From Rhodoblastus acidophilus (lineage in GTDB: Bacteria; Pseudomonadota; Alphaproteobacteria; Rhizobiales; Beijerinckiaceae), in contig NZ_FYDG01000001.1 in assembly GCF_900187365.1 (NCBI RefSeq), positions 930,001 to 994,000 on the forward strand: DNA of 64,000 nucleotides, given 5' to 3'. Numbering within the stretch: position 1 is the first letter of the stretch; every line of letters starts with the position of its first letter. The notes under the pieces are model-generated. The model was not told the DNA's origin and made no database searches. It was given only the letters and a program-made list of their open reading frames with translations. This document shows, piece by piece, positions 1 through 64,000 of the stretch. The position numbers and the translations under genes are program-made.

Positions 1-345
1 GATGAAATTGTAAATCAGAACGACGCCGGTGGTGAACATCTGCGCCAGTATATAAGGAATCGCCAGGGCGCCGGTCAGCAGGGCCATCAGCGCCCAGGTC
101 AGGCTGAAGCCGCCGACGGCGACCACGGCGAAGCGCCAGCCCGCTTGCGCATGGCTCCGGTCGGTGGCGAACGTATGGCGGCGGTTGAGCGCATAATTCA
201 GCAGACCGCCGGCGACATAGCCGGTTAGGGTCGCAGGGATCACCGGCGCATGGGCCAGTTCCTTCAGGCCGATCATGACCGAGTAATGCAGGACCGTGGC
301 GACGCCGCCGACCAGCACGAACGAGGAGAACTGACGCCGCAGCAT
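1..345 (-). CDS. GtrA-like membrane protein, C-terminus beyond window edge
   Basis: The 115 visible residues are nearly all hydrophobic helices split by a short basic loop (YALNRRHTF), the pattern of the GtrA family. These small four-helix membrane proteins are associated with moving polyprenyl-linked sugars across the inner membrane for surface-polysaccharide modification. The ATG at 343-345 is the only ATG in frame before the upstream stop near 510, and no clear ribosome site precedes it, so the start is uncertain. The gene runs off the left edge, so length and partner genes are unknown. Family assignment is from pattern and hydrophobicity only; the substrate cannot be told. Confidence 0.7.
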   Translation of the reverse strand, partial: MLRRQFSSFVLVGGVATVLHYSVMIGLKELAHAPVIPATLTGYVAGGLLNYALNRRHTFATDRSHAQAGWRFAVVAVGGFSLTWALMALLTGALAIPYILAQMFTTGVVLIYNFI

Positions 346-611
346 CGTCAGCGCGGCCGGAACGGAGCGAAACAGGCGGCGCGGCTTCTCATCTCGGCTT
401 CCATCTTCTGGCGGTTCGGGACCTGCGTTTGCGGGCGACAGACGCGAAGGCGCCGCAATCGATCGGCGGGGCGGCCTGGGGGCCGGCGATGCTGGCTGTG
501 CTGCTTATCACGGCGCGATGAAAATGTCGCCACCTCTATGCAATCCCCGCGTAATCGGCGCAAGTGGGGTTCACAGCCGAAAAAAACTCGTTTAACAGAA
601 GCGTCAAAAGA

Positions 612-714
612 GGGGCTGCGACAGCGGCCCCGGGCCGGGCGCAGCCCCCGTCCCGCAGGGACACACGGCGGAGGACGCGCGCCGGCTCAATGGGCCGGAA
701 CGCGGCCTTTTTTT
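612..714 (+). promoter_or_regulatory. Structured leader upstream of carB (possible attenuator or small RNA)
   Basis: Three hairpins follow one another. The first pairs 612-620 (GGGGCTGCG) with 640-648 (CGCAGCCCC), with a further stem inside its loop. The second is GTCCC-GCA-GGGAC at 650-662. The last is a terminator stem at 693-707 followed by seven T. Bases 682-686 (CCGGC) can instead pair with 694-698 (GCCGG), which would break the terminator stem, as in a terminator/antiterminator switch. carB starts 73 bases after the T-tract. The structure is seen directly; that it controls carB, or is instead an independent small RNA, is inference. It matches no riboswitch class I recognise. Confidence 0.45.
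693..714 (+). terminator. Intrinsic terminator-like hairpin before carB
   Basis: Stem GGCCG (693-697) pairs with CGGCC (703-707) around a 5-base loop and is followed by seven T (708-714). The stem is short but GC-rich and the T-tract is good. It lies between any leader promoter and carB, so it would either end a small RNA or attenuate carB. Confidence 0.5.
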
Positions 715-787
715 ATGCGGCCGCGCCGAACCTGGCGCCTCCGAACAACGACAAGCCGGGCTCCGCCCGACATAACAAAGAGCAGCC

Positions 788-4111
<3,324 letters not shown>

Positions 4112-4172
4112 AGGCCCGGAGTTGACCTTCCCCAGCGAATGAAGGATCATATCCGCCCTCTTCGCTTGAAGC

Positions 4173-4197
4173 CGACGCGCCCCATCGGGGCGCGTCG
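4173..4197 (+). terminator. Strong hairpin after carB
   Basis: A perfect 10-bp stem, GACGCGCCCC (4174-4183) with GGGGCGCGTC (4187-4196), closes a 3-base loop; one more C-G pair extends it. Only a weak T-rich tail follows, so it may be a terminator, an RNA-stabilising hairpin or a processing site between carB and greA. Confidence 0.5.
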
Positions 4198-4254
4198 CGC
4201 GTTTGGCCCTTGCCGGCTCCGTCCACGGAACCGACTGAAAAGAAAGACATTAGG

Positions 4255-4728
4255 ATGGAAAAGCTGCCCATGACCGCCGCCGGCTTCGCCGCGCTGGAAG
4301 CGGAATTGAAGCATCGCCAGCAGGTTGAGCGTCCGCGCATCGTCGAAGCTATTTCGGAAGCGCGGTCCCACGGCGACCTGTCCGAAAACGCTGAATATCA
4401 TGCGGCCAAGGAATCGCAGTCGCTCAACGAGGGGCGCATCGCCGAACTCGAGGACAAGATCGCCCGCGCCGACGTGATCGACGTCAGCAAACTGTCTGGC
4501 GACCGGGTGAAGTTCGGCGCGACCCTGACCCTGATCGACGAAGACACCGAGGAAGAGAAGCGCTACCAGATCGTCGGCGACACGGAAGCCGACGTGAAAT
4601 CCGGCCGCATCTCCATTTCCTCGCCGATTTCGCGGGCGCTGATCGGCAAAAAGGTCGGCGACACCGTGGAAGTGAACACGCCCGGCGGCGGCAAGAGCTA
4701 CGAAATCCTCAAGGTCGAGTTCATCTGA
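4255..4728 (+). CDS. greA: Transcription elongation factor GreA
   Basis: GreA binds in the secondary channel of RNA polymerase and stimulates cleavage of backtracked transcripts. The 157-residue length is standard. The N-terminal coiled-coil carries the acidic tip pattern ([17 protein letters not shown]), and the C-terminal FKBP-like domain ends with the usual [13 protein letters not shown]. The frame opens earlier at 4210, but homologs begin at the MEKLPMT methionine encoded at 4255, which also has purine-rich AGAAAGA upstream. It is independent of carB, separated by a hairpin. Confidence 0.97.
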
Positions 4729-4764
4729 TTCCCGCCGTATTTCCGTTCGCACGTACAACCGGCC

Positions 4765-4783
4765 GGAGCGGCTCACCCGCTCC
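4765..4783 (+). terminator. Hairpin after greA
   Basis: GGAGCGG (4765-4771) pairs with CCGCTCC (4777-4783) around a CTCAC loop, about 35 bases past the greA stop. Only a delayed TTTT follows, so this is a probable but imperfect terminator. Confidence 0.5.
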
Positions 4784-5398
4784 GCAACAACACGCATTTT
4801 GCGCTCGCGCGGGATTTTTCCACGAATTTGCGCGACTTGCCTGATTTTAGGGCCGCCGACAAGCTTAAGCGCAACCATACCCGTGCATTTCGAATCCTGA
4901 CAGCTTATTCAACAACTCGTTGTTTTTTATAGACCTTGAACAACCGACTCGCATCAGCGCCACGCTCGCCGCCCCAGTCGGAGCCACCCCTGGCAACCCC
5001 TTCCGGTTGCAATTCCTTGCCGACACGCCGTCGTCCGCACCAGGCCAATCCTCCATCTTTCGTCTATTCTATCGAGTGTTAGCGCGCTGCCCGTGTTACT
5101 CACGGGAGCCCAAAAATACACTTTCAGGTTGTATTGCCTACGATTTACACAAGCCGCAGCAGACTTGCTTAAAATCAAGTCACGCCTTAGCGGAGGCGCC
5201 CTCGCAATTCCGGAAGCGTCGCGCAAGACCGGCCCGAACTTTTTGCATCATTATATTGATATTGCTTCGCTTTCAAGCGTAAGCGACGCAAACGGCAAAT
5301 CACGCGTTCATAATGTCACGTCGCTTTGTCAATGCCCATTCGGCGCAATCTCGCATGTGCAGCAATTTTTCGTTTGGCAAACCGGCGGAGCTAATGTT
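4784..5398. other. Long AT-richer intergenic region before the secreted-protein genes
   Basis: Over 600 bases with no gene I accept; short frames here have no family-like sequence or ribosome site. The base composition is visibly less GC-rich than the neighbouring genes. Recurrent words link it to the start region of the next gene: GCAACCATAC at 4871-4880 recurs at 5473-5482, and AGGTTGTATTG at 5126-5136 recurs at 5507-5517, where it contains the start codon. A small hairpin with a T-tract sits at 4911-4928 (AACAAC-TC-GTTGTT then TTTT) and another at 5090-5106 (CCCGTG-TTACT-CACGGG). It could be a large regulatory region or the remains of a duplicated gene start. Confidence 0.45.
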
Positions 5399-5466
5399 AC
5401 GAAAGGGAAAGACTTACGAATGGTAAAGGTTTACGGGAGGTAAAGGATAACGACTGGTAAAAGCCC
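5399..5466 (+). repeat. Four 17-bp direct repeats upstream of the secreted-protein operon
   Basis: Four head-to-tail units lie at 5399-5415, 5416-5432, 5433-5449 and 5450-5466, with no spacer. Each begins ACG and contains GGGAAAG or GGTAAA at the same place; the shared pattern is roughly ACGRNWGGTAAAGGNTT. The 17-bp period is exact although the units differ at several positions. They end 48 bases before a TTG start codon, the right place for an array of regulator sites. No binding protein can be named. Confidence 0.65.
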
Positions 5467-5473
5467 GTAACCG

Positions 5474-5491
5474 CAACCATACCGTTGGTTG
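5474..5491. promoter_or_regulatory. Dyad CAACCA-N6-TGGTTG between the repeats and the start codon
   Basis: A perfect 6-bp inverted repeat with a 6-base centre lies directly after the 17-bp repeats and 24 bases before the start codon. It could be an operator or a leader hairpin. The left arm is part of GCAACCATAC, which also occurs at 4871-4880 without the right arm. Confidence 0.45.
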
Positions 5492-5514
5492 TAATCATCT
5501 ACCAGGAGGTTGTA

Positions 5515-6372
5515 TTGACGCAGGCGACGCAAGAGCAAGAGACGGCGATCACGGTCAATCGTGGTCTGATCCTTTTGCGCTATGCGACGGGTTCAGCGCA
5601 CGGTCCTTCTCCTTTCGCCATCGTCAAGCCGATGCCGACGAGCGCGCCTTTCCTGGAAGTGATCTCCACGCCCGGCGTCGTCTCTGGATTTCTGTCCGCT
5701 CCGGGCGATTTCGCGATCGTACGCGCGGAACAACCGGGTCAGCTTTTGGTCAAAATCGTGGCCAGGGCCGCCGGCGACCCACTTGAAGCGTCGTTTCGGA
5801 TCGAGCCGTTGAGCGGCGATCAGGCCGCGCCGGTGGACGCGCAGGTCGCCCCAGCTTCCGAACAGGGCGCCCCCTGCTTGCTCGCGCATGTTGCGCGGCG
5901 CGGCGACCTGCAGACGGCGCTTGGCGCCTGGATTGGGGGGCCTGACGCGCCGGCGCCGATCGAAGGCTTGGAAGTTCGCGGCGCTTTCCCGAATGGCGTC
6001 TCGCTCGACCTGCAACCGCTTCTCGCCACCAATCCTCCGCGCTGGATGGACTGGGCGGGGCCTGGAACTTTCGTCGGAACACGGAGCCGCGCGCTTCCGC
6101 TCGCGGGCTTGCGGCTGCGTTTGTCGGGCGCCGCTGCGGAGAATTTCGAGATCGTGGCCAGCGCCCTGTTTTTGGGGGCGCCCGTGGTGAGTCGGCGGGG
6201 CCGCGAGATCGAGATCGTCAGCGCAGCGGGCGCCGACCCCCTGGTCGGTCTGCGCGTCGAATTGTCTCCGGCCGCGGTCGGCGACGTCTCGGTCGCAAAC
6301 TGGGCTCCGGCGGCGCGGCCGCCCGAGTCGAAACTGAAAGTTTTCCGCGCGATGGCGAACGCCGTCGCGTGA
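5515..6372 (+). CDS. Unrecognised beta-rich protein encoded upstream of the secreted repeat protein
   Basis: I do not recognise this 285-residue protein. The start is a TTG at 5515, chosen because AGGAGG lies at 5504-5509 with ideal spacing; the frame opens slightly earlier without a better site. There is no signal peptide or membrane segment. The sequence is rich in short hydrophobic strands and Pro/Gly turns, suggesting beta-sandwich folds. A stretch near residues 185-215 (WAGPGTFVGTRSRAL then LAGLRLRLSG) loosely resembles cell-surface ChW-type repeats, but this is weak. It lies 34 bases before the repeat-protein gene and is probably cotranscribed with it. A role in handling, binding or modifying that protein is inference from position. 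Confidence 0.7.
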   Translation: MTQATQEQETAITVNRGLILLRYATGSAHGPSPFAIVKPMPTSAPFLEVISTPGVVSGFLSAPGDFAIVRAEQPGQLLVKIVARAAGDPLEASFRIEPLSGDQAAPVDAQVAPASEQGAPCLLAHVARRGDLQTALGAWIGGPDAPAPIEGLEVRGAFPNGVSLDLQPLLATNPPRWMDWAGPGTFVGTRSRALPLAGLRLRLSGAAAENFEIVASALFLGAPVVSRRGREIEIVSAAGADPLVGLRVELSPAAVGDVSVANWAPAARPPESKLKVFRAMANAVA

Positions 6373-6406
6373 GTTTGAGCAAAGATAGATAAAAGCGGGG
6401 ACGGCT

Positions 6407-7837
6407 GTGACCTTTACATATAACCTTAACAAATCAAGTCTTGAGACCTACTTAGGTCAGACCTTAAATGGTTTCACACAGAGCCTGATCGAACAGGCTC
6501 TGGCCGCTAACGGCCTTCAGCCGGCGTCGGGCAAGGGGACGTCGCTCGTTTTGGATGAGGACGGCGGCGCAGCGAGCTTGACGTCGCCGGGGCACTTGTT
6601 CATCGCCAACGATCCGAACGGATCGCCCATTTCCGTGACGGACGCCTCTGGCGGCAATGTCATTGCGATTGGCGAATATGCCGACAAGCTGACGATCGAA
6701 AACAATGGTCCGCTGATGGACACGATCATCGGTGGCGGCAACACCGGCGAAAGCATCTCGCTCGGCGCGGGCAGCTTCGTGGTGGTCGGCGGCCCTGGAT
6801 CCAGGGAGACGATCACCGGCGGTTCTGGCTTTAACAACATTTACGGCGGAACGGCCGGCCGCACCTTAATCCAAGCCGGATCGGGTAGCGGCTATTACGG
6901 CGGCGACACGTCTTCGTCGGCCGCCTATTCCTATGACACGATTGTGGCCGGATCGGGCGCCGGCCAGATTCTCGGCGTCGCCGACGGCCACAACGTGCTC
7001 TACGGCACGGCCATTGGGTCCACCACCGGCTCGGCGGTGCAGAACACCATCTGGGGCGGCGCCGGCGACGATACGCTTTGGGGCGGCGGCCACAGCGAGA
7101 TGCACGCAGGCAGCGGCACGGAATTTCTCTGGGGCGGCGGCTGGTCGAATTCCGCCGATACGCTGGTCGCGGGCTCCGGTTCGGACCAACTCGGCGCCTG
7201 GGCCGGCGACAACCTCATCATCGGCTACAACACCGACGACATCCGCAACATCAACGATCCGACCAAGGGCTCTGTCTATCAGACCGGCGTCAACACGATC
7301 TGGACGGGCTCCGGCAATGACACCGTTTTCGGCGGCGGCCGCAGCGTGATCGACACGGTGAACGACACGCTGCACGCCGGCGGCGGCCAGACGACCGTCT
7401 GGGCGGGCCGGTTCGCAGGCTCGTCCGACACGATCAACGCGGGTATCGGCGACGTCTATGTCGGTCTCGCCCAGGGCAACAACTCGATCCATGGCGGCAG
7501 CGGCACGCTCACCGCCTGGACCGGCTCTGGCCACGACACGATCACGCTGGGCTCCGGCTCGGATACGATCGGCGTCGCTTCCGGCAATTCGAGCATTGTC
7601 GGCGGCACGGGCCACGACACGATCTTCTACTGGAGCAGCGCCAATTCGACCATCGTCGGCGGCGCGGACACGACGATCGACATCGTCTCGAACGCCTCGA
7701 ACGGCGGCGTGGCTTCGACGTCCACCATCGCGGGCGGCGCCACGACCTTGACCTTCACCGACGGTCATACGCTGACGTATTCGGGCGCGAAGCTCAATAT
7801 CGTCTCGCATGAGACCATCTCGAGCGGCTTCAAGTAA
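6407..7837 (+). CDS. Gly/Ser/Thr-rich beta-roll secreted or surface protein (RTX-like, degenerate)
   Basis: The 476 residues have an N-terminal non-repeat part (about 1-100), then a long region of glycine-rich repeats such as DTIVAGSGAG, NTIWGGAGDDTLWGGG, NTIWTGSGNDTVFGGG and TLGSGSDTIG. These resemble the GGxGxD calcium-binding beta-roll of type I-secreted RTX proteins, but most copies lack the full Asp set and many have Ser or Thr instead. There is no N-terminal signal peptide, which fits type I or another leaderless export, though no ABC exporter gene lies in this window. The start is GTG at 6407. A strong terminator follows. The many exposed Ser/Thr and the adjacent glycosyltransferases suggest a glycosylated surface protein; that is inference. 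Confidence 0.75.
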   Translation: MTFTYNLNKSSLETYLGQTLNGFTQSLIEQALAANGLQPASGKGTSLVLDEDGGAASLTSPGHLFIANDPNGSPISVTDASGGNVIAIGEYADKLTIENNGPLMDTIIGGGNTGESISLGAGSFVVVGGPGSRETITGGSGFNNIYGGTAGRTLIQAGSGSGYYGGDTSSSAAYSYDTIVAGSGAGQILGVADGHNVLYGTAIGSTTGSAVQNTIWGGAGDDTLWGGGHSEMHAGSGTEFLWGGGWSNSADTLVAGSGSDQLGAWAGDNLIIGYNTDDIRNINDPTKGSVYQTGVNTIWTGSGNDTVFGGGRSVIDTVNDTLHAGGGQTTVWAGRFAGSSDTINAGIGDVYVGLAQGNNSIHGGSGTLTAWTGSGHDTITLGSGSDTIGVASGNSSIVGGTGHDTIFYWSSANSTIVGGADTTIDIVSNASNGGVASTSTIAGGATTLTFTDGHTLTYSGAKLNIVSHETISSGFK

Positions 7838-7862
7838 GACCGGCCGCTGTCCCAGCGCTCCG

Positions 7863-7889
7863 CGCCGCGCGCTTGTCGCGCGGCGTTTT
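7863..7889 (+). terminator. Intrinsic terminator after the repeat protein
   Basis: CGCCGCGCG (7863-7871) pairs perfectly with CGCGCGGCG (7877-7885) around CTTGT and is followed by TTTT. It separates the secreted-protein pair from the glycosyltransferase block. Confidence 0.8.
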
Positions 7890-8005
7890 CATTTGAACCT
7901 CGCCAGGTTAACTGTCGCCGAAGACCTCTGTTTCTTTTCCGGCGAATTGCTCTAATCAAGAACGCGGCCAGGACCGTGGCCCACGGCCCTCGCGAGATGA
8001 GCAGG

Positions 8006-9346
8006 ATGCAGATCTTATTTGTTCACAACAATTTTCCCGCCCAGTTCCGTGGACTGGCGGGAGAGCTGGCCAAATCTCCCGACCATCGCGTCGTCGCCAT
8101 CGGGTCCGAAACGGCGCAGGACCTCCCCGGCGTGGAACTACTGCGCTACAGGATGCCGTTCTTCAATGTCTCGCAAACGCATCCCTTCGCCCGTCGCCTC
8201 GACGTAGAAGGCCGTCGCGCCACGCAGGTTCTTTTCGCCCTGAGCGAATTGCAAGCCAAGGGTTTCACCCCCGACCTGATCGTCGGTCATTGCGGCTGGG
8301 GCGAGACGCTGCCGTTGCGGCCGTTCTTTCCCAAGGCCAAAATCGCGATCTACTGCGAATTCTACTACCGCCCCGAGGGCCAGGACATTCACTTCGATCC
8401 CGACGATCCGCAATTCGGGGTCGACGGCATCGTCGCGATCCATTGCAAGAACGCCGCGACGCTGCTGTCTCTGGTGGACGCCGATCTCGGCTTGTCGCCG
8501 ACCTCATGGCAAAAGCAGACCTATCCCTCGGAATTCCACCCCAAGATTCACGTCGTCCATGAGGGCGTGGACGACGCGCGTCTAATGCCGGACGCCAATG
8601 CGCAGTTCGAACTCCCGGGCGGGCGCGTGCTGCATCGCGGCGACGAGATCGTGACCTTCGTCGCCCGCAACCTCGAGCCGATGCGCGGCTATCATGTGTT
8701 CATGCGCGCGCTGCCGGACATTCTGGCGGCGCGGCCGAACGCCCAGGCCGTCATCATCGGCGGCGACGATGTCTCCTATGGCGCGGCTCCCGAACAAGGC
8801 AAGAGCTGGAAGTCGATCTATCTCGACGAGGTGGCCGACAGGCTCGACCTGTCGCGCGTGCATTTCCTGCCGCCGCAACCCTACGACCGCTTCGTTCAGC
8901 TGCTTCAGACCACCACCGTTCACGTCTATTTCACGGTTCCATTCGTGCTGTCCTGGTCGATGATCGAGGCGATGGCGCTGGGGTGCGTCGTGATCGGCTC
9001 CGATACGCCGCCGGTGCGCGAGGCGATCGACGATGGGGTCAACGGCCTGCTCACGCCGTTTCACGAACCCGCGGGCCTCGCCGAAAGAGTCTCGCGCGTT
9101 CTGGCCGCGCCGTCCGACTATGCGGCGCTGGGCGCGGCCGCGCGCGAGACGGCGCTGGCGCGCTACGCCAAGAAGGATTGCCTGCGTCAGGCCATGGACA
9201 TTCTCGGGCTTCCCGTTCCGGCGCCTGATCCGGAAGCGCCCACCGACGCGGCCGACGCCCCCGAATCGCCGGAAAAACGCCCGGCCCCCTTCATCGTCCG
9301 GCGCAGCCGCGGCGCCTCAAGCGCAAATCAAGAGGACGTAGGATGA
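8006..9346 (+). CDS. Glycosyltransferase family 4 (GT-B fold)
   Basis: A retaining GT4-type enzyme that would transfer a sugar from a nucleotide donor to a glycan acceptor in the cytosol. The N-terminus MQILFVHNNFPAQFRGLA is typical of one GT4 subgroup. The C-terminal Rossmann half carries the donor-site region (MIEAMALGCVVIGSDTPPVREAI, with the E-x7-E-like spacing) near residues 320-345. A Pro-rich tail of about 45 residues follows. GTG at 7976 and ATG at 7997 are possible earlier starts; 8006 is preferred because the family begins at MxILFVHxNFP. Its stop overlaps the next start (ATGA), so it is translationally coupled to the methyltransferase. Confidence 0.88.
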   Translation: MQILFVHNNFPAQFRGLAGELAKSPDHRVVAIGSETAQDLPGVELLRYRMPFFNVSQTHPFARRLDVEGRRATQVLFALSELQAKGFTPDLIVGHCGWGETLPLRPFFPKAKIAIYCEFYYRPEGQDIHFDPDDPQFGVDGIVAIHCKNAATLLSLVDADLGLSPTSWQKQTYPSEFHPKIHVVHEGVDDARLMPDANAQFELPGGRVLHRGDEIVTFVARNLEPMRGYHVFMRALPDILAARPNAQAVIIGGDDVSYGAAPEQGKSWKSIYLDEVADRLDLSRVHFLPPQPYDRFVQLLQTTTVHVYFTVPFVLSWSMIEAMALGCVVIGSDTPPVREAIDDGVNGLLTPFHEPAGLAERVSRVLAAPSDYAALGAAARETALARYAKKDCLRQAMDILGLPVPAPDPEAPTDAADAPESPEKRPAPFIVRRSRGASSANQEDVG

Positions 9347-10026
9347 ATGACGCATTGAAGAAAATCATCCTGAACGCCGGCTCGGGTCCCCGCAATTCGG
9401 GCAGAATTCCCCAAATCTTCACGCCGCAGGATTGGTCGGAGATCCGGCTCGACATCGTTCCGGCCAACGAACCCGACGTCATCGGCTCCATCGTTGACAT
9501 GCGGGCGTTGATCCGCGACGCGGCCGTGGATGTGGTGTATTCTTCTCATGCGATCGAGCATCTGCACGCGCACGAGGTCATTCCCGCCTTTCGGGAGTTC
9601 CGCCGGGTCATCAAACCGGGCGGTTTCGCGCTGGTCACCTGCCCCAGCCTGCTGGCCATCGCCCGCTTCATCCTCGCCGAAGGCGCCGAGGCCGTGGCCT
9701 ACCAGTCTCCGGCCGGCGCCATCCGCCCCATCGACATGCTGTTCGGCCATAGCGAAATGATCGCCAATGGCGCGCATTACATGGCCCACAACACCGGCTT
9801 TACGGCGCAGCGGCTCGGCCGGGTCGCCATGAACGCAGGCTTCTCCGAAGTGCGGGTGATCGAGGGCAAATATTTCGACATCTGGGGCTTGCTGCTCACC
9901 CCGGGCGCATCCTGGGACTGGCTGTCGCACCTGTTCGCCGGCTCGATGCTCGAGCCCTTCCTGACCCTGAGCCAGGGGGGCAGCGCCCCGCCGCCTCAAG
10001 GGATCCAGCAGCCCTGGCAGCGCTAG
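9343..10026 (+). CDS. SAM-dependent methyltransferase
   Basis: A 227-residue class I methyltransferase of the small type common in glycan clusters. After an N-terminal segment with the LNAGSG motif, an acidic residue in DIVPANEPDVIG and the conserved SSHAIEHLHAHEV and FRRVIKPGG motifs follow. It probably methylates a sugar or terminates a glycan chain, judging only from its place between glycosyltransferases. The start ATG overlaps the upstream stop by 4 bases; the next gene begins 38 bases on, so all four genes of the block are likely one transcript. Confidence 0.85.
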   Translation: MNDALKKIILNAGSGPRNSGRIPQIFTPQDWSEIRLDIVPANEPDVIGSIVDMRALIRDAAVDVVYSSHAIEHLHAHEVIPAFREFRRVIKPGGFALVTCPSLLAIARFILAEGAEAVAYQSPAGAIRPIDMLFGHSEMIANGAHYMAHNTGFTAQRLGRVAMNAGFSEVRVIEGKYFDIWGLLLTPGASWDWLSHLFAGSMLEPFLTLSQGGSAPPPQGIQQPWQR

Positions 10027-10064
10027 CCGACCCTGCTGGCCTGCCCGCGCAGCGAGAGACGGAC

Positions 10065-12593
10065 GTGAACGGCGAGCCCCTGCTCATCGACCGCGGCGGC
10101 CACGACGAGGCGCTGGCCCGATTGGCGGCGGAACGATTGCGGCGCGGCGACTTCGCCAGCGCGTTCCGTTTCGCTGACAGGCGCTGTCGCCTCGGCGCGG
10201 CAGACGCGCTCGATTTCCTGCTGCGCTCCGAGTCGGCGCGCGGCGCCGGGCTAGAGGCGCTCGCCCGGGCCGACCTCGTCCGCGCCCTCGACCTCGACCC
10301 GACCCACCGCGCCGTGCTGCGCTTCGTGCTGCAATGGGGCCATCGCGACGAGAAACTGATCGCGGCGCGCGCGGCGATCGACGACCCCGCCTGCGGGCTC
10401 GACCTGTTGCGGCTCGCCCTCGCCGAGGTCTTCGCCGAAGGGACGCCGGCGATTCTGCGCCTGCAGACCATCGCCGGACGTCTGACCGGCTGGGCGGCGT
10501 GGCGCGCCGGCGAGGCGCCGGACCTTCTGGAGCGGCGCGATCCCTGCACGACGACCCTCTTGACGCCGGCGCCGCAGCATCCTTTGCGACTGGAGGGGGT
10601 GGAGGCCGTGGACCTGAGCCTGGACCCGGAGGGCCTCGCCGGCGTCACGCTTCGATGTCGCGGCCGGCACGTCGCCAGCTGGGCGGCGGCGCCAGAGGCC
10701 CCGGCTGCCGCGCGCGCGACGCAAAGCGCCCGCCTGTGGGTGATCGTTCCCGTCTATGAGGATTTCGCCGCGACCCGCGCCTGCCTGACGGCGGCCATGG
10801 CGCAACTCGACGAGGTCGGCGGGCGGGTGGTGGTGGTCGACGACGCAAGTCCGAACGCCGCCCTCAGCGGCTGGCTCGACATCAACGCCGCCTCGGGGCG
10901 GCTGGAGCTGATCCGCAACCCCGAAAACCTGGGCTTCGCCGCTTCGGTCAATCGCGCCTTGTCGATCTGCGACGGCGGCGACGTCATTCTACTCAACGCC
11001 GACGCCTTGCCCCCGCGCGGCGTTTTCGCGCGCCTCGCGGCGCTGTCGCGCGCCGCGCCGGACGTCGGTGCGCTGACGCCGCTGTCGAACAATGGCGAAA
11101 CCTGCAGCTTTCCCATCCCCAACGCCTGCAGCCCGCTGCCCGGCGAGCGCGAGGTCGCGCGGCTCGACGCTCTGGCGCGGCAGGCCAATGGCGACCTGTT
11201 GATCGACTTGCCCAATGGAATCGGCTTCTGCCTCTACATCACCCGCGCCTGCCTCGATGCGGTGGGACCGCTGCCGGAAGTTTACGGACGCGGCTATTAC
11301 GAGGACGTCGAATTCTGCCTGCGAGCGCGCGAGAAGGGTTTTCGCACCGTCTGCGCCGCCGGCGTCTATGTCGGCCACGCCGGCTCGCTGTCGTTCGGCG
11401 CGGAAAAACGCCGGCTGGTGGTGCGCAACATGCAGGCGCTGCGCAGCCGTTTTCCCGGGCACGAGGCGGAATGCGCCGCCTTCCTGCGCGCCGATCCGCT
11501 CAATCGCGCGCGCGCGGCGCTGGAGCGGCTCGACGCGCCACTCCGGCCGTTCCGTTTGATCGTCGCCGCCCTGGGCGCCGACGCGGCGGACGCTGAAGCC
11601 GAGGCGGCCGGTTTCGCCGCCGACGCGCCGGCGCCGCTGATCTGTCGCTACGATCCGCAACAGCGGCTTGCGACGCTGCGCGGCCCCGCGGGGGTCAGCC
11701 CGCAATCGCTCGAATTCGACCTGAGCGAGCCGCGCGGTTTCGACGCGCTCGGCAAATGGCTGGTGCGCCTGCGCCTGACCGGGATCACGCTATTTTTCTC
11801 GCACGCCCTGCCCGCGCCGCTCCTCGCCATGCTGCCGCGTCTCGGCGAGCTGGAGCTGGCCATCGCCGGGTTGGAATGGTTCGCGCGACCGCCTCGACCA
11901 GAGCGAACCTGCCAGCATCTTGCGGACGCGCAACCCTGCCCCGCCTGCGCCCATGCGCTATCGGACTGCCCGGACACGGCGCAGCGCCTGCGTTTTTGGC
12001 AGGAAGCCGCCGGCGCCGGCGCGACCTTGCGCCCGCTCGACCAAATGACCGCCTATGTGGCGCGCCGACTGTTTCCGCAGGCGCGGGTGCTGTCGCCGCC
12101 GGATGTCGCCGCCTTCACGCCGCAGGTGGAGGGCGGGCGCGTGCTCGGCCTGCTGTCGCCGCAGCCCGAGGCCGGCGCCGACGCGCTGGCGCTGTCCCTG
12201 GCGCATGCGCTGCGCCGGCGCGGCGACCCGGCGCTGCTGGTCGTGTTCGGCGCCTGCCTCGACGATTTCGCCGCCATGGCGCCGGGCAATGTGCTGGTGA
12301 CCGGCCCGGTTGAGGAGGCCCAATTGCCCGATCTCGTCGCCGCTCACGGCGTCACGGAACTGATGTCGGGGTCGCGGACCCGCCATTTCGGCCGGTTGGA
12401 CGCGCTGGCGGCGGCCTGCCGCCTGCCGCGCGCCAGTTTCGACTGGTCCTCGGGCGCCCTGCCCTTCCATAGCGCGGAGCTTGCGCTCGATCCGCGCCTG
12501 TGCGACCGCAAGACGGCCGAGCGCGTGGCGGACTGGCTCGCCGCGCGCCGCGCCATGGACTCCGAAGCGCGCGCAAGGAACGAAAGCGCATGA
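10065..12593 (+). CDS. Large multidomain glycosyltransferase (GT2 core with extra C-terminal domains)
   Basis: An 842-residue protein. The N-terminal 220 residues resemble a helical TPR-like region. A GT2 (GT-A fold) domain runs from about 225 to 470: LWVIVPVYEDFAATRACLT, VVVVDDASPN, an LLNADA metal-binding region, and GRGYYEDVEFCLRAREKG as the acceptor-side motif. The C-terminal 350 residues hold a four-cysteine cluster (CQHLADAQPCPACAHALSDC, about 610-630) and a second Rossmann-like region. Such fused proteins are typical of O-antigen or S-layer glycan assembly. The start is GTG at 10065; the stop overlaps the next start. Donor and acceptor cannot be told. Confidence 0.85.
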   Translation: MNGEPLLIDRGGHDEALARLAAERLRRGDFASAFRFADRRCRLGAADALDFLLRSESARGAGLEALARADLVRALDLDPTHRAVLRFVLQWGHRDEKLIAARAAIDDPACGLDLLRLALAEVFAEGTPAILRLQTIAGRLTGWAAWRAGEAPDLLERRDPCTTTLLTPAPQHPLRLEGVEAVDLSLDPEGLAGVTLRCRGRHVASWAAAPEAPAAARATQSARLWVIVPVYEDFAATRACLTAAMAQLDEVGGRVVVVDDASPNAALSGWLDINAASGRLELIRNPENLGFAASVNRALSICDGGDVILLNADALPPRGVFARLAALSRAAPDVGALTPLSNNGETCSFPIPNACSPLPGEREVARLDALARQANGDLLIDLPNGIGFCLYITRACLDAVGPLPEVYGRGYYEDVEFCLRAREKGFRTVCAAGVYVGHAGSLSFGAEKRRLVVRNMQALRSRFPGHEAECAAFLRADPLNRARAALERLDAPLRPFRLIVAALGADAADAEAEAAGFAADAPAPLICRYDPQQRLATLRGPAGVSPQSLEFDLSEPRGFDALGKWLVRLRLTGITLFFSHALPAPLLAMLPRLGELELAIAGLEWFARPPRPERTCQHLADAQPCPACAHALSDCPDTAQRLRFWQEAAGAGATLRPLDQMTAYVARRLFPQARVLSPPDVAAFTPQVEGGRVLGLLSPQPEAGADALALSLAHALRRRGDPALLVVFGACLDDFAAMAPGNVLVTGPVEEAQLPDLVAAHGVTELMSGSRTRHFGRLDALAAACRLPRASFDWSSGALPFHSAELALDPRLCDRKTAERVADWLAARRAMDSEARARNESA

Positions 12594-14962
12594 GCGACGC
12601 CACGCACACCATCCACGCGTCTCTTGTCCTCCTGTCGGAGAACCGGATTGGCGGCCATGCGTTCGATTCAGCCCATCCGCTGCGCCGCCTGGCGGTCGAC
12701 CTGCTGGTCGACGGACGCCCGGTCGGGCTGGCGCGCGCCGTCCTTTACGACGCCCATCTCGCGGGCCAGCCGCAGGCCGGCGCCGGCGAGAACGGCGGCG
12801 CGTCGGACGGCTGCCACGGATTCGTGTTCTCGCTTCCGCCGGGCGCGCTGGCTCAGGCGCGGCGGCTTGAACTGCGTCTGGCCAATGGCGAGACGGCGCT
12901 CGCCTGCCTCGACGCCCCCTTTCTCATCGCGCAGGAGGCGGGCCAGGAAGGCGAGGCGCGCTGGCTCGGCGGCTTGCGTCTCAATGGCTGGCTCGGCGCC
13001 GGGGTCGCGGAGGGCCGGGTTCGCGCCCTGGTGGAGGGTCAGGTGGTGGCGGAAGCCCGCGCGTCGAGCTGGGTTCACATCGACGACGGCCCCAAGGCCC
13101 GGCCTCGGCGCGCCTTCGACCTGTTCCTACCCGAGCATTTCGCCGACGGCCGCGCGCATCAGGCGCGCGTGATCGACGACAACGGGCAGGAGCTTCCGGG
13201 CAGCCCGGTGTTTTTCGCCGCCTTCGCCGACGGCCTCGCCAATTTCATCCGCAGCGGAGCCGATCTCGAATCGCAGCGGCTGCGCGCGGAATTCTTCGAC
13301 GAGATCATGCCGCAATCCCTGCCGTTCACCGTGATCGGCGAATGGCGGCGGCGGTTCGCGGCGCAGCCCCCGCGCGAGCCGGAGCCGACGCCCGTCGCCG
13401 TGGTGCTGATCGGCGAGGCCGGCGCGCAGGAAAGCCTGGAGACGCTCGAAGCGCAGAAAGGATGCGACTGGCTCGCCGCCGTGCTCGACGGCGCCGGGGC
13501 GGCGCAGTTCGACCCGGCGGCGCTGGGGCAGTTTCTCGATCAGGACGCCAGCGGCTGCGACACATTCGTCTTCGCCCTGGGCGGAACCCTGTTAGACCCC
13601 GGCGCGCTGGCGGCCTTCGCCGCCGCGCTCAAGGCTTTTCCCGCCGCGCCCTGGGCCTATGCGGATTTCACCCTGAGCGCCGGCGAGGAGGGCGAATGGC
13701 CGGTCGCGCTGCCGGCCTTCGACTATGAACGCCTGCTCGAACAGGGCGCAGGCGCCCTGTTTTTCGCTGCGCGGCGTGATTTTCTGCGCGCAGCCTTGCA
13801 GGCCGGCGTCGATTCCCTGTTCCGCCTGTGCAATTTCGCCTTCGACCGGCGCCGGGCGCGCGGGCCGCGCCAGTCCTTTCCGCTCGCAGCGACGCCCGTG
13901 CATATTCCCGGCTTCCTGGCGCGTCTGCCGCGCTTCGACGCCCGCGCCATGGGGCCGGCGCTGATGCAGGCGGCCAAGGCCCATTTCGACGCGCGCAAGG
14001 CGCCGGCGCGGATCGAGCCCGCCCTCGGCTTCGCCTTCCCGCGGCTCAAACTGGCGCGACCGCCGGCGCCCGGCAAGGTCTCGATCCTGATTCCCACCCG
14101 CGACCGGGTCGATCTGCTGCGCCCCTGCATCGACTCGCTGTTCGCCACCGCCGATCTCGGGCCGCACGAGATCATCGTGCTCGACAATGAATCGGGCCAG
14201 CGCGAGACGCTGGATTATTTCGAGGAGATCGCCGCGCGGGGCCTGCGGGTGTTCCGCGTCTCCGGCGCCTTCAACTTTTCCGGCGTCATCAACGCCGGCG
14301 CCGCGGTCGCGACCGGCCAATACCTGCTGCTGCTCAACAATGACGTCGAGGCGCTGCACAAGGGCTGGCTGGAGGACATGCTCGGCCGCATCGCCGAGCC
14401 CGACGTCGGCGCGGTCGGCGCGCAATTGCTGTGGCCGAGCGGCGTCGTCCAACATGGCGGCGTGGTGCTGGGACCGCGCCTCGCCGCGACCCACGCTTTC
14501 AACGATCGCATCGACGGCGATCCCGGCTACGCCGACATGCTGCTCGCCGCCCATGAATGCAGCGCGGCGACGGCCGCCTGCCTGCTGACGGACAAACAGC
14601 TGTTCGACGCCGCCGGCGGCTTCGACGCGCTGAACTTCCCGATCAACTTCAACGATGTCGATTATTGCCTGAAATTGCGGTCGCAGGGGCTGCGCGTGGT
14701 GCAGACGCCCCACGCCAAGCTGATGCACCGCGAATCCGCCTCGCGCGGCAAGGACGAGGCGCCGGACAAGTCGCAGCGCATGCAGCGCGAATTGCGCAAC
14801 CTGCGCTCCGCCTGGGGCGAGGGCCTGCTGGCCGATCCATCCTACAGCCCGCTGCTGTCGCTCGATCCCATTCCCTTCAGCGCGCTCGCGTGGCCGCCCC
14901 GGCCGGCTGCGCCGCGCCAACCGGGCCTGCCGCACCGGCGCGCCGTGCCGCTCGGCTTCTAA
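12590..14962 (+). CDS. Large glycosyltransferase family 2 protein
   Basis: A 790-residue enzyme translated from an ATG overlapping the previous stop, with AAGGAA about 9 bases before. The first half (to about 490) is beta-rich and unrecognised. The GT2 domain occupies roughly 495-740: KVSILIPTRDRVDLLRPCID, the IIVLDNES nucleotide-binding strand, LLLLNNDVE (the metal-binding motif), and a conserved FNDVDYCLKLRSQG near the end. It is the last gene of the four-gene glycosylation block. Like its neighbour it probably extends or branches a surface glycan; the presence of two large, different GT2 enzymes suggests a chain of at least two linkages. Confidence 0.88.
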   Translation: MSDATHTIHASLVLLSENRIGGHAFDSAHPLRRLAVDLLVDGRPVGLARAVLYDAHLAGQPQAGAGENGGASDGCHGFVFSLPPGALAQARRLELRLANGETALACLDAPFLIAQEAGQEGEARWLGGLRLNGWLGAGVAEGRVRALVEGQVVAEARASSWVHIDDGPKARPRRAFDLFLPEHFADGRAHQARVIDDNGQELPGSPVFFAAFADGLANFIRSGADLESQRLRAEFFDEIMPQSLPFTVIGEWRRRFAAQPPREPEPTPVAVVLIGEAGAQESLETLEAQKGCDWLAAVLDGAGAAQFDPAALGQFLDQDASGCDTFVFALGGTLLDPGALAAFAAALKAFPAAPWAYADFTLSAGEEGEWPVALPAFDYERLLEQGAGALFFAARRDFLRAALQAGVDSLFRLCNFAFDRRRARGPRQSFPLAATPVHIPGFLARLPRFDARAMGPALMQAAKAHFDARKAPARIEPALGFAFPRLKLARPPAPGKVSILIPTRDRVDLLRPCIDSLFATADLGPHEIIVLDNESGQRETLDYFEEIAARGLRVFRVSGAFNFSGVINAGAAVATGQYLLLLNNDVEALHKGWLEDMLGRIAEPDVGAVGAQLLWPSGVVQHGGVVLGPRLAATHAFNDRIDGDPGYADMLLAAHECSAATAACLLTDKQLFDAAGGFDALNFPINFNDVDYCLKLRSQGLRVVQTPHAKLMHRESASRGKDEAPDKSQRMQRELRNLRSAWGEGLLADPSYSPLLSLDPIPFSALAWPPRPAAPRQPGLPHRRAVPLGF

Positions 14963-15007
14963 TCCTCTGAAAGGAGGCGAAAAGCGCCCATTCATCTTCC
15001 GTTCAGC

Positions 15008-15030
15008 GTCAACAGCGCCATGATGTTGAC
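15008..15030. promoter_or_regulatory. Inverted repeat GTCAACA-N9-TGTTGAC upstream of the GntR gene
   Basis: Perfect 7-bp arms at 15008-15014 and 15024-15030. The right arm overlaps a TTGACA that could be a -35 box for the regulator gene 54 bases downstream. This is a plausible autoregulatory operator; GntR-family proteins usually bind such dyads near their own gene. Confidence 0.45.
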
Positions 15031-15083
15031 ATTATCGAAGCGCTTTGCGGCTTGGCTTGAACGGCGGAAGACCATTGAACATC

Positions 15084-15851
15084 ATGATCTCCAGTGAACG
15101 ACTGATCGAATCGCTTGCGCCGGACCGCGGTCTGGCCGAACCCGTCTACAAGCAGATGGCGCGCGCCTTCAACAAGATGCTGGAAACCGGCGAGATCGAG
15201 GAAGGCCAGAGCCTGCCGGCGGAGCGCATGCTGGCGGAGCGGCTCGATCTCAGCCGCACCACCGTACGCCGGTTTTACGAGGAGCTGCGCAAGGACGACC
15301 TGCTCAGCACCAGCCGGCGCAGCGGCGCGGTGGCCAAGGCCCCGCAGCGCGCCGCGCAGCGGACGGGCCGGCTCAAGGGGTTCACCGATGAAATGCGCGA
15401 ACTGGGTCTTGAGCCCTCCACGCGCCTGCTGTCGCGCGACATCGTGCGCGACCGGGTGATCGCCTCGGTGTTCAACCGGCCGTCCACCGCCCATTTCCTG
15501 AGGCTTGTAAGGCTTCGGCTCGGCGACGGCGCGCCGCTTTCGCGCGAAATCGCGTGGTTCGACCTCACGCTGGCGCCCGAAATGGCCGACTGGAACGTGG
15601 AGGGCGCGGCCTACCACCATCTCGCCAAGGTGTGCGGCGTCCGGCTCGGCGAATCCGAGCAGAGCATTGAGGCGGTGTTGAGCAGCGACGACGAAAACGT
15701 CGCTTTCGGCTTCGACTCGCCGCAACCCTGCCTGCTGATCAAACGCCGGACCCAGGCGACCTCGGGCCAGATGGTGGAATATGTCGAGAGCACGTTCCGC
15801 GGCGATTGCTACACCTATCGGCTGACGTTGGAGCCCTGCGCGCGCAACTGA
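15084..15851 (+). CDS. GntR-family transcriptional regulator, HutC/UTRA type
   Basis: The 255-residue protein has an N-terminal winged helix (AEPVYKQMARAFNKMLETGE, then LPAERMLAERLDLSRTTVRR) and a C-terminal UTRA-type ligand-binding domain (SREIAWFDLTLAPEM, and the closing VEYVESTFRGDCYTYRL). Most HutC-type members are repressors released by a small metabolite. A TTG at 15075 has a better-spaced GGAAG, so the start may be 3 codons earlier. The next gene is convergent, so the target is not obvious; the dyad upstream suggests self-regulation. Confidence 0.9.
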   Translation: MISSERLIESLAPDRGLAEPVYKQMARAFNKMLETGEIEEGQSLPAERMLAERLDLSRTTVRRFYEELRKDDLLSTSRRSGAVAKAPQRAAQRTGRLKGFTDEMRELGLEPSTRLLSRDIVRDRVIASVFNRPSTAHFLRLVRLRLGDGAPLSREIAWFDLTLAPEMADWNVEGAAYHHLAKVCGVRLGESEQSIEAVLSSDDENVAFGFDSPQPCLLIKRRTQATSGQMVEYVESTFRGDCYTYRLTLEPCARN

Positions 15852-15862
15852 CGGGAGCGGCG

Positions 15863-16786
15863 TCAGAAAACCAGCGCGTGCAGCAGCATGATCGCGAACA
15901 GGGCGAACAGATAGCCGACGGAATAGCCGAACAGGTTCAGCGCGGCCTTGTCGCGCGCGAGAACGGGGCCGTCGCGCAGGCCGTAAAGTCTTAGCGACTT
16001 CCAAAGGAAGACGGCGTTGAGACCGGCGGCGGCCAGCGCGTAGAGCGCGCCGAGCTTGGCGATGACCAGCGGCAGGAAGGACGCCGCCGCCAGCGCCAGA
16101 CTGTAGATCACGATCTGCCGGCAGGTTCGCCCGGGGCCGGCGACGTTGGGCAGCATCGGCACGCCGACTCGCGCGTAATCGCCGCTGCGGCGCAGCGCCA
16201 GCGCCCAGAAATGCGGCGGCGTCCAGAAGAAAATCAGCAGGAACAAAGCCACGGGCGCGAGCCCCAACTCGCCCCCGGCCGCCGCCCAGCCGATCGCCGG
16301 CGGCAGCGCGCCCGCCGCGCCGCCCCAGACGATGTTCATCGGCGTGCGCCGTTTCAGGCCCATGGTGTAAAAGGGGATGTAGATGACGACGGTCAGCGCC
16401 AGCAAGGCGCCGGAAAGGGCGTTGACCCGCGCCGTCATGGCGACAATCGACAGCAGCGCCAACGCCAGGCCGAGGACCAGCGCCTCTCGCGGCGCCACCG
16501 CGCCGCGCGGGATTGGCCGGGCCGCCGTGCGGGCCATCTGCGCGTCGATGTCGGCGTCCCACCACATGTTGAGCGCGCCGCAGGCGCCGGCCGCCCCAGC
16601 CATGGCGCAGATCGCCGCGAGGAAATTCAGCGCGTCGAAAGGCCCGGGGGCGAGCAGATAGCCGACCGCGCCGGTCAGCACCACCAGCGACATCACGCGC
16701 GGCTTCAACAACAGCACACGATCAAGCGCGCGGACTTTTCCCACGCGCGGCCCGGCTGCGTTCGTGGCCCCAACGGCTGGCTTCAT
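15863..16786 (-). CDS. ctaB: Protoheme IX farnesyltransferase (heme O synthase)
   Basis: CtaB attaches a farnesyl chain to heme b to make heme O, the precursor of heme A for terminal oxidases, in the inner membrane. The 307-residue protein is of the UbiA superfamily with about nine hydrophobic helices. The prenyl-diphosphate site is seen as NMWWDADIDAQMARTAARPI near residue 95, followed by the conserved FYTMGLKRRTPMNIVWGGAA loop. The start at 16786 is set by GGAGCG 8 bases upstream on the coding strand; an in-frame ATG 12 codons earlier lacks support. No oxidase subunit genes are adjacent, unlike in many relatives. Confidence 0.95.
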   Translation of the reverse strand: MKPAVGATNAAGPRVGKVRALDRVLLLKPRVMSLVVLTGAVGYLLAPGPFDALNFLAAICAMAGAAGACGALNMWWDADIDAQMARTAARPIPRGAVAPREALVLGLALALLSIVAMTARVNALSGALLALTVVIYIPFYTMGLKRRTPMNIVWGGAAGALPPAIGWAAAGGELGLAPVALFLLIFFWTPPHFWALALRRSGDYARVGVPMLPNVAGPGRTCRQIVIYSLALAAASFLPLVIAKLGALYALAAAGLNAVFLWKSLRLYGLRDGPVLARDKAALNLFGYSVGYLFALFAIMLLHALVF

Positions 16787-16925
16787 GGCGAATGCGCTCC
16801 CAACGACCAATTCGATGAACAAAGCGATAACCTTCGAGTCGAACGGACGTTCCTCTCGTCGGATCGCGCAAGTGTTTCGCTGCGCGGCGCGCTCATGCTA
16901 TGAGGGGCGAAAGCCCGGAACGCCC

Positions 16926-17963
16926 ATGTCCCAAGCCACTTCCCAAGCCCCTTCGCCCGCCTTCTCGCCCTTGGCGCCGCACCCTTTCGCCCGCTTCATC
17001 GCCATCCTCGGCCGGGGCCGCAATCTGTCGCGCCCGCTCACCGTCGAGGAGGCCGAACAGGCCATGGCCATGATCCTCGCCGGGGACGTGCTGCCCGAGC
17101 AGCTCGGCGCCTTTCTGATGCTGCTGCGCGTGAAGGAGGAAAGCCCCGAGGAAATCGCCGGCTTCGTCCGCGCCGTGCGGAAAACCCTGCCGCAGGGCGG
17201 CCCCGCCGCCGACATCGACTTTTCCTCCTACGCCGGCAAGAAGCGGCAGCTGCCCTGGTTCCTGCTCGCCGCTCTCGCGCTGGCGCAGTCGGGGCGCAAA
17301 GTGTTCATGCACGGCTTCGACGGCCACACGGCCGGCCGGCTCTACACCGGCGAAGTTTTGCGCGCCCTCGGCGTCACGCCGGCGCGCGACCTTGCCGAGG
17401 CGAGCGCGGCGCTGTCGCAGAAAAACTTCGCCTATCTCGACCTCGCCGCGATCAGCCCGCCGCTGGCGCGGATGATGGGGTTCAAGCCGATCCTCGGGTT
17501 GCGCTCGCCGGTCCATACGATCGCGCGCATGATCAATCCCTTCGCCGCGCCCTGCCTGCTGCAAGGCATTTTCCATCCCAACTATATGGCGACCCATCGC
17601 GGCGCCGCCGCGCTGCTCGGCGAGCGCGACATGATCGTGTTTCGCGGCGAAGGCGGCGAAATCGAACGGCGTCCGGGCAAACCCTGCGAGACGCTCGGCC
17701 TGCGCGAGGGCGTCGCCTTCGAGGAGCGCTGGGAGCCCCTGATCGAGGAGCCCCGGCAGACGCCGGACGAGGACATGGACCTCAAACGCCTCGTCGCCGT
17801 CTGGCGCGGCGAGACCCGAGACGCCTACGCCGAAGCCGCGGTCGCCGGCACGATGGCGCTGGCGCTGAAAACCTGCGGCGCGGCGGCGGATCAGGCCGCC
17901 GCGCAGGCGCTTGCCGAGCAATTCTGGAGCGCCCGCGACCGGGACGCATGGATCACGCGATAA
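16926..17963 (+). CDS. TrpD2/YbiB-like protein (anthranilate phosphoribosyltransferase fold)
   Basis: A 345-residue protein of the nucleoside phosphorylase/phosphoribosyltransferase class III fold. The helical N-terminal domain (LTVEEAEQAMAMILAGDVLP, then LGAFLMLLRVKEESPEEIAG) and the FMHGFDGHTAGRLYTGEVL strand-loop are characteristic. The TrpD2 subgroup lost TrpD activity and characterised members bind nucleic acid. The canonical glycine-rich GTGGD PRPP loop is absent; AGKKRQLPWFL occupies its place, as in YbiB. It ends one base before cysG, a pairing seen in other proteobacteria, so a link to siroheme or nitrate/sulfite assimilation is suggested by context. Confidence 0.85.
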   Translation: MSQATSQAPSPAFSPLAPHPFARFIAILGRGRNLSRPLTVEEAEQAMAMILAGDVLPEQLGAFLMLLRVKEESPEEIAGFVRAVRKTLPQGGPAADIDFSSYAGKKRQLPWFLLAALALAQSGRKVFMHGFDGHTAGRLYTGEVLRALGVTPARDLAEASAALSQKNFAYLDLAAISPPLARMMGFKPILGLRSPVHTIARMINPFAAPCLLQGIFHPNYMATHRGAAALLGERDMIVFRGEGGEIERRPGKPCETLGLREGVAFEERWEPLIEEPRQTPDEDMDLKRLVAVWRGETRDAYAEAAVAGTMALALKTCGAAADQAAAQALAEQFWSARDRDAWITR

Positions 17964-17964
17964 A

Positions 17965-19383
17965 ATGGACCGTCAGCCTCTCTTTCTGACCCTCGCCGGG
18001 CGGCGCGTCGCCGTCGTCGGCAACGGCCCCATCGCCGCGCGCCGCGTCGGCGCCCTGCTTTCCGCCGGCGCCGAAGTCGTGCTGTTCGCGGACCAGCCTT
18101 GCGCCGAATTTCTCGTCCTCGACGGCCGGTTCGCGCGCGGCGACCTCGCGCGCGCCGACGCCTTCGCCGGCTGCGCGCTGTGCTATTTCGCGCCGGACGG
18201 CGACGAGGAGCCGGACGCCGCGCTGCTGGCGCGGGCGCGCCAGGCCGGGGCGCTGGTCAATGTCGCCGATCGCCCCAAGCTCAGCGATTTCATCAACCCG
18301 TCCGTGCTCGACCGCTCGCCGCTGATCGTCGCCATTTCGACCGGCGGCGAGGCGCCGCTGCTCGGGCGCATGTTGAAGGCGCGGCTCGAAACCCTGATCC
18401 CCGCCGCCTATGGCCGGCTGGCGTCGCTGGCCGGAGAAGGCCGCGCCGCGCTGGGGGACAAATTGTCGAGCCATTCGGCGCGGCTGCGGTTCTGGGAACG
18501 GTTTTATGAGGGGCCGGCGGTGGAAATGGCGCTGGCCGGCGACGAGAACGGCGCCCGCGCCGTGCTCGATCATGAAATCTGGCGCGTCCGCCCGGACGGC
18601 TCGACGCCCGACGCCGAGGTCAGGGGCGAGGTCTATCTGGTCGGCGCCGGCCCCGGCGATCCCGACCTGCTGACGTTCCGCGCCTTCCGGCTGATGCAGA
18701 AGGCCGATGTGGTTCTTTACGACCGGCTGGTCGAACCCACCATTCTCGAGCGGGTGCGCCGCGACGCCGAGCGCATCTATGTGGGCAAGCGGCGCTCGCA
18801 TCACGCGCTGCCGCAGGAGGAGATCGGCGAGCTGATGGTGAAGCTCGCCAGCCAGGGCAAGCGCGTGCTGCGGCTCAAGGGCGGCGACCCCTTCATTTTC
18901 GGGCGCGGCGGCGAGGAGATCGACAAGCTCGCCGATCACAAGATTCCGTTCCAGGTCGTGCCGGGCGTCACCGCCGCCGCCGGCTGCTCGTCCTATGCCG
19001 GCATCCCCCTGACGCACCGGGATTACGCGCAATCCTGCGTGTTCGTCACCGGCCACGGCAAGGACGGCCCGATCGAGCTCGACTGGTCCACGCTGCTGCG
19101 GCCCAACCAGACCGTGGCGGTCTATATGGGGCTGACGCATCTCGACTTCCTGATGAAGGAATTCGTGAGGCGCGGCGCCGATCCCGCCCTGCCCGCCGCC
19201 GTGATCGAAAACGGCACGCGCCCCAGTCAGATCACCGTGACCGGCACGATTTCGGATCTGGCGGCCAAGGCGGTGGAGGCGGGCCTGAAGGGTCCGACCA
19301 TCATCATCGTCGGCCATGTGGTGAAGCTGCGCGACAAGCTGAATTGGTATGCGCCGACGCCGCCGTCAGGACCAACCGCCTGA
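17965..19383 (+). CDS. cysG: Siroheme synthase (uroporphyrinogen methyltransferase, precorrin-2 dehydrogenase, ferrochelatase)
   Basis: The 472-residue trifunctional enzyme converts uroporphyrinogen III to siroheme, the cofactor of sulfite and nitrite reductases. The N-terminal dehydrogenase/chelatase half begins with a nucleotide-binding VAVVGNGPIAARRVG and includes ISTGGEAPLLGRMLK. The SAM-dependent methyltransferase half starts near residue 217 (VYLVGAGPGDPDLLTFRA) and has RLKGGDPFIFGRGGEE and VVPGVTAAAGC. The ATG follows the upstream stop by one base, so the two genes are coupled. A perfect GC palindrome (19384-19399) touches the stop codon. Confidence 0.97.
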   Translation: MDRQPLFLTLAGRRVAVVGNGPIAARRVGALLSAGAEVVLFADQPCAEFLVLDGRFARGDLARADAFAGCALCYFAPDGDEEPDAALLARARQAGALVNVADRPKLSDFINPSVLDRSPLIVAISTGGEAPLLGRMLKARLETLIPAAYGRLASLAGEGRAALGDKLSSHSARLRFWERFYEGPAVEMALAGDENGARAVLDHEIWRVRPDGSTPDAEVRGEVYLVGAGPGDPDLLTFRAFRLMQKADVVLYDRLVEPTILERVRRDAERIYVGKRRSHHALPQEEIGELMVKLASQGKRVLRLKGGDPFIFGRGGEEIDKLADHKIPFQVVPGVTAAAGCSSYAGIPLTHRDYAQSCVFVTGHGKDGPIELDWSTLLRPNQTVAVYMGLTHLDFLMKEFVRRGADPALPAAVIENGTRPSQITVTGTISDLAAKAVEAGLKGPTIIIVGHVVKLRDKLNWYAPTPPSGPTA

Positions 19384-19459
19384 CGCGGCGGCCGCCGCGC
19401 CGAAAGTGAAAACAAGAAAGTTGGGCGACGCGCCGGCCTGGCGCGAATGTTCCCTTTTT

Positions 19460-19475
19460 GTTTTCACGTGAAACC
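19460..19475. promoter_or_regulatory. Near-parS palindrome 1
   Basis: GTTTTCACGTGAAACC contains the perfect 12-bp palindrome TTTCACGTGAAA and agrees with the ParB site consensus TGTTTCACGTGAAACA at 13 of 16 positions. Such sites nucleate ParB on the chromosome; this one has an imperfect left half and may be weak or unrelated. Confidence 0.35.
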
Positions 19476-19508
19476 ATCAGGGGCGCGCGAACAGCAGGCA
19501 CATCTAAT

Positions 19509-19524
19509 TGTTTTACAAGAAACA
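19509..19524. promoter_or_regulatory. Near-parS palindrome 2
   Basis: TGTTTTACAAGAAACA matches the ParB consensus at 13 of 16 positions, with the mismatches in the centre rather than the edges. It lies 33 bases from the first near-parS site, so the pair is more notable than either alone. Confidence 0.3.
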
Positions 19525-19762
19525 ATCAGCATCGCCGGCAACGGCGAGACGCCCCTGTTGAGACCACCCCGCTTTCGCAACCTGCAAGCTGTAGCGACGA
19601 AAACACACGGTTTTTTCCAGAATCTTGCACGTTTTTCGCAGGAATTTGGGCCTTTTCGCGCGTTTCGCGCCAATCCGTTTCAACTTCCGGTTGAGTTTTA
19701 CCGAAATCCGCGGCCAAACCGCAAAAACAACAAAACCATAAAAATACCGCGCCCAAAGCAAA

Positions 19763-19787
19763 CGGCCCGAGCGAAAAACTCGGGCCG
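19763..19787 (-). terminator. Terminator of the arylsulfatase gene
   Basis: CGGCCCGAG (19763-19771) pairs perfectly with CTCGGGCCG (19779-19787) around a 7-base loop, 13 bases past the stop codon. On the coding strand the hairpin is followed by TTTGCTTT. Confidence 0.75.
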
Positions 19788-19800
19788 CAGTTCGCACAAA

Positions 19801-21675
19801 CTACTGGCTATCGCCCGCCTTGGTGATGTCCTTGACCCTCTCGGCAAAGGATTTCTTGTCTTTCCCGGCGTGAATGCGGCCCTTGAGCACGTCGTCCCAG
19901 GTGATCAAGGGATAGAGATTGTGCGCCTTGGCCTGCGCTTCAAACTCGGCCTTCAGCTCGGCGAGTTTTTCCGGATTCTTCTTGGCCAGATCGATGCGCT
20001 CGGTGGGGTCGTCGTTCAGGTTATAAAGTTCCCACGCGTTTTCGTCGAAAGCCTCGTTGGCCTTGGCGATGCCGGTAATAAAGCTGCTGGGATAGGCGAG
20101 TCCCGCCTTCCAGCCGTCCTTGTAGATCGCGCGCGACCCGAAGATGTAATAATATTGCTCGTTGTGATGCCAGGCCGCGTTGGCGTTGTCGATCGAATCC
20201 GCGAAGGAGACGCCCTCGACCGGCTGTTGCTTGACGCTGCGGATTTCCTCGGGCGGCTTGACGCCGATCAGGTCGAGCGTGGTCGGCAGAACGTCGATGA
20301 CATGGCTGTATTGCGGACGAATGCCGCCCTTGTCCTTGATGCCCTTCGGCCAGTAAACGATCAGCGGATTATGCGTGCCGCCTTCGGCGTTGGCGTCCTG
20401 CTTCCATTGCTTGAACGGCGTATCGGCGGCCTGCGCCCAGCCGAGCGGGTAATTGCCCTCGACGGCGGCCGGCGTGCCGATTTCGCCGATCTTGCCCAGA
20501 TTATGGGCGATATTGTCCTTCTCCGGCAGCGGCGCCGTCACCAGGGAGCGGTCGATGTCGCCGTTGAGCGTGCCTTCCTTGCTGGCGCCGTTGTCGCCGA
20601 CGGAAATGAAGATCAGCGTGTTGTCGAGCTGGCCGGTTTCCTTCAAATGGTTGACCAGACGGCTGATTTCATAGTCGGTATAGGCGAGATATCCCGCGTA
20701 GACTTCCATGAAGCGTGCGTAAAGCTTCTTTTCTTCGGGCGGCAGCGAGTCCCACGGCTTGATGGCGGGGTTGCGATCCGGCAGGACGGCGTTGGCGGGG
20801 ATCACGCCGAGTTTCTTCTGGCGCTGGAACACTTCCTCGCGATAGGCGTCCCAGCCCGCGTCGAACTTGCCCTTGTACTTGTCGCTCCAGGAGGCGTCGA
20901 CCTGATGCGGCGCATGGGTGGCGCCGGGCGCGTAATACAGGAAGAACGGTTTGTTCGGCGCGACCTTCTTCTGGCGGTCGATGTAAGAAATCGCCTTGTC
21001 CGTAATCTGCGCGGAAAGATGGCGGCCATCGGGGCGGACATGGGCCTGATCCTCGACCAGATCGGGTTTGTATTGATCGGTCTGCGAGCCGAGGAAGCCG
21101 AAGAAATGGTCAAAACCCTTGCCGGTGGGCCAATGGTCGAACGGACCGGCGTCGGTGGCCTCCTCATCGGGGGTCACGCCATATTTGCCGACCGCGAACG
21201 TATTGTAGCCGTTGTCGCGCAGGATTTCGGCGATGGTGCCGGCGGTGGCGGGCAGCCGGCCGTCCCATCCGGGGAAGCCGGCCGACAGCACGGTGTGGCT
21301 GAAGCCGGAAACGTGAACCGAGGCGCTGTTGCGGCCGGTCAGCAGCGCCGAGCGGGTCGGCGCGCAAATCGCAGTGGTGTGGAAATTGGTGTAGCGCAGG
21401 CCGTTGTTGGCCAGGGATTCGAGCGTGGGGGTTTCGACCAGCCCGCCAAACGCGTTTGACGCGCCATAGCCGACATCGTCGAGGAGAATCCAGATCACGT
21501 TCGGCGCGCCGGCGGGCGCCTGCGTCGGCGCCGGCCACCATTCCTTGGAATCCGCGAGCATCCGGCCGACCACGCCCTGATAGGGTTGCGCCGTCTGCGC
21601 CTGAAGCGCGCCGGCCGCGCAGGAGGTCAGCAACGCCGCCAGGGTCGCCGTCTTCAACAGTTTTCTTTGGTTCAT
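19801..21675 (-). CDS. Exported arylsulfatase
   Basis: A 624-residue sulfatase that would hydrolyse sulfate esters outside the cytoplasm, releasing sulfate. Metal-binding Asp66-Asp67 lie in WILLDDVGYG; the modified catalytic cysteine is C104 in ICAPTRSALLTGR (C-x-P-x-R), which needs formylglycine formation by a maturase encoded elsewhere. The N-terminus is a clear export signal, but it can be read two ways: cleavage after ALQA, or a lipobox LTSC (16-19) giving a lipoprotein. The long AT-rich upstream region (21735-21800) probably holds a regulated promoter. The protein may scavenge organic sulfate when sulfur is limiting; with cysG nearby this is suggestive only. Confidence 0.93.
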   Translation of the reverse strand: MNQRKLLKTATLAALLTSCAAGALQAQTAQPYQGVVGRMLADSKEWWPAPTQAPAGAPNVIWILLDDVGYGASNAFGGLVETPTLESLANNGLRYTNFHTTAICAPTRSALLTGRNSASVHVSGFSHTVLSAGFPGWDGRLPATAGTIAEILRDNGYNTFAVGKYGVTPDEEATDAGPFDHWPTGKGFDHFFGFLGSQTDQYKPDLVEDQAHVRPDGRHLSAQITDKAISYIDRQKKVAPNKPFFLYYAPGATHAPHQVDASWSDKYKGKFDAGWDAYREEVFQRQKKLGVIPANAVLPDRNPAIKPWDSLPPEEKKLYARFMEVYAGYLAYTDYEISRLVNHLKETGQLDNTLIFISVGDNGASKEGTLNGDIDRSLVTAPLPEKDNIAHNLGKIGEIGTPAAVEGNYPLGWAQAADTPFKQWKQDANAEGGTHNPLIVYWPKGIKDKGGIRPQYSHVIDVLPTTLDLIGVKPPEEIRSVKQQPVEGVSFADSIDNANAAWHHNEQYYYIFGSRAIYKDGWKAGLAYPSSFITGIAKANEAFDENAWELYNLNDDPTERIDLAKKNPEKLAELKAEFEAQAKAHNLYPLITWDDVLKGRIHAGKDKKSFAERVKDITKAGDSQ

Positions 21676-21804
21676 GAAAGCCCTCGTTTGCTCCGCGAAG
21701 GCGCTGGCCGGCGCGCGCCGCCCCGCCTTTCACACACGAGCGTCAGCTTACAGGCATAATCCTACTAAGTCGATCAGTTAAATTAATAGTTAGCGCGAAA
21801 TGGC

Positions 21805-22899
21805 CTACTTGCCCTCGCGCCCGAACGGAAAGCCGAGCTGCTCCATCGCTTTTCCCGGCTCGTCAAATCCCGAAACGGTGACGCCGAGCAGCCGCACGCC
21901 CTTGTCCGACGGAAACAGCGGGGCCAACAGCGCTTCCGCCCGCCGCGACAATTCCGGCGCCGATTCGACCGGCGCGCCTTCCGTATGCGCGCGCGTCACC
22001 TGCTGGAAATCGGCATATTTGACTTTGACGGTCACGGTGCGGCCGAACAGATGCAGCCGCTCGCAGGCCGCGAAAACTTTGGTCACGATGGGCGCGATCT
22101 TCTCGCGCATGGCCTCCGGCGCGAAAATATCCTGCAAGAACGTGTTTTCCGCGCCAATGCTTTTCCGCTCGCGGTTCGGCTTGACCGGCCGCAAATCCTC
22201 GCCCCGCGCGATGGCCCAATAGAACGCGCCGGCCTTGCCGAAATGATGCGCCAAAAACTCCGGCGTGCAGCTGCGCAGGTCGGCGCCGGTCTCGATCCCC
22301 AACCGCTTCATCTTGTCGGCGGTCGCCGGCCCGACGCCATGGAATTTGCGAACCGGCAGCGCCGCGACGAAACCCGGCCCCTGTTTCGGCGTGATCACGA
22401 ACAGCCCGTTGGGCTTGCGCTGGTCGGAGGCCATTTTGGCCAGAAACTTGTTGTAGGACACGCCCGCCGAAGCGGTCAGCCCGGTCTCGGCGAAAATGGC
22501 GGCGCGGATTTTTTCGGCCGTCTCCGTCGCCGTCTCGCCGTCCTGCAAATAATCGGTCAGGTCGAGATAGGCCTCATCAAGCGACAATGGTTCGATCAAC
22601 GGCGTATGCCGCGCAAAAATCTCGCGAATTTGCAGCGACACCGCGCGGTAAACGTCGAAGCGCGGCGGCATGAAGATCAAATCGGGACATTTGCGCTGCG
22701 CCGTCACCGACGGCAGCGCGGAATGCACGCCAAAGGCGCGGGCCTCGTAACTCGCCGCCGCCACCACGCCGCGCGCCCGGCCATGGCCCACCGCCACCGG
22801 CTTGCCGCGCAAATCCGGATGGTCGCGCTGCTCGACCGACGCAAAAAAGGCGTCCATGTCGATGTGAATAATTTTCCGAATGCGCTCCGGCGCGGTCAT
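21805..22899 (-). CDS. dinB: DNA polymerase IV (Y family)
   Basis: DinB is a low-fidelity polymerase that copies damaged DNA. The 364 residues contain the palm motifs IIHIDMDAFFASVEQ (Asp14, Asp16) and SLDEAYLDLTDYL, the fingers/thumb region with VSYNKFLAKMASDQRKP and the helix-hairpin-helix VRKFHGVGPATADKMKRLG, followed by the little-finger domain. The C-terminus lacks an obvious canonical clamp-binding peptide. The frame is open far upstream, but homology starts at 22899, where the ATG overlaps the stop of the helicase gene (ATGA), so the two are one operon. No LexA box was identified. Confidence 0.95.
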   Translation of the reverse strand: MTAPERIRKIIHIDMDAFFASVEQRDHPDLRGKPVAVGHGRARGVVAAASYEARAFGVHSALPSVTAQRKCPDLIFMPPRFDVYRAVSLQIREIFARHTPLIEPLSLDEAYLDLTDYLQDGETATETAEKIRAAIFAETGLTASAGVSYNKFLAKMASDQRKPNGLFVITPKQGPGFVAALPVRKFHGVGPATADKMKRLGIETGADLRSCTPEFLAHHFGKAGAFYWAIARGEDLRPVKPNRERKSIGAENTFLQDIFAPEAMREKIAPIVTKVFAACERLHLFGRTVTVKVKYADFQQVTRAHTEGAPVESAPELSRRAEALLAPLFPSDKGVRLLGVTVSGFDEPGKAMEQLGFPFGREGK

Positions 22900-24953
22900 T
22901 TCCACATGCCGCGCATCCGCGCGCGCAAGTCCACAGGCGTTTGCAGCGCCGGGCCAGTCTCGTCGGCGCGGACCGCCGGCCAGCCGATCGTGTCGAAACT
23001 CCCCAGCATTTCCGTGGGAATGAACCGGCTGCGCGCGGCGTAAACGTGACGGTCGCCCCGGCTGTGCTGGCCGTGGGTGAAAAACCGCTGCGGCGTGATC
23101 AGCCGCAAATGATCTTTCGCCCGGGTCATGGCGACATAGAGCAGCCGCCGCTCCTCCTCGATCTCCGCCCGCGTTCCCGTGGCGAGATCGGAGGGGATGC
23201 AGCCGTCCACCACATTGAGCACGAACACGCTTTTCCATTCCTGCCCCTTGGCGGAATGGATGGTGGAGAGGATGAGATAATCCTCGTCGCGCAGCGGCGG
23301 GCCGGCCTCCGCGCTGGTGGCGTCGGGCGGGTCGAGCGTGAGTTCGGTGAGGAATTTTTCGCGCGACGGATAGTTGGCGGCGATAACCTCCAATTGCGCG
23401 AGGTCGATTTTTCGCGTGACGGAATCCTCGTGCAGCCGGTCCAGATGCGGCTCATACCAGGTTTTCGCCCGCGCGAGGTCGGACGGCCAGCCCGAGGGCG
23501 CGCGCAAAATCTCCACCAGCCCCCCCCAATGCGCGCCGGTCTTGGCGGGCGCCGGCAGGGCGGCCAGCGCATCGAACGGCGCGGAGTCCGCCGCGATCCT
23601 GTCGAGGATCTTCCGCGCCGCGGCGGGCCCCACGCCCGGCAACAATTGCAGCAGCCGGAAGCCGGAAATGCGGTCGCGCGGGTTTTGCGCGAAACGCAGG
23701 AAGGCCAAAACATCCTTCACATGGGCGCTGTCGAGGAATTTCAGGCCGCCGAATTTCACAAACGGAATGTTGCGGCGGGTCAACTCCACTTCCAGCGGCC
23801 CGGAATGGTGCGCGGCGCGGAACAGCACCGCCTGATCCTTCAGCCGCATCCCGGTTTCGCGCGCCTCCAACACTTTTTCGGCGACGAAATTGGCCTGATC
23901 GGCCTCCTCGCGCACCACCACCAAAGCGGGACGTTCGGCTGATGTCCGCTCGGTCCAAAGGTTTTTGGTGAAACGCTCCTGCGCCCGCGCGATGACGCCG
24001 TTGGCGGCCTCCAGAATCGGCTGCGTCGAGCGGTAATTGCGCTCCAGCGTCACGATCTCGGCGGGCGGCGTGAATTTTGCCGGAAAATCCAGAATGTTGC
24101 GCACTTCGGCGGCGCGAAAGGCGTAGATCGACTGGGCGTCGTCGCCCACCGCCGTCAGCCCGCGCCCATCCGGTTTCAGGCCCAGCAAGATGCTGGCCTG
24201 GAGACGATTGGTGTCCTGGTATTCATCGACCAGCACATGATCGAAGCGCCCGCCCAGCTCCGCCGCCAGCGCGGACTCCTGCATCATTTGCGCCCAGTAC
24301 AGCAACAGATCGTCGTAATCGAGCACGTTCTGCGCCTGCTTGGCCTCGACATAGGCGGCGAACAGCTTTTTCAGCGCGTCGGCCCAGCCCGCGCACCACG
24401 GAAACGCCTTCCCCAAAACCTGGTCCAGCGGCGCCTCGGAATTGACCGCGCGCGAATAAATGGCGAGGCAGGTCCCCTTGCCGGGAAAGCGTTTTTCCGT
24501 CTTGGACAAGCCGAGATCGTGGCGCACGAGATTGAGCAGATCGGCCGAATCCTCGCGGTCGTGAATGGTGAAATCGGGGTCCAGCCCGATCGTCACGGCC
24601 TGTTCGCGCAACAGACGGGCGCCAATGCTGTGAAAGGTGCCGGCCCAGGTCAGGGCGTCGGCCAGCACGTCGGCGCGTCGCCCCAGCGCCTCCTTGCAGA
24701 TGCGCCGCACGCGCTCCCGCATTTCGGTGGACGCCCGGCGCGAAAAGGTCATCAGCAGGATGCGGCGGGGATCGGCGCCCTTGACGATCAGATGCGCCAC
24801 CCGATGCGCCAGCGTGTTGGTCTTGCCTGAACCGGCGCCGGCGATGACCAGCAACGGCCGCTCCGCGCCGAATTCAGCGGCGCGGCGCTGGGCGTCGTTG
24901 AGTTTGGCGAGATAGGGCGCGCCCTCCCGCGCGAGCGAATCGCTGGTCTGCAC
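22896..24953 (-). CDS. UvrD/Rep-family ATP-dependent DNA helicase
   Basis: A superfamily 1A 3'-5' helicase of about 685 residues. Motifs in order: Q-motif LNDAQRRAAE, Walker A VIAGAGSGKT, Walker B VDEYQDTN, motif III GDDAQSIYAFRAA, motif IV LERNYRSTQPI, motif V STIHSAKGQEW and motif VI VAMTRAKDHL. It is shorter than UvrD1 and lacks a long C-terminal tail, so it is probably a second, repair-associated paralog. Start is taken as GTG at 24953 because the 22 residues encoded upstream look like translated intergenic DNA; ATG at 25019 is the alternative. It is coupled to dinB, suggesting a lesion-bypass or replication-restart unit. Confidence 0.92.
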   Translation of the reverse strand: MQTSDSLAREGAPYLAKLNDAQRRAAEFGAERPLLVIAGAGSGKTNTLAHRVAHLIVKGADPRRILLMTFSRRASTEMRERVRRICKEALGRRADVLADALTWAGTFHSIGARLLREQAVTIGLDPDFTIHDREDSADLLNLVRHDLGLSKTEKRFPGKGTCLAIYSRAVNSEAPLDQVLGKAFPWCAGWADALKKLFAAYVEAKQAQNVLDYDDLLLYWAQMMQESALAAELGGRFDHVLVDEYQDTNRLQASILLGLKPDGRGLTAVGDDAQSIYAFRAAEVRNILDFPAKFTPPAEIVTLERNYRSTQPILEAANGVIARAQERFTKNLWTERTSAERPALVVVREEADQANFVAEKVLEARETGMRLKDQAVLFRAAHHSGPLEVELTRRNIPFVKFGGLKFLDSAHVKDVLAFLRFAQNPRDRISGFRLLQLLPGVGPAAARKILDRIAADSAPFDALAALPAPAKTGAHWGGLVEILRAPSGWPSDLARAKTWYEPHLDRLHEDSVTRKIDLAQLEVIAANYPSREKFLTELTLDPPDATSAEAGPPLRDEDYLILSTIHSAKGQEWKSVFVLNVVDGCIPSDLATGTRAEIEEERRLLYVAMTRAKDHLRLITPQRFFTHGQHSRGDRHVYAARSRFIPTEMLGSFDTIGWPAVRADETGPALQTPVDLRARMRGMWK

Positions 24954-25115
24954 GCCTGAACATAAAACGAACACGCGCAGGAACCAAATCGGCGATGAGG
25001 GATCGAAAAAACCGATCAAAAAGCGGCGGCGTTTCTGTTAGCTTTCCCCGGCGGTCGCGCTCATAACACCAGAGTCGGTCCGGCCATATTCGAGCACATT
25101 TTTCATGAGGCAGAA

Positions 25116-25598
25116 ATGAGCAAACACACCACGATCAACATCGGCATCCCCGAAGACGTGCGCAAGAAAATTGCGGCGGGCCTGTCGCATCTTTTGGCGG
25201 ATTCCTACACGCTCTACTTGATGACCCACAATTTTCACTGGAACGTGAAAGGTCCGATGTTCAACACGCTGCATGTGATGTTCATGCAGCAATATACGGA
25301 ACAGTGGAATGCGCTCGACCTGATCGCCGAACGCATCCGCGCTTTGGGCCTGCCGGCGCCGGGCACCTACAAGGAATTCGTCAAGCTCGCCTCGATCAAG
25401 GAGGTCGAGGGCGTGCCGAAGGCCACCGACATGATCCAGCATCTGGTTGAGGCGCAGGAAGCGACCGCCCGCACCGCCCGCGACCTGTTCCCGCTGGTCA
25501 ACGACGCCAACGACCAGCCCTCCGCCGACCTGCTCACCCAGCGCATCGACGTCCACGAAAAAACCGCCTGGATGCTGCGCAGCCTCCTCGAGGAGTGA
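25116..25598 (+). CDS. dps: Dps-family DNA-binding ferritin-like protein
   Basis: Dps forms a 12-subunit cage that oxidises and stores iron with hydrogen peroxide, protecting DNA in starved or stressed cells. The 160 residues show the inter-subunit ferroxidase ligands: His in LMTHNFHWNVKGPMF and Asp/Glu in QWNALDLIAERIRALG. The N-terminal tail is short, with a few lysines. A GAGGCAGA precedes the ATG. It has its own terminator and stands in a run of iron/redox genes. Confidence 0.95.
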   Translation: MSKHTTINIGIPEDVRKKIAAGLSHLLADSYTLYLMTHNFHWNVKGPMFNTLHVMFMQQYTEQWNALDLIAERIRALGLPAPGTYKEFVKLASIKEVEGVPKATDMIQHLVEAQEATARTARDLFPLVNDANDQPSADLLTQRIDVHEKTAWMLRSLLEE

Positions 25599-25613
25599 GA
25601 CGACTGGCAAATT

Positions 25614-25639
25614 GTTCCCCCGGTTCCGGCCGGGGGAAC
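25614..25639 (+). terminator. Terminator after dps
   Basis: A 10-bp perfect stem, GTTCCCCCGG (25614-25623) with CCGGGGGAAC (25630-25639), and a 6-base loop are followed by TTTCAAT. It lies 15 bases after the dps stop. Confidence 0.75.
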
Positions 25640-25811
25640 TTTCAATCGCCCATTTTGTTGAATGTTTTGTCGAACTCGGCGGCGAGCGAGCCGAAACCAC
25701 GCGATCACATTCAAAACTCTGTCATGAACATACTGCATGATATATTGTGGAATATAGTAGACGGCGTAGAGCTCGCATGATTTTTCCCGCGAAACTTCGG
25801 GAGTCCGTCAC

Positions 25812-26219
25812 ATGCAGACCATCACCTTTTATGTAAAACCGCGCGAAGCCGCCGATATTCGCTGTCAGCAGGCCCTTGCCGACCATGGCTATGCGCTGGA
25901 AATCCGCGATATCGCCGCGGAAACCTGGACGCCGGCGCTGCTGCGTCCCTATTTCGGCAACAAGCCGGTGGCGGAATGGTTCGACCCTCAGGCGCCGCGC
26001 GTGCTGTCGGGCGCCGTCAACCCCGGCGCCATGCACGCGCAAGGCGCGCTGGTGGCCATGAGCGCCGATCACGACCTGATCCGCACCCCCCTGGTCAAGC
26101 TGGACGGACGCTGCGGCGCGGGTTTGACCGATGCGGAATGGCCCGATTTCCTGGCCGGCAAGACCGCGCCGGCCGCGCATCCCGGCGCCATGTCGGAATT
26201 CTGGATGCACGACGACTGA
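25812..26219 (+). CDS. ArsC/Spx-like thioredoxin-fold protein (nitrogenase-associated type)
   Basis: The 135 residues have the ArsC/Spx fold: strand ITFYVKP, a single N-terminal cysteine in RCQQALADHGY, the EIRDIAAETWTPALLRPYFG segment where ArsC has its EYLK region, and the LIRTPLVKLDGRCGAG motif where ArsC has LxRRPLV. The short spacing and lack of the CX5R arsenate site argue against real arsenate reduction. Members of this type are often called nitrogenase-associated or NifO-like. Neighbouring dps and ferredoxin-NADP reductase suggest a redox role. A second cysteine lies in GRCGAG. Confidence 0.75.
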   Translation: MQTITFYVKPREAADIRCQQALADHGYALEIRDIAAETWTPALLRPYFGNKPVAEWFDPQAPRVLSGAVNPGAMHAQGALVAMSADHDLIRTPLVKLDGRCGAGLTDAEWPDFLAGKTAPAAHPGAMSEFWMHDD

Positions 26220-26257
26220 ACCCCGACGCGCCGCCAGGGCGACGCGTCGGGCGCGCG

Positions 26258-27079
26258 TCAGCTTTCGGCGAACGCCTTTTCGATCACATAAGAGGCCGGG
26301 TCGCCGCCCGACCCCTCGCGGAAGCCGCGCGCTTCGAGCATCTGCACGAGGTCGCGCAACAGGCCGGGATTGCCGCAGATCATCACGCGGTCGTCGTCGG
26401 GATTGAGCGCGGGCTGGCCCAGATCGGCGAACAGCTTGCCCGATTCGATCAGGTCGGTGCATCGGCCCTGATAGTGGTAAGGCTCGCGCGTCACCGTCGG
26501 ATAATGCAGCAATTTCTCCTGCACGATCTCGCCGAAGAATTCGTTGTTGCGGGCGGCCTCGACAATATCGAGGCCATATTTCAACTCGGCGACCTCACGG
26601 CAGCCATGGATCAGGATCAGGTGGTCGTAGAGGTCGTAAACCTCGGGATCTTTGATAATGCTGGAAAAAGGCGCGATGCCCGTGCCGGTCGAGAACATGT
26701 AGAGGCGCTTGCCCGGCAACAGGTTCGACTGCACCAGCGTGCCCGTGGGCTTGCGTCCGACCAGAACCTGGTCGCCGACCTTGAGATGAGCCAGATGCGA
26801 GGTCAGCGGCCCATCGGGCACCTTGATCGAGAAAAACTCCAGATCGTCCTCATAATTGGCGCTGGCCATGGAATAGGCGCGCAGCAACGGCTTGCCGTCC
26901 ACTTCCAGGCCCATCATGGCGAACTGGCCGTTGATGAAACGGAAGGCGGAGTCGCGCGTGGTGCGAAAGCGGAACAGACGATCGGTATAGTGCTGCACTT
27001 CCAGCACGGTCTCGCGATTGAAGGCGCCGCCCGCCTTCTTCTTCGGCGCGGCGGCCGCTTCGGCATTGGTCATCGTCAT
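26258..27079 (-). CDS. fpr: Ferredoxin/flavodoxin-NADP reductase
   Basis: An FAD enzyme of 273 residues moving electrons between NADPH and ferredoxin or flavodoxin. The FAD-binding motif is RAYSMASAN, the NADP-binding loop is FSTGTGIAPFSSII, and the C-terminus ends in EKAFAES, the bacterial-type tail close to the flavin. An N-terminal 20-residue Ala/Lys-rich extension precedes the conserved barrel. It points toward the ArsC-like gene, with only 38 bases between the two stop codons. In this group Fpr often supports oxidative-stress defence or nitrogenase electron supply. Confidence 0.95.
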   Translation of the reverse strand: MTMTNAEAAAAPKKKAGGAFNRETVLEVQHYTDRLFRFRTTRDSAFRFINGQFAMMGLEVDGKPLLRAYSMASANYEDDLEFFSIKVPDGPLTSHLAHLKVGDQVLVGRKPTGTLVQSNLLPGKRLYMFSTGTGIAPFSSIIKDPEVYDLYDHLILIHGCREVAELKYGLDIVEAARNNEFFGEIVQEKLLHYPTVTREPYHYQGRCTDLIESGKLFADLGQPALNPDDDRVMICGNPGLLRDLVQMLEARGFREGSGGDPASYVIEKAFAES

Positions 27080-27356
27080 GTCGTCTCCATAACAACGGCG
27101 GTCCGCCGGCGCCCGCCGCGTCCGACCGCGCTAAAGCATTGAACCAAGCCCGGAAATAACCGCAATCACGGTGAGGCGCTTCCGCATCGGCCCGGTCGCC
27201 GGATGAAATGCCGACGAAAAACCTAGACTTTTCACGTATAGCGAGGCGCGCCCGATTGCAAGCCGAACCCGAGCAAAAGTTTGATCTGGGACAAACATAA
27301 CCGGCGCCCAATTTGCTTTCGGTTAAGAAATCCGCCTGCCCCGGCGCTGCGCCCGA

Positions 27357-27656
27357 TCAGCAGCCCTTGCGGGCCTCCCACATCTGAAGCTCGTCGACGC
27401 GGTCCTTTTCCCAGCCGCCCAACTGGCCATAGGGCGGGAAGCAGCCCTCGCCGAACACGGCGATGGCTCGCGCGCTTTTGAAGCAATAGCCGTTGCGCGC
27501 ATAGATCTTGTTGCGCGCATGCCAGAGTTCGCCGCAGGACATATAGGCGGGGTCCGGCGCCTGGGCCAAGGCGGCCGAGGGCGCGACCATCGCGGGCGAA
27601 GCCGCCAGCGCCGCCACAAGAACACAATGACGGACCGTTCCCATCACGCCCTCCAT
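27357..27656 (-). CDS. Small exported YARHG-domain protein
   Basis: A 99-residue protein with a signal peptide (hydrophobic stretch ending APSAALAQ) followed by a single YARHG domain: CGELWHARNKIYARNGYCF with FGEGCFPPYGQL. The domain is named for its conserved Tyr-Ala-Arg-His-Gly (here YARNG) and is thought to act in the periplasm on the cell envelope; its function is not established. A second ATG four codons in is an equally good start. Four cysteines in the mature part could form disulfides. Confidence 0.8.
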   Translation of the reverse strand: MEGVMGTVRHCVLVAALAASPAMVAPSAALAQAPDPAYMSCGELWHARNKIYARNGYCFKSARAIAVFGEGCFPPYGQLGGWEKDRVDELQMWEARKGC

Positions 27657-27753
27657 GCCCCGGAGAGACCGACGCGCGGTCCCGCGCCCAACAGCCTAGC
27701 CCCGGCGCCGCCCGGCGCCTTGTCGCACATCAATTCAGCCGCAAAGGCGCGCC

Positions 27754-28668
27754 CTACAACCAAAGGGCGACCGGCGCCCCCTTCCCGCCGGGGCGCTCGG
27801 CCCATTGCTGGGTGGCGATGGAGTGGAACTGCCCGTCGGCGCCCAACTGTCTCGCGGAAATGTGCAGACGCCGCGCGTTCACATCGAGGTCGATCAGATA
27901 ATAGGCGGCGCGCCGCCTGGGATTGCGGCCGATGGACGAGGCCGAGCCGATGCCCAGCACGGGGATCGGGCCGTCCGGGCCGGCCATCACTTTTCGGGAA
28001 ATGCTGTGGGCGTGGCCGTGCAGCACCAGTTCGGCGCCCTGGCGCGCCAGAACCGTGGCGAAATCGCGGTGGTCCTGGAGGTTGCGGATGGAGCCGCCGC
28101 CGTCCACCGGCGGATGGTGCAGCAGCACGACGCGCATGTCGTCGCGGGTCGCGTCGAGCATCTGCTCCAGCCGCTGCAATTGCGCCGCGCCGAGCTTGCC
28201 GGCGGCGACGAACGGCAGGGTCGGCACGCCCGAGCACAGGCCGATGACGGCGACGCCTTCGCGCCGGCGCAGGAAGGGAAAGCCGGTCCCCGGCGCGTCG
28301 CCGCTGATCCAGGGCCGCCATTCCCGCACCATCAGGCCGACGGACGCGCGCAAATAGGCGTCGTGATTGCCCGGCGCGAGGCTGACCTCGTCGGGTTCGC
28401 CCAGGGTGCGCATCCATTGCGCGGCGAACTGAAATTCCGCGGGAAGGCCGATGTTGCAGACATCGCCGGTCAGGGCGACGTGATCGGGTTTTTGCGCGCG
28501 CAAATCGGCGACCAGCGCCGCCAGCGCGTCCATGTCATGCGCCCGATGCCGCCCGCGCCGCCAGTTGATGTAGCCGGTGGCGCGCTTGCCGAGCAGCTCG
28601 CGCCATTTCGGGCGCGGCAGCGGGCCGATATGCGGGTCGGAAAGATGGGCGAGCCGGAAAAAACTCAT
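27754..28668 (-). CDS. Metallophosphoesterase (calcineurin-like)
   Basis: A 304-residue dinuclear-metal phosphoesterase. All motifs are present: LAHLSDPHIG (D-x-H), LTGDVCN (GD), LAPGNHDAYL (GNHD), VLLHHPP and LVLHGHAHS. The compact size and single-domain layout resemble the cyclic-nucleotide or UDP-sugar hydrolase branch, but the substrate cannot be told from sequence alone. The start ATG overlaps the TAA of mbfA by one base, so it is cotranscribed with that iron exporter. Confidence 0.9.
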   Translation of the reverse strand: MSFFRLAHLSDPHIGPLPRPKWRELLGKRATGYINWRRGRHRAHDMDALAALVADLRAQKPDHVALTGDVCNIGLPAEFQFAAQWMRTLGEPDEVSLAPGNHDAYLRASVGLMVREWRPWISGDAPGTGFPFLRRREGVAVIGLCSGVPTLPFVAAGKLGAAQLQRLEQMLDATRDDMRVVLLHHPPVDGGGSIRNLQDHRDFATVLARQGAELVLHGHAHSISRKVMAGPDGPIPVLGIGSASSIGRNPRRRAAYYLIDLDVNARRLHISARQLGADGQFHSIATQQWAERPGGKGAPVALWL

Positions 28669-29645
28669 TATGCGCCGCCAATCAAAATGCCGGTGAGCAG
28701 GACCACGACCCCGCCCACCACGATCTGCGCCACCGCCTTGAGGAAGGGCGTGTCCATGTAGCGCGCCCGGATATAGGCGATCGCCCAGAGTTCGACGAAA
28801 ACCACCGCCGCCGCAATCGCCGTGGCGGTCCAGAAGGCGTTGGGCCAGGAATCCGGCACGAGATAGGGCAGCGAATGGCCGAGGCCGCCGAGCGTGGTCA
28901 TGAACCCGCACACCGCGCCGCGAATGATCGGCGCGCCGCGCCCGGTGATCGAGCCGTCGTCGGACAAAGCCTCGGCGAATCCCATGGAAATGCCCGCGCC
29001 GAGCGAGGCGGCGAGGCCCACCAGAAAGGTCGAGAAATTGCTGTGGGTGGCGAAGGCGGCGGCGAACAGCGGCGCCAGCGTGGAGACCGAGCCGTCCATC
29101 AGCCCGGCCAGACCCGGCTGCACATATTGCAGCACAAAGAACCTGTGCGCGGTGCGCCCCTCTTCCTCGCGGGCGCTTTCCGTCAAAATGGCTTCCGACA
29201 GGGCGTTGGCCTTCTCGCCATGGCTGCGCTCGACCAGAGCGAGATCGCCGAGCAGCTTGCGCACGCCGACGTCCTTGGCCGCCTCCGCCGCCTGGATGTA
29301 GAAGCGCTGGGCGTCCTTCTCCATCGCCTCGGCCTGGCTGCGGATCATGTCGAGCGGCAGGTTCTTCAGCAGCCAGGTCGGGCGGCGGCTGTAATAGCCG
29401 CCGACGTCCTCACGGCGGATCGGCGGCAGGTTGCGGCCAAAGCGCGCCTGATAGATTTCCAGCAATTGCCGGCGATGGCCGTCTTCCTCCTCGGCCATCT
29501 CGACAAAAACTTTTGACGTCGCGGGATAGCGGTCGGCCAGTTCCTCGGAGAAGGAAAGGTAGATTCGGCTGTCCTCTTCTTCGGACGCGATGGCGATCGC
29601 CAGGATTTCGCGTTCCGTAAGGTCAGCAAATTTCTTCAGAGCCAA
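28668..29645 (-). CDS. mbfA: Membrane-bound ferritin-like iron exporter MbfA
   Basis: The 325 residues fuse a cytosolic erythrin-type ferritin domain (about 1-165) with iron ligands in SEEEDSRIYLSFSEELA and VEMAEEEDGHR to a VIT1/CCC1-type membrane domain (from about 170) with the conserved GLMDGSVSTLAPLFAAAFAT. In rhizobia MbfA exports ferrous iron and confers iron and peroxide tolerance, and is controlled by Irr. I could not find a convincing Irr box upstream, only an AT-richer stretch at 29680-29695. It is the first gene of a two-gene unit with the phosphoesterase. Confidence 0.93.
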   Translation of the reverse strand: MALKKFADLTEREILAIAIASEEEDSRIYLSFSEELADRYPATSKVFVEMAEEEDGHRRQLLEIYQARFGRNLPPIRREDVGGYYSRRPTWLLKNLPLDMIRSQAEAMEKDAQRFYIQAAEAAKDVGVRKLLGDLALVERSHGEKANALSEAILTESAREEEGRTAHRFFVLQYVQPGLAGLMDGSVSTLAPLFAAAFATHSNFSTFLVGLAASLGAGISMGFAEALSDDGSITGRGAPIIRGAVCGFMTTLGGLGHSLPYLVPDSWPNAFWTATAIAAAVVFVELWAIAYIRARYMDTPFLKAVAQIVVGGVVVLLTGILIGGA

Positions 29646-29742
29646 GTCCCTCTCCTCGCCGCGCGCCTCATCACGCGATTCGTAATTTAGCAGGAATTCG
29701 CCCGCATGATCGAGCGGTTACGCAGGATTGAGGACGCGCCGG

Positions 29743-30279
29743 ATGACATGGGTGGAGATTAGGCGAGAGACGGTTCAGGCTCAAGCGTCCAGACGGGAGG
29801 ACCGCCGGACGCGCTGGCGTCGTTTCTGGCAACGCCTGGTCCGCTTCGGCCAGCAGGGCGCCGGGCTGCTGCTGCGCGCGAAAACCCTGGGCGTGCGCGG
29901 CATGGCGCTCGACGACCGCAATCGCGTCTTCCTGGTGCGCCACACCTATTCGCCGGGGTTCTGCCTGCCGGGCGGCGGCGTCGAGCCGCGCGAAACCGCG
30001 CTGCGCTCGCTGGAGCGCGAACTCGACGAGGAAGGCGGGCTGGTCACGACCGGGCCGGCGCGCCTGGTCGGCTTCTACTACAATCCCCGGCACTCCCCGC
30101 GCGACCATGTGGTGTTCTATGTCGTCCCGGCGCGGCAGGCGCGGCCGCGTCCGCCGGACTGGGAGATCGCCGAATGTGGATTCTTTCCGCTCGACGCCCT
30201 GCCGGAGGACACGACGCCCGCCACCCGCGCGCATATTCAGGAAGCCCTGGGCCTCGCGCCGCCGTCGCTGCATTGGTGA
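29743..30279 (+). CDS. NUDIX hydrolase
   Basis: A 178-residue NUDIX protein hydrolysing a nucleoside-diphosphate-linked substrate. The box is GGGVEPRETALRSLERELDE followed by EGGL, matching G-x5-E-x7-R-E-U-x-E-E-x-G-U. The N-terminal 45 residues are very Arg-rich and unusual. The start at 29743 is chosen over the TTG at 29728 because AGGA lies about 9 bases before it. The gene lies upstream of ppc, whose promoter sits just after its stop codon. Confidence 0.88.
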   Translation: MTWVEIRRETVQAQASRREDRRTRWRRFWQRLVRFGQQGAGLLLRAKTLGVRGMALDDRNRVFLVRHTYSPGFCLPGGGVEPRETALRSLERELDEEGGLVTTGPARLVGFYYNPRHSPRDHVVFYVVPARQARPRPPDWEIAECGFFPLDALPEDTTPATRAHIQEALGLAPPSLHW

Positions 30280-30282
30280 GGC

Positions 30283-30310
30283 TTGCCGACGCCTCCGACT
30301 TTCGTATGAT
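30283..30310 (+). promoter_or_regulatory. Putative sigma-70 promoter of ppc
   Basis: TTGCCG (30283-30288), a 16-base spacer and TATGAT (30305-30310) lie immediately after the NUDIX stop and 43 bases before the ppc ATG. Both hexamers are close to consensus. Confidence 0.55.
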
Positions 30311-30352
30311 GGGGCCGCCGCGCGCCGATGCGGCTTCTGATGCGGAGCGACC

Positions 30353-33109
30353 ATGAACGGAGAGTTCCTCGAAACCGCCGCCGAAAGCGAAGCCGAAAGC
30401 GCCAAACTGGCGCCGCTGTTCGCCGACATCCGCCTGCTCGGGCAGATTCTCGGCGAAACCGTGCGCCAGCAGGAGGGCGAAGAGATTTTCCGCCGCATCG
30501 AGCGGATTCGCAGGCTGTCGGTGGCGGAGACGCGCGGCCGCGCCGTGGCTTCGGCCGATCTCGACGCGCTGTTGCGCGGCCTGACCAATGACGAGGCGGT
30601 GAAGGTGGTGCGCGCCTTCACCTATTTCTCCCATCTCGCCAATATCGCCGAGGACCGCCACTTTCTGCGCCGCCGCGCCGCCCATGCCGGGGAGGCGCAG
30701 CCGGGCGGACTCGACCACGCCTTCGCGCGGCTCAAGGCGGCGGGGGTGACGGAGACGGCCGTCGGGGCGGCGCTCGCCGGGGCCTATGTCTCGCCGGTTC
30801 TGACCGCGCATCCGACCGAGGTGCAGCGCCGCTCGACCCTCGACGCCGAACGCGACATCGCCGAACTGCTGCGCCAGCGCGAATTCCGATGCGGCGACGA
30901 GGAGCTGGCCGAAAACGAGGCGCTGCTCGCCGCCCGCGTCACCCAATTGTGGCAGACGCGCATCATCCGCACCGCCAGCCTCACCGTCCATGACGAGATC
31001 GAGAACGCGCTGCTCTATTACCGCTCGACCTTCCTCAAGCAGATTCCCAAGCTCTACGCCGAACTCGACCGCCGCCTCGGCGCGCCCGCGCCCTCGTTCT
31101 TCCGCATGGGCAACTGGATCGGCGGCGACCGCGACGGCAATCCCAATGTGCGCGCCGACACTTTGGCCGACACCCTGCGCCTGCATTGCGAGACGGTGCT
31201 GCGGCATTACCTCGTCGAGGTGCACCGGCTCGGCGGCGAATTGTCGATCTCCGATCTCGTCACCCCCTGCTCGGACGAATTGAAGGCGCTGGCGGCGCGG
31301 GCGGGCGACCCCAACCCGCATCGCGAGGACGAGTTTTACCGGCAGGCCCTGATCGGCGTTTACGCGCGGCTCGCCGGCACGCTGCGCGCCCTCGCCGGCG
31401 CCGAGGCGATGCGCCATGCGGCGGCGCACGGCGAACCCTACGCCCGGGCGGAGGAGTTCCGCGCCGATCTGTTTATCGTGCGCGAATCGCTCAACGCCCA
31501 CCACGGCAAGGCTCTGGCGGCCGGGCGGCTCGCCGCGCTGATCCGCGCCGTGGACGTGTTCGGCTTCCACATGGCCACCACCGATCTGCGCCAGTCCTCC
31601 GACCGGCATGAGGCCACGCTGGCCGAATTGCTCGCCGCCGTGCGGATCGAGCCGGACTATCGCGGCCTGTCCGAGCCGGCGAAAATCGACCTGCTGCTGC
31701 GCCTGCTGGCCGACCCGCGCCCGCTGCGCGCGCCCGACCGAACCTATTCGCCCGACTGCGTCGCCGAACTGGCGGTGCTGGAGACCGCGCGCGCGTGGCG
31801 GGAAAAACTCGGCCCCTGCGTGATTCGCCACGCCATCATCAGCCATACCGAAAGCGTGAGCGACCTTTTGGAGCTGATGCTGCTGCAAAAGGAATGCGGT
31901 CTCTTGCGCGGGTCGCTGCACGACAGCGAACAGGCCATCCTCGGCCTGATCGTCACCCCTTTGTTCGAAACCATCGAGGATTTGCGCGCCGCCGAACAGA
32001 TCATGCGCGAATTCTACGCCCTGCCGGGGATCGCCGACCTGATGCGGCGCTCCGGCGGCGTGCAGGACGTGATGCTCGGCTATTCCGATTCCAACAAGGA
32101 CGGCGGCTATCTCACCTCCAATTGGGAGCTTTACCGCGCCTCCACCGCGCTGGCCGCCCTGTTCGATTCGCTCGACGGCATGCGTCTGCGGCTGTTTCAT
32201 GGACGCGGCGGCGCGGTGGGGCGCGGCGGCGGCCCGTCCTATCAGGCCATTCTGGCGCAGCCGCCGGGCACGGTGCGCGGCCAGATCCGCCTCACCGAAC
32301 AGGGCGAGGTCATCAACGCCAAATACGCCAATCCCGAAATCGGCCGGCGCAATCTGGAAACGCTGATGGCGGCGGATCTCGAAGCCACCCTGCTCGCCGA
32401 CGGCCAGCGTCCCCCGGCCGAATTTCTGGACACCGCCGCGACGCTTTCCGAAGCCTCGATGCGCGCCTATCGCGCGCTGGTTTACGACACGCCCGGCTTC
32501 GTCGATTATTTCTACGCCGCCACCCCCATCGCCGAAATCGCGGAGCTGAACATCGGCTCGCGCCCGGCCTCGCGCAAGGCGACGCGCCGGATCGAGGATC
32601 TTCGCGCCATTCCCTGGAGTTTTTCCTGGGGCCAGAGCCGGGTCGCCCTGCCCGGCTGGTATGGGTTCGGCGCGGCGGTCGAGCAATTCCTCGCGTCCGG
32701 CGGCGCCCCGGATCTGTTGCGGCGGATGCACGCGGAATGGCCGTTTTTCCGCACGCTGCTGTCCAACATGGACATGGTGCTGGCCAAGGCGGATTTCTCC
32801 ATCGCCCAGCGCTATCGCGACCTCGTCCCCGACCGCGCCCTTGGCGATAAAATCTTCGTCGCCATCGAGGCCGAGGCGGAGCGGACGTTCCGCGCGCTCG
32901 ACGCGATCACCGGCGACCAGGGCCGCCTCGCCGACAATCCCGCTTTGGCGCGCTCGATCGCGCACCGATTCCCCTATATCGCCCCGCTCAACTATCTCCA
33001 GGCCGACCTGTTGCGGCGCTGGCGCGCCGGCGACCACGATCGCAAGGTGCGCATCGGCATTCTCGTGGCGATCAACGGCATCGCGGCGGGACTGCGCAAC
33101 ACCGGCTGA
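30353..33109 (+). CDS. ppc: Phosphoenolpyruvate carboxylase
   Basis: PEPC makes oxaloacetate from phosphoenolpyruvate and bicarbonate, refilling the TCA cycle; in serine-cycle methylotrophs it is also a carbon-fixing step. The 918-residue protein has the catalytic His153 in [13 protein letters not shown], the [18 protein letters not shown] segment, the glycine-rich [15 protein letters not shown] loop near residue 615, and the family C-terminus GLRNTG. Length is normal. A good promoter lies just upstream. A degenerate 57-bp copy of its 3' end is found after the next gene. Confidence 0.97.
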
Positions 33110-33212
33110 AAATCACTGGCGCTCATGCTCGGCTAAATATAATAATATTGTGACGCTGCGTCGTTGTGGTGCAGCCAACGTCATCCTTTGGTCATTACCA
33201 AAAAAGGAGGGC

Positions 33213-33299
33213 GTGGTTTCACTGTTCCCGATTGCCGTGAAATTAAGCCGAGATTTTAGCAGCCATGAATATGCTATCCTGCGCGTCGCGATCATGTGA
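33213..33299 (+). CDS. Possible 28-codon leader peptide before the sulfotransferase
   Basis: AAAAAGGAGG (33201-33210) is the strongest ribosome site in this stretch, and a GTG at 33213 opens 28 codons ending at TGA 33297-33299, past the presumed sulfotransferase start at 33265 in another frame. It may be a leader peptide giving translational coupling, or a fossil start of a broken gene. The encoded peptide (VVSLFPIAVKLSRDF...) has no recognisable family. Confidence 0.3.
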   Translation: MVSLFPIAVKLSRDFSSHEYAILRVAIM

Positions 33300-34239
33300 C
33301 GATGGCCATGAGACCAGCGTCAACGGCGCAAACGCCTCAGCGTCACAAAACGGGCCGCTGGTCATCCTGTCGCGAGGCCGCTCCGGCAGCACCTACGTCC
33401 AGCGCGTGCTCAATTGCTGCCGGAATTTGTATATATTCGGCGAGCATGATGGCGTCATCGCCTCCCTGGCGCGCGCGCTCGAAGGTTTCGAGCAGCACGG
33501 CGCGGCCGAGAACGCCGACAAGATCCTGACTAAAACCGGTGTTGAAGACAGTTTTCTGGCTTGGGGAACGCCGTTTTCCCACTCCGAGATCGTCGGGATG
33601 ATGGGTGAAACCCTCACGCGCGCCTTTACGGCGCGTCTTCCCGGATCTGACGCGAACACGATCTGGGGATTCAAGGAAATTCGCTATGACGGCGACGATG
33701 TGCGGCGCCTTCATGAGCTGTTTCCCGGACTGCGTGTTCTGATCATCTATCGGGATTTCGAGTCTTATGCGCACAGCGTTCACCGCGCGCATTGGCGCGA
33801 CACTGCGGTGGACGTCACGCACTACAAGAATATTCTCGACGGCTATGTTCAGTTCTACGAATCCGTCCTCGCCGTTTGCGACGAGCTTCAAATTCCATTC
33901 CAGATCGTTTCCTATGACGCGATGAAAGACGACTGGCGCATGATTGTGAAGGCGGTCGAAACCCTCGTTCAGCCTGCCGGCGTCGATGTCGATAGCGCCC
34001 GGGCCGAGGAGGCGGCGCGATTGAACGTCGATTTCTACGACAAGTCTCGCGCGGCGCCCGTCGATCCCGTTCGTTTCGGCGAGCTGATGGCGGGCGCCCT
34101 GGCTGGCGAAAACCGGCGCAGGTTGGAGGCTCTCGCCAAGACCATCCGGCGACGCGAGTTTTCGGCGCAGGGACATAAGCTGGCCGAAGCCTGGGGCTGG
34201 CTGACGACGGCGAAAGACAAGTTGCTGCATCGCGGCTGA
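33265..34239 (+). CDS. Sulfotransferase-family protein
   Basis: The 324-residue protein has the 5'-phosphosulfate loop VILSRGRSGSTYVQRVL near residue 33 and the 3'-phosphate-binding strand VLIIYRDFESYAHSV around 165, the pattern of PAPS-dependent sulfotransferases. It would sulfate a carbohydrate or other small acceptor. The first 29 residues precede the conserved fold and are of doubtful reality; no good ribosome site lies before the ATG. The flanking DNA is AT-richer, and a fragment of ppc follows it, so the gene looks inserted after ppc. The arylsulfatase in this window does the reverse reaction, but no link is shown. Confidence 0.82.
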   Translation: MNMLSCASRSCDDGHETSVNGANASASQNGPLVILSRGRSGSTYVQRVLNCCRNLYIFGEHDGVIASLARALEGFEQHGAAENADKILTKTGVEDSFLAWGTPFSHSEIVGMMGETLTRAFTARLPGSDANTIWGFKEIRYDGDDVRRLHELFPGLRVLIIYRDFESYAHSVHRAHWRDTAVDVTHYKNILDGYVQFYESVLAVCDELQIPFQIVSYDAMKDDWRMIVKAVETLVQPAGVDVDSARAEEAARLNVDFYDKSRAAPVDPVRFGELMAGALAGENRRRLEALAKTIRRREFSAQGHKLAEAWGWLTTAKDKLLHRG

Positions 34240-34249
34240 CGCGCCCTCC

Positions 34250-34315
34250 ATCGCCCTGCTCAACTCTCTGCAGGCCGACCTGTTGCGGCGCCGGCGCGCC
34301 AGCGACGCCGGCTGA
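34250..34315 (+). pseudogene. Degenerate copy of the ppc 3' end
   Basis: Bases 34250-34306 align without gaps to 32978-33034 inside ppc (52 of 57 identical), starting ATCGCC and ending GCGAC. Right after, GCCGGCTGA resembles the real ppc end (ACCGGCTGA at 33101-33109), so the segment is the ppc C-terminus with an internal deletion. It lies directly after the sulfotransferase stop and has no start of its own. Confidence 0.85.
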
Positions 34316-34356
34316 CGCCGCCCCGCGCGAAAAGGCTTACGCAGTGTGCGAAAGCC

Positions 34357-36072
34357 TCACGCCGCGCGAAGGTGCTGCAGCACGGACTGCATTTCCCGAC
34401 CGAGGTGCTCGGTCTGCTCCGACAGGGCGCCGGACGCCGCCAGCAAGCGCTCGCAGGCGTCGCGCGAGAGCGTCGTCGCCTGCTCCACCCTGGCGATATT
34501 GCCGGCGATGGCGTCGACGTCGAGCGAGGTTTGCGACGCATTGGCGGCGATTTCCTGCGTCGCCGCGTTTTGCTGCTCCACCACGCCGGAGATGCTCGCC
34601 GCCAGGCGATTGGCGTTGTCGGTGGTCTCGGCGATGGCGCACATCGAGCGCGAGGCGGTCTGGGTCGCCCGCTGCACCTCGTGCATTTGCGCGCTGATCG
34701 ATTCGATGGCGTTGGCGGTCTGGGTCGCCAGCGCCTTCACCTCCTGCGCCACCACCGCGAAGCCGCGCCCGGCCTCGCCTGCGCGCGCCGCCTCGATGGT
34801 CGCGTTGAGGGCCAGCATGTTGGTCTGCTGGGCGATCTCGCTGATGAGGCGCGTGATGTCGCCGATTTCGTCGGCGGCGACGCTCATCGCCTCGATCTGC
34901 GCCTTGCTCTGATCCGCCTCCTGCGCGGCGGCGGCGGAAGCGGTCTGGGTCTGGGAGAATTGCTGCGCGATTTCCGCGGTCGACGCGCTCAATTGTTCGG
35001 CCGCCGCCGCCATCGCCTGCACCTTGGCCGCCGCCGCCTGGGCGCCGGAGGTGACCGAAGTGGCCTGCGCCGCGCTTTCCTCGGTCGCCTGCAACATCGC
35101 CTCGACCGATTCCTGCAACTGTTGCGCGGCGCCGCCGATGCGGGCGATGACGCCGCCGACCGTCGCCTCGAAATGGTCGCCGAGCGCCAGCGCCTGCGCG
35201 CGCTGGGCCTGCCGCGCCTGCTCCTCCCGCGCGAGATTCTCCTGGCGCAGCCGGCCGTTCTCCTCGAGATTGGTCTGGAACACGGCGACGGCGCGCGCCA
35301 TCTTCCCCACTTCGTCCTTGCGATCCGCAAAGGGAATCGCCCCGACGCTCTCGCCATGCGCCAACAGATCCATCACGCCGGTCATGGCGATGATCGGACG
35401 GGAAATGGCCCCCGCGACGCCATACGCCATCGCCAGACCGCCGCCCAGCGCCAGCGCCGTGGCCAACAGCAGGTTGCGGATGCTGTCGCTCAAGAGCGCG
35501 GCGGTGCTGTCGGTGATGGCGGCCTGATCGGCGCGCAAGGCGGTGACGAGCGCCGAAGCGTCGGCGCTGAGCGCCTCGCTCTGCCGGGTGATTTCCGCCG
35601 CGTATCCTTCGAGCGCGCGGGCCATGGACTGGTCGTCGGCGGCCCCGCCCTGACGCGCCTCGGCCAGCGTGGCGCGCACCTCGAACACATGCGACACCTG
35701 CTGCGCCAGCTCCTGGTTTTTCTGGTCGGCGCGATCGAGCAGCGCGATGCTGGCGGCGCTGACGAAATCCTTGCGCAGCGTCGCCACGTCGTCATTGACC
35801 ACGCCGCCGATTTCCGACGCCTTGTCCATCAGGGCGTCGTCGCCGGTGCGCGCATAGGTCTGGGCGATCAGGCCGTAGGCGCTCATGTCCTGGGACAGTT
35901 TCTCGGCGCGCGCCATCAGCTCCGCCTTGCCGCGATAGTCGGCGAACAGCCCGTCAAGCCGGGACATCGAAGCGTAGGTCCAGGCCGAGGCCGCCGCGAG
36001 CAGCACAAGCATGCCGGCGACGCCCAGAGAAATCTTGGAGAAAATACTGAGATTGGCGATAACCGCGCGCAT
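34357..36072 (-). CDS. Methyl-accepting chemotaxis protein (four-helix sensor, HAMP)
   Basis: A 571-residue chemoreceptor. The first membrane helix (about 10-32) is followed by a roughly 160-residue all-helical periplasmic region, a second helix near 200-225, HAMP, and the cytoplasmic signalling coiled-coil with the hairpin tip [20 protein letters not shown]. Methylation-helix residues are Glu/Gln/Ala-rich. No che gene lies nearby. The C-terminus has no CheR-tether pentapeptide. The upstream gene is divergent. Confidence 0.93.
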
Positions 36073-36363
36073 GAGGGCGTTCCAGCAGCTTTGGGACTCG
36101 TCCGACGACCGCCCTCATGGCCGCGTCGGAGCAGTGCAGAGCGCGCCAGAATCGTCGCGCTTCGTCGACGCGAAGGCTCCAGTGGAACTCTGCGCGCCAA
36201 ACTTCTTTTAAACCAATGCGTCAGCACCGGTTAACAATATGGAAACGCGCGCCGGATTCCGCGCAACTGCGACTTTGCGGCGCAAGCATCCTAGGGTCAT
36301 CCCCTCCAAGGTGGAACCGCGCCGCGCCTCGGCGGTTCAAACATCCTCAAAGGGAGTCTGGCG

Positions 36364-36600
36364 ATGAGGGCATTCCAACGGATAGCGGTCGCAGCCGTCG
36401 CGACCCCGCTCAGCTTTTTCGGCGCCTTTGCGCAGGGCGTTTACATCGGGCCGGGCGGGGTCGGCATCGACACCGGCGCCCAGCGGCCGGCCGACCGGCT
36501 GGTCCGCGAATATGAGGACGACGACGGCTGCACCGTTCGCGTGATGCGGCATTATCGCCGCGACGGCGACGTCGTGACGCGCCGCGAACGCGAGTGCTGA
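36364..36600 (+). CDS. Small exported protein of unknown function
   Basis: A 78-residue protein with a signal peptide (MRAFQRIAVAAVATPLSFFG to FAQG) and a short mature part that is Gly-rich and then charged (YEDDDGCTVRVMRHYRRDG). A single cysteine pair and basic C-terminus are the only features. GGGAG lies 8 bases before the ATG. Similar short exported proteins with a GxGGVxID core are common in Rhizobiales; none has a known role. Confidence 0.7.
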   Translation: MRAFQRIAVAAVATPLSFFGAFAQGVYIGPGGVGIDTGAQRPADRLVREYEDDDGCTVRVMRHYRRDGDVVTRREREC

Positions 36601-36604
36601 CGCC

Positions 36605-36636
36605 AAACAAAAAGGCCGGAGCGCAGCCCCGGCCTT
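36605..36636 (-). terminator. Terminator of the atp F0 operon
   Basis: AAGGCCGG (36612-36619) pairs with CCGGCCTT (36629-36636) around a 9-base loop; read on the minus strand the hairpin is followed by TTTTTGTTTG. It lies 22 bases after the atpF stop and could also stop the small gene on the other strand. Confidence 0.7.
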
Positions 36637-36658
36637 CCCGCAAACAATGTGAAGACGC

Positions 36659-37135
36659 TCAGTTCACCAGCGTCTTGATGCTGGCGATGCCCTGATCGAC
36701 GAAGGCGGCCTGGTCGGCGGACGCCTTCAGCACGGTCTCGGCGGCCTTGATGGCGGCGTCGGTCGCCGCGGAGCGGACGTCGGCGATCGCCTGGGCCTCG
36801 GCCTGCGCGATCTTCTCGTCAGCCTGCTTCTTGCGGCGGGCGATATAGTCTTCCAGACGAACCTGCGCTTCGTTGGCCAGGGTCTCGGCTTCCGCCTTCG
36901 CCTGCGCGACGATGGAGGCCGCCTGCTGCTCAGCCTGCGCCGTCTTGCCGGCGAAGCTATCGAACAGGGCCTGAGCCTCGGCGCGCAGCCGGGAGGCTTC
37001 GTCGAGTTCGTTCTTGATCCGGTCGATGTGCGAGTCCAGTCCGCGGCCGATCATCTTGTGCACGCCGAGATAGGCGAAATACAGGATAAGAAGGACCGCG
37101 CCGAGCAGGAAATAGAATTCAGCATCAAATTCCAT
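36659..37135 (-). CDS. atpF: ATP synthase F0 subunit b
   Basis: Subunit b forms half of the peripheral stalk that holds F1 to the membrane. The 158 residues have one N-terminal membrane helix (FYFLLGAVLLILYFAYLGVH) and a long Ala/Glu/Gln coiled coil. The start at 37135 is fixed by AGGAGG 5 bases upstream. It follows the b' gene by 10 bases and ends the operon. Confidence 0.95.
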   Translation of the reverse strand: MEFDAEFYFLLGAVLLILYFAYLGVHKMIGRGLDSHIDRIKNELDEASRLRAEAQALFDSFAGKTAQAEQQAASIVAQAKAEAETLANEAQVRLEDYIARRKKQADEKIAQAEAQAIADVRSAATDAAIKAAETVLKASADQAAFVDQGIASIKTLVN

Positions 37136-37145
37136 GATGTCCTCC

Positions 37146-37700
37146 TCAGGCTTTCGCGGCGGCGACGGCGTCGACGACCGCCTTGGGGTCGGCGGCGCGG
37201 CCGGTGATGCGCTGCAGAATGGCGTGGGCCACTTCCACCGCGATGGCGTCGACATTTGCCATGGCGGCGGTCTTTGTCTCGGCGATCTTGGTCTCGGCCT
37301 CGGTCAGCTTGGCGCCGAGTTCGGCTTCGAGCTTGCCGCGGCTGGCGTCGGCGGCGGCGGCGGCCTCCGCATGGGCCTGCTGGCCGAGGGCCTGGGCCTT
37401 GGCCTTGGCCCCGGCCAGAGTCTTCTCATGCGCGGCGGCGGCGGCGGCGGCGGCCTCCTGCGCCTTGCGGGCGGCGGCGAGGTCGTCGGCGATGGCCTGC
37501 TTGCGGGTCGAGAAAATGCCGGCGACGCGCGGCAGGGCGACCTTCGACATCAGCAGATAGAGCGTGCCGAAGATCAGCGCCAGCCAGATCAGCTGAGGCG
37601 CGAAATAGGTCGAATCGAAGGGCGGGAACACATCTTCGTGGGCGGGACCGGCGGGAACCTCGGTTCCGGCGGCGTGCCCTTCAGCGCCTTGCGTGGCCAT
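37146..37700 (-). CDS. ATP synthase F0 subunit b'
   Basis: The diverged second b-type subunit found in alphaproteobacteria, pairing with b in the peripheral stalk. The 184 residues have a 35-residue N-terminal extension, one membrane helix (LIWLALIFGTLYLLMSKVAL) and an Ala-rich coiled coil with runs of alanine around 110-117. The start at 37700 follows AAGGAA with good spacing. Gene symbol usage varies (atpF2, atpG, atpX). Confidence 0.93.
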   Translation of the reverse strand: MATQGAEGHAAGTEVPAGPAHEDVFPPFDSTYFAPQLIWLALIFGTLYLLMSKVALPRVAGIFSTRKQAIADDLAAARKAQEAAAAAAAAHEKTLAGAKAKAQALGQQAHAEAAAAADASRGKLEAELGAKLTEAETKIAETKTAAMANVDAIAVEVAHAILQRITGRAADPKAVVDAVAAAKA

Positions 37701-37812
37701 GGACGTTCCTTGGTCGTCTTGAGGAGCGCTTTCATGCGGAGGCGAGGCCAGCCCGCGAACGAAAACGCGCAAACACCAAACTGAAGCGCGCCAGAACGCC
37801 CTTCAGCAAAGA

Positions 37813-37840
37813 CGCGCCCCGGCCGTGAAGCCGAGGCGCG
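37813..37840 (-). terminator. Hairpin between atpE and the b' gene
   Basis: 37813-37823 pairs with 37830-37840 (11 bp with one mismatch) six bases after the atpE stop. There is only TCTTTGC after it on the coding strand, so it is more likely a partial terminator or RNA-end stabiliser that raises atpE over the downstream genes, matching the high copy number of subunit c. Confidence 0.5.
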
Positions 37841-37846
37841 AAACGA

Positions 37847-38080
37847 TTACTTCGCGACGAACAGCAGGATCAGCGCGATCAGGAAGGCGAAGATGCCCAG
37901 ACCTTCGGCGAGCGCCGTGCCGATGAACACGCGGCCGAACTGGCCGTCGGAGGCGGACGGGTTGCGCAGCGCGCCCGACAGGAAGTTGCCCCAGATCGCG
38001 CCGACGCCGATCGCGGCCGCGCCAACGCCGATCGCCGCGAGGCCGGCGCCGATAAGTCTAGCTGCTTCAGAACCCATCAT
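37847..38080 (-). CDS. atpE: ATP synthase F0 subunit c
   Basis: The 77-residue proteolipid forms the rotating membrane ring. Two hydrophobic helices flank the polar loop [10 protein letters not shown]; the proton-carrying Glu lies in [13 protein letters not shown]. The GxGxGxG-like pattern of helix 1 ([17 protein letters not shown]) is intact. The second of two adjacent ATGs could also be used. Expression is probably boosted by the hairpin downstream. Confidence 0.97.
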
Positions 38081-38130
38081 AAGACTCCATTTTATATTGT
38101 GGGCGACTATTTGTTGTTGAGATAAAATTA

Positions 38131-38892
38131 TCAGTGGCCCGGGTGAAGCGCGTCATTGATGTAGACGCAAGTGAGAACAGCGAAAACGTAAGCTTGCAGC
38201 ACCGAGACCAGCAATTCGAAAGCGGTCAGCACGGTGATGCCGAGCAGCGGCAGCGGCGCGAGATAGGAATAGCCGGCGCCGAGCAGCATGACGCAGAAGC
38301 CGCCGAACACGACCAGCATGATATGGCCGGCCAGCATGTTGGCGAACAGACGAACCGAGAGCGAAACCGGACGGGAGATGAACGACAGGATTTCGATCAC
38401 GATGATGAACGGCAGCAGCGCCGGCATCACGCCCGACGGCTTGAACAGGCCGAACCAATGGAAGCCGTGCTTGTAGATGCCGTAAAGGATCGTCAGCAGG
38501 ATGATCGAGAACGCCAGGCCGGCGGTGATGATGATCTGCGCCATCACCTCATAAGTGTAGGGCCACAGGCCGATCAGGTTGCAGGCCAGCACGAACATGA
38601 ACAGGCTGAACACCAGCGGGAAGAACTTCATGCCGCTTTCGCCGCAGACCGAGCGCACCATGTCGGCGACGAACTCGTAAGCCATCTCGGCGGTGGCCTG
38701 CAGCCGGGTCGGGACGATCTTGCGGCCGCTGGTGCCGATCAGCATGATGAAGAACACCGCCAGCGCGCCGATCGCCATGAACAGCGCGGAATTGGTGAAG
38801 GAGGCGTCAACCCCGAAAATATCGAAGGGCTGCAGCACCTTGATATGAAACTGGTGGATGGGATCGACCGCGGGTGCGCCGGCTTCCGACAT
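38131..38892 (-). CDS. atpB: ATP synthase F0 subunit a
   Basis: The 253-residue stator subunit carries the proton half-channels. The essential arginine lies in [20 protein letters not shown]. Five or six hydrophobic helices are visible, and the C-terminus ends in the family-like [18 protein letters not shown]. Standard length for alphaproteobacteria. It lies 44 bases after atpI and 50 bases before atpE. Confidence 0.97.
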
Positions 38893-38936
38893 GTTCCGTC
38901 CTTCACTCTTGTCGCGGGCGAAACCCGCCGTCCGAA

Positions 38937-39317
38937 TTATTGCGGCGGCTGGTCGCCGTCCGGTTCATTGCCGCGACGGCTCTCGCCGGCGCGTGAAGCT
39001 GGCGGGGCCGCCAGCTTGTAGACATTGTTGAACCCCGCAGCCAGGCCGAATCCCAGAAACAGGATCAGCAGCCACGGGGCTGTTCCCAGCCAGACGTCCA
39101 GGCGCCACCCGATCAGCGCGCCAATGACCGTGGCCACGACGAATTCCGTGAGCACGCGAAAGCCGAGACTCATCGCACGCCCGAGGCTCTTGTCGGGGCC
39201 GGGATCGGAGCGGCTGCGCTCCTCGGCGATCTCCGCCTCGCGCTTCGCCTGAAGGTCGCTCGCCAATTTCGCAAGCCGCGCCTTCATGTCATCGGCGTCG
39301 TCGGACCCGTTCTGCAT
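38937..39317 (-). CDS. atpI: ATP synthase accessory protein AtpI
   Basis: The 126-residue membrane protein is the usual first gene of the operon and is thought to help c-ring assembly or magnesium handling. An N-terminal charged coiled segment (MKARLAKLASDLQAKREAEI) precedes two membrane helices (LTEFVVATVIGALIGWRL and APWLLILFLGFGLAAGF) and a basic/Pro-rich tail. The start at 39317 is supported by the promoter upstream at 39462-39490; a longer reading frame passes through that promoter. Confidence 0.9.
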   Translation of the reverse strand: MQNGSDDADDMKARLAKLASDLQAKREAEIAEERSRSDPGPDKSLGRAMSLGFRVLTEFVVATVIGALIGWRLDVWLGTAPWLLILFLGFGLAAGFNNVYKLAAPPASRAGESRRGNEPDGDQPPQ

Positions 39318-39680
39318 GACGCCCCCGGTCGATCCGCGAAGATCGGTTGGATGGATAAGGCGCGCCGACGGCCGCCTCGACAAGCAGGAGGTCGTTTGAA
39401 GCGCCGTCCGATGGAACCGGACGCCGGGACGCCAACGCCCCGCCCTTCTTGAACCGGGCGCACCATATTGACGCGACTTTCCGCTGTCAAGATAAGCCGG
39501 GGATTTCATCATCATTGTTAGCACTTTGATTTTAAACGGAAATATGCTCATTCGCCCGCAAAGGGGACCAAAGGTCTAGCGCAGGCGCCGCAACAACCCC
39601 GGCGCGCCGCCTCGACCCGGGGACGCGCAAGCCGTATAAACCGGCCGAAGGGATGCTCAAGCGAGGTCAAGCCGTCCATC
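39318..39680. other. Divergent promoter region between atpI and the SnoaL-like gene
   Basis: About 360 bases without a gene. A strong promoter for the atp operon is recognisable on the minus strand (39462-39490). No comparable promoter was found for the plus-strand gene. The segment near 39500-39545 is AT-rich. Confidence 0.5.
39462..39490 (-). promoter_or_regulatory. Sigma-70 promoter of the atp F0 operon
   Basis: On the minus strand TTGACA (39490-39485), a 17-base spacer and TATGGT (39467-39462) form a near-perfect promoter. The transcript would have a leader of about 140 bases before the atpI ATG. Confidence 0.7.
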
Positions 39681-40109
39681 ATGCGCCACGAAAACGATTT
39701 CCTCGGCGAGGATCCGCGCGCCGCGATTCGCGATCTGGTCGGCCAGGCCTACGCCACCCGATTCGATCTCGACACATTTCTCGGCTTTTTCCACGAGGAC
39801 GCCGTCTTTCACATCATCGGGCGGGTCCCCGCCTATCCGTACAGCGGCCTCTACGTCGGCAAGCCGGCGATTCGCGCCGCGCTGGCGCGGATCGACGGCG
39901 ACATCGAGCAGACCGACGGCCGGATGCTCAACATTCTCGTCGAGGGCGACACAATCGGCATTCGCCGCCGCAACAGCCTGCGCCATCGCGGCACGGCGGC
40001 GCGGCTCGACATCATGGTCGGCAATCTCATCAAGTTCCGCGATTTCAAGATCACCGAACTTTACGAATATATCGACACCAGCTGGCACGAAAAACTGGCG
40101 GGCGACTGA
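39681..40109 (+). CDS. SnoaL-like (NTF2-fold) protein
   Basis: The 142-residue protein has the NTF2-like cone fold: the helix FDLDTFLGFFHEDAVFHIIG, a GKPAIRAALARI helix and four strands ending LIKFRDFKITELYEYIDTSW. This SnoaL-like group includes small-molecule isomerases, cyclases and binding proteins, and the pocket residues do not tell which. It is monocistronic, with no strong ribosome site and no informative neighbours. Confidence 0.8.
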   Translation: MRHENDFLGEDPRAAIRDLVGQAYATRFDLDTFLGFFHEDAVFHIIGRVPAYPYSGLYVGKPAIRAALARIDGDIEQTDGRMLNILVEGDTIGIRRRNSLRHRGTAARLDIMVGNLIKFRDFKITELYEYIDTSWHEKLAGD

Positions 40110-40223
40110 AGCGCCGAAGGAACCGGACGCCGGAGGCTCCGCGTTCCCTCCTGACTTGAGCTTGCCGCTGCCCAAAAGCCTCGGCGGCGGCGCGCGGCGT
40201 GACGCCGACGAAAAGGAGGGGCC

Positions 40224-40796
40224 ATGTCGAGCGAGCGGCTGAAGGCGTTTTCCGACGGGGTGATCGCCATCATCATCACCATCATGGTTCTGGAGTTGAA
40301 ACCGCCGCACGGAGAGGAATTCGGCGCGCTGGTCGGACTCTGGCCGACCTTCCTCGCCTATGCCGTCAGCTTCACCTATGTGGCGATCTACTGGAACAAT
40401 CACCATCATCTGTTTTACCTGGTCGAATCGATCGACGGCGCGGTGCTCTGGGCGAATCTTGTCCTGCTGTTCTGCCTGTCGCTGCTGCCCTTCGCCACGG
40501 CCTGGGCGGCGGACACCGAATTCGCGTCGGCGCCGATGGCGCTCTATGGCGCCGACCTGCTCGCCTGCGCCACGGCCTATCTCGTGCTGGGGCGGGTGCT
40601 TTTGCGCGCGCAGGAGGCGGGTTCAAAGCTGCACGCGGCGATCGGCGACGATCTCAAGGGCAAGGTTTCCATGGCGCTCTATTTCGCGGGGATCGCCGCC
40701 GCTTTTTGGCGACCCTGGCTCGCCGGGGCCTTCTATATTACGGTGGCGGCGATCTGGCTGATTCCCGACCGCCGCATCGTCCGCGCGCTCGACTAA
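40224..40796 (+). CDS. TMEM175-like (DUF1211) potassium channel
   Basis: A 190-residue membrane protein with six hydrophobic helices. The N-terminal RLKAFSDGVIAIIITIMVLE carries the FSD motif of bacterial TMEM175 channels, which conduct potassium as tetramers. AAGGAGG lies just before the ATG. Its stop overlaps the stop of the convergent NifX-like gene by three bases. Confidence 0.85.
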   Translation: MSSERLKAFSDGVIAIIITIMVLELKPPHGEEFGALVGLWPTFLAYAVSFTYVAIYWNNHHHLFYLVESIDGAVLWANLVLLFCLSLLPFATAWAADTEFASAPMALYGADLLACATAYLVLGRVLLRAQEAGSKLHAAIGDDLKGKVSMALYFAGIAAAFWRPWLAGAFYITVAAIWLIPDRRIVRALD

Positions 40797-41188
40797 TGCC
40801 TTGAGAAGAAATCCCGCAGCTTGCAGAGGCTGGTGGTGATGTCGAATTTCTGGTCCGGCAAATCCTCTCCCGCGATCAGTTTGGTCAGCGCCGTCGCCGG
40901 ATCGGGTTCTCCGGTCAGGATGACGTCGGCGCCGCGCTTCTTCATGTGACGAACAAAACCGTCGCCGGCGCTGCCGGCGATCATCATCTCCACGCCGTCG
41001 AGCGGATGCGGGGCGTTTTCATCCTCGATGTAATGCGGCGTCTGCTCCTTGGTCAGCGTGACCCGCGCCGGCGCCGGCAGCGGCGCGCCCGGCGCGTGGC
41101 GGGCGAGATCGTACACCAGCCATTGCCGCGCCTGCCCGGCGTGGCCGCTCACTTCCGCGAAATCCTTTGTGGCGATAGCGACTTTCAT
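40793..41188 (-). CDS. NifX/NafY-like dinitrogenase cofactor-family protein
   Basis: A 131-residue protein of the NifB/NifX/NafY domain family that binds FeMo-cofactor or related Fe-S intermediates. The N-terminus KVAIATKDFAEVSGHAGQAR and the later VEMMIAGSAGDGFVRHMKKRGADVI are typical, the latter corresponding to the GGIGxxA region. There is one cysteine near the C-terminus. Without nif genes in this window, the role could be nitrogenase-related or a housekeeping Fe-S function. The start at 41188 is where homologs begin. Confidence 0.85.
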   Translation of the reverse strand: MKVAIATKDFAEVSGHAGQARQWLVYDLARHAPGAPLPAPARVTLTKEQTPHYIEDENAPHPLDGVEMMIAGSAGDGFVRHMKKRGADVILTGEPDPATALTKLIAGEDLPDQKFDITTSLCKLRDFFSRH

Positions 41189-41264
41189 GGCGTCTTGCTT
41201 TCTTTCTTGTCTCAATCGGCGGGGGGCCTGGGCGATCGCGGCGGCGGAGCATAATCTGCGCCAG

Positions 41265-41552
41265 ATGACGGAGACAAGTTGCGCCCTGTGCGGCCGGCCG
41301 CTCGGCGCGAAAACCGAGGCGCATCATCTCGTGCCGAAGACGTTTGGCGGCCGCGAAACCGTGCGGCTGCACCCGATCTGCCATCGCAAGATCCATGCGA
41401 CCCTGTCCGAGCGCGAGCTGCGCGACCGCTACGCCGCGCTGGACGCCCTGCGCGCCCAGCCGGACATCGCCCTGTTCCTGCGCTGGATCGCCAACAAGCC
41501 GCCCGATTTCCACACCCGCACGCAAACGAGTCGCGCCCGCCGCCGCCGTTGA
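41265..41552 (+). CDS. Small HNH endonuclease-like protein
   Basis: The 95 residues contain a compact HNH/beta-beta-alpha-Me core: CALCGRPLGAKTEAHHLVPK, TFGGRETVRLHPICHRKIHA. The C-x2-C and C-x-H positions would bind structural zinc; the paired His in AHHLVPK is the catalytic one. It is not next to a phage or toxin system. Its function (restriction, repair or other) is open. It overlaps no other accepted gene; the NifX-like gene upstream is divergent. Confidence 0.8.
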   Translation: MTETSCALCGRPLGAKTEAHHLVPKTFGGRETVRLHPICHRKIHATLSERELRDRYAALDALRAQPDIALFLRWIANKPPDFHTRTQTSRARRRR

Positions 41553-41635
41553 GATCTGCGGAACCTTGAAGCGAGCGTTATCGTTTCCCCAGCGTCCCGC
41601 CAGCGCGTCGCGGGACGACGCAGGGAGGCGAGCGG

Positions 41636-43081
41636 GTGCGGGCAGGCCTGAAGTACCAGCATATCGTCCCCGATGTCGGCTGCCGATGCTGCGACCGGCG
41701 CCTGGGCGCATTTAGCCGCCGCGCCGAGGCGGCGCTGTCGCGGCGCTGGGTCGCGGCCGGCGCCCCCGGTCCCGCCCCCGCCGCGCCGCCGCCCGCCGGC
41801 GTCGAATCCCCGGCGCCCGCCGAAAAAATCCTGTTCGAACAGGTGCGCGTTTTCGACGGCGAATCCGACGCGCTGTCGGAGCCCTGCGACGTGCTGGTGT
41901 CCGGCAATCTCATCGAGACCATTTCGCCCGAGCCGCTCGCCGCGGGCGAAACGACTCCGCTGCGCGTGCCTGGCCGGGGCAAAACGCTGATGCCCGGCCT
42001 GATCGACGCCCACACCCATCTCATGTTCGCCACCCTGCCGCAGATGGCCCTGCTCACGTCGGACATCGGCTTCGTCCATGTCGCGGCGGTCAAGGCGGCG
42101 CAGGACATGCTGCTGCGCGGCTTCACCAGCGTGCGCGATCTCGGCGGCCCCGTGTTCGGGCTGAAACGCGGAATCGACGCCGGGCTGGCGACCGGCCCGC
42201 GCATCTGGCCGTCCGGCGCCTTCATCTCGCAAAGCGGCGGCCACGGCGATTTCCGCCTGCCCAACGACCTGCCCGCGCGCCCCGGCGACTATAGTTTCAG
42301 CGAGCGCGCCGGCGCCTCCGCCATCGCCGACGACCCCGCGACCGTGCGCAAGCGCGCCCGCGAGCAACTGGCGCTCGGCGCCTCGCAGATCAAGCTGATG
42401 GCGGGCGGCGGGGTGGCCTCGCCGTTCGATCCGCTCGACGTCACCCAGTTCACGCCCGAGGAAATGCGCGCCGGCGTCGAGGCGGCGGAAAACTGGGGGA
42501 CCTATGCGACGGTCCACGCCTATGCGCCGCGCGCGGTGCGTCAGGCGGTCGAGGCCGGGGCGCGTTGCGTCGAGCATGGCCAGTTGCTCGACGAGGCCAC
42601 GGTGGCGCTGCTGGCGGAAAAGGACATCTGGTGGAGCCTGCAGCCGTTCCTCGACATCGCCCCCAGCCCGTTTCCGGAAGGGTCGGCGGCGCGCCGCAAG
42701 GAGCTGGCGATGTTTCGGGGCACGGACAGCGCCTACCGGCTCGCGATCAAGCACGGCGTCCGCACGGCCTGGGGGGCGGACATCCTGTTCGACCCGGCCG
42801 CCGCCGCGCGGCAGGGCGCGCATCTGACTCGCCTGCTGCGCTGGTTTTCCGCCCCGCAAATTCTGAAAATGGCGACCTCGGGCAACGCCGCGCTGCTAGC
42901 GCTGTCCGGCCTGCGCAGCCCCTATGAAGGGCGGCTGGGCGTGGTGAAGGAGGGCGCGCTGGCCGACCTGCTGCTGATCGACGGCGATCCGCTGGCCGAT
43001 CTCAGTCTGCTCGAGCGGCCGGAGACGTCGCTGCTTATGGTGATGAAGGACGGCAGTATTTACAAGAACATCGCCCTGTAA
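41636..43081 (+). CDS. Metal-dependent amidohydrolase
   Basis: A 481-residue TIM-barrel amidohydrolase with a binuclear metal site: DAHTHLMF (HxH), IKLMAGGGVAS (carbamylated-Lys candidate), ATVHAYAP and CVEHGQLL (His ligands) and TAWGADILFD (Asp). This set is typical of the imidazolonepropionase/prolidase-like branch that cleaves small amides or peptides. The GTG start at 41636 has AGGGAGG 8 bases before it. The first 60 residues are unusual: a Cys cluster (CRCCDRR), a twin-arginine-like SRRWVAAG, then a Pro/Ala linker. This could be a degenerate export signal. Confidence 0.9.
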   Translation: MRAGLKYQHIVPDVGCRCCDRRLGAFSRRAEAALSRRWVAAGAPGPAPAAPPPAGVESPAPAEKILFEQVRVFDGESDALSEPCDVLVSGNLIETISPEPLAAGETTPLRVPGRGKTLMPGLIDAHTHLMFATLPQMALLTSDIGFVHVAAVKAAQDMLLRGFTSVRDLGGPVFGLKRGIDAGLATGPRIWPSGAFISQSGGHGDFRLPNDLPARPGDYSFSERAGASAIADDPATVRKRAREQLALGASQIKLMAGGGVASPFDPLDVTQFTPEEMRAGVEAAENWGTYATVHAYAPRAVRQAVEAGARCVEHGQLLDEATVALLAEKDIWWSLQPFLDIAPSPFPEGSAARRKELAMFRGTDSAYRLAIKHGVRTAWGADILFDPAAAARQGAHLTRLLRWFSAPQILKMATSGNAALLALSGLRSPYEGRLGVVKEGALADLLLIDGDPLADLSLLERPETSLLMVMKDGSIYKNIAL

Positions 43082-43166
43082 GGCGCGTCACCTCCGGCCT
43101 TTATAATAGTTAAGATCAAGCTGTGAAAAGACATGGATTGATTGGAATCAAAGTTATCTTCGTCTT

Positions 43167-43181
43167 TGACCTGTAAGGTCA
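43167..43181. promoter_or_regulatory. Dyad TGACCT-GTA-AGGTCA upstream of a methyltransferase
   Basis: A perfect 6-bp inverted repeat with a 3-base centre lies about 55 bases before the methyltransferase start and 86 bases after the amidohydrolase stop. T-rich DNA follows it (TTTATT), so it may be a weak terminator or an operator. Confidence 0.35.
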
Positions 43182-43236
43182 TTTATTGGATTTGAACGAA
43201 TTTTCGAAGCGCCATCGTCATTTCCTGGAGGAGGCG

Positions 43237-44049
43237 ATGTTTGGAATTGGCAGACGATTAAAGAGACATGCCCGTAATTTCCGACACGTTGACCATTCAA
43301 TTGATACTGAGGTGATTGCAGTGAAAGAATTGGAATTATCGCCTGCTCAGAAGCATGAAATCCAGAAGGGTCGCGACGGCCTCGCGCGCATTCTCGCCGC
43401 TTCCGACGCGGAAATTCATGATCGCAGGTTTCTGCTCGATTGCGTCTGCCAGATTGGCATCGCCTACCAGGATTGGCAGGCGCTGTCTCCGTTCACCAGA
43501 TTTATCAATTCAACCTCCTATGGGATCGTGCAAATCCCGACAGAGCTGGTGGATTACCTGATGATCGCGGGAAAATTCCGGCCAGAAACCGTTGCTGAAG
43601 TCGGCGTTTTCCACGGTGGAACAGCTTACATCTCCGCCGCCTATTTTTATCGCCTCAACAAAAACCTTCGCTACACTCTTATCGATATCTGCGACAGCCT
43701 CTTCGATTATGACTATTTATCTTCCGTGCTTCCGCTCGATTTACAGATTCCGAAGACAAGCGGCGATTTTATCGGGCGACATTTTGACTTGGCGTTCATA
43801 GACGCCGATCATGGCTACGACGGCAGCCGAATCGATTGGCTCAACGTCGGGAGACATGCAGGCGTCGCCGCCTTCCACGACATCGATGGCGCGGAATATG
43901 ACGGGCTGAACGGCGGCATCCGGCGGACCTGGAATGAACTCAAGCTCGAATATCGGATGGACCGTCCGATCATCGAGGTTTCCCATCATCCGTCCTGGAT
44001 GGGAATTGGGATGATCTTCAACGATCGCGCGGTCTCCACGGGTTTTTGA
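43237..44049 (+). CDS. Class I SAM methyltransferase (Methyltransf_24-like)
   Basis: The 270-residue protein has the glycine-rich SAM site VAEVGVFHGGTAYISAAYF near residue 125, the acidic second strand LIDICDS and a third-strand motif LAFIDADHGYDGSRIDWLN. The substrate is unknown; similar enzymes modify surface sugars. The start at 43237 has GGAGG five bases before; a TTG at 43186 opens a longer form. Composition, especially the first third and 5' flank, is AT-richer than neighbours, suggesting transfer. It has no functional partners nearby. Confidence 0.8.
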   Translation: MFGIGRRLKRHARNFRHVDHSIDTEVIAVKELELSPAQKHEIQKGRDGLARILAASDAEIHDRRFLLDCVCQIGIAYQDWQALSPFTRFINSTSYGIVQIPTELVDYLMIAGKFRPETVAEVGVFHGGTAYISAAYFYRLNKNLRYTLIDICDSLFDYDYLSSVLPLDLQIPKTSGDFIGRHFDLAFIDADHGYDGSRIDWLNVGRHAGVAAFHDIDGAEYDGLNGGIRRTWNELKLEYRMDRPIIEVSHHPSWMGIGMIFNDRAVSTGF

Positions 44050-44128
44050 CCCGCCGCCGCGTGTCGGCTTCTCTCGGCGGTCGGCGGCGGCGAGGCCCCT
44101 TGCGCGCAAGGCGCGGGCGCAGCGGGCC

Positions 44129-45811
44129 TCAGCCCGCGCGCAGCGCCCGGCTCAACTGCCCCAACTGGTCGTGCAGATCGGCCGCGCGGCCGCGCATGTC
44201 GCGCGCGGAGGCGGCGACCTCCTCGGACTTGCCGTCGGCGGCTTGCGCCTGCTGCTCCAGCGCCGTCATGCTGCGGGTCAATTGGTCGACCCGCTTCAAT
44301 GTGCCGTCGATGGCCTGGGCGATCTGGTCCACGGCGGAGCTTTGCTGATCCATGGTGGCCGCGATCGCCGAGGCGCTCGAATCGATGCGGCCGATGGTCT
44401 CCTCGACCGTCCGGCTGGAATCCATCGAGGCCTCGGCCCCGCGCCGGATCGCCTCGATGCGCCCGGTGATGTCGTCGATGGCTTTTTTGGTGGAATCGGC
44501 CAATGTCTTGACCTCCAGCGCCACCACGCCGAATCCCTTGCCAGCCTCGCCGGCGCGCGCGGCCTCGATGGTGGCGTTCAGCGCCAGCAGATTGGTCTTG
44601 TTGGCGATGTCCTCGATCAGCGCCACGACGTCGCCGACCTGCCGCGATGACTCGCTCAACGCCTGCATCGTCTCTTTGGCCCGCGCCGATTCGGCGACGG
44701 CGATGTTGGAAAATTCGGCGGCGCGCGACACCTGCGAGAGAATTTCGCGAATCGAGGCGGACAATTCCTCCGCCGCGGCCGAGGCCGCCTGGATATTTTC
44801 CTGCACGGCGCGCCCGGCCTGCGCATTGGCGGCGGCCTGGTCGCGGGTCGCGCCGGACAGGTTTTTGAGATCGCGCGACACTTTTTCGAATTTTGCCGCC
44901 TGGCTGTCGATGGCGCCGGCGGCGCCGCCCACCTTGGCCTCGAACTCGCCGGCGAGCTGACTCAGCGTCTCCCGGCGCACGCGGTCGGATTCGGCGCGGC
45001 GGTCGCGCTCGGCGGCGGCGTCGCGCGCCAGCCGTTCGCGCAACAGATCGCGGAAATCCCGCACAGCGCGGGCGATCTGGCCGATTTCGTCGCCGCGCTC
45101 GTCGCCCATGATGGCGGCGTCGAGTTCGCCGCGCCGCAACAGCTCCATCGAATGCGTGAGCGCCTTGAGCGGCTGGCTGACGCTGCGCTGGACCAGGAAG
45201 GCGACAATGGCCAGCCCGGCCAGGGCGGCGGCGATCGCAAAAATCAGCTGGCGCGAACTGGCGGCGAGCGACTCCTCGATGTCGTGGACGTGAAAGCCCG
45301 TGCCGACCGACCAATCCCAGCCGGCCAGCGTCGTATAGGAGAGTTTCAGGCTGGGCGCGGACTCGCCCGGCTTGATCCACGAATAAGTGGTGAGGCCGCC
45401 CCCTTCCCGTGCGTGACGGATGAATTCGCGCACGAAGGTCACGCCGTTGGCGTCCTTCGCGTCGATCCGGCTGACGCCCTCGCGGTTGGGCGCGAAGGGC
45501 AGCAGCACGTTCACGCCATCGGTGCGATCGACGAAGAAATAATTGTCGCCGCCGTAACGCACGGGACGGAGCGCCTCAATGGCCTTGGCTTTGGCGGCGT
45601 CCTCGGAAAACTCGCCCTTTTCCGCCCGCTGCCGGATCGAATCGATCAGCGATTTCGCCATCTCCACCTGGCTTTTCAGCTGCAGCTCCTTCTGCTCCAG
45701 CAGGTTCGCGCGCAAATTGGCGTAAGAGAACACGCCCCCGCCGGCGATGCAGACAAAAGCCAGCGCGACAAGCGCCGCGATGCGGGTTGAAATCGAATTC
45801 AGCTTGATCAT
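44129..45811 (-). CDS. Methyl-accepting chemotaxis protein with single Cache sensor
   Basis: A 560-residue receptor. Helix 1 (about 10-32) is followed by a periplasmic single-Cache domain with [15 protein letters not shown] and [19 protein letters not shown], a second helix near 188-208, HAMP, and the signalling tip [20 protein letters not shown]. Cache domains of this type often bind small organic acids. It lies downstream of smc in the same orientation, but with 139 bases between them and no evident shared control. Confidence 0.93.
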
Positions 45812-45950
45812 GGCGGCAGGGACCTTCCCGAACTGCGGGCAGGCTAAAACGCGGATCTTGTCTCAAACTTTCGAATATAGGTGTTTGATTTTTCCGCCGA
45901 TTGCGGGCTTTTGGGCGGCGCCCGACGCGCCGGCGGAACGCGAATCGCTT

Positions 45951-48900
45951 TCAACCCGCCTCCAGCAGCCGCTCCGCCTGCGCCAGTTCGACCGACACCA
46001 GTTGCGACACGCCGCGCTCCGACTGGGTGACGCCGAACAGCCGGTCCATCCGCGCCATGGTGATGGGATTGTGGGTGATGGCGATGAAGCGCGTGTCGGT
46101 CTTGCCGCGCATGTCCTCCAGCAGATCGCAGAACCGTTCGACATTGGCGTCGTCGAGCGGCGCGTCGACTTCGTCGAGCACGCAGATGGGCGAGGGATTG
46201 GTGAGGAAGACCGCGAAAATCAGCGACATGGCGGTCAGCGCCTGCTCGCCGCCCGACAGCAGCGACATGGTGGCCGGTTTTTTGCCCGGGGGCTTGGCCA
46301 TGATTTCGAGGCCGGCCTCCAGCGGGTCTTCGGACTCCACCAGCTGCAATTCCGCCGATCCGCCGCCGAACAGCACCGTAAACAGCGCCCGGAAATGCCC
46401 GTCCACCTTCTGGAAGGCGTCGAGCAGGCGTTCGCGGCCCTCCTTGTTGAGCGCGCCAATGGCCGCGCGCAACTTGCGGACGGCCTCGGTGAGGTCGGCC
46501 TGTTCCTGCGCCAGCTTCTGGTGCTCGGTCTCCACCGCCGCCAGCTCCTCCTCGGCGCGCAGATTGACCCCGCCCAACCGTTCCCGATCCGCCTTCAAAT
46601 GCGCCAGCTTCTGCTGCACCGGCTCGATATCGGCGGTTTCCTCCACTTCGGCGACGCCGGCCATTTCCCGCAGCGCATGCGGCGCGCATTGCAATTCCTG
46701 CAGAATGTTCTGGGTGAGGAAGGCCAGCCGCTGCTGGGCGGCCTCGGCCTGCGCCTCCAGCCGCGCCCGGTTTTCGCGGGCGGCGCTCATGGCGTCCAGC
46801 GCGGCGCGGGCGGCGCGGTCGGCCTCGGCCTGCGCGGTTTCGGCGAGGGCGCGGGCGTCGGCGGCGTCCTTGAGTTTCTGTTCCGCCTCCTCAATGCCTG
46901 ACGTCAGCGCGCGGCGCTGCGACAAAAACTCATCGGGCGCGTCGGCGAGCCGGTCCATCTCCTCCTGCGTCTCGGCGAGGCGGTCCTGAATCTCCTCCTT
47001 TTGCGCCAGCGAGCGCGCCTTGCGGTCGGCCCAGGATTTCTTTTCCTTTTCAATGGCCTCACGGCGACGGACGCGGGTTTCCGCCTCGCGGGCGAACGCT
47101 TGCAGCGCGGCGCTGGCCTCCGCCGCTTCGGCGCGGTCGAGCGCATTGGCGGCGCGGGCGGCGTCGCGCTCGCCCAGCAGCGTGGCCGGCTCGGGCAGAT
47201 CTTCAAAGGCCTCGCGGGCGCCGGCCAACCGCTCCTGCGCGTCGTCGCGCAGATCCTGGGCGCGGCGGCGGGCGTCCTCCAGGCTCGACAGCCGCGACAA
47301 GGCCTGACCCTGACGCCGTTCGGCGGCGTTGGCGGCCGCGCGCGCGTCGGACAGGTTCTTCTGCGCCAGACGCGCGGCGACGCGGGCGCGCTGGTCGGCC
47401 TCGACCGCCTCGGCCACGGCCGTTTCCGCCGCCTCCATGCGCTCGCGCAATCCGAACAGGGTTTCGCGCGCCGCCTTGGCCTCGATTTCCAGATCGTCGA
47501 GCCGGTTCTTCTCGCTCAACCGACGCGCGGCGGCGGTGGGCGCCTCGGCGGCGCGGACCAACCCGTCCCAGCGCCATAAATCGCCCTCGACCGACACCAG
47601 CCGCTGCCCCGGTTTCAACCGGCTTTGCAGCAACCGCCCCTTTTCGCGCGGGACGACGCCGATCTGGGCGAGGCGGCGCGCCAACACGGCGGGCGCCTGC
47701 ACTTTGTCCGCCAGCGCGATCGCCTCGTCCGGCAAAGCGGGATCGCCAATGCCGAACGAATGCGCCCAGAAGGCGGGCGCCTCGTCGTCCGTGGACGCTT
47801 GCAAATCCTCGCCCAGCGCGGCGCCCAACGCGCCCTCGAAGCCTTTTTCGACGACGATCTCTTCGATCACCGCCGGCCAGGCGCCGTGTTCGGAGCGCAG
47901 CAGATTGGCCAGCGTGCGCGCTTCCGTCTCCAGCGCCTGCGCCTTGCGCTCGGCGTCGGCAAGCGGGTTGCGCAGAAAAGTCTCCTGGTCGCGCGCCAGC
48001 GCCAGCGCGCTTTCGGCGGCGAGGGCGTCCTCCTCGGCCTGGGCGGCCTCGTCCATCAGCCGTTCGGCCTCGGCGAGAACTTCGGCGAGTTCGGCGTCCT
48101 CGCCGGCGCTGTCGCGCAAAGCCGCGATGTCCTCGACCAGCCGGCTCAACTCGGCCTCGTAGCGGACCAGCGCCTGCTCCTCGCGCCGGGCCGATTCCGC
48201 CAGGGCGTTGCGCTGGGCCTCGACGCCGGCGAAAGCGTTTTGCGCGGCCTCGAGCGCGGCTTCCGACAGCTTCAGCTTGGCCTCGGCGGCCTCGCATTTG
48301 CCCCGCGCCTCCTCGGCGAGATCGGCCTCGTCCTCGCCCAGGCCGGACAGATCCTCCTCCTCGGCCCGCAGCCGCTCCAGCGCGGCGGCGGCGTCGTCGA
48401 AATTGTGGGTCTCCCGGCGCATGTCGTTGGACAGCTGGACGAACCGCCGCTCCAGCTCGATCTTGCGGGATTGCGCGCGCTTTTCCTCGCCCTCCAGCGC
48501 CTCGCGGGCCAACACCAGGCGTTGCAGGGCCGCGCCGGCCTGCGATTCGGCGTCGCGCGCCTTGGGCGCCTCCAGCGCCGCGAGGGCCTGAAGGCGGGCG
48601 GCTTCGGCCTGGACGCGGGTGGCCTCGGCCAGATCCAGCACATTGGCTTCGACGGCGGCCTTGGTCTCCTCGGCCTCCTGGGTCGCCCCGCGCAAGGCGA
48701 TCAGCGCGACCAGCGCCTCGTGCTTGCGGATTTCCGCCGCCAAGGCCCGGTAGCGCGCCGCCTGCCGCGCCTGCCGGCGCAGGGATTCGGTCTGCGCTCC
48801 GATCTGCCCCATCACGTCCTCGAGACGCAGCAGGTTTTCCTCCGCCCCCTTCAGCCGCAATTCCGCCTCGTGGCGGCGGGAATGCAGGCCGCCAATGCCG

Positions 48901-49403
48901 GCGGCCTCCTCAAGGATGCGGCGGCGCGCCTGCGGCTTGGCGGAAATGATCTCGCCGATCTGGCCTTGCCGCACCAGGGCCGGCGAGCGCGCGCCGGACG
49001 AGGCGTCGGCGAACAGCAATTGCACGTCGCGGGCGCGCACCTCGCGGCCGTTGAGCTTGTAGGTCGAGCCCTGCTCGCGCTCGATGCGGCGGGTGATTTC
49101 GAGGACGTCGCAATCGTTGAAGGCGGCGGGGGCGGTGCGGGCGCTGTTGTCGAGCACCAGCATGACTTCGGCGTGATTGCGGGCGGGCCGCGCGCCGGAG
49201 CCGGAGAAGATGACGTCGTCCATGCTGGAGGCGCGCATCTGCTTGTAGGCGTTTTCGCCCATCACCCAGCGCAGCGCCTCGACCAGGTTCGACTTGCCGC
49301 AACCGTTCGGCCCCACCACGCCCGTCAGGCCCGGTTGGATCGCGAAGTCGGTCGGCTCAACAAAACTTTTGAAGCCGACGAGGCGAAGCTTGTCGAATTT
49401 CAT
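45951..49403 (-). CDS. smc: Chromosome segregation/condensation ATPase SMC
   Basis: The 1150-residue SMC works with ScpA/ScpB to organise and segregate the chromosome. The N-terminal Walker A (GVVGPNGCGKSNLVEALRW), two long Ala/Glu-rich coiled coils, a hinge around residues 510-640 and the C-terminal signature LLSGGEQALTAMSL with Walker B CVLDEVDAPLDDAN are present. The start at 49403 is the methionine of MKFDKLRLVGFKSF; an ATG 8 codons earlier is less likely. ScpA/B are not nearby. It lies between two chemoreceptor genes in the same direction, an unusual neighbourhood. Confidence 0.97.
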   Translation of the reverse strand: MKFDKLRLVGFKSFVEPTDFAIQPGLTGVVGPNGCGKSNLVEALRWVMGENAYKQMRASSMDDVIFSGSGARPARNHAEVMLVLDNSARTAPAAFNDCDVLEITRRIEREQGSTYKLNGREVRARDVQLLFADASSGARSPALVRQGQIGEIISAKPQARRRILEEAAGIGGLHSRRHEAELRLKGAEENLLRLEDVMGQIGAQTESLRRQARQAARYRALAAEIRKHEALVALIALRGATQEAEETKAAVEANVLDLAEATRVQAEAARLQALAALEAPKARDAESQAGAALQRLVLAREALEGEEKRAQSRKIELERRFVQLSNDMRRETHNFDDAAAALERLRAEEEDLSGLGEDEADLAEEARGKCEAAEAKLKLSEAALEAAQNAFAGVEAQRNALAESARREEQALVRYEAELSRLVEDIAALRDSAGEDAELAEVLAEAERLMDEAAQAEEDALAAESALALARDQETFLRNPLADAERKAQALETEARTLANLLRSEHGAWPAVIEEIVVEKGFEGALGAALGEDLQASTDDEAPAFWAHSFGIGDPALPDEAIALADKVQAPAVLARRLAQIGVVPREKGRLLQSRLKPGQRLVSVEGDLWRWDGLVRAAEAPTAAARRLSEKNRLDDLEIEAKAARETLFGLRERMEAAETAVAEAVEADQRARVAARLAQKNLSDARAAANAAERRQGQALSRLSSLEDARRRAQDLRDDAQERLAGAREAFEDLPEPATLLGERDAARAANALDRAEAAEASAALQAFAREAETRVRRREAIEKEKKSWADRKARSLAQKEEIQDRLAETQEEMDRLADAPDEFLSQRRALTSGIEEAEQKLKDAADARALAETAQAEADRAARAALDAMSAARENRARLEAQAEAAQQRLAFLTQNILQELQCAPHALREMAGVAEVEETADIEPVQQKLAHLKADRERLGGVNLRAEEELAAVETEHQKLAQEQADLTEAVRKLRAAIGALNKEGRERLLDAFQKVDGHFRALFTVLFGGGSAELQLVESEDPLEAGLEIMAKPPGKKPATMSLLSGGEQALTAMSLIFAVFLTNPSPICVLDEVDAPLDDANVERFCDLLEDMRGKTDTRFIAITHNPITMARMDRLFGVTQSERGVSQLVSVELAQAERLLEAG

Positions 49404-49492
49404 GAACCCTGTTCCAGTTGGGAACAAGGCGCCAAGCGGCAGGCGGAATCAAGGATCTCGCGCGTCAAAGTTGGGGAAAAGGGCGCACCGGT

Positions 49493-51181
49493 TCAGGCGG
49501 CGCGCACTCCTGACAGGAAATCCTGCACCGACTTTTTCAGCTTGGCCGCTTCCTGCTGCAACATCGACGCGCCCTCGCCGAGTTCGGCCGAGGTTTGCAG
49601 CGTCCGCTGCACGGCGTCGGCCACGGCGCAGACATTCTGCGTCACCTCGCCGGCGCCATGGGCGGCTTCGGTCGAGCTGCGCGCGATTTCCTGGGTGGCC
49701 AAGGCCTGCTGTCCCGTTGATTCCGCGATCGACATGCTGACATGGTCGACATCCTCGATCACCTTGGTGATGTCGGCGATGGCGGCGACGGCGCTGTCGG
49801 TTTCGGACTGGATGGCGGAGATCTGGCTGGAAATCTCCTCGGTGGCCTTTGCGGTCTGGCTGGCGAGCGCCTTCACCTCCGAGGCCACCACCGCGAAGCC
49901 GCGGCCGGCTTCGCCCGCGCGCGCGGCCTCGATGGTGGCGTTGAGCGCGAGCAGGTTGGTTTGCGCGGCGATGCCGGAAATCAGCTCGACGACTTCGCCG
50001 ATGCGGGCGGTCGCGGCGGCGAGCCCGGCGATCTGCTCGTTGGTCTTGTGCGCCCGCTGCAGCGCATTGCTGGTCATGGCGGAGGAGGTTTTGACCTGCC
50101 CGCCGATCTCGGTGATGCTGGCGGACAGCTGCTCCGTGGCGGCGGCGGCTGCGCGCACATTGACCGAGGATTGCTCGGACGCCGAAGCGACGGTGGCGAT
50201 CCGCTCGTTGCTTTGCTCGGCGGAGGCTTCGAGCGACCGCGACGCGCCGAGGAACTCCTGCACCTTGCCCTCGACCGCGCCGAGCAGGCTGGTGACGTCG
50301 GCGTCGAAGCGTTCGGCGAGCTGGTCGACGTGCTGGGCGCGGGCGACGCGCTTCTGGTCAAGCTCCTTTTCGCGCGCCAACTCGTTCTGGCGCTCGATGG
50401 CGTCGCTGCGGAATTTTTCCAGCGCGCGCGCGAAGGCGCCGATTTCGGTGTTGCAGTCCTGGCCGGCGATGACGATCGACGTGTCGCCCTTGGCCAGATT
50501 GTCCATCGAGACCCGCAAGGCGGCCATGGGCGCGGTGATCGAGCGGCCGATGGCGAAGCACAGCGCGATCATCAGACCGAGCAGAACGGCGAGAAAGGCG
50601 GCGGCCCACGCCGTCCGGCTCCAGAACACCGCATCGACGTCGTCGATATAAATGCCCGTGCCGACGAGGATTCCGAGATCGTCGATCTTGCGCAGCAGCG
50701 ACATTTTCGGCAGCGGCTGGGTCTGGCCGGGCTTGACCTGGGTATAATAAAGGACGCCGCGCCCCTCAGGCCCCGACACCAGTTCGATCTGCTCCCGGAT
50801 CAGGGCGGCGTCGGCGGGCCCGCTGTCCCTGAGACGGTTGACGCCGATCTTTTTGGGATCGACATGCACCAGCGTGACGCCTTCCAGCGAGTGGACGAAA
50901 ATATAGGAGAGATCGCGGGCGTCGCCGAAGCGCGCCGCCGCCATCACGTCCAGGAAGGCCTTGCGCCCCGCCTCGCTGGTCGGACCGCCGGCCTTGGCCA
51001 TGGCGCTGCGGCCGATGGCGACGGCTTGGTCGAGGGCGGCGTCGATCATCGTCCGCCGGTCTTCCATCATCTGCATGCGCAAGTTGACGAGACCAAAGGC
51101 GATCGCGAGGATGACGCTGATCGTGCTGAGCAAGATGACCAGCGTTAATCTCACGCGCAAGGTCAATCGACTGAGGCTCAT
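49493..51181 (-). CDS. Methyl-accepting chemotaxis protein with single Cache sensor
   Basis: A 562-residue receptor. Helix 1 (about 8-35) is followed by a periplasmic Cache domain with [20 protein letters not shown] and [13 protein letters not shown], a second helix near 185-210, HAMP, and the tip [20 protein letters not shown]. Same layout as the receptor at 44129 but clearly diverged in the sensor. A 282-base intergenic region with a tandem CTTGAG motif lies upstream. Confidence 0.93.
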
Positions 51182-51304
51182 TGGCGAAACCTTTCAAAGA
51201 AGCGCCTGGTAAAATGCACGCAAAAGTTGAAAAATATTGAAACGGCGCGCAAGAATTTCGCCCGCCCGCGCCCTGCGAACGATCGTTTAGACACGGTCTT
51301 GCGG

Positions 51305-51342
51305 CAAGATCTTGAGCCGAGCTCTTGAGCCAAGATCTTGAG
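51305..51342. repeat. Short CAAGATCTTGAG repeats upstream of a chemoreceptor
   Basis: CAAGATCTTGAG occurs at 51305-51316 and again at 51331-51342, with CTCTTGAG between them (51322-51329). The core AAGATCTT is self-complementary. They lie about 125 bases before the receptor ATG and could be regulator sites. Confidence 0.4.
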
Positions 51343-51464
51343 ACCTCTGGCGATACGTCGCGCCGGCGGCGCCCGCCCGATAGTTCCGGCGAGAGGACGA
51401 ATAATGACGAGGCGTTCACGCGCGCCAAAAATTCACGCCATGCGTGCGCCCGAAAAAGAAAGAC

Positions 51465-51776
51465 TCAGCCCGCGCAGGCCCGGCACGAAATCGCCGTCGG
51501 CAGGGCTTGCAACCGTTTCGGGTCGATCGCCTCGCCGCATTTGACGCACACGCCGTAACGTCCCTCGGCGATGCGCTGCAAGGCGGCGCGAATCTGCTGA
51601 ATTTCCTGCAACTTCTGCTTTTCGACGCCGCGCAGCGCGTCCTGGCCCTCAAGCTCGGTCGCCTGCTCCTCCCAATCGGCGGGCAAGGCGCTGCGCATTT
51701 CATCGTCGATTTCGGCGATATGGCCGGTCAGTTCGGCGAGCCGACGTTCGAGCCTGCTGGCGATCTCCTCGTACAT
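51465..51776 (-). CDS. TraR/DksA-family zinc-finger protein
   Basis: The 103 residues carry an N-terminal helical coiled region and a C-terminal four-cysteine finger, CVKCGEAIDPKRLQAL then ISCRAC. DksA-like proteins enter the RNA polymerase secondary channel and act with ppGpp; this short form lacks the long DksA N-terminal part, though it has an acidic helix tip (EIDDEM). It begins 44 bases after lpxK and may be cotranscribed with it. Confidence 0.88.
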   Translation of the reverse strand: MYEEIASRLERRLAELTGHIAEIDDEMRSALPADWEEQATELEGQDALRGVEKQKLQEIQQIRAALQRIAEGRYGVCVKCGEAIDPKRLQALPTAISCRACAG

Positions 51777-51820
51777 TTTGCAAGCCCTCCCCCTTCAGCG
51801 CCGGACACGCCGCGCCGCCG

Positions 51821-52885
51821 TCAGGCGCAGGCGGACCGGTCGCCCAATTGCCCCCGCCGCGCCCGCGACACGGCGTCGAGCACCAGAGCGCGCAGCGCCT
51901 CCGCCTCCTCCACCACCAGAGTCACCGGCAGCGCCTCGGGCTGGGGCAGATCCTGCCACAAGCCCTGCATGAACGGCGCGATCTTCACCATGTCCTTCTC
52001 GGTGGTCACCAGCAGCGCGTCCTGCGCGGCCGCGCGGCGCTGCAGCGCGGCGATCTCGGCCGGGCGATACAGATGATGGTCGGGAAAGGCCTGGCGCGAC
52101 ACGATGCGCGCGCCGCACGCCTCCAGCGAATCGAAGAATTTGCCGGGCCGGCCGATTCCGGCGAAAGCCACCACCTTGGCGCCGAGCATGCGCAGCGCGG
52201 CGTTGGCGTCGGGGGCTAACCGGCCGTGGAACACGGGCTTGCCGGCGTCGCGCAAAATGCGCGCGGCGGCGTCGCCGGCCTTGCCCTCGCCGATGACCAG
52301 CCCGGCGTCGGTGCGCTCCAGTTGCAGCGCCAGCGGCGCCCGCAGCGGCCCGGCCGGAATCAGGCGGCCATTGCCGAATCCCACGGCGCCGTCGATCACC
52401 GCGAGGGTGAAATCGCGCGTGAGGCTGGGATTCTGCAAGCCGTCGTCCATCACGATCAGGCTGGCGCCGCCGGCCAGCGCCAGCAGCGCGCCGCTCGGCC
52501 GGTCGCGCGCCACCACGGTCGAGGCGACGCGGGCCAACAGCAACGGCTCATCGCCGGTTTCGGCCGCGCCGTGACGGCGGCGGTCAACCAGATGCGCGCC
52601 GCCATCGGCCGAAAGGGCGCCGCCATAGCCGCGGGTGAGGAAAGCCGGGGTTTCGCCGGCGCGTTTCAGCCATTTGGCCATCGCCAGGGCGGTGGGCGTC
52701 TTGCCGGCGCCGCCGACGACGAAATTGCCGACGCAAACCACGGGCGCGTTGACCCTCGCGCCGCCACGGTTCATGGCGCGCACCGCAAAACGGCCATAAA
52801 GCGCCGCGATCGGCGCAAGAAGCGCGCGGACCAGGCGTTGAAAAGGACCGGGCTGTGCAGACCACCAGAAATCCGGCGCGCGCAT
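51821..52885 (-). CDS. lpxK: Tetraacyldisaccharide 4'-kinase
   Basis: LpxK phosphorylates the disaccharide precursor to give lipid IVA at the inner membrane. The 354-residue protein has an N-terminal membrane-associated helix, the Walker A VVGGAGKTPTALAMAKWL near residue 60, the TRGYGG motif, IVMDDGLQNPSL (catalytic Asp-Asp) and AFPDHHLY. GGGAGG sits before the ATG at 52885. It follows waaA with a 127-base gap, in a lipid A/Kdo cluster. Confidence 0.95.
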   Translation of the reverse strand: MRAPDFWWSAQPGPFQRLVRALLAPIAALYGRFAVRAMNRGGARVNAPVVCVGNFVVGGAGKTPTALAMAKWLKRAGETPAFLTRGYGGALSADGGAHLVDRRRHGAAETGDEPLLLARVASTVVARDRPSGALLALAGGASLIVMDDGLQNPSLTRDFTLAVIDGAVGFGNGRLIPAGPLRAPLALQLERTDAGLVIGEGKAGDAAARILRDAGKPVFHGRLAPDANAALRMLGAKVVAFAGIGRPGKFFDSLEACGARIVSRQAFPDHHLYRPAEIAALQRRAAAQDALLVTTEKDMVKIAPFMQGLWQDLPQPEALPVTLVVEEAEALRALVLDAVSRARRGQLGDRSACA

Positions 52886-53012
52886 CGCTCCTCCCACGAA
52901 GCTTCATTCTTTCAGCTTAAACCCGCCCGGGCGGCAAAGGAATGCAGGGCCGTAAAAAATTATATCGCGTCCGGATCGGGAGGAGACCTGGCGCGGCCCG
53001 GCGTCGCCGGGC

Positions 53013-54314
53013 TTACTGCCCCGAGACGATCATCGCGGCGACATAGGGTTCGAGCGCGCGCATCACCCGGTCCGCCGCGCCGCCCATGGCGGCCACCGAT
53101 TCCCGCGACGCCTCAGCCGCCTGGCGCAAATCCCTGGGATTGCTGAACAGGAAGGCCAGCCGGCCCGCCAGATCGTCGGCGTCGTTGACCACGAAAGCGC
53201 CGCCGCCCTGATCCAGGGCGGCGTAAACGTCGATGAAATTGCCGACATGGGGGCCATGGAGAATGGCCGAACCGAGCTTCGCCGGTTCGATCGGGTTCTG
53301 CCCGCCCTGCCCCACCAGCGACTTGCCGACGAAGATCACATTGGCCAGCCGATAGAACAGGCCGAGTTCGCCCATCGTATCCGCGACATAGACCTGGGTG
53401 GACGCGCCCGGCGCCTCCCCGCGCGACCGCTGCGCCGTCTCAAGGCCGGCGGCGCGCGCCAGCGCGGTGATCTCGTCGCCGCGGATGGCGTGGCGCGGCG
53501 CGACAATGGTCAGCAGATCGGGCAACTGACGCACCAGCCGCTTGTGCGCGGAAAGCGCCAGCGCCTCCTCGCCCGCATGGGTCGAGGCGGCGATCCACAC
53601 CGGACGCGGCCCGAGCCCCGTGAACAGAGCGCGGAGACGGTCAGGATCTGCGGGCGGCGCCTCGACGTCATATTTGAGATTTCCGGCGGCGACGACGCGC
53701 GGCGCGCCGAGCTGCAGCAGGCGGCCGGCGTCGTCCTCGCTCTGGGCGAGGCAAATGTCGATGCGGCTCAACAGCGCCGAAATAAAACTCGGAGCCAGCC
53801 GCCAGCGGGCGAACGAGCGCGGCGACAGCCGCGCATTGACGGAGGCGATGGGGATGGCACGCGCATGAACGGCGCAGATCATGTTCGGCCAGATTTCCGA
53901 TTCCGCCAGCAGGAACAGGTCGGGCCGCCAATGGTCGAGAAAACGCTCGATGAAGCGGGGCGCGTCGAGCGGCGCATATTGATGGAAGGCGCCCGAGGGC
54001 AGCCGCTGCGCCAGAATACGGGCGGAGGCGACGGTGCCGGTGGTCACCAGCACATGAAAGCCTTTGCCGATCAGCCGGTCCACCAGCGGCAGCAGGGCCA
54101 GGCCCTCGCCGACGCTTGCGCCGTGCAGCCAGGCCAGCCGGCCGTCCGGCCGCGCCAGCCCGGCTTGCCCGCGCCGCTCGCCGAGCCGCGCGAGTTCTTC
54201 CTTGCCGCGCTGCGCCCGCCGGCGCAGGAACAGGCCGCTGAACGGCGCGAGCGATTGAGCGGCGGCGCGATAGACGGGCAGAAACATTTGCGTCTTCATC
54301 GCTTCTGTTTCCAT
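53013..54314 (-). CDS. waaA: Kdo transferase (3-deoxy-D-manno-octulosonic acid transferase)
   Basis: WaaA adds Kdo to lipid IVA from CMP-Kdo, acting at the cytosolic face. The 433-residue GT-B protein has one N-terminal membrane anchor helix, the WLHGASVGEGLALLPLV motif, the catalytic Glu region LFLLAESEIWPNM, and the C-terminal site with GKSLVGQGGQNPIEPAKLG. Length is normal. Whether it adds one or two Kdo units cannot be told. It is in the same direction as cysQ, DUF4170 and lpxK. Confidence 0.96.
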   Translation of the reverse strand: METEAMKTQMFLPVYRAAAQSLAPFSGLFLRRRAQRGKEELARLGERRGQAGLARPDGRLAWLHGASVGEGLALLPLVDRLIGKGFHVLVTTGTVASARILAQRLPSGAFHQYAPLDAPRFIERFLDHWRPDLFLLAESEIWPNMICAVHARAIPIASVNARLSPRSFARWRLAPSFISALLSRIDICLAQSEDDAGRLLQLGAPRVVAAGNLKYDVEAPPADPDRLRALFTGLGPRPVWIAASTHAGEEALALSAHKRLVRQLPDLLTIVAPRHAIRGDEITALARAAGLETAQRSRGEAPGASTQVYVADTMGELGLFYRLANVIFVGKSLVGQGGQNPIEPAKLGSAILHGPHVGNFIDVYAALDQGGGAFVVNDADDLAGRLAFLFSNPRDLRQAAEASRESVAAMGGAADRVMRALEPYVAAMIVSGQ

Positions 54315-54481
54315 CTCCCGCTCGCCCGACGGTCTTCGACCGGGCCATTCATGAATTGCTGGATCGCGCGCGCTTTTTCATGAGCCGCGACCGGACGTTA
54401 CGTCAACGTCTAGCGCAAACCCCTGTGAAAGGCGAGTGCGCGGGCTTTAGACGCCAGTTGTGGCGAAAAGCGGGCAAGCGT

Positions 54482-54718
54482 TCAGCCGTCCGAAGGATCG
54501 AGCACGCGATGCAGGTGGACGATGAAATAGCGCATCTGCGCATTGTCCACCGTCGCCTGCGCCTTGGCTCTCCAGGCGGCCTTGGCGCTGGCGAAATCCG
54601 GGTACATTCCGACGAGATCGATCTGCTTGAGATCCTTGAACTCGGTGGTGGCGAGATCGGTCAACTCGCCGCCGAAGACCAGATGGAGCAATTGCTTGGG
54701 TTCGACTTCGTGAGACAT
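54482..54718 (-). CDS. DUF4170 protein
   Basis: A 78-residue cytosolic protein, LLHLVFGGELTDL then VGMYPDFASAKAAWRAKAQ and MRYFIVHLHRVLDP, matching the DUF4170 family that sits beside waaA/cysQ in many alphaproteobacteria. Its function is unknown; the constant neighbourhood suggests a link to lipid A/Kdo synthesis. It starts 23 bases after the cysQ stop. Confidence 0.85.
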   Translation of the reverse strand: MSHEVEPKQLLHLVFGGELTDLATTEFKDLKQIDLVGMYPDFASAKAAWRAKAQATVDNAQMRYFIVHLHRVLDPSDG

Positions 54719-54741
54719 GCGCGTTCCTTCCGTGGCAGATT

Positions 54742-55569
54742 TTATCGGTTTGAGCTTTTCCCCCCGCGCGCCGCCGCGATCAGGTCGTCCTGGAGGCCGG
54801 GCGGAGCCGCCGCCAGCGCCGGATGCGTCGGATCGGCGCGATTATAGCGCGGCGCCTGTCCCGCGAAATCGGTGAGCACGCCGCCGGCTTCCCTCAGTAT
54901 GACGTCGGCCGCCGCAATGTCCCAGTCGCAGGCGTTCTTGTTGGCGAGCGCGCCGTCGAGCGCCCCTTCGGCCACGCGCAACAGCCGCATCGCCAGCGAG
55001 GGCAGGCGCGGCTTTTCCTCGAAGACGAGGCCCGCGCGCCGGAGATCGGCGGCCATGACGTCAGGCGCCGCCAGCCGCGCGCCGGCCAGCTCGCGCCGCG
55101 ACGAAACCGAGATCGGCGCGCCGTTGCAGGTCGCGCCGCCGCCCCGGCGCGCGACAAAGGTCTGGTCGAGCGCCGGCGCATGGACGACGCCGAGCGCGGG
55201 AAGCCCCGCCACGACGACGGCGGCGCAAATGGCGAAACAGGGATCGCCGGCGGCGAAACCGCGGGTGCCGTCGATCGGATCGACGATGAAAACGCACTCG
55301 CGGCCGAGGCGTTGGGGCGTGTCGGCGGTTTCCTCCGACAGCCAGCCGAAGTCCGGCGCCAGCCGCGCCAGATGTTCCTTCAGGAAGGCGTCGACGCGCA
55401 AGTCGGCCGAGGTGACCGGGCTGCCGCCTTGCTTGTGGGTCACCTCGGCGACGGTGGCGCGGCCGGGGCGGAAATAGCTGAGGGCGATGCGTCCGGCGTC
55501 GCGCAGAACAGCTTCGACGTGCGGCGCCAGGGCGGCAGGATCTGCGGCGGGGTCTAAAGTCTGGACCAA
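54742..55569 (-). CDS. cysQ: 3'(2'),5'-bisphosphate nucleotidase (inositol-monophosphatase family)
   Basis: CysQ removes the 3'-phosphate from PAP/PAPS, the by-product of sulfate activation and sulfotransferase reactions. The 275-residue protein has the metal site WLSEETADTP, VFIVDPIDGTRGFAAGD and, near the C-terminus, CDWDIAAADVILREAGG. No ATG precedes the fold in a sensible position; the start is taken as TTG at 55569, without a strong ribosome site. PAP removal is relevant to the sulfotransferase at 33265, though that gene is far away. Confidence 0.9.
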   Translation of the reverse strand: MVQTLDPAADPAALAPHVEAVLRDAGRIALSYFRPGRATVAEVTHKQGGSPVTSADLRVDAFLKEHLARLAPDFGWLSEETADTPQRLGRECVFIVDPIDGTRGFAAGDPCFAICAAVVVAGLPALGVVHAPALDQTFVARRGGGATCNGAPISVSSRRELAGARLAAPDVMAADLRRAGLVFEEKPRLPSLAMRLLRVAEGALDGALANKNACDWDIAAADVILREAGGVLTDFAGQAPRYNRADPTHPALAAAPPGLQDDLIAAARGGKSSNR

Positions 55570-55813
55570 AGTCGGAAAGACGTCTCGGGCTCGATGTTGC
55601 AGGCTTTCCCGATGTAAAGGCGCGCGCCGGCCCACGCAAGAGTTTTCGCCTTTGCTGCGCAGATACGAACAATTTTCAGCAATGTCTTCGGCTGTTGTTC
55701 GCCCTGCCGCGCGGCAGCCGGAATTGAATAAAATTCGCCGGATTTTTTTAGCCCGGCGGAGGCGGCGGGCGCCTGAGATTGCCGACAGAACGGTTCTGTC
55801 CGCGGAGTGTCTC

Positions 55814-56332
55814 ATGTCCCAGCTCGCTTCTCCCCTTCTCGGCATGCTCGCCGCGGATCCGCGCGCCGACGGCGGCCAGCGCCGCGTCACGCTCGGCGCG
55901 GACACGATCCGGATCGACCGCTGCCTCCTGGGCATTCGCATGCGGCTGGCGCTGCCGGTGCGCGCCTATCGCGGCGTTTCGTTGCAGGTGGTCGAGGGCG
56001 CGCGCGGCCCTTATTACCGCGTCGCGCTCGACCACGCCGATCCCGAATTGAGCGTGACATTGGCCGAGGACCGCGACCCGGAATCGCTGGTGGCCGAATG
56101 GCGCGGCTGGGCGAAATTCTTTCACCTGCCCCGACTGGCGCTGGACGCCGACGCCGGCTGCGTCGCGGTCGACGGCCGTCTCGGCGAACTGGTGCTCGGC
56201 CTGACCCGCCAGCGGCGGCGCGGCTGGCCGCTGCGGGACCGGCGCTCGCGCATCTCGGCCTTGCGCAAGCCGCCGAAGACCCGGCGGCATGTGGTTCACC
56301 GCGACGAGCGCGAGATCATCTGCTACGAATAA
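55814..56332 (+). CDS. DUF6101 protein
   Basis: A 172-residue protein recognised as DUF6101 by its compact beta-rich core (SVTLAEDRDPESLVAEWRGW, LGELVLGLTRQRRRGWPLRD) and its usual position facing ubiA. Function unknown; no membrane segment or signal peptide. GGAG lies before the ATG. Its 3' end lies 12 bases from the ubiA stop on the opposite strand. Confidence 0.8.
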   Translation: MSQLASPLLGMLAADPRADGGQRRVTLGADTIRIDRCLLGIRMRLALPVRAYRGVSLQVVEGARGPYYRVALDHADPELSVTLAEDRDPESLVAEWRGWAKFFHLPRLALDADAGCVAVDGRLGELVLGLTRQRRRGWPLRDRRSRISALRKPPKTRRHVVHRDEREIICYE

Positions 56333-56344
56333 AAGGAGCTGCGC

Positions 56345-57274
56345 TCACACGAAGTAGAACAGCGCGTTCTCCGCCAGCAGGCCGGCGACCAGCAGGAAAC
56401 CTGCGGTCCCGTTCGACCGGAACAGTTTGAGCGCCATCGCCTCGTCGTTGAGGTCCACGCGCCGCAATTGCCAGACCAGATGCGCGGCGAAGGCCACCAT
56501 GCCCAGATGCGCAACCACCCCAGCGCCCGCCGTGAGCAGCGCGATTTCGGCGAACAGCGCCGCGCCGAAATAGAGCAGCGCGACGCACGGAACCAGATGC
56601 TCGCCGAACAGCAAAGCGGTGGACTTCACCCCCGCCTCCACGTCGTATTTCTTGTCCATCACCGCATAGATCGTGTCGTAGCCGATGGTCCAGAGGATGC
56701 TCGACGCATAGAGCCAGAACGCCGGAGCGGCCAGTTCGCCCGCCACCGCCGACCAGCCGATCAGCGCGCCCCAGGAAAACGCCAGGCCGAGCACCGCCTG
56801 CGGCCAGGAGGTGATCCGCTTCATGAACGGATAGACCGCCACCGGCAGCAGCGACACAAAGCCCAGCACGATGGAATACGTGTTGAGCGACAGCAGCACG
56901 CACAGCCCGATCAGGCATTGCGCCAGCAGGAACAGCAGCACCGCGCGCGGGGTGACCTGGCCTGAGGCCAGCGGGCGATCGCGGGTGCGCTCCACTTTGG
57001 CGTCGATGTCGCGGTCGATGAAGTCGTTGAGGGTCGAACCGGCGCCGCGCATGGCGATGGAGCCGATGGCGAACAGCGCCATCAGGCCGAAATGGGGCTT
57101 TTCCGCATGATTGATGGCGGCGAGGCAGGTCGAGGACAGGCAGGGCGCCAGCAGCAATCGCCAGCCGACGGGACGGTCGAGCCGCGCCAGTTTCACATAG
57201 GGCGCCCACGACGCCGGCAAACGTCCCCAGAATCCGTGAGAACTCGAATCGGGGAGAAAGGCCGCGCTCGCCAT
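56345..57274 (-). CDS. ubiA: 4-hydroxybenzoate polyprenyltransferase
   Basis: UbiA joins 4-hydroxybenzoate to the polyprenyl tail in ubiquinone synthesis, in the inner membrane. The 309 residues have nine hydrophobic helices and both Asp-rich motifs: NDFIDRDIDAKVERTRDRPL and YDTIYAVMDKKYDVEAGVKS. The stop of the exported-protein gene downstream lies only a base beyond the start region; ubiA is transcribed after it. Confidence 0.96.
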   Translation of the reverse strand: MASAAFLPDSSSHGFWGRLPASWAPYVKLARLDRPVGWRLLLAPCLSSTCLAAINHAEKPHFGLMALFAIGSIAMRGAGSTLNDFIDRDIDAKVERTRDRPLASGQVTPRAVLLFLLAQCLIGLCVLLSLNTYSIVLGFVSLLPVAVYPFMKRITSWPQAVLGLAFSWGALIGWSAVAGELAAPAFWLYASSILWTIGYDTIYAVMDKKYDVEAGVKSTALLFGEHLVPCVALLYFGAALFAEIALLTAGAGVVAHLGMVAFAAHLVWQLRRVDLNDEAMALKLFRSNGTAGFLLVAGLLAENALFYFV

Positions 57275-57275
57275 C

Positions 57276-57713
57276 TTACAACGGCCCCGCCGGCAATTTC
57301 ACCGGCGGCGGCGCTGCGGCGGCGCCGAGACCGCCGCCATTCTGCTGCATCTGCTTGACCTTGGCGGCCAGCGCGCAGGCCTGGCTGGCCATGCCGCCGG
57401 TCTTCGCCGTGCCGGCCTTGAACTGGTTGAGGAAATCGTCGGGGATGTTGCACCAGTCCTTGTTCTTGACAAGGTAGGCGCCCATCTCGCCCTCGACCGC
57501 ATTGAGGCTGCGCAGCGCCGGACAGGCCTCGACCGGATCGAGCTTGCCGCCATGCGCCTTGGAAATGGCGTTGAGCTTCTGGATCGCGGCGTTGCGCTTC
57601 TGGCCGAAAGCGGCGATGTCCTGGTTGCAATCGGCCTGCGCGGCGGCCGTCAGGACGACCGATCCCAAAGCGAAGATTGCGAGTCGCCCAAGGGCGTAAT
57701 TCAGCCTGACCAT
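57276..57713 (-). CDS. Exported protein of unknown function
   Basis: A 145-residue protein with a signal peptide (RLNYALGRLAIFALGSVVLT, cut near AQADC) and a helical mature part with four cysteines (DCNQDIAAF, VEACPAL, KDWCNIPDDF, ASQACALA) that could form disulfides, ending in a Pro/Gly/Ala tail. Found beside ubiA in related genomes by impression only. The start at 57713 is chosen because residues before it do not look like a signal. Confidence 0.75.
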   Translation of the reverse strand: MVRLNYALGRLAIFALGSVVLTAAAQADCNQDIAAFGQKRNAAIQKLNAISKAHGGKLDPVEACPALRSLNAVEGEMGAYLVKNKDWCNIPDDFLNQFKAGTAKTGGMASQACALAAKVKQMQQNGGGLGAAAAPPPVKLPAGPL

Positions 57714-57832
57714 GAGTTTTCCATCTTGCGCCGAGCCGCCTGGCGGCGTCGCCGCGCAATCTAGCTCATCCCGGCGCCGGCAAGCAAGAAGCGCAAAATC
57801 GGGCTTTTCCGAGGCGCAGCGCCCCGGAGGCG

Positions 57833-58066
57833 TCACGCCGAGCGCCGCACCGTCTTGATCGCGGCCATGGCCGCGCCGGACCGTTCGGCGATCTCGCGAT
57901 CCTGCGCCTCCAGAAAGGCGCGCGCCGGTTCGTCGCCGTCGAGCCCTTCCAGCAGTTCTCGGGGAACCCGCCGGTTCGACCGCTGCGCGCCATCTTCGTA
58001 GATGACGTCGAACAGCACATATTCGCTCTTGGAGCCGGCTTTTTTGGACCCGGATTTGCGCGACAT
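57833..58066 (-). CDS. Small conserved-looking protein of unknown function
   Basis: A 77-residue soluble protein, Lys/Ser-rich at the N-terminus (SRKSGSKKAGSK) followed by YVLFDVIYEDGAQRSNRRVP and an acidic helix. It starts 18 bases after rpsU and points the same way, so it may be cotranscribed. It is not a recognised ribosomal or toxin-antitoxin family. Confidence 0.65.
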   Translation of the reverse strand: MSRKSGSKKAGSKSEYVLFDVIYEDGAQRSNRRVPRELLEGLDGDEPARAFLEAQDREIAERSGAAMAAIKTVRRSA

Positions 58067-58084
58067 TTGTCCCTGTCTCCGCTG

Positions 58085-58351
58085 TTATAGCGCAGGCGCC
58101 GCCACGCGGGGCGTCCGCTGTTCGGGCTGCTTGCGTTTCGGCCGGGGCAGCAACCCTTCCTGCTGCGCTTTCTTGCGCGCCAGTTTCCGCGCGCGGCGGA
58201 TGGCCTCGGTCGCCTCGCGCGCGCGCCGTTCGGAGGGCTTCTCGTACGCACGGCGCTGCTTCATTTCGCGAAACACGCCTTCGCGCTGCATCTTCTTCTT
58301 GAGAACGCGCAACGCCTGCTCGACATTGTTGTCGCGGACGAGAACCTGCAA
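58085..58351 (-). CDS. rpsU: 30S ribosomal protein S21
   Basis: S21 is the last protein to join the small subunit and helps mRNA binding. The 88 residues begin [20 protein letters not shown] after a TTG start and continue with the basic helix [20 protein letters not shown]; a Lys/Pro/Arg tail follows. The frame opens 12 codons earlier at an ATG, but homologs begin with [10 protein letters not shown], so the TTG at 58351 is preferred. Strand-opposite to the cold-shock gene. Confidence 0.93.
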
Positions 58352-58674
58352 GTTATGTCCAATCCTGAAAAGAGGAGCGCGCCCCAAAGAGGCGATCGCG
58401 TGAAGGCATGAAGGAAAAGGCGCGGGATATTCCGCGCTCGACCATCGACCGGCCCGGCGCTGCTATAGGCCATAGTGACGCGATTGACCAGCATGGAAAG
58501 CCGGCCTTGTTTCGGACACGATTCTCGGATATCTGCATCATATCGAGTTTTGGCCGCTGGGCTGGCGCCGAAAATAAGCCTATAAGGTTTGTGCGCGCCG
58601 TTTATGATCTCCACGACATCGATACGCACCCGGCAGCGCACACGTGCGCCGCGTCATGCTTGCAGGACAGAAAA
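58352..58674. other. Divergent leader region between rpsU and the cold-shock gene
   Basis: About 320 bases with no gene. The part just before the cold-shock ATG is long and could form an RNA leader like those that control csp translation by temperature. AT-rich segments at 58570-58590 are promoter candidates. No strong -35/-10 pair could be fixed by eye. Confidence 0.4.
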
Positions 58675-58884
58675 ATGAATTCCGGAACAGTCAAATGGTT
58701 CAACGCCACCAAGGGCTATGGCTTCATCGCGCCGGACGCCGGCGGCCCGGACGTGTTCGTCCATATTTCTGCGGTTGAACGCTCCGGCCTCACGAGCCTC
58801 AACGACGGCCAGAAGGTCACTTACGAAGTGGTGGCTGATCGCCGCTCCGGCAAATCCTCGGCTGAGAACCTCAAGCTCGCCTGA
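58675..58884 (+). CDS. Cold-shock protein
   Basis: The 69-residue protein is a single OB-fold cold-shock domain with RNP1 KGYGFIAP and RNP2 VFVHIS, binding single-stranded RNA and DNA. It starts with MNSGTVKWFN after AGGA at correct spacing. The long preceding region suggests leader-mediated regulation, which is known for the family. Confidence 0.95.
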   Translation: MNSGTVKWFNATKGYGFIAPDAGGPDVFVHISAVERSGLTSLNDGQKVTYEVVADRRSGKSSAENLKLA

Positions 58885-59129
58885 TTCCCATCGCATCCCT
58901 TAAGCCCGGCGCCGGATAAACGGACGGGCGAAGGGACGCCGACCGGCGGGACACGCCGCCGGTCATGTCATCGCCTCGCGCCGGCCCTGAGCCGCGCGCC
59001 GGGGCGTAAGTTTGGCCGGCGCATGGGACGCGAAACGCGTCGCCCGGTCAAATCTTCCCCCCTGAAGCCGGCCCGTTCGTGCGGGGCCGCCTTCGCCGGC
59101 CGCGACGCGGCCTTGATGAAAGCAACACA

Positions 59130-60518
<1,389 letters not shown>

Positions 60519-60522
60519 AATC

Positions 60523-60550
60523 AAAGGCCGCCCGGCGACGGGCGGCCTTT
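60523..60550 (+). terminator. Terminator of the DEAD-box helicase gene
   Basis: AAAGGCCGCCCG (60523-60534) pairs perfectly with CGGGCGGCCTTT (60539-60550) around GCGA, followed by TTCTCTTT. It lies right after the stop codon. Confidence 0.85.
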
Positions 60551-60635
60551 TTCTCTTTGACTGGTCTCCAAACATCTTCGCACAAGCTTATAAAAAGAAA
60601 ATACTTTTGGTTTTCTCTTATATGGCTGTGAAAAA

Positions 60636-61214
60636 ATGAAAATTTCTAGCTTTGGATACCAAAACCCGCTCCAGTTCCTTTCATCGTCAACCAGAAACGC
60701 CTCTGATGATCGCCAATCTTTTGAAATGAACGCGGCCGCATCCGAAGCGGCGTCCGGCTCAAACCGCCCGACACAGCAGCAAATCAGTTCGGGCTATTTC
60801 GGAAGCTCCAGAGCCACTCTGGACGCCGTTCTGGCGGGCGGCGGCGTTGTCAACACGCTTTCCTATCTGACATCTGCAGATATTGAATTGATTCAGAAAG
60901 CGACGGGCATCACGATCAAAGACGGCCTCTATTACAACAGCAATGGTGATCAGGTCGGAAACCAATCGGACAGCCAAGGACATTTGACTGAGCCTGGTAT
61001 GCAAGCAGCGTACGACCTTGCGCAAACCCTTTCAGACTTGCGCGTGACGGGCGGTCCCCACGGCGATGCAAGCCTGCAAAATGGCCGGGCGATCACGGCT
61101 GACGACTTGGAGGCCTACCTGGATTATTACGCGAAACAGAACGACAAACCTTCGTATCTGTCCGCTGTTAATACAATAAAACAGGCAGAGGCCTTACTTT
61201 TCCAAAAGAATTGA
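60636..61214 (+). CDS. Orphan protein of unknown function
   Basis: I do not recognise this 192-residue protein. It has no signal peptide or membrane helix. The first 60 residues are Ser/Asn/Ala-rich (FLSSSTRNASDDRQSF, then ASEAASGSNRPTQQQ); the rest has a helix-rich pattern with ADIELIQKATG and a C-terminal EDLEAYLDYYAKQNDKP-like stretch. AT-rich DNA precedes it, and its codon use is AT-richer than its neighbours, suggesting transfer. It stands alone between a terminator and rnhA. Confidence 0.6.
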   Translation: MKISSFGYQNPLQFLSSSTRNASDDRQSFEMNAAASEAASGSNRPTQQQISSGYFGSSRATLDAVLAGGGVVNTLSYLTSADIELIQKATGITIKDGLYYNSNGDQVGNQSDSQGHLTEPGMQAAYDLAQTLSDLRVTGGPHGDASLQNGRAITADDLEAYLDYYAKQNDKPSYLSAVNTIKQAEALLFQKN

Positions 61215-61263
61215 ATAATCGAGCCTCATCTTCGTGGGCATGAGGGCCCCAACGGCGCACAAC

Positions 61264-61710
61264 TCATCTTTTCCTGAGGAACGGCGCCATGCCCGCCCGC
61301 GCCAGCGCGTCGGCGCGCTCGTTCATCGGGTCGCCGGCGTGGCCCTTGACCCAATGCCATTCGACCTCGTGGCGATTGGCGGCCTCGTCGAGCCGCTTCC
61401 ACAAATCGTCGTTTTTCACCGGCTTCTTGTCGGCGGTGCGCCAGCCGTTGCGCTTCCAGTTATGCACCCAGCCGGTCACGCCCTGCCGCACATATTGCGA
61501 ATCGGTGTGCAGATCGACGGCGCAGGGCCGCGTCAGCGCCTCCAGCGCCGAAATGGCCGCGAGCAGCTCCATCCGATTGTTGGTGGTCTGCGGTTCGCCG
61601 CCAGAAAATTCCTTTTCCGCGCCGTTAAACGTGAGGATGGCGCCCCAGCCGCCGGGTCCGGGATTGCCGGAACAGGCGCCGTCGGTCCAGATCGCGACGC
61701 GCTTGGTCAC
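61264..61710 (-). CDS. rnhA: Ribonuclease HI
   Basis: RNase HI cuts RNA in RNA-DNA hybrids. The 148 residues hold the catalytic Asp10 ([14 protein letters not shown]), Glu48 (NNRMELLAA), Asp70 (HTDSQYV) and Asp134 (NERADALA), and the basic handle loop [16 protein letters not shown]. The ATG overlaps the thrB stop by four bases, so the two are translationally coupled, as in other Rhizobiales. Confidence 0.97.
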
Positions 61711-62672
61711 GCGTCCAGCCCATATTCGGAGGCCGCGGCGATGGCGCCGTGAAATCGCAGCCGCGACAGATAGTCCAACGGATTTTTCGGCCGCACCAGC
61801 GCGCCGGGCGGCACGTTCAGCCAGTCATAGAGCCTTGTCAGCAGGAAGCGCATGGCGGCGCCGCGCGAAAGAACCGGCAGGGCGGCGCGCTCCCCGTCGC
61901 TCAGGGGGCGGACGCTTTGATAGCCGTGCAGCAACGCCCGGCCCTTGGTGGCGTTGAAGGCGCCGTCGGGCTCGAAGCACCAGGCGTTCAGGCAAATCGC
62001 CAGATCGTAGGCCAACGCGTCCTCGCAGGCGAAATAGAAGTCGATCAGCCCCGACAGGTTTTTGCCGATAAAAAACACATTGTCGGGAAACAGATCCGCA
62101 TGGATGATTCCGCGCGGAAGATCCTGCGGCCAGTTCCGCTCCAGCGCGTCGAGTTCCTGCGCGATCTCGCCGGCGAGGCCGGGCGCGACCGTATCGGCTT
62201 TTGCGCGCGATTGCTCGAACAGCGGGCGCCAGTTTCGCAGCGCCAGGGCGTTGTCGCGGCGCAGGTCGAATCCCTGGCCCGCCAGATGCAGGCGGGCCAG
62301 AGCGCGGCCGGTCTCAAGACAATGATGCGCCTCGGGCTTGCGGGTGGACACGCCGTCAAGAAAAGTCACCAGCGCCGCCGGACGGCCCGCGAGTTCGCCC
62401 AGCGCGCCGCCGTCGGGCCGCTTGACCGGCAGCGGACAAGTCAGGCCCTGCGCCGCCAGATGCTGCATCAGGCCGAGAAAAAACGGCAGGTCGGCCGGAT
62501 TCACCCGCTTTTCGTAGAGGGTGAGGATGAAATAGCCGCGCTCGCAATGCAGCAGATAGTTGGAGTTCTCGACGCCCTCGGCGATGCCCTTGAAGGACAG
62601 GACGGCGCCGAGATTGTAAGGGCTGAGAAAGGCGTAAAGGGCCTCGTCCGTGACATCGGTGTAAACGGCCAT
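61707..62672 (-). CDS. thrB: Homoserine kinase (APH-fold, ThrB2 type)
   Basis: This enzyme phosphorylates homoserine in threonine synthesis. The 321-residue protein is of the aminoglycoside-phosphotransferase-like class used by alphaproteobacteria rather than the GHMP-type ThrB. Motifs: [20 protein letters not shown] (nucleotide), [13 protein letters not shown] (catalytic Asp) and [18 protein letters not shown]. First gene of the pair with rnhA; a REP-like element lies upstream. Confidence 0.94.
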
Positions 62673-62743
62673 GGCCCCGACTCTAGTGTTCCGCGATTTT
62701 GATCCCTGTTAAAGCGGCGGGGGCGGGCCGTCAAACGCCGTCT

Positions 62744-62901
62744 CCCTCTCCCCGCGAGCGGGGAGAGGGTTGGGGTGAGGGGGAGACGCCGATTGAGGCG
62801 CGATTCTCAACATCATCAGGAAGACATTGGCTTTCCTGATGACGCGAAAGCCAACGCCCCAGCCCCTCACCCTGTCCCTCTCCCCGCTAGCGGGGAGAGG
62901 G
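62744..62901. repeat. Inverted doublet of a REP-like palindrome
   Basis: Two 26-bp palindromes of nearly identical sequence, CCCTCTCCCCGC...GCGGGGAGAGGG at 62744-62769 and 62876-62901, stand in inverted arrangement. TTGGGGTGAGGGG follows the first and CCCCTCACCCTG precedes the second, so the whole is mirror-like. Inside lie further inverted repeats, TCATCAGGAA/TTCCTGATGA (62813-62822, 62833-62842) and TTGGCTTT/AAAGCCAA. The layout matches REP doublets moved by REP-associated transposases; none is encoded here. Confidence 0.85.
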
Positions 62902-62931
62902 GACGCGCGTCGCCCGCGCGCAAAACGCCCG

Positions 62932-63801
62932 TCACCCCACAGGCTTCAAGCTCACCCCCTCGGGAACGGGCGTATAGTCCGGCACGAAAAAATCCGGCGC
63001 GAGCGGCGAGGCCGGGTCCATGCGATAGGCGTCGAAATCGGTCACGCCGCGCGAGGCCAGCAGCACGTCGTCGATGAAGAACTGGCCGGTGGTCTCCCAG
63101 CTGGGCGAAACGAAGATCGCATGGGCCGCGTCGCCCATGATCTCCGGCTTGCGCGAGGCGCGCATCAGTTGCGCGCCGCCGAGCAGATTGTTGACCGCCG
63201 CCGTGGCGATGGTGGTGCGCGGCCATAGCGCGTTCACGGCGATTCCCCTGCCCCGCAACTCGCCGGCGAGGCCGAGCACGGCGAGGCTCATGCCGAATTT
63301 GGCCATGGAATAGGCGGTGTGCGCCGCGAACCACTTCTCCTTCATGTCGAGCGGCGGCGACAGCATGAGAATGTGCGGGTTTTCGGCCTTTTCCAGATAG
63401 GGGACGGCGAGCTTGGCGGTCATGTAGGAGCCGCGCGCGTTGATCTGGTGCATGAGGTCGAACCGCTTCATGTCGATGGTCTGGCTGTCGCCCAGAGCGA
63501 TCGCCGAAGCGTTGTTGACGACAATGTCGAGGCCGCCGAACGTTTCGGCCGTCCGCGCCAAGGCGGCGGCCACCTGCGCCTCGTCGCGCACGTCCACGGC
63601 CAGCGGCAGCGCCTTGCCGCCGGCGGCCTCGATCTCCTGCGCGGCGGAAAAAATCGTGCCCGGCAGTTTGGGATGCGGCTCGGTGGTTTTGGCGGCGATG
63701 GCGACATTGGCGCCGTCGCGCGCGGCCCGCAGCGCGATGGCGAGGCCGATGCCGCGCGAGGCCCCGGTGATGAACAGGGTTTTGTTCGCAAGAGAGGTCA
63801 T
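62932..63801 (-). CDS. Short-chain dehydrogenase/reductase
   Basis: A 289-residue Rossmann oxidoreductase. The NAD(P) site is TGASRGIG near residue 12; the catalytic YSMAK lies near 165 in AHTAYSMAKFGMSL. The C-terminal part (FFIDDVLLASRGVTDFDAYR) matches a group related to the HSDL2-like SDRs linked to acyl-CoA metabolism. It begins eight bases after the stop of the enoyl-CoA hydratase, so the two are probably one unit. Confidence 0.9.
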   Translation of the reverse strand: MTSLANKTLFITGASRGIGLAIALRAARDGANVAIAAKTTEPHPKLPGTIFSAAQEIEAAGGKALPLAVDVRDEAQVAAALARTAETFGGLDIVVNNASAIALGDSQTIDMKRFDLMHQINARGSYMTAKLAVPYLEKAENPHILMLSPPLDMKEKWFAAHTAYSMAKFGMSLAVLGLAGELRGRGIAVNALWPRTTIATAAVNNLLGGAQLMRASRKPEIMGDAAHAIFVSPSWETTGQFFIDDVLLASRGVTDFDAYRMDPASPLAPDFFVPDYTPVPEGVSLKPVG

Positions 63802-63809
63802 GGGAAATC

Positions 63810-64000
63810 CTATTTGCTCTTGGCGAGGAAGGCGGCGAAAATCGCCTGCGTCTGCGGCGAATGCAGCGCGCTCATGAAGGCGGAGAATTCCTCCTCCATA
63901 TGCGCGGCCAGTTCGGACGGATCTCCGCGCAACAGCCGCCGCGACTCCATCAACGCGGCGCGCGGCTTGGCCGCCAGCTTGCGCGTTTTTTCGCGCGCGA
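63810..64000 (-). CDS. Enoyl-CoA hydratase/isomerase family, C-terminal part
   Basis: Only the last 62 residues are in the window (LAAKPRAALMESRRLLRG, then EEEFSAFMSALHSPQTQAIF and AAFLAKSK). This is the C-terminal helical trimerisation region of crotonase-fold enzymes. The stop is at 63810-63812. The 5' end lies beyond the right edge, so the catalytic residues cannot be checked. Confidence 0.7.
   Translation of the reverse strand, partial: AREKTRKLAAKPRAALMESRRLLRGDPSELAAHMEEEFSAFMSALHSPQTQAIFAAFLAKSK

Follow-up and report, generated by a model that had tools for sequence, protein, structure and literature searches.

How does a single gene come to lie between the intact end of a housekeeping gene and a decayed copy of that same end? 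The window, the 64,000-nucleotide stretch of Rhodoblastus acidophilus DNA analysed here, raises this question downstream of ppc, where a predicted sulfotransferase gene is bracketed in just this way.

The ppc 3′ end and its decayed copy

The features of the locus are as follows.

30353–33109, plus strand: ppc, phosphoenolpyruvate carboxylase, intact (PF00311 profile positions 3–919 of 919)
32972–33034, plus strand: left repeat copy, within the ppc 3′ end (repeat search; ppc-end search of the flank)
33110–33264, no strand: AT-rich leader between the ppc stop and the sulfotransferase gene, 47% GC (GC count)
33265–34239, plus strand: predicted sulfotransferase gene (Sulfotransfer_3), 324 aa, 60% GC (PF13469, E 1e-9)
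34233–34242, plus strand: CGGCTGACGC around the sulfotransferase stop, identical to 34309–34318 at the end of the ppc fragment (gene-end comparison)
34244–34306, plus strand: right repeat copy, decayed ppc 3′ end fragment (56/63 match)
34307–34315, plus strand: end of the ppc fragment with stop codon, probably after a 66-nt internal deletion (sequence; Markov-1 simulation)
34357–36072, minus strand: methyl-accepting chemotaxis protein gene, extra to the interval compared with relatives (profile search)

The ppc product, at 918 aa, covers the whole PEPcase profile (PF00311), which supports the claim of an earlier note on this DNA that the gene is intact; its nearest named relatives are the proteins of Rhodoblastus sphagnicola (88% identity) and R. 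acidophilus (87%). When the last 403 bases of ppc were searched against the following 12 kb, 32972–33034 aligned with 34244–34306 without a gap at 56 of 63 bases (89%; 83.3 bits, E 7e-19). The 52 matches in 57 positions previously counted between 32978–33034 and 34250–34306 are correct, and six more bases on the left complete the repeat. The copy also ends in GGCTGA, as had been noticed, in the form of CCGGCTGA at 34308–34315, but it does so beyond a gap: counting its stop codon, ppc runs on for 75 nt from position 33035, the counterpart in the copy has 9 nt, and 66 nt are missing from the copy. Because CCGGCTGA falls inside the first 15 nt in 0.030–0.035% of Markov-1 simulations, this terminus is probably the true ppc end, with an internal deletion before it. 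Given the gapless match and the terminus that follows the missing bases, the second copy is, on its sequence, a ppc 3′ end that is truncated, has an internal deletion and keeps the stop codon.

A match of this kind might be ascribed to chance or convergent similarity of GC-rich sequence. The genome is indeed GC-rich, and 464 kb of the same contig hold, at E ≤ 1e-3, 14 pairs of direct repeats within 4 kb, ten of which score at least 83 bits, with the ppc pair as the tenth. An unrelated place in R. sphagnicola (G010:C87:14420-14479) likewise matches 34269–34329, overlapping the fragment, over 60 bp at 80% (53.6 bits); by eye it reads as coding for a protein other than ppc, and short GC-rich matches are therefore not unique. 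Against chance stand the score and E-value reached over 63 gapless bases here, together with the retained terminus, and we regard this explanation as having almost no probability. Genes were predicted from codon-position GC over the 464 kb, both for the context of the repeats and for the gene ends discussed below. Both copies lie in predicted genes in 12 of the 14 pairs and outside them in one (near 691751), and the ppc pair alone is split, its left copy in a predicted gene and its right copy in none. Elsewhere in the contig, a local direct repeat of 78 bp at 97% (L140, G000:C29:691751-691990) has both copies outside predicted genes, and one of 316 bp at 93% (L135, G000:C29:602986-603645) has both copies inside a predicted gene.

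Origin and decay of the fragment

Comparison with ppc of the nearest relatives indicates where the fragment came from. Over its 63 bases it agrees with the ppc of its own genome against G010 (R. sphagnicola), G001 and G002 at 5, 6 and 9 sites, respectively, and at no site does it agree with any of these three against its own ppc. With the more distant G004 and G009 it shares one site each that its own ppc does not, in a fragment of only 63 bp. On these shared sites, the fragment is derived from the ppc of its own lineage. The seven differences between fragment and ppc are spread over codon positions 1, 2 and 3 as 2, 3 and 2, as expected of a copy free of selection, and the earlier description of a fossil fragment is supported by these changes at all three positions.

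A sulfotransferase gene of probably foreign origin

Like Sulfotransfer_3 proteins, the product predicted from 33265–34239 matches the PF13469 profile (39.4 bits, curated cut-off 27); it differs in falling into no NCBIfam family at E 0.01 and in matching no PDB sequence at E 0.1. Residues 36–42, SRGRSGS, have what we take to be a resemblance to the PAPS-binding loop. Both the gene and its leader are poorer in GC than the surrounding region (28000–42000, 66% GC). Of the AT-rich flanks previously claimed on both sides of the gene, the left one is borne out by the leader, whereas on the right only four bases separate the stop from the start of the copy.

The gene had been taken as an insertion, and in a protein search it is indeed absent from all ten other Rhodoblastus genomes; a DNA search of the genus with 33110–34400 returned only matches of 43–60 bp, all at other places, in the genomes of G002 and G010, among them the 60-bp match to the fragment described above. 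Beyond the genus, the family sample gave one weak partial match among 79 other genomes, and the order, class and phylum samples (397, 385 and 398 genomes, own included, with overlap between samples) gave weak matches in 4 of 396, 1 of 384 and 2 of 397 other genomes. The matches from these three samples have 25–36% identity and are mostly partial; the one in G210 spans residues 20–305 at 30% and is interrupted by a stop. An origin from a plasmid or phage was considered and rejected, since neither collection yielded a match at E 1e-5, and viral contigs gave a match of 23 residues only. No donor was found in the family, order, class, phylum, plasmid or phage searches. The natural reading of this distribution is that the gene was acquired horizontally and is probably foreign.

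A variable stretch between ppc and the atp genes in Rhodoblastus

The order nudix–ppc–interval–atpF is kept in eight of the ten other genomes of the genus. In G010, the 11.8 kb read 3′ of ppc contain none of the tested window genes; the G005 contig breaks off about 0.8 kb past ppc, which limits the flank to that length. Across the eight genomes the ppc–atpF interval is shortest in G006, at 57 bp, where it is nearly empty with a hairpin plus a few bases; six genomes have about 1 kb there, and G002 has about 2.1 kb. In the present genome the interval extends over 3.55 kb (33110–36658) and holds the sulfotransferase gene, the ppc fragment, the chemoreceptor gene and a small gene. Its content differs as well. 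Judged by eye from translations in the eight genomes, G003, G007, G008 and G009 have in common two small proteins that look secreted, a thioesterase-looking gene is present in G001, and G002 has a 263-aa ORF adjoining ppc. In length and content, the ppc–atp interval is a small variable intergenic spot within Rhodoblastus. The small gene at 36364–36600, for a secreted-looking protein of 78 aa, occurs in the same interval in G001 and G002 at 60–62% identity, so that what is additional here is the sulfotransferase gene, the fragment and the chemoreceptor gene.

The earlier note had proposed comparing the region downstream of ppc in relatives. The fragment is absent from the ppc flanks of all ten other genomes of the genus (in G005 from about 0.8 kb only), and none of these flanks shows the fragment without the sulfotransferase, a state that would have marked the duplication as older and unrelated. 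The idea that the DNA to the right of the fragment is the original downstream region of ppc finds no support, as this DNA has no significant similarity to the sequence that follows ppc in any of the ten genomes (p 0.076 to 0.77 against shuffled sequence).

For the chemoreceptor gene, the four nearest relatives (67–70%) are located away from ppc, one each in G010 and G001 and two in G002. Their flanks diverge at the stop codon, and the idea that the gene brought its own 3′ flank was dropped. Directly after the chemoreceptor gene, at 34330–34356, sequence and fold prediction give a minus-strand hairpin with TTTT behind it; a pattern scan did not list this element, which is probably the terminator of the chemoreceptor gene.

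Comparison with integrative elements at gene 3′ ends

Some integrative elements have their attachment site in a gene 3′ end, and their integration leaves an intact gene on one side and a 5′-truncated copy with a stop codon on the other. Intact ppc on the left and a 5′-truncated copy with its stop on the right form this same pattern, a direct repeat of a gene 3′ end flanking cargo, and the locus could be read as a site-specific integrative element, with attL and attR in the ppc 3′ end, that is now down to one cargo gene. It departs from such elements in three respects: no recombinase is recognised, the repeats are 89% alike with a 66-nt deletion, and there is no recurrence at the ppc loci tested. 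The ORFs of at least 90 aa between the repeats are the sulfotransferase gene, two antisense to it and one in an alternate frame that begins inside ppc; the last three have no Pfam match at E 0.01, and no recombinase or relic of one was recognised among them. The plasmid and phage records, moreover, are without a relative of the sulfotransferase.

Recurrence was assessed in 86 other ppc flanks from 78 distinct genomes, ranging from Rhodoblastus to Burkholderiales. These comprise 79 of 80 loci (the best 80 of 201) and the ten genus regions, less L098, L108 and L120, whose flanks are shorter than 200 bp; L099 was left out because its match stops before the ppc C-terminus. Eight flanks are duplicates, L047–L053 and L076 being the regions of G010, G001, G009, G007, G004, G006, G005 and G008, and flank lengths run from 0.2 kb to 6 kb, or 12 kb for the genus regions. 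A duplicated ppc end was found in none of the 86. The best scores in these flanks are 40 bits with the 3′ end and 45 bits with the whole gene as query, compared with 83 bits here; each of these two matches covers fewer than 30 bases and lies on the opposite strand. A recurrent element at ppc is rejected on this count, and the hint of an element targeting the ppc 3′ end is supported neither by these flanks nor by the ORFs between the repeats. In the open-licence literature, we found nothing on ppc as an integration site or on Rhodoblastus with a sulfotransferase. We therefore hold a decayed integrative element to be very unlikely. It is more improbable again that the ppc 3′ end serves as attachment site for an undescribed non-autonomous unit that carries single cargo genes, has its recombinase encoded elsewhere and was caught here once after decay.

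Joints and possible recombination with a close donor

The stop codon of the sulfotransferase gene lies within CGGCTGACGC, a ten-base sequence that also forms the end of the ppc fragment. Among 353 genes predicted in the 464 kb, two end in CGGCTGACGC, namely the sulfotransferase gene and one of the 352 others, and the ten bases occur 14 times on both strands. This identity suggests that copies of the ppc terminus met at a joint, such as the inner joint of a short tandem ppc-end duplication that later received new DNA. It is weak evidence, because the match was noticed after looking and because 15 of the 353 genes end in CGGCTGA, ppc and the sulfotransferase gene among them by sequence.

In homology-facilitated illegitimate recombination, the illegitimate joint often falls at short microhomology. 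Such a process could have acted here if ppc and the sulfotransferase gene had arrived together from a near-identical donor, with a homologous joint in ppc, an illegitimate joint on the right and the recipient's old ppc end displaced. The geometry of intact gene, new DNA and displaced 3′ end fits this account, in which ppc is the possible anchor. As possible microhomology, CGGCTGA stands at the ppc end and recurs at the sulfotransferase end, the latter with its ten bases in common with the fragment end. Yet no state of the three ppc lineages nearest to this one appears in the fragment, so that only a very close strain already carrying the gene could have been the donor. The last 900 bp of ppc, compared with three relatives, are uneven in identity (0.65–0.97 per 75 bp) and reveal no switch of ancestry at the end. 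We consider this account unlikely.

It nevertheless has parallels. In the available text of PMC5361080, homology-facilitated illegitimate recombination is proposed for displaced genes in the T6SS clusters of V. cholerae, including an effector gene 3′ end shifted back, and in that of PMC2884548 it is proposed for dimorphic small variable segments in bacterial genomes. As far as these texts go, the likeness is that new DNA adjoins a conserved gene and the old 3′ part is left behind with no mobile element needed; the difference is that donor and recipient ppc are indistinguishable here, and the event is seen once. The event at ppc resembles homology-facilitated illegitimate recombination and is ordinary in kind.

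A probable one-off scar of gene capture

The explanation that we favour, and judge probable, is that the ppc terminus was partly duplicated once, in this lineage, and that, coupled to this, a gene gained horizontally was captured illegitimately at a variable spot between genes. Against it weigh the shortness of the fragment, the single sites shared with G004 and G009, the lack of significant similarity between the DNA beyond the fragment and the sequence 3′ of ppc in relatives, and the absence of a donor from the searches above. We infer that about 140 bp of the genome's own ppc 3′ end would have been duplicated downstream, and that the acquired sulfotransferase gene, with its AT-rich leader, would have been placed between intact ppc and the copy. 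Illegitimate recombination is the likely route. A short tandem duplication may have come first and the insertion second, or template switching during repair may have produced both at once. Released from selection, the copy would then have lost 66 bp and gained point changes. Of the earlier interpretation, the intact ppc, the fossil copy and the relatives without gene and fragment are retained, and the element targeting the ppc 3′ end is not.

We conclude that the locus is a real but ordinary gene-capture scar, confined to this lineage among the genomes tested. Rather than a new system, it offers one clean example, set in a variable stretch between genes, of a fossil that can still be read: a single, probably foreign gene may enter next to a housekeeping gene with no mobile element involved.
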